Of a stretch of 11,321 nt of DNA, positions 1 through 11,321 are shown one piece after another (position 1 is the first letter of the stretch; each line of letters begins with the position of its first letter). Made by a program: the position numbers and the translations under genes. The DNA is from Candidatus Uhrbacteria bacterium (GTDB lineage: Bacteria; Patescibacteriota; Patescibacteriia; UBA9934; GWF2-40-263), in contig CAIKXH010000141.1 of assembly GCA_903831335.1 (NCBI GenBank), positions 1-11,321 on the forward strand, read 5' to 3'. The notes under the pieces are model-generated. The model was not told where the DNA came from and did no database searches. It saw only the letters and a program-made list of their open reading frames with translations.

Positions 1-32
1 GGGATAATATCGAAAAGATTTTGTTTTTCCAT
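1..32 (-). CDS. Start of an unrecognised protein, running off the left edge
   Basis: An ATG at 32-30 on the minus strand opens a frame reading MEKQNLFDIIP to the window edge without a stop. Eleven residues are too few to assign a family. The frame follows the membrane-protein gene at 78-464 on the same strand, 45 bases after its stop, so the two could be cotranscribed. No Shine-Dalgarno sequence precedes the ATG; the upstream bases are the TACTACTT-type tandem repeat. The call rests on the residue pattern and position only and is tentative. Confidence 0.35.
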   Translation of the reverse strand, partial: MEKQNLFDII

Positions 33-38
33 AGATAT

Positions 39-66
39 AAAGTAGTAAAGTAGTAAGGTAGTAAAG
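39..66. repeat. Tandem 8-bp repeat, about 3.5 copies
   Basis: The 8-mer AAAGTAGT occurs at 39-46 and 47-54, then as AAGGTAGT at 55-62, followed by AAAG. It lies between the stop of the 78-464 gene and the partial gene at 1-32. A similar word (AGTAGTAAGTAG) appears in the holA leader near 9259-9270, suggesting the genome reuses such short words in its intergenic DNA. Confidence 0.7.
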
Positions 67-77
67 AAGAAAAGATA

Positions 78-464
78 TTAGAAACCATGGGAAGCAGAAA
101 CTTGAGGGAGAAATGAATTGAACGGAAGAGGTCCTGACCTCGATCTGATATGTTTGTTTCTTTGAAGTCGATCGATAAGTCCGGTAAATTTTTTCAGTGT
201 TTTTTCAAGGATAAGTTTTGAAAACACATCACTGACTACAGCGAGAAAAATAAATACACTCAGTTCTGATGCTCGCGCCATGTCTGGTGTGTGTTTTTCT
301 GTGTGTGCTGGAGGTGCAGTGTGTTGAACAGAACAAAATGGGCCTTGAAAATATGAGGAAGAGGATCCTGTTGAACATGATGCAGACACAGTGATCAAAA
401 AACTCATCGCAAGAACGGCGAATAAAAGCGTGAGGGTGACCCAATGTAAAAACGCACGTGCCAT
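78..464 (-). CDS. Small predicted membrane protein, 128 aa
   Basis: Not a family I recognise. The N-terminus (residues about 4-26) is a hydrophobic segment typical of a signal anchor or signal peptide. A Ser/Thr/His/Pro-rich stretch follows (about 30-64), then a second hydrophobic segment (about 66-85) and a basic, Lys/Arg-rich tail. That suggests two membrane passes with an outside loop and a cytoplasmic tail, or a secreted protein if the first segment is cleaved. Codon use looks like its neighbours, which argues that the frame is real. The start at 464 lacks a Shine-Dalgarno sequence; an extended -10-like TGATAAACT lies just upstream on the minus strand (475-483), consistent with a very short leader. 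It is divergent from the xer gene. Confidence 0.55.
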   Translation of the reverse strand: MARAFLHWVTLTLLFAVLAMSFLITVSASCSTGSSSSYFQGPFCSVQHTAPPAHTEKHTPDMARASELSVFIFLAVVSDVFSKLILEKTLKKFTGLIDRLQRNKHIRSRSGPLPFNSFLPQVSASHGF

Positions 465-530
465 AGTGGAAACTAGTTTATCATGCGGTTCTGAAGTGAG
501 GTAGAGAAAAGGTCAAGAGTTTTACAGAGG

Positions 531-559
531 TCGACCACAGAGGAGATGTGTCGTATAAT
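531..559 (+). promoter_or_regulatory. Promoter of the xer recombinase gene
   Basis: A perfect -10 box TATAAT sits at 554-559 and a weak -35 (TCGACC) at 531-536, with a 17-bp spacer. The ATG at 568 begins 8 bases after the -10 box, where transcription is expected to start, so the mRNA is probably leaderless. No Shine-Dalgarno sequence is available between them. Confidence 0.7.
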
Positions 560-567
560 TTTTGTAC

Positions 568-1491
568 ATGAAAAAACTTGATCAACTCATAACAGACTTT
601 CTTGAGTATTTAGAGGTTGAGCGTGGGCGTTCGAATCGAACGATTTTGAATTATGATTTTTATTTAAGACGATTTTCCCATTTTGCAAAAAACCCAACTC
701 CAAATCTCGTGACGCGCGACAAGATTCACGAGTATCGCCTTTGGCTCAATCGCTTGGAAAGCGGAAGACAGCGAGAGCAGCTCTCAAAGAGCACGCAGAA
801 CTATCATCTTATTGCTCTGCGATCATTTTTGAAATACCTCGCAAAACAAGGAGTTGGTTCCCTTCCATCAGAGCAGATAGAACTTGCAAAGACCCCCATG
901 AGACAAGTGGAGTTTCTTGAGGTTGAGGAATTAGATCGGTTGTTGAATGCTCCTGAGCGCACCGCAGCAGGAATGATCGCGCTTCGGGATAAAGCAATTC
1001 TTGAATTACTGTTTTCTACTGGACTTCGTGTTTCAGAACTTTCAAATTTAAAAATGGAGAACATTAATTTGAAACGGGATGAATTTACGATTCGTGGAAA
1101 AGGAGAAAAAACACGCTTGGTATTTTTATCATCAACGGCAAAAGAAGCCATAAAAAAATATCTCGACAAACGCCGTGATACTTCTCCTTATATTTATGTA
1201 AGTCATGACAGGGCAAAACATGGACGTGAAGAAACGGGCCCGCTTACTCCTCGCTCCATACAACGAATGGTAGAACGTTACGCAACCGCCGTTGGAATTA
1301 CAAAACACATTACACCACACACTCTTCGTCATACGTTCGCAACAGATCTTCTCTTATCGGGCGCTGACATCAGATCGGTCCAATCCATGCTTGGTCACTC
1401 GAGTATCACAACTACTCAGATTTATACACACATTACCAACAACCAGATGAAAGATGTGTATAAAAAGTTTCATGGAAAGAATCGGGAATAA
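568..1491 (+). CDS. xerC: Site-specific tyrosine recombinase, XerC/XerD type, 307 aa
   Basis: Tyrosine recombinase of the Xer branch, whose members resolve chromosome dimers at dif sites in the cytoplasm. Residues about 1-95 form the SAM-like DNA-binding core domain; the catalytic domain follows. The full active site is visible: R154 in TGLR, K178 in GKGE, H251 and R254 in HTLRH, H277 in LGHSS, and the nucleophile Y286 in TTTQIYTHI. Length (about 300 aa) is normal. The ATG at 568 is preferred over a TTG at 562 because of the promoter position. XerC and XerD cannot be told apart from this sequence alone, and CPR genomes may use a single Xer protein, so the symbol is provisional. No integrase-specific arm or phage neighbours are seen, which favours a housekeeping role. 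I found no convincing dif site nearby. Confidence 0.93.
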   Translation: MKKLDQLITDFLEYLEVERGRSNRTILNYDFYLRRFSHFAKNPTPNLVTRDKIHEYRLWLNRLESGRQREQLSKSTQNYHLIALRSFLKYLAKQGVGSLPSEQIELAKTPMRQVEFLEVEELDRLLNAPERTAAGMIALRDKAILELLFSTGLRVSELSNLKMENINLKRDEFTIRGKGEKTRLVFLSSTAKEAIKKYLDKRRDTSPYIYVSHDRAKHGREETGPLTPRSIQRMVERYATAVGITKHITPHTLRHTFATDLLLSGADIRSVQSMLGHSSITTTQIYTHITNNQMKDVYKKFHGKNRE

Positions 1492-1498
1492 TATATTT

Positions 1499-1576
1499 GC
1501 CGCCGGATTCCTTGACGAATGAGCTTGAATGTGGTTTTTTAGGCATGAGATCGCGAACGTTGGCGGACTCAAGGAA
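1499..1576 (+). promoter_or_regulatory. Possible structured leader masking a Shine-Dalgarno site
   Basis: Two complementary pairs lie in the leader of the 1582 gene: CCGCC (1500-1504) with GGCGG (1562-1566), and TTCCTTGA (1508-1515) with TCAAGGAA (1569-1576). The second pair covers the AAGGA Shine-Dalgarno sequence at 1572-1575. The pairs cross one another, so together they would form a pseudoknot-like fold. This is inference from base pairing; chance is possible because the arms are short. Confidence 0.25.
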
Positions 1577-1581
1577 CGAAC

Positions 1582-2076
1582 ATGGACTTTCTTATCTTCT
1601 TGATTGTGTTTGTCGGTAATGGTTGCCCCAAAGAGAACCTTGAAACTCTTTTTGTTCATCAGCTTGATTATTTCGATGCACCGCGCCCGTATCTTGCAGA
1701 TACGGAATACATGAAACGCGTTTTTGTGCAGGTGAAAAAAGCTGGTGCGACAAAGCGGCAAATGCAGCGATTGCATCGAATTGCGCGTGAGGAAACAAAG
1801 AACAGTCCTCGGGCGTGTAGAAAAAACGGGTGTGGTCCTTTTCAGCAGCGCATTCGTCCTTTGTCTGAAAGATATGTGAATACAGTATTCGTCAGAAATT
1901 GGTTTCGGTGGTTGCTTACAAACAAACCTGGTTTTGCCGCCACAACAGCACTCGACATGTTGCAACGATGCGAAAAACTTTCAGGAAAACATTGGCGTTG
2001 TTGTTATGGTGGTGCATACCGGCCTGAGTGTCGCATCAAATGGGACAAAAACCATAGAGGGCAAGAGAAGACCTAA
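1582..2076 (+). CDS. Hypothetical protein, 164 aa
   Basis: Not recognised. The ATG at 1582 has a good Shine-Dalgarno sequence (AAGGA, about 6 nt upstream), and an intrinsic terminator begins 4 bases after the stop; both support a real gene. The first 13 residues are hydrophobic but carry no preceding positive charge, so a signal peptide is uncertain. The middle (about 44-75) is strongly basic (KKAGATKRQMQRLHRIAREE), suggestive of nucleic-acid contact. The C-terminal half is rich in Cys, Trp and Arg, including two adjacent Cys, which could bind metal or form disulfides, but no standard zinc motif is evident. Other frames remain partly open in the last 250 bases, so a frameshifted or decaying gene is possible. 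Confidence 0.5.
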   Translation: MDFLIFLIVFVGNGCPKENLETLFVHQLDYFDAPRPYLADTEYMKRVFVQVKKAGATKRQMQRLHRIAREETKNSPRACRKNGCGPFQQRIRPLSERYVNTVFVRNWFRWLLTNKPGFAATTALDMLQRCEKLSGKHWRCCYGGAYRPECRIKWDKNHRGQEKT

Positions 2077-2079
2077 CGA

Positions 2080-2107
2080 CCCCGTCATTGAGATGGGGAT
2101 TTTTTTT
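2080..2107 (+). terminator. Intrinsic terminator after the 1582 gene
   Basis: CCCCGTC (2080-2086) pairs with GATGGGG (2092-2098) around an ATTGA loop, with one G-T wobble, and a T-run follows at 2100-2107. Confidence 0.8.
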
Positions 2108-2110
2108 ATC

Positions 2111-2143
2111 AAAAAATCCTTCGAGTGTATCGAAAGATTTTTT
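2111..2143 (-). terminator. Intrinsic terminator of the tRNA-Arg transcript (possibly bidirectional)
   Basis: Arms 2111-2124 and 2130-2143 pair over 14 positions with one mismatch around a 5-nt loop. Each arm ends in six A or T bases, so the hairpin reads as a terminator in both directions. It is just beyond the tRNA-Arg trailer on the minus strand. Confidence 0.7.
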
Positions 2144-2144
2144 G

Positions 2145-2267
2145 CAAACACATAAGTTTTAAGTATGGTGGCCTGGACTGGGGTCGAACCAGTGACCTTG
2201 GGCTTAGAAGTCCCCTGCTCTATCCAACTGAGCTACCAGGCCATGTCATTTAAAACTTATGTGTTTG
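2145..2267. repeat. Perfect 18-bp inverted repeat bracketing tRNA-Arg
   Basis: The left arm at 2145-2162 (CAAACACATAAGTTTTAA) is the exact reverse complement of 2250-2267. The arms lie 3 and 7 bases outside the mature tRNA ends. The promoter at 2286-2314 places both arms inside the primary transcript, so 5' leader and 3' trailer could pair and extend the acceptor stem. Confidence 0.9.
2166..2242 (-). tRNA. tRNA-Arg, anticodon TCT
   Basis: On the minus strand the cloverleaf has a perfect 7-bp acceptor stem (GGCCTGG with CCAGGCC), D stem GCTC/GAGC, anticodon loop CTTCTAA with TCT at 2208-2206, T arm ACTGG-TTCGACC-CCAGT, discriminator A and an encoded CCA. It reads AGA codons (and AGG by wobble). 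The anticodon stem is weak: GGGGA faces GCCCA, so only positions 28-30 with 40-42 are Watson-Crick and both end pairs (27-43 G-A, 31-39 A-G) are mismatched. It has its own strong promoter and terminator. Confidence 0.95.
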
Positions 2268-2285
2268 ATTCTGAAAATCCTGATA

Positions 2286-2314
2286 AATATAGTAAATTTT
2301 CCGAGGTTTGTCAA
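2286..2314 (-). promoter_or_regulatory. Promoter of tRNA-Arg
   Basis: On the minus strand a perfect -35 TTGACA (2314-2309) is followed after 17 bp by TATATT (2291-2286). Transcription should start near 2279, giving a leader of about 36 nt that contains one arm of the inverted repeat. Confidence 0.85.
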
Positions 2315-2375
2315 TCGGTGTTTCTATTACGATTTATTTGTTGGGACCGTGATTTGCTCTTAGTAAGATGAATCG

Positions 2376-2403
2376 TTGACAATACACAATTTTCTTATAA
2401 GAT
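2376..2403 (+). promoter_or_regulatory. Promoter of the HD-hydrolase gene
   Basis: A perfect -35 TTGACA at 2376-2381 is followed after 16 bp by TAAGAT at 2398-2403. The leader of about 35 nt carries the GGAGG ribosome-binding site at 2433-2437. Confidence 0.65.
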
Positions 2404-2443
2404 GACCTCTCTGAAAAGAGTGTTCTTTGTTTGGAGGTTATTC

Positions 2444-3085
2444 ATGCAAACGCAAAATGAACTGCAGGATCGGTGGAATCGACTTTGTGAGAGACTTCAC
2501 GTTGAGGGTGAACTTGCACAAGCAACCTTTCAGGAATTGGTTGCTAGATACAGCGAACCGCACCGCGCGTATCACACATTTACGCACATCCAAGAATGTC
2601 TGAAACAATTCGATGTTCTGCGTGATCATGGTCCAAATCCTTTTGCTGTTGAGCTCGCAATTTGGTTTCATGAGGTTGTTTACAGTGTTCGTCGAAAGCG
2701 GAATGAAGAAGAGAGTGCGATCAAGATGGTTTCGTTTGCAACAGTCGCAAACATCGATTCCAAAACGATCGAGATCGCAACCAGCTGCATTCAGGCTTCA
2801 AAGCATGATCATTTTCCACAAACCCACAGTGAACAAGTCATGATTGACGTGGATCTTGCGATCCTTGGTCAACCCTGGCCTCAGTATGAGTTGTACACGC
2901 AGCAGATTCGAAAAGAGTATGCGCATGTACCTCATGTCATGTATGTTCTGAATCGACGCTACGTCATGAAAAGATTTATCGATGAACGACCGTATATTTA
3001 CTTCACTCCTCACATGCGTGAACACCATGAAGCGCAGGCGCGCGCAAATATTGCGCGGGAACTTCATTCGCTTATGCTTCTCTAA
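2444..3085 (+). CDS. HD-superfamily metal-dependent hydrolase (COG4339-like), 213 aa
   Basis: Resembles the predicted HD-domain phosphohydrolases of the COG4339 type, cytoplasmic proteins of unknown substrate. Family hallmarks are YHTFTHIQECL (H44, H48), LAIWFHEVVY (H76, E77), the NEEESA segment near residue 87, and a later Asp in DVDLAILG (D135 or D137). The central dyad is His-Glu rather than His-Asp; Glu can still bind metal, but this is a departure from the classical motif. The start at 2444 is chosen over 2402 because GGAGG lies 6 nt upstream; the 14 extra residues of the longer frame would overlap the promoter. The gene is monocistronic, with its own promoter and terminator. The family call is good; the biochemical role is unknown. 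Confidence 0.85.
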   Translation: MQTQNELQDRWNRLCERLHVEGELAQATFQELVARYSEPHRAYHTFTHIQECLKQFDVLRDHGPNPFAVELAIWFHEVVYSVRRKRNEEESAIKMVSFATVANIDSKTIEIATSCIQASKHDHFPQTHSEQVMIDVDLAILGQPWPQYELYTQQIRKEYAHVPHVMYVLNRRYVMKRFIDERPYIYFTPHMREHHEAQARANIARELHSLMLL

Positions 3086-3110
3086 CTTGCTCGAAAGAGT
3101 GAGTTTTTTT
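3086..3110 (+). terminator. Intrinsic terminator after the HD gene
   Basis: CTTGCTC (3086-3092) pairs with GAGTGAG (3097-3103), including two wobbles, around a GAAA tetraloop, then seven T at 3104-3110. It begins directly after the stop codon. Confidence 0.75.
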
Positions 3111-3113
3111 AAT

Positions 3114-3138
3114 AAAAAAACACGGAGGTGAGTCCGTG
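3114..3138 (-). terminator. Intrinsic terminator of the MBL-fold gene
   Basis: On the minus strand CACGGA (3138-3133) pairs with TCCGTG (3126-3121) and is followed by seven T (3120-3114). It stands back to back with the HD-gene terminator. Confidence 0.85.
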
Positions 3139-3148
3139 ATTAAGAGAA

Positions 3149-3970
3149 CTAGAATGGCATGTTTTGCATGGCGAACTTGGTTCGGATGCCCGACTTTTCT
3201 TCGATCGTGCGTGCGATGTCCACAACAGTTTCGAATTCTGCGTCCGGATCATGGTGTGTTGTGATGATCAGCTTCGGCTTTGCCTCAAAGGCATGCTTTG
3301 CTGCAGCCTCAGCTGTGATGTGACCAATCGAGCATGGCAAATGGAAGGTCTGGTTTTCCTGAACGACGTTGTACTTGCGCTTGGACTGAAGCCAAGCTTC
3401 CTCGACAGGATATGTCGGATGACAGAATACACGCTCCTTCAGGACGCGCTCGACACCGAAGAGATCATTCTGTGTTGCCGGAGTTCTTCCTCCGTGCATG
3501 CCGCTGAAAAATTCGATTTCTGTGTTCGGGCTGTAGATCGGCTTGAATGACTGAAGGCCATACAGGTGATCACCATGGAAGTGCGAGAAGATGATGTAGA
3601 TTCGCAAAGGCTTTTGCTGGGTTATGAGACCTGCTTGCACCATCGCTTTTCCTAAATCATCTGCGTTGCAACCATGAGTGTTCATGAACTTGGTCATGAA
3701 ATCATCGACGTCACGCCACGTGATGCCGGGAGTAAGATGGTCCTTGATGAGTTCATTGCCAAGACCAATGATTCCAGATCCTGTGTCGAAAATGACGAGT
3801 GTGTCGGCGAACTTGAGTGTGTGACATGTGGTTTGTCCACCAAGTTGCGGGTTGTATGATGGAAAGGAACCTTGGGTTCCATAGAACCGGCCTCGCGGCT
3901 TCATCAAATCCAACATTGTCTGGGATGCAAGATCAACTACACCTGTCACAGTTTTGGTTCTGGATGTCAT
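3149..3970 (-). CDS. Metallo-beta-lactamase-fold hydrolase-like protein, 273 aa
   Basis: MBL-fold protein of the RNase Z/PhnP-like class. Visible family features are GTQGSFP (31-37), GGQTTCHTL (44-52), VIFDTGSGIIGLG (59-71), the metal motif HFHGDH (H130, H132, D134, H135), a PTYPV segment (185-189) and the C-terminal GHITAEAAAKHA...TTHHDPD (216-243). Compared with such proteins as I know them, about 35 residues are added between the DTGSG strand and the metal motif. The segment of roughly 70 residues before GHITAEAA, which normally supplies a further His and the bridging Asp, seems to be absent. Activity is therefore uncertain. The start at 3970 is supported by AGGAGA 4 nt upstream; the frame extends to 4030 but that part has no ribosome-binding site. 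Codons are strongly C/G-ending (AAG, TTC, AAC), suggesting high expression. Confidence 0.8.
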   Translation of the reverse strand: MTSRTKTVTGVVDLASQTMLDLMKPRGRFYGTQGSFPSYNPQLGGQTTCHTLKFADTLVIFDTGSGIIGLGNELIKDHLTPGITWRDVDDFMTKFMNTHGCNADDLGKAMVQAGLITQQKPLRIYIIFSHFHGDHLYGLQSFKPIYSPNTEIEFFSGMHGGRTPATQNDLFGVERVLKERVFCHPTYPVEEAWLQSKRKYNVVQENQTFHLPCSIGHITAEAAAKHAFEAKPKLIITTHHDPDAEFETVVDIARTIEEKSGIRTKFAMQNMPF

Positions 3971-4059
3971 TTTTTCTCCTGAAATATGGAAGGTACGAAC
4001 GAGGACATTCCTCATTTCAGCTGGCAACACCGCGTTTCCATCTGAATAAAGGATGTGTG

Positions 4060-4088
4060 AACTTAATGTATTTTTGTCTTGTTGTCAA
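4060..4088 (-). promoter_or_regulatory. Probable promoter of the MBL-fold gene
   Basis: On the minus strand TTGACA (4088-4083) is followed after 17 bp by TAAGTT (4065-4060). This would give a leader of about 80 nt. The -35 is perfect, the -10 is weak. Confidence 0.45.
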
Positions 4089-4113
4089 TGATTAGTGCAT
4101 AAATTCTCTATTG

Positions 4114-4461
4114 TCAGAATGAGATTTGAAGAACGTTAAATTTTACCAGAAGCACAAGACCGAATGTGTAAACAAGAGAAGCGATTACATCATTTCTGAA
4201 CATGTGTGATGCATTTGATTTGCCATTATCGAGCGGTGTTCCACAAAGGCCTTTTCTCATGCATAAAAAACCAATCAGATTTGTAAGCCAGTAAATAAGA
4301 ATCATGGATGGTAAAAAAGCAGACGGAGAAAAGTGTTTAACGATGAGGGCAAGAACGTACGAGATGGGTATGTTTACAAACACATCATCCCAAAGCGAAA
4401 GAGGAGAAAGTAAGTAGCCAATGAAGAAGAGTGTTCCTCTTTTCACGAGTTGTTTTTGCAT
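4114..4461 (-). CDS. Small polytopic membrane protein, 115 aa
   Basis: Function unknown. Hydrophobic segments lie at about residues 10-22, 26-43, 49-68 and 91-111, suggesting three or four membrane passes. The polar loop at about 69-90 contains two Cys (CMRKGLCGTPLDNG). The segment YLLSPLSLWDDVFVNIPISY has the look of a conserved motif. The start at 4461 is preferred over 4548 because AAAGGA lies 9 nt upstream and the hydrophobic core begins soon after; the 29 extra residues of the longer frame are polar. The Shine-Dalgarno sequence lies in a small hairpin (ATTCC-AAAA-GGAAT), which might limit translation. A possible minus-strand promoter is TTTGCC (4519-4514) and TATGCT (4497-4492), 16 bp apart. 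It lies upstream of the MBL gene on the same strand, but that gene has its own probable promoter. It is divergent from tRNA-His. Confidence 0.65.
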   Translation of the reverse strand: MQKQLVKRGTLFFIGYLLSPLSLWDDVFVNIPISYVLALIVKHFSPSAFLPSMILIYWLTNLIGFLCMRKGLCGTPLDNGKSNASHMFRNDVIASLVYTFGLVLLVKFNVLQISF

Positions 4462-4568
4462 AGGTGAATTCCTTTTGGAATCCTCACCTTCAGCATATAG
4501 GTTTGGGTGTAAAGGCAAATATCTGTTGTCGACGAATCGGACGACCAAATCAGGTTTATACGTAACTG

Positions 4569-4597
4569 TTGCCAGTTTTCAAATAATTCTATATACT
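4569..4597 (+). promoter_or_regulatory. Promoter of tRNA-His
   Basis: TTGCCA at 4569-4574 and TATACT at 4592-4597 are 17 bp apart. The expected start, near 4604, leaves a leader of about 12 nt before the tRNA. Confidence 0.8.
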
Positions 4598-4615
4598 CGA
4601 GCCGATAGTCCTTAT

Positions 4616-4691
4616 GGCGGTCATGGTGAAAAGGTTATCACAGGGGTTTGTGGTACCTCTATTACGGGTTCAATTCCCGTTGACCGCCCCA
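4616..4691 (+). tRNA. tRNA-His, anticodon GTG
   Basis: The gene encodes the extra G at position -1 (4616) that marks tRNA-His, paired with discriminator C73 (4688). The acceptor stem GCGGTCA/TGACCGC, D stem GTGA/TCAC, anticodon stem GGGGT/ACCTC and T stem ACGGG/CCCGT all pair; the loop TTGTGGT has GTG at 4650-4652. CCA is encoded at 4689-4691. It reads CAC and CAT codons. Confidence 0.97.
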
Positions 4692-4815
4692 CAAAACTTC
4701 CAAAATTGGCGATCTACTTGTGCTTCGCCAAAAAAGCGTTTCAACGTATGTGAATACGTCTCAACACTTTTTTGGCTCCAGCACTTCGCATCTCATCCAA
4801 TTTTGGAAGTTTTGT
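4691..4815 (+). ncRNA. Nested 125-nt hairpin in the tRNA-His transcript
   Basis: The outer arms 4691-4709 (ACAAAACTTCCAAAATTGG) and 4797-4815 are perfect 19-bp reverse complements. Inside are GTGCT (4720-4724) with AGCAC (4780-4784), GCCAAAAAAG (4727-4736) with CTTTTTTGGC (4767-4776), GTT with AAC (4738-4740, 4763-4765) and ACGTAT (4744-4749) with ATACGT (4754-4759) around a GTGA loop, a GNRA tetraloop in RNA. The element starts at the last base of the tRNA CCA and precedes the terminator, so it should be transcribed as part of the tRNA trailer. It has no protein-coding potential that I can see. Whether it is a stable RNA, a processing signal or a palindromic DNA insertion is not decided by the sequence. 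Confidence 0.65.
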
Positions 4816-4823
4816 ATTAAAAA

Positions 4824-4849
4824 ACTCTCGGATTGCCGAGGGTTTTTTT
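4824..4849 (+). terminator. Intrinsic terminator of the tRNA-His transcript
   Basis: ACTCTCGG (4824-4831) pairs with CCGAGGGT (4836-4843), with one wobble, around ATTG; T-run at 4843-4849. Confidence 0.9.
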
Positions 4850-4855
4850 GATATG

Positions 4856-4882
4856 AAAAAACTTCGCAAAGATTTGCGAAGT
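4856..4882 (-). terminator. Intrinsic terminator of the zinc-ribbon gene
   Basis: On the minus strand ACTTCGCAAA (4882-4873) is followed, 2 bases on, by its complement TTTGCGAAGT (4870-4861) and a T-run (4861-4856). It faces the tRNA-His terminator. Confidence 0.85.
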
Positions 4883-4887
4883 AGAGT

Positions 4888-5328
4888 TCAGGGAGAGCGA
4901 GTTGGAAACACACCTCCGGCGTTTTCGAACACGACGCCTGGATTTGCTCCACAACATTCGCAGTACACGGTCGGAATAGTGAAGCTCTTCAGTCCACAGT
5001 TTGGACAGTAGTCAGATCCTGGAATCAAGATCTTGCGAAGAGTCATCACCCAGTCGCCAACAGTGAAGAGTTCATGCTTTGCACGAAACTCAGAAAGATG
5101 AGCGGCGCCCTCAGGACTCAGTCCAATGAAGACAACCTCAAGTTCAGGAGAAATGTCTGCTTCGACAATTCGCTTGCAACGGCGCGCGAGTTCAAGCATG
5201 GACGGATCACGAGACATGTTTTCGAATCGGACGACGCACATGGGGATCAACTCCTTTGCGCGAATGCGCTTCGCGAAATAGTTGGCTCGTGGTGAAAGAG
5301 TGATTGGAGTCGTGGTTTCTGCGTACAT
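4888..5328 (-). CDS. Zinc-ribbon protein of unknown function, 146 aa
   Basis: The N-terminal 100 residues form no domain I recognise; they include a predicted alpha/beta stretch with LEVVFIGLSPEGAAHLSEF (63-81). The C-terminus carries C108-x2-C111 and C123-x2-C126 with an extra C125, a typical zinc-ribbon arrangement, followed by a Gly-rich tail. Such ribbons contact nucleic acid or proteins. The start has a strong Shine-Dalgarno sequence (AAGGAG, 6 nt before the ATG). Codons are C/G-ending (AAG, TTC, AAC), like the MBL gene, which suggests high expression. It is divergent from the TrmB-family gene and shares an intergenic region holding two palindromes, so it is the most likely local target of that regulator. 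It has its own terminator. No signal peptide or membrane segment is seen. Confidence 0.8.
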   Translation of the reverse strand: MYAETTTPITLSPRANYFAKRIRAKELIPMCVVRFENMSRDPSMLELARRCKRIVEADISPELEVVFIGLSPEGAAHLSEFRAKHELFTVGDWVMTLRKILIPGSDYCPNCGLKSFTIPTVYCECCGANPGVVFENAGGVFPTRSP

Positions 5329-5362
5329 GTCGTTCTCCTTTTTTTGTGAAATGAACAGTTCC

Positions 5363-5375
5363 TATCTATAAGATA
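5363..5375. promoter_or_regulatory. Candidate operator TATCT-ATA-AGATA
   Basis: A perfect 5-3-5 palindrome covers the -10-like TATAGA (5370-5365, minus strand) of the zinc-ribbon gene. Its layout resembles the short palindromes separated by a few bases that archaeal TrmB-type regulators bind, but the sequence match is not close enough to prove it. Confidence 0.4.
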
Positions 5376-5402
5376 ATCTGACAAATCAAATCATCACATA
5401 GA

Positions 5403-5425
5403 CGTTGTCGACATTTTCGACAACG
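5403..5425. promoter_or_regulatory. Candidate operator: 9-bp palindrome arms, 5-bp spacer
   Basis: CGTTGTCGA (5403-5411) and TCGACAACG (5417-5425) are perfect reverse complements. The palindrome ends 2 bases before the TTGACT -35 box of the TrmB-family gene. Lying between divergent genes, it cannot easily be a terminator and is best read as a binding site, perhaps for autoregulation. Confidence 0.6.
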
Positions 5426-5427
5426 CT

Positions 5428-5456
5428 TTGACTATCTGTTGGGTGCGTGAGAATAT
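5428..5456 (+). promoter_or_regulatory. Promoter of the TrmB-family gene
   Basis: TTGACT (5428-5433) is followed after 17 bp by GAATAT (5451-5456), preceded by an extended -10 TG (5448-5449). An alternative -10, TAGAAT at 5456-5461, would fit the ATG at 5470 with the same 8-nt gap seen at xer and polA. Either way the mRNA appears leaderless. Confidence 0.55.
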
Positions 5457-5463
5457 AGAATAT

Positions 5464-6228
5464 ATGCATATGAACTATTCGAAAGAGGTTATTCGCGGGC
5501 TTGAGGCATATGGCCTTGACGAAAAAGAAGTCAGAGTCTATCTCGCGGGGCTCGAGATTGGAACTGCGTCCGTTTTGGAACTTTCTCGAAGGACAACACT
5601 TCCCCGCACAACGCTTTATCCTATTTTGGAACGATTAGAACATCACGGAATATTTAAAGTTGGGAAACAAAAAAATACAAAAGTGTATATTGCAGAATCT
5701 CCTGAAACACTTAAACGACAATTTGACGAACGCGCCGTTATTTTTTCTCAAACACTCCCCGCTCTTGAAACAATCTCGGGCTCCCTTCATGCAGGGCGAG
5801 GTGTTACATTTTACGAGGGCTCTGATGGATTCAAGCGCGTATGGAAAGCGATTATTAATTCCGGGGTAAAAGAATATCGCATGATCACAAGCGGAACAGG
5901 ACTTTTGGATTATGCAAAGGAACCATATATTGTGAAGCGTGTGATTGCGGAGCGCATGGAAAAAAAGATTTTCAGCAAACAACTTATTCGTGACAGTAAA
6001 GATGCACGTACGATTGTAAAAAAAGATAAAAAAGAATTGCGTGAATCCAGATTTCTTCCATCTGATATTCATCTACCCTCAACGGTCATTGTGTTTGCAG
6101 ATCAGGTTGCGTTTATCACGACACGAAAAGAAAATACAATGATTCTCCTTGCGTCTGGCGATGTTGCACTGACGTATAAAACATTGTTCGATCTTATCTG
6201 GGCAAAAGCGGATGTTGGGAATGTTTGA
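5464..6228 (+). CDS. TrmB-family transcriptional regulator, 254 aa
   Basis: The N-terminus is a TrmB-type winged helix-turn-helix: LEAYGLDEKEVRVYLAGLEIG, then ASVLELSRRTTLPRTTLYPILERLEHHGIFKV as recognition region and wing. The remaining 150 residues (from about GVTFYEGSDGFKRVWKAI) match the effector-like C-terminal part found in short TrmB-like proteins; no sugar-binding signature is evident, so the ligand is unknown. The start is 5464 or 5470; both ATGs lie in the palindrome ATATGCATAT. The longer frame from 5428 begins inside the -35 box and is rejected. Two palindromes upstream suggest it controls itself and the divergent zinc-ribbon gene. The stop TGA at 6226-6228 lies in the left arm of a long inverted repeat. 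Codon use is A/T-ending, unlike the divergent neighbour. Confidence 0.88.
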   Translation: MHMNYSKEVIRGLEAYGLDEKEVRVYLAGLEIGTASVLELSRRTTLPRTTLYPILERLEHHGIFKVGKQKNTKVYIAESPETLKRQFDERAVIFSQTLPALETISGSLHAGRGVTFYEGSDGFKRVWKAIINSGVKEYRMITSGTGLLDYAKEPYIVKRVIAERMEKKIFSKQLIRDSKDARTIVKKDKKELRESRFLPSDIHLPSTVIVFADQVAFITTRKENTMILLASGDVALTYKTLFDLIWAKADVGNV

Positions 6229-6412
6229 GGTACAGATTACAAATAAGAAATACAAATATACAAATTTGAAGACTCATAGTCGAAGTGACAATGAGTCTTT
6301 TTGTTATTTTTTGAGATTATCATGAATATATCGTAAAACTTTTTTGACCAGATTAAACGCAAATAATCGAATCTGTATATTTGTATGCCACGATTTGTAA
6401 TCTGTACCTCAA
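6225..6412. repeat. Nested long inverted repeat between trmB and polA
   Basis: Outer arms 6225-6244 (TTGAGGTACAGATTACAAAT) and 6393-6412 are perfect 20-bp reverse complements. After 5 and 6 unpaired bases, inner arms 6250-6262 (ATACAAATATACA) and 6374-6386 pair perfectly over 13 bp. The left arm includes the TrmB stop codon; the right arm ends 9 bases before the polA extended -10. The trmB terminator lies inside the loop. The arms are built of short related words (ATACAAAT, ATTACAAAT). Confidence 0.9.
6269..6302 (+). terminator. Intrinsic terminator of the TrmB-family gene
   Basis: AAGACTCAT (6269-6277) pairs perfectly with ATGAGTCTT (6291-6299), followed by a T-run to 6302. It lies inside the long inverted repeat. 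Confidence 0.85.
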
Positions 6413-6421
6413 TTGTCACTG

Positions 6422-6430
6422 TGCTACACT
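6422..6430 (+). promoter_or_regulatory. Extended -10 promoter of polA
   Basis: TGCTACACT combines an extended -10 TG (6422-6423) with TACACT at 6425-6430. No good -35 is seen; that region is the right arm of the inverted repeat. The polA ATG at 6439 begins 8 bases after the -10, exactly as at the xer gene, so the mRNA is probably leaderless. A second possible promoter is TTGACC (6344-6349) with TCGAAT (6367-6372). Confidence 0.6.
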
Positions 6431-6438
6431 TACGGTAC

Positions 6439-9165
6439 ATGAAATCCTCAAACAAAACCCTTTATATTCTCGATGGAAATGCCCTTCTGCACCGTGCGTG
6501 GCATGCGATTCCGCCACTTGCTACACAAGAAGGTTTGATCGTAAATGCGGTTTACGGATTTACAAACGTGGTTGAAAAAATTCGTTATAGCTTTAAGCCG
6601 GATTATCTTTGTGTTGCATGGGATTTGCCTGGAAAGACATTTCGTCACGAGGCTGTTGAAAGTTACAAAGCCACACGGGCAAAAAAAGAACCTGAGTTGT
6701 ATGCACAGATTCCCATGATTCAAGAATTACTTTTGTCTTATCATGTCCCATCCTATAGCGTGCCTGGGTTTGAGGCCGATGATGTGATTGGGACTGTTGC
6801 AGAAATCGTAAAAAAACAAAATGTAGACGTCGTGATTGTGACAGGTGATATGGATGCGCTTCAACTTGTTGATGACCATGTTTCTGTTCTCTCGTTTGTA
6901 AAAGGTGTGACAGAAACAAAAGTGTATAACGAGGCCGCGGTTGTCGAACGGATCGGATTAAAGCCTGAGCAACTCATTGATTATAAAGCGCTCCGGGGCG
7001 ACACGTCCGATAATATTAAAGGAATCGCAGGAATCGGAGAAAAAGGCGCGCTCGAATTGATTCAGAAATATCAAACAGTCGATGGAATTTTTGAAGCATT
7101 AAAAAAAGGTGAAGTCGCGTCGAAGTTTGCAAAAAAACTTGAAGGTAAAGAAAAGGTGGCAGAAGAATCAAAAATGCTCGTGACAATTATTCGAGATGTT
7201 CCATTTAAGTTTCATTTGGATGAAACGGCTTTTCAAAAGCCTGACCTCGACGTACTCCTCGAAAAGTTTCGTCGGTACGAATTTCGTTCACTGCTTAGAA
7301 AGTACAGCAACGTTTCGACGGGAACAGAAATGCCACCTCCGCCAATAGATGATATGAGAGGAGATACGTCATCTCGAGCGGAGCAAAGCGGAGCCGAGAG
7401 GTCTTTTCGTTCGTCGTCGAACTCCTCAGTCGAGATGACAAAGAATACACAAATCATTCGAGATCTTGCTTCCCTCGAATCTTCCCTCGCTCTCTTATCG
7501 AACGAGAAGATTTCGATCGTGATCGGTTCGCAAACCCCAGACTTATTTGGAACAACACTCGCAGCGATTGCTCTGTCGGATGCTCAGAAGACAATATGTA
7601 TTGCGAATCCAAATAAGGAAATGTTGGAGTTGGTTTACAAGAAAATTTCCGCAACGCCATTTCTTGTTGTGCATGATGAAAAGAAACTTCTGCACATATT
7701 CTCTAAAACTTTGTCTCGTTCCGTATCGGTTTTCGATACACTCATTGCATCGTATCTCCTTCATGCAGGAGACCGATCAGATGATCTTGCGGAGATTTTG
7801 TATCGAGAATTACGTATAAAGGCAGAATTACCAATAAACTTTGCAACAGAAAAAGATTACAAGCATGTAAGTGAGTGTGCGACACAAATGATTCCTTTGC
7901 AAAAAAAATTACGGAAAGAATTGGAAAAAACCAATCAGGAGAAAGTGTTTGATGAGATTGAAATGCCCCTTGTTCCCGTGTTGTATAAAATGGAAGATGC
8001 CGGAATCGAAGTTGATGTAAAAGCCCTGAGTGTCTTTTCGAAGGAACTAGAAAAAAACATTCGATCTCTCGAAAAACAGATTCGTGATATTGCGGGAGAA
8101 GAAGTGAACGTCAATTCCCCATCACAACTTGCAACGGTTCTGTTTGAAAAATTGCAAATTCCAACAAAGCACATCAAGAAAACAAAAACGGGATATTCTA
8201 CCGCAGCAAGTGAGCTTGAAAAGATTGTGGATGAACATGAAATCGTGCCAATGATTTCTGAGTATCGCGAACTCGCAAAATTGCAATCAACGTATGTTGA
8301 ATCCCTTCCAAAACTTGTTGCAAAAGACGGTCGGGTTCACACAACATACAACCAAACCGTGACCGCCACCGGAAGACTCTCATCGAGCGACCCAAATTTG
8401 CAAAATATTCCTATTCGCACAGAACTTGGAAGAGAAATTCGCAAAGCGTTCGTGGCGGCGAAGGATCATGTTCTCGTATCTGCTGATTATTCGCAGATTG
8501 AATTGCGACTCGTCGCGATTCTTGCGGATGACAAACCGTTCATCAATGCGTTTAAGCATGGGGCAGATATTCACACGAGAACCGCTGCGGAAGTTTGGGA
8601 AATTGAAGAATCTGAAGTGACAAAAGATCAGCGCCGCGCGGCGAAGGCAATCAACTTCGGGATTATGTATGGGATGGGGCCAAGAGCATTATCGCGATCA
8701 ACTGGACTTACGATGGAAGAAGCAAAAACATTCATAGAAAAATATTTTAAAATCCATATCGCTGTTCGAGAATATCTCGATACACTAAAAAAGAAAGCGC
8801 ACGATGATGGATTTGTCGAAACGCTCTTTGGACGTAGACGATACTTTCCTGAGATTGAATCTGGTGTGCAAATGCTTGTTGCACAAGCAGAACGCATGGC
8901 ACAAAACATGCCAATTCAGGGAACACAGGCGGATATTGTAAAAATGGCCATGTTGTCTGTTGATGGTTGGCTTAAACAAAGTCAGCTTAAAGCAAAGATT
9001 CTTTTGCAGGTTCACGATGAACTTGTTCTCGAGGTGCATAAGGATGATGTGGATATTGTGTGCAAAGGTTTGAAAGAAATGATGGAAGGTGTGGCTCAAT
9101 TCGAAGTTCCGCTTCTTGTCGAAGTGAAAGCTGGGATGAATTGGGGGGTAATGGAGGAAGTATAG
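6439..9165 (+). CDS. polA: DNA polymerase I, 908 aa
   Basis: Family A polymerase for Okazaki-fragment processing and repair. Residues 1-300 are the 5'-3' exonuclease/flap nuclease, with metal-binding acids at D12, D62, E112, D114, D115, D137, D139, D188 and D191 and the helix-hairpin-helix GIAGIGEKGA. A linker (about 300-340) contains an inserted palindrome. Residues about 345-520 correspond to the 3'-5' exonuclease domain, but the DxE motif is replaced by IVIGSQTP, so proofreading is presumably lost, as in Taq-type enzymes. The polymerase domain has motif A DYSQIELR (D683), motif B RRAAKAINFGIMYG (R732, R733, K736, F740, Y744) and motif C VHDE (D860). The start at 6439 fits the promoter; an in-frame ATG at 6385 would add 18 unrelated residues encoded by the inverted-repeat arm. 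A terminator follows. Confidence 0.98.
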   Translation: MKSSNKTLYILDGNALLHRAWHAIPPLATQEGLIVNAVYGFTNVVEKIRYSFKPDYLCVAWDLPGKTFRHEAVESYKATRAKKEPELYAQIPMIQELLLSYHVPSYSVPGFEADDVIGTVAEIVKKQNVDVVIVTGDMDALQLVDDHVSVLSFVKGVTETKVYNEAAVVERIGLKPEQLIDYKALRGDTSDNIKGIAGIGEKGALELIQKYQTVDGIFEALKKGEVASKFAKKLEGKEKVAEESKMLVTIIRDVPFKFHLDETAFQKPDLDVLLEKFRRYEFRSLLRKYSNVSTGTEMPPPPIDDMRGDTSSRAEQSGAERSFRSSSNSSVEMTKNTQIIRDLASLESSLALLSNEKISIVIGSQTPDLFGTTLAAIALSDAQKTICIANPNKEMLELVYKKISATPFLVVHDEKKLLHIFSKTLSRSVSVFDTLIASYLLHAGDRSDDLAEILYRELRIKAELPINFATEKDYKHVSECATQMIPLQKKLRKELEKTNQEKVFDEIEMPLVPVLYKMEDAGIEVDVKALSVFSKELEKNIRSLEKQIRDIAGEEVNVNSPSQLATVLFEKLQIPTKHIKKTKTGYSTAASELEKIVDEHEIVPMISEYRELAKLQSTYVESLPKLVAKDGRVHTTYNQTVTATGRLSSSDPNLQNIPIRTELGREIRKAFVAAKDHVLVSADYSQIELRLVAILADDKPFINAFKHGADIHTRTAAEVWEIEESEVTKDQRRAAKAINFGIMYGMGPRALSRSTGLTMEEAKTFIEKYFKIHIAVREYLDTLKKKAHDDGFVETLFGRRRYFPEIESGVQMLVAQAERMAQNMPIQGTQADIVKMAMLSVDGWLKQSQLKAKILLQVHDELVLEVHKDDVDIVCKGLKEMMEGVAQFEVPLLVEVKAGMNWGVMEEV
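7368..7439. repeat. Palindromic element inserted in frame in polA
   Basis: The 72-bp segment is bounded by perfect 10-bp inverted arms, GTCATCTCGA (7368-7377) and TCGAGATGAC (7430-7439). Inside lie two copies of AGCGGAGC (7377-7384, 7387-7394) and a hairpin GTTCG-TCGT-CGAAC (7408-7421 region). It encodes about 24 low-complexity residues (S/R/E-rich, roughly 311-334) between the flap-nuclease and the exonuclease-like domain. Its length is a multiple of three, so the frame is kept. It looks like the GTCAT-YTCGA palindromes scattered in many bacterial intergenic regions, and recalls the Rickettsia palindromic elements that insert in genes. Confidence 0.75.
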
Positions 9166-9172
9166 AAGAAAT

Positions 9173-9202
9173 AAACCGCTGCATACGCAGTGGTTTTTCT
9201 TT
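9173..9202 (+). terminator. Intrinsic terminator after polA
   Basis: AAACCGCTGC (9173-9182) pairs with GCAGTGGTTT (9187-9196), with one wobble, around ATAC, followed by a T-rich tail. It separates polA from holA transcription. Confidence 0.9.
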
Positions 9203-9205
9203 ACC

Positions 9206-9234
9206 TTGCGACACAAACAGATCAACGATACAAT
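9206..9234 (+). promoter_or_regulatory. Promoter of holA
   Basis: TTGCGA (9206-9211) and TACAAT (9229-9234) are 17 bp apart. Transcription would start near 9241, giving a leader of about 93 nt that is nearly all one imperfect hairpin. Confidence 0.65.
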
Positions 9235-9243
9235 CGGTGGGAA

Positions 9244-9321
9244 AAGTAGCTGGTAGCGAGTAGTAAGTAGCTAGGTTCTAGAAAACGTTTATAAAACCTC
9301 GCAACTTGCTACCAGCCACTT
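9244..9321 (+). repeat. Imperfect long hairpin forming the holA leader
   Basis: AAGT (9244-9247) pairs with ACTT (9318-9321), GCTGGTAGC (9249-9257) with GCTACCAGC (9308-9316), AGT (9259-9261) with ACT (9304-9306), and AGGTT (9273-9277) with AACCT (9295-9299). The left arm is built of repeated GTAGC/AGTAG words. The right arm ends 12 bases before the holA ATG, and no Shine-Dalgarno sequence is visible in that gap. Confidence 0.7.
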
Positions 9322-9333
9322 GCTAACCCCTAT

Positions 9334-10311
9334 ATGCTTCTATTCGTTTACGGCGATGACGGTTTTCGCACGCAGGAAAAAGTCTCGCAGCTCAAATCTG
9401 CATTTAAGGAAAAGCATGATCCGTCTGGTTTAAACACGGTTGTTTTTCCGTCTGCGGATGGAAAGCTTGTTTTGGGTGATGTCATTCAGGCTGTGACCAC
9501 ACTTCCCTTTTTGTCGAAACACAGAATGGTGATCATTCGTGATTTGATAGAATCTGTGAAGAAAGAGGATCTTTCTGCATGGGAATCCGGATTATCAAGA
9601 ACCTCTGATTCTTCTATTGTTATTTTGTGGGAGTCAAAAGATGTTGCATCCATTGAAAAGAAACCCTTGTTCAAAACACTCAATGCGCTCGCGCAAGTTC
9701 ACGCCTATCCATTCCCTGCTCTTGCGGGTTCATCCCTTACAGCTTGGATTGCTGATCGATGTAAATCAAAAGGAAGTTCGATAGAATCCGGTGCGCTTAG
9801 ATCGCTTATCGAACGTGTTGGATCAGATTTGTGGCAGATGAGTCATGAGATCGATAAACTCATTGCATTTGCAAATGGAAAAACCATTTCAGAAACAATG
9901 GTGACGCAATTAGTACAAGCAAACTTTGAGGGAAAAATCTTTGAGCTTGTGGATGCACTATCGAAGAAGGATGTGCGTGCGACTGTCCGCATGCTTGAAG
10001 AAGAGCGATTTGCTGGCAGTGATGATTTTTATTTGATGAGCATGTTCTCTCGTCAGATTCGATTGCTTCTTGGAGCTCGATCTGTTCTTGATCAGAATCC
10101 GCGAGCGGACAAGAATGAGATCGCGACAGAACTAGATGTTCATCCATTCGTCGCATCGAAACTTGTTGTGCAAGCAAAAAATTTCTCTCTCAAACAATTA
10201 CTTGAAGCACACACACAACTTTTTGAATTTGATCGCGCTATGAAAAGTGGAGGAATCAGCGCAGATCTGGCTGTGGATTTAGTTGCAACAAATCTTTTGA
10301 GAAAGGAGTAA
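9334..10311 (+). CDS. holA: DNA polymerase III subunit delta, 325 aa
   Basis: Clamp-loader delta subunit, which opens the sliding clamp during replication. Typical features are the N-terminal FVYGDDGFRTQEKVSQLK (4-21), the segment TLPFLSKHRMVIIRDLI, the central GSDLWQMSHEIDKLIAFANGK (helix and EI-KL motif, residues about 167-187), NFEGKIFELVDALSKKD, the FSRQIRLLLGAR helix, and the C-terminal LEAHTQLFEFDRAMKSGGISADLAVDLV collar domain. Length is normal for the family, and the N-terminus starts at the expected place, directly in the first beta strand. No Shine-Dalgarno sequence is present; the ATG follows a leader hairpin. It has its own promoter and terminator although it sits 168 bases behind polA. 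Confidence 0.93.
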   Translation: MLLFVYGDDGFRTQEKVSQLKSAFKEKHDPSGLNTVVFPSADGKLVLGDVIQAVTTLPFLSKHRMVIIRDLIESVKKEDLSAWESGLSRTSDSSIVILWESKDVASIEKKPLFKTLNALAQVHAYPFPALAGSSLTAWIADRCKSKGSSIESGALRSLIERVGSDLWQMSHEIDKLIAFANGKTISETMVTQLVQANFEGKIFELVDALSKKDVRATVRMLEEERFAGSDDFYLMSMFSRQIRLLLGARSVLDQNPRADKNEIATELDVHPFVASKLVVQAKNFSLKQLLEAHTQLFEFDRAMKSGGISADLAVDLVATNLLRKE

Positions 10312-10316
10312 TTGGG

Positions 10317-10345
10317 AAAATCACTGGGTGGCAGTGATTTTTTTT
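10317..10345 (+). terminator. Intrinsic terminator after holA
   Basis: AAATCACTG (10318-10326) pairs perfectly with CAGTGATTT (10332-10340) around GGTGG, with a T-run to 10345. Confidence 0.92.
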
Positions 10346-10349
10346 GTAT

Positions 10350-10377
10350 AAAAAAATCGATCCGCGGGTGGATCGAT
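10350..10377 (-). terminator. Intrinsic terminator of the RHH gene
   Basis: On the minus strand ATCGATCC (10377-10370) pairs with GGATCGAT (10363-10356), followed by a T-run (10356-10350). The stem starts at the last base of the TGA stop codon of the gene it terminates. Confidence 0.88.
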
Positions 10378-10637
10378 CAGGTGATTTCGAGTTTCTTGTA
10401 GCGGCCATCGTTCGTGTGGATGTGGATTTCTCCACCATCGGTTTGTTTTATGGTAAGGAGCGTGTCGTAGAGCGCGAGTGCGCGCTGAATGGTCTCAATG
10501 TCCGAGCTTGCCCCGTTGAGTCTGCGAACAGCATCCAGTCGATCGACTACCCTTTTCGGGAGATCGAGATGGATGGTCTTTGAAACATCTCTTGCTTCTG
10601 AGAACAATTGTCTGATTGTCTTCACAATGTGACTCAT
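10377..10637 (-). CDS. Ribbon-helix-helix DNA-binding protein, 86 aa
   Basis: The layout fits a ribbon-helix-helix repressor. A beta strand at K20-P27 (KTIHLDLP) has alternating residues that would enter the DNA major groove, followed by helix A (28-41, RVVDRLDAVRRLNG), a turn (ASSD) and helix B (47-63, IETIQRALALYDTLL). The last 20 residues (GGEIHIHTNDGRYKKLEIT) look like a small beta hairpin, as in other short RHH proteins. The first 19 residues are an extra helix. A GAGGGG-type ribosome-binding site lies about 8 nt before the ATG. Codons favour C/G endings. A 6-bp palindrome inside its promoter could be its own operator. No toxin gene is adjacent, so an antitoxin role has no support; a stand-alone regulator is more likely. 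Confidence 0.7.
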   Translation of the reverse strand: MSHIVKTIRQLFSEARDVSKTIHLDLPKRVVDRLDAVRRLNGASSDIETIQRALALYDTLLTIKQTDGGEIHIHTNDGRYKKLEIT

Positions 10638-10667
10638 GCATTACCCCTCGAGATTTTCTCGTTTCAG

Positions 10668-10697
10668 GAGGTTAATGAAAAAACCTCTCATTGTCAA
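10668..10697 (-). promoter_or_regulatory. Promoter of the RHH gene with overlapping palindrome
   Basis: On the minus strand TTGACA (10697-10692) is followed after 17 bp by TAACCT (10674-10669). The inverted repeat GAGGTT (10668-10673) and AACCTC (10682-10687) overlaps the spacer and -10, a position suited to autorepression. The -10 is weak. Confidence 0.5.
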
Positions 10698-10711
10698 GGG
10701 TTAAAGACTTT

Positions 10712-11251
10712 CTATGGACAAGCTCCCCAAAGGCCAAGCCCGTTTTTCTTTGCAGATCTTTGAACTGCACGAAATTCTTGTTGGTATTTGTGGGGCGTTT
10801 TGTAGGTGTACTCCTTTGCGTATCCATCACGTACAAGCATTTCATTGATATTTTCATCTTCAAGAAATGCGAAACGTAATAATCGTTTATATTTATCTCG
10901 ATCATCTTGTGATGGATCAGATTCTAATCGAATGATTTTTGTTTCAAGAAGTTCTTTTGTGCGCGCAGAGGCTTCCGGGCCAAAACATTGCACAGGTCTG
11001 TTGGGTGCGACTGTTTCCGGGGTGTTGATCCCAAGCAATCGAATTGTTTCAGGTTTTTGATTGATTGCAACAACAATTGTGTCTCCATCTACGACGCGAA
11101 TGACCTGAAATTCTTCTGCTGACCGTGCAAGAGATTTATCTGATGCATGTGGGTTGTTTGAAATTGCTTCAGAAAATCCAAAATATCCACCGAACAGAAG
11201 GATGAAGAGTGTGGAAAGAATAATCTTTGCGCGTTTGTTGTTGATGAGCAT
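10712..11251 (-). CDS. Thermonuclease (SNase-like), exported or membrane-anchored, 179 aa
   Basis: Staphylococcal-nuclease-fold enzyme that cleaves DNA and RNA. Residues 8-28 form a hydrophobic segment after a basic start (MLINNKRAK), so the protein is probably secreted or anchored outside. The nuclease domain runs from about 48. Catalytic positions are visible: D55 and D57 in VVDGDT, R71 in IRLLGINTPET, E79, and R123 in DKYKRLLRF. The position equal to calcium ligand D40 of the staphylococcal enzyme is Asn (N76). C89 and C178 could form a disulfide outside the cell. The start at 11251 has AAGGA about 4 nt upstream; the longer frame to 11299 crosses a hairpin and is less likely. In small-genome bacteria such nucleases may supply nucleotides from outside DNA; that role is inference. 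Confidence 0.9.
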   Translation of the reverse strand: MLINNKRAKIILSTLFILLFGGYFGFSEAISNNPHASDKSLARSAEEFQVIRVVDGDTIVVAINQKPETIRLLGINTPETVAPNRPVQCFGPEASARTKELLETKIIRLESDPSQDDRDKYKRLLRFAFLEDENINEMLVRDGYAKEYTYKTPHKYQQEFRAVQRSAKKNGLGLWGACP

Positions 11252-11262
11252 GTGATCCTTGT

Positions 11263-11296
11263 AAAAGAAAACTCCTGATCGAAATGAATAGGAGTT
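11263..11296 (-). terminator. Hairpin and T-rich tail upstream of the nuclease gene
   Basis: On the minus strand AACTCCT (11296-11290) pairs with AGGAGTT (11276-11270) around 13 nt and is followed by TTCTTTT. It could terminate a gene lying beyond the window, or act as an attenuator in the nuclease leader, because it ends 11 bases before the nuclease start codon. Confidence 0.5.
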
Positions 11297-11321
11297 CATA
11301 CAAGAATATTTTCATGAAATA

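Follow-up and report, generated by a model that had tools for sequence, protein, structure and literature searches.

A palindromic element in the linker of DNA polymerase I

The window, by which we mean the whole stretch of 11,321 nucleotides that was analysed, carries on its plus strand the polA gene for DNA polymerase I at 6439..9165. The mechanically determined open reading frame begins at 6385; the coding sequence was taken from the ATG at 6439 and gives a protein of 908 aa. It is identified by the NCBIfam models NF004397 and TIGR00593 for DNA polymerase I (E below 1e-270) and by Pfam matches to 5'-nuclease and DNA_pol_A. A preliminary description of this DNA had pointed to a 72-bp segment with perfect 10-bp inverted ends and an internal 8-bp direct repeat, inserted in frame between the nuclease and the exonuclease-like domains of the polymerase. 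This anatomy was found as described. The arms lie at 7368-7377 and 7430-7439, the direct repeat AGCGGAGC at 7377-7384 and 7387-7394, and the 72 bp (7368..7439, plus strand) amount to 24 codons that are stop-free in the polA frame and specify residues about 310-334, SSRAEQSGAERSFRSSSNSSVEMT. Separate-domain NCBIfam models place the 5'-nuclease at residues 6-291 and the exo/pol part at residues 330-904, the latter overlapping the element by about five residues (330-334), and the closest solved polymerase, 6vde, aligns over residues 5-292 and 360-903; full-length PolA models of NCBIfam span both parts. The limits of the two domain models and the 6vde alignment thus locate the element in the linker, in agreement with the position proposed for the 24 residues.

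The element has the layout of an inverted REP-type dimer. Its 5' half-element (7367..7404, plus strand) carries a CGTC tag at 7367-7370 and reads AT-CTC ... GAG-GT-CT, with the direct repeat within its core, and its 3' half-element (7405..7439) lies on the minus strand, where it shows a TGTC tag and an AT-CTC start. The closing pairs of the 5' half include one T-G wobble, and this half closes if RT is allowed. The 3' half does not close by the half-element rule given below; in the related genome G001 the copy reads GAG-AT-CC. An 18-nt stretch of the element (7410..7427, plus strand) recurs exactly at three other places (blastn; L244, L239 and L229) in the genome of the window, G000, which comprises 852,255 bases and is 81% complete.

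By itself, this DNA anatomy is not beyond chance. Perfect 10-base inverted repeats with spacers of 20-80 nt occur four times in the window against a mean of 1.29 in shuffled sequence, and 17 of 200 shuffles contained at least four. The hairpin fold of the element has a z of -1.48, and 16 of 200 shuffles fold equally well.

Several other repeats are present in the window. At and beyond the end of a TrmB-like gene, ahead of polA, 20 bp are repeated perfectly in inverted orientation (6225-6244 / 6393-6412) around a nested second pair (6250-6269 / 6367-6386); for this repeat (6225-6412), a comparison with 80 kb of stretches fetched from G000 gave no match. Directly 3' of the tRNA-His gene (4617-4691), the segment 4691-4815 looks like another long palindromic unit: its inverted repeat is perfect over 19 bp and encloses a 23-bp pair of 83% identity. 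The tRNA-Arg gene on the minus strand (2166-2242) is framed by inverted repeats (2145-2267) that reach past its acceptor stem. An imperfect palindrome of about 80 bp lies between polA and holA (9244-9321), and it is possibly another dispersed repeat because related pieces occur in L223 (G000 contig C13).

The element belongs to a dispersed, base-paired repeat family

The preliminary description had suggested a search of the source genome for further copies. A similarity search of G000 with 92 bp and an exact-arm dimer pattern both returned the polA element itself as the sole match, a result that taken alone would speak against a repeat. The family is variable, however, and a looser pattern was adopted. 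With this pattern, GTCATYNYGANYG, the expected copies did appear: G000 contains 60 matches and none for the reversed pattern. At least five of the 60 are ordinary coding sequence and no repeat, and many of the matches form inverted pairs at distances of roughly 50-110 bases. The family copies of G000 are inverted pairs at most places and lie mostly outside conserved genes. The corresponding counts for pattern and reversed control in the congeneric genomes are 22 and 1 (G001), 33 and 1 (G002), 28 and 3 (G003) and 7 and 0 (G004).

A half-element has the layout [T/C]GTC-AT-xyz, core, z'y'x'-AT-CT, and two inverted half-elements with their tags pointing outward make up a REP dimer. Of the 96 half-sites of the form GTCATnnnGA in the stretches fetched from G000, 73 are closed by their own complementary triplet; for a single different common triplet the average is 6.7 closures. 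This control is stricter than, and supersedes, an earlier shuffle control (mean 2.4) that counted different triplets only. Closure by one or more of the remaining common triplets that were tried is also seen for 43 of the 96, which we attribute to GAGATCC within the partner half, and a lone closure is therefore no proof of a half-element. In G001 16 of 26 half-sites close with their own triplet against 2.1 for the control (any other triplet: 14), in G003 11 of 17 against 0.1 (any other: 1). Seven distinct closing triplets are in use in G000, and we read this covariation as a base-paired design. The segment ATxyz is predicted to be fully paired in 65 of the 73 closing halves. Their tags are TGTC (65), CGTC (7) and AGTC (1), the search seed having contained GTC and the 5' AT and left the base before GTC and the 3' AT free; their tails are CTC (53), CTT (19) and CCT (1) under a closing rule of AT followed by two pyrimidines that a CCA tail would have passed. 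The core is mostly 13-27 nt long (14 commonest cores listed), and GAGCG..AGCG cores like that of the polA half-element are among the commonest in other half-elements. Both orientations, with the GTC ends outward, were present in 31 of the 45 REP loci fetched from G000.

Decisive for the polA element is this genome-wide family (60 matches against none, 73 of 96 closures against 6.7) and not the local anatomy. The same two results bear out the earlier proposal of an inserted palindromic repeat.

The family extends beyond the genus. A 17-base piece of the polA element matches at least 119 stretches in genome contigs of several phyla; among the matches listed, about 75 nt suffice for 68 of 126 sites to close as a half-element, and many of the non-closing sites listed look like ordinary coding sequence. 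Across the phylum, GTCATYNYGAGCGNAG is present in 99 of 379 genomes and the reversed pattern, by our count, in 3. The motif was found in 0 of 32 fetched stretches around Y1_Tnp, the one transposase type searched; these represent 30 distinct places, L254 and L268 duplicating places already included, and most belong to other genera.

In-frame copies in other genes

Seven genes of G000 contain in-frame copies, i.e. polA, uvrA, a miaB-type gene, secA, leuS, the gene of a copper-type P-ATPase and that of a Wzy_C membrane protein of the O-antigen ligase family. Palindromes do become protein sequence in this Patescibacteria-like genome, as had been proposed, and the six further copies show that polA has no special place among the targets. 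In secA and the P-ATPase gene the copy is a single half-element; across the coding copies, each of the three reading frames is used. Twenty of the 45 REP loci lie within an open stretch of at least 100 codons, and coding copies are the seven within family-matched genes only; 7 of 45 is no unbiased rate, since the stretches were picked by pattern matches and gene-breaking out-of-frame insertions are unrecognisable. Among those dropped as coding copies were L226 (a 113-aa ORF without Pfam match), the second copy of L224 (upstream of the natural GatC start), L242 (ahead of a glycosyltransferase domain) and L229 (ahead of a DnaK-like start, judged by eye).

The dimers tend to be open in several frames. 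Over 33 dimer spans, with two places counted twice, stop-free frames average 2.00 of 6 as compared to 1.54 in shuffled sequences, a modest excess; the polA copy has four.

In the three genes besides polA for which congeners were compared, the copy is confined to G000: it is found in one of four genomes for uvrA, in one of five for leuS and in one of four for secA, where the half-element occupies a variable stretch of about equal length. No target-site duplication, a trait of MITEs, was seen by eye at the boundaries of the polA, uvrA and leuS copies. Where the UvrA of G000 has its REP, that of G001 (L291) contains VGVPFACHPQHLRRVVGTHAG, an unrelated sequence that might be another repeat.

The polA linker in related genomes

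Of the five congeneric genomes, only G004 lacks an element in the linker of polA; G000 to G003 each have one. The preliminary description had regarded absence of the 24 residues from relatives as support for an insertion. Absence applies to G004 and to the family at large, for which no half-site was found by pattern in the polA linkers of 32 other genomes, yet G001 to G003 have an element as well. A polA match was obtained in 39 of the 42 genomes of the family; the 32 linkers are what is left without the five congeners, G013 (no N-terminal half) and G063 (a match of 26 residues). The linkers vary freely in length and sequence across the family. That of G028 contains a short CGTC-ATCTC-ATGCA-GAGAT hairpin, which was kept out of the count and could be a variant unit.

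The type of element differs at the same site. The two halves are CTC/CTC in G000, CCC/CTC in G001 and TGC/TGC in G003, whose TGC-type dimer sits at the same place of polA; the 5' half of G002 is nearly the same as the CCC-type 5' half of G001. Among the pattern matches, the 3' half-type GTCATCTCGACTG occurs solely at polA of G000, G001 and G002. Compared with G000, the 3' block is identical at 36 of 36 nt (12 codons) in G001 and at 35 of 36 nt in G002, whereas the stretches of about 60 nt that flank it are 52-67% identical (67% and 58% for G000 and G001). At the left boundary of the insert a stretch of 9 nt differs between G000 and G001/G002, and the frame and the right boundary are the same.

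The conservation reaches the level of codons. At residues that are identical in both proteins, G000 and G001 use the same codon at 18 of 19 positions inside the element and at 331 of 668 outside. The values are 16 of 19 and 351 of 685 for G002, and 7 of 9 and 358 of 678 for G003. In the 3' block the codons agree at 11 of 11 positions between G000 and G001, equalled by 1 of 658 windows elsewhere in polA, and at 10 of 11 between G000 and G002, equalled by 0 of 675 windows. The high codon match inside the element indicates constraint at the DNA level or recent exchange and not simple drift.

A wider comparison included 14 PolA proteins, that of the window and 13 others at 72% identity or more. 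Four have the CTC-type peptide (P0001, P0002, P0003 and P0005), two the TGC-type peptide (P0007 and P0011) and eight have other linkers; to judge by their linkers, P0002, P0005 and P0007 appear to be the proteins of G002, G001 and G003. In a PolA tree from which the linker was left out, each of the two main clades contains both element types; only 8 of its 14 inner branches have good support, and the clade of P0001 and P0011 is supported at 85/89. Searched as a peptide, the P0011 linker resembles the leuS insert at E 5.5e-6, and two further REP places of G000 follow at E 1.8e-4 and 0.02. Weak peptide matches elsewhere in related genomes were obtained for the linkers of P0004 and P0006 (E 0.003-0.004; L290 1-36 and L238 4486-4527), a hint that other repeats may have settled in the same linker. 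The linker peptide of P0008 gave one match (E 0.037), and the search with that of P0009 gave no match to other places. We take it that some PolA linkers of the family resemble translations of other repeats; inverted repeats in these other polA linkers are short or absent.

At the level of the phylum, we searched 25 REP-rich genomes for elements in polA. A polA match was present in 24, and 30 loci were fetched, 20 of them with a suitable ORF. Among these 20, L310 alone has a convincing linker element. It belongs to G353, from another family of the class, whose PolA contains three in-frame REP-like stretches, in the 5'-nuclease part, in the linker and further downstream. L309, L320 and L322 showed isolated motif matches, which were taken as chance.

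Origin and function of the polA element

We consider it very probable that a REP-type dimer entered the polA linker, became translated and was kept, most likely as an inert extension of the linker. According to this model, a short hairpin repeat that resides at dozens of places in this Uhrbacteria-like genome, and in other bacteria too, would spread as dimers in trans or by recombination, presumably mobilised by a putative enzyme acting in trans. Dimers tend to be open in several frames, and those landing in length-tolerant linkers would be translated and kept, while others would be lost. Insertion at polA would date from an ancestor shared by part of the genus, or would have happened more than once, and the 24 residues would form a flexible, presumably disordered and otherwise inert extension; a tolerated linker is the most likely role of the peptide. 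In some relatives an element of another type would later have taken its place, probably because resident copies recombined with it or inserted anew. Points against the explanation are the unclosed 3' half in G000, the unremarkable fold energy, the lack of an exact second copy, the 43 half-sites that other triplets close as well and the motif-free Y1_Tnp stretches. One result counts against the inert linker: the excess of codon identity inside the element is not predicted for a neutral passenger inherited from a common ancestor.

One alternative would be a low-complexity linker rich in Ser, Arg and Glu that is palindromic by chance and contains no inserted element. Arms near chance, a fold z of only -1.48, the single copy in exact searches and the freely variable linkers of the family would all fit such a view. 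It nevertheless deserves hardly any credence in the face of 60 pattern matches against none, complementary triplets, the same insert at the site in congeners and 18 nt identical to other copies. Alternatively, the element could be kept for a role as nucleic acid, as an mRNA or DNA hairpin in RNA stability, attenuation or protein binding, with the peptide as a by-product. The 3' block, identical at 36 of 36 nt between G000 and G001 amid flanks of 67% and 58%, and its rare codon agreement with G001 (11 of 11; 1 of 658 windows) and G002 (10 of 11; 0 of 675) argue for this role. We regard it as improbable, as the element is absent from G004, was not found in 32 other genomes of the family and is of another type in G003, its 3' hairpin is unclosed in G000, and recent exchange between lineages would yield the same identity. 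Somewhat less probable still is an insert selected because it alters the activity of PolA, by the spacing of domains or a mutator effect, a speculation of Di Nocera et al. on repair genes that are decorated with REPs. Both polA and uvrA carry elements in G000, the PolA of G353 has three REP-like stretches, and the examples given in the available text of PMC3733652 include many repair genes; secA, leuS, the miaB-type gene, the P-type ATPase and Wzy_C carry copies as well, however, and relatives without the insert retain polA.

A different question is whether the polA copies of G000 and of the G001/G002 clade descend from one inherited copy or from independent insertions at a hotspot. The 9-nt difference at the left boundary, the near-identical 3' block between divergent flanks and the presence of both element types in both main clades of the tree would suit independent events, whereas the common frame and right boundary would not. 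Among the pattern matches the GTCATCTCGACTG 3' half-type, moreover, is found at polA alone, in G000, G001 and G002, and no donor is visible, although G000 and G002 are incomplete. Independent insertion is a possibility that we hold at well below even chances. We offer with similar reserve a related suggestion: the polA linker of the genus may be a docking site where two or more types of REP, and perhaps further repeat families, have inserted and replaced one another, the type following the resident REP stock by gene conversion. If this were true, the repeat population of a genome would set the sequence of its PolA linker.

An inserted dimer that serves as linker is our preferred explanation. 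With it, the in-frame palindromic repeats for which Rickettsia is best known reach into the Patescibacteria with their small genomes, and a single covarying family is seen both between genes and within them. A warning follows for Ser/Arg-rich linkers of these proteins: such a linker can be a translated repeat.

Comparison with known palindromic repeats

The preliminary description had named the Rickettsia palindromic elements (RPEs), on which Ogata et al. have reportedly worked, as the precedent. This is appropriate for the kind of event; the closest counterparts are the CGTC-tagged REPs and, among the RPEs, RPE-4, RPE-6 and RPE-7. The Patescibacteria had been put forward as a new setting, and the in-frame copies are indeed found there, but the element family also occurs in other phyla. 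New are the case in an Uhrbacteria-like member of the Patescibacteria and the polA series with a change of type at one site; CGTC-tagged REPs, RPE-4/-6/-7 and DNA polymerase I as a target are already known from the available texts of PMC3733652 and PMC3767692. Among the titles listed, no report on palindromic repeats of Patescibacteria, CPR or Uhrbacteria was found in a search that covered few subscription papers, and the titles listed in a search by sequence words look unrelated. Further repeat literature, available in part, includes a review of MITEs (PMC10969869) and RepRanger (PMC12306157).

In the available text of Di Nocera 2013 (PMC3733652), CGTC-tagged REPs are described as mostly dimers, chiefly intergenic and without a dedicated transposase, from five phyla among which the Patescibacteria are not included. 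They also lie within genes, often of replication and repair, DNA polymerase I and excinuclease genes included. The family described here shares with them, as described there, a CGTC/TGTC tag at one end, complementary AT at stem positions 1-2 and inverted dimers. CGTC REPs have a stem of 8-9 bp, a loop of 4-5 nt and a CCA tail according to the same text, whereas here the closing helix, ATxyz, has 5 bp, the core that it encloses mostly measures 13-27 nt, and the tail reads CT[C/T]. HH dimers predominate among them, the head end being left undefined in that text; here both orientations occur in 31 of 45 loci, with the GTC ends outward. With REPINs, going by partial descriptions, the family shares the short non-autonomous dimer of two inverted REP units; the GTAG tag of REPINs and GTAG REPs (RAYT), in contrast, is absent from all 73 closing halves, and the RAYT link of REPINs has no counterpart in the 32 Y1_Tnp stretches (motif in none).

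RPE-4, RPE-6 and RPE-7 are presented in the available text on R. japonica (PMC3767692) as ATGAC-rich palindromes for which orthologues carry differing element types. Their targets include tRNA synthetases, an O-antigen ligase, a subunit of the excinuclease and DNA polymerase III alpha, and insertions lie at the same sites in aligned Rickettsia orthologues. Compared by these descriptions, ATGAC-bearing palindromes in frame in genes are common to both systems, and so are different element types at one orthologous site, here the polA linker. A difference from the same-site insertions of the RPEs is that the uvrA, leuS and secA copies are each confined to one genome of the congeners compared. Since stem, loop length and tail differ, the element is not placed in the families CGTC-1 to CGTC-4; by analogy, it appears to behave like them and like RPE-4/-6/-7. 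Within a single genus, polA has linkers with either of two REP types, linkers of other kinds and linkers with none, a series relevant to the choice that has been raised for RPE-4/-6/-7 between a hotspot and one diverged insertion.
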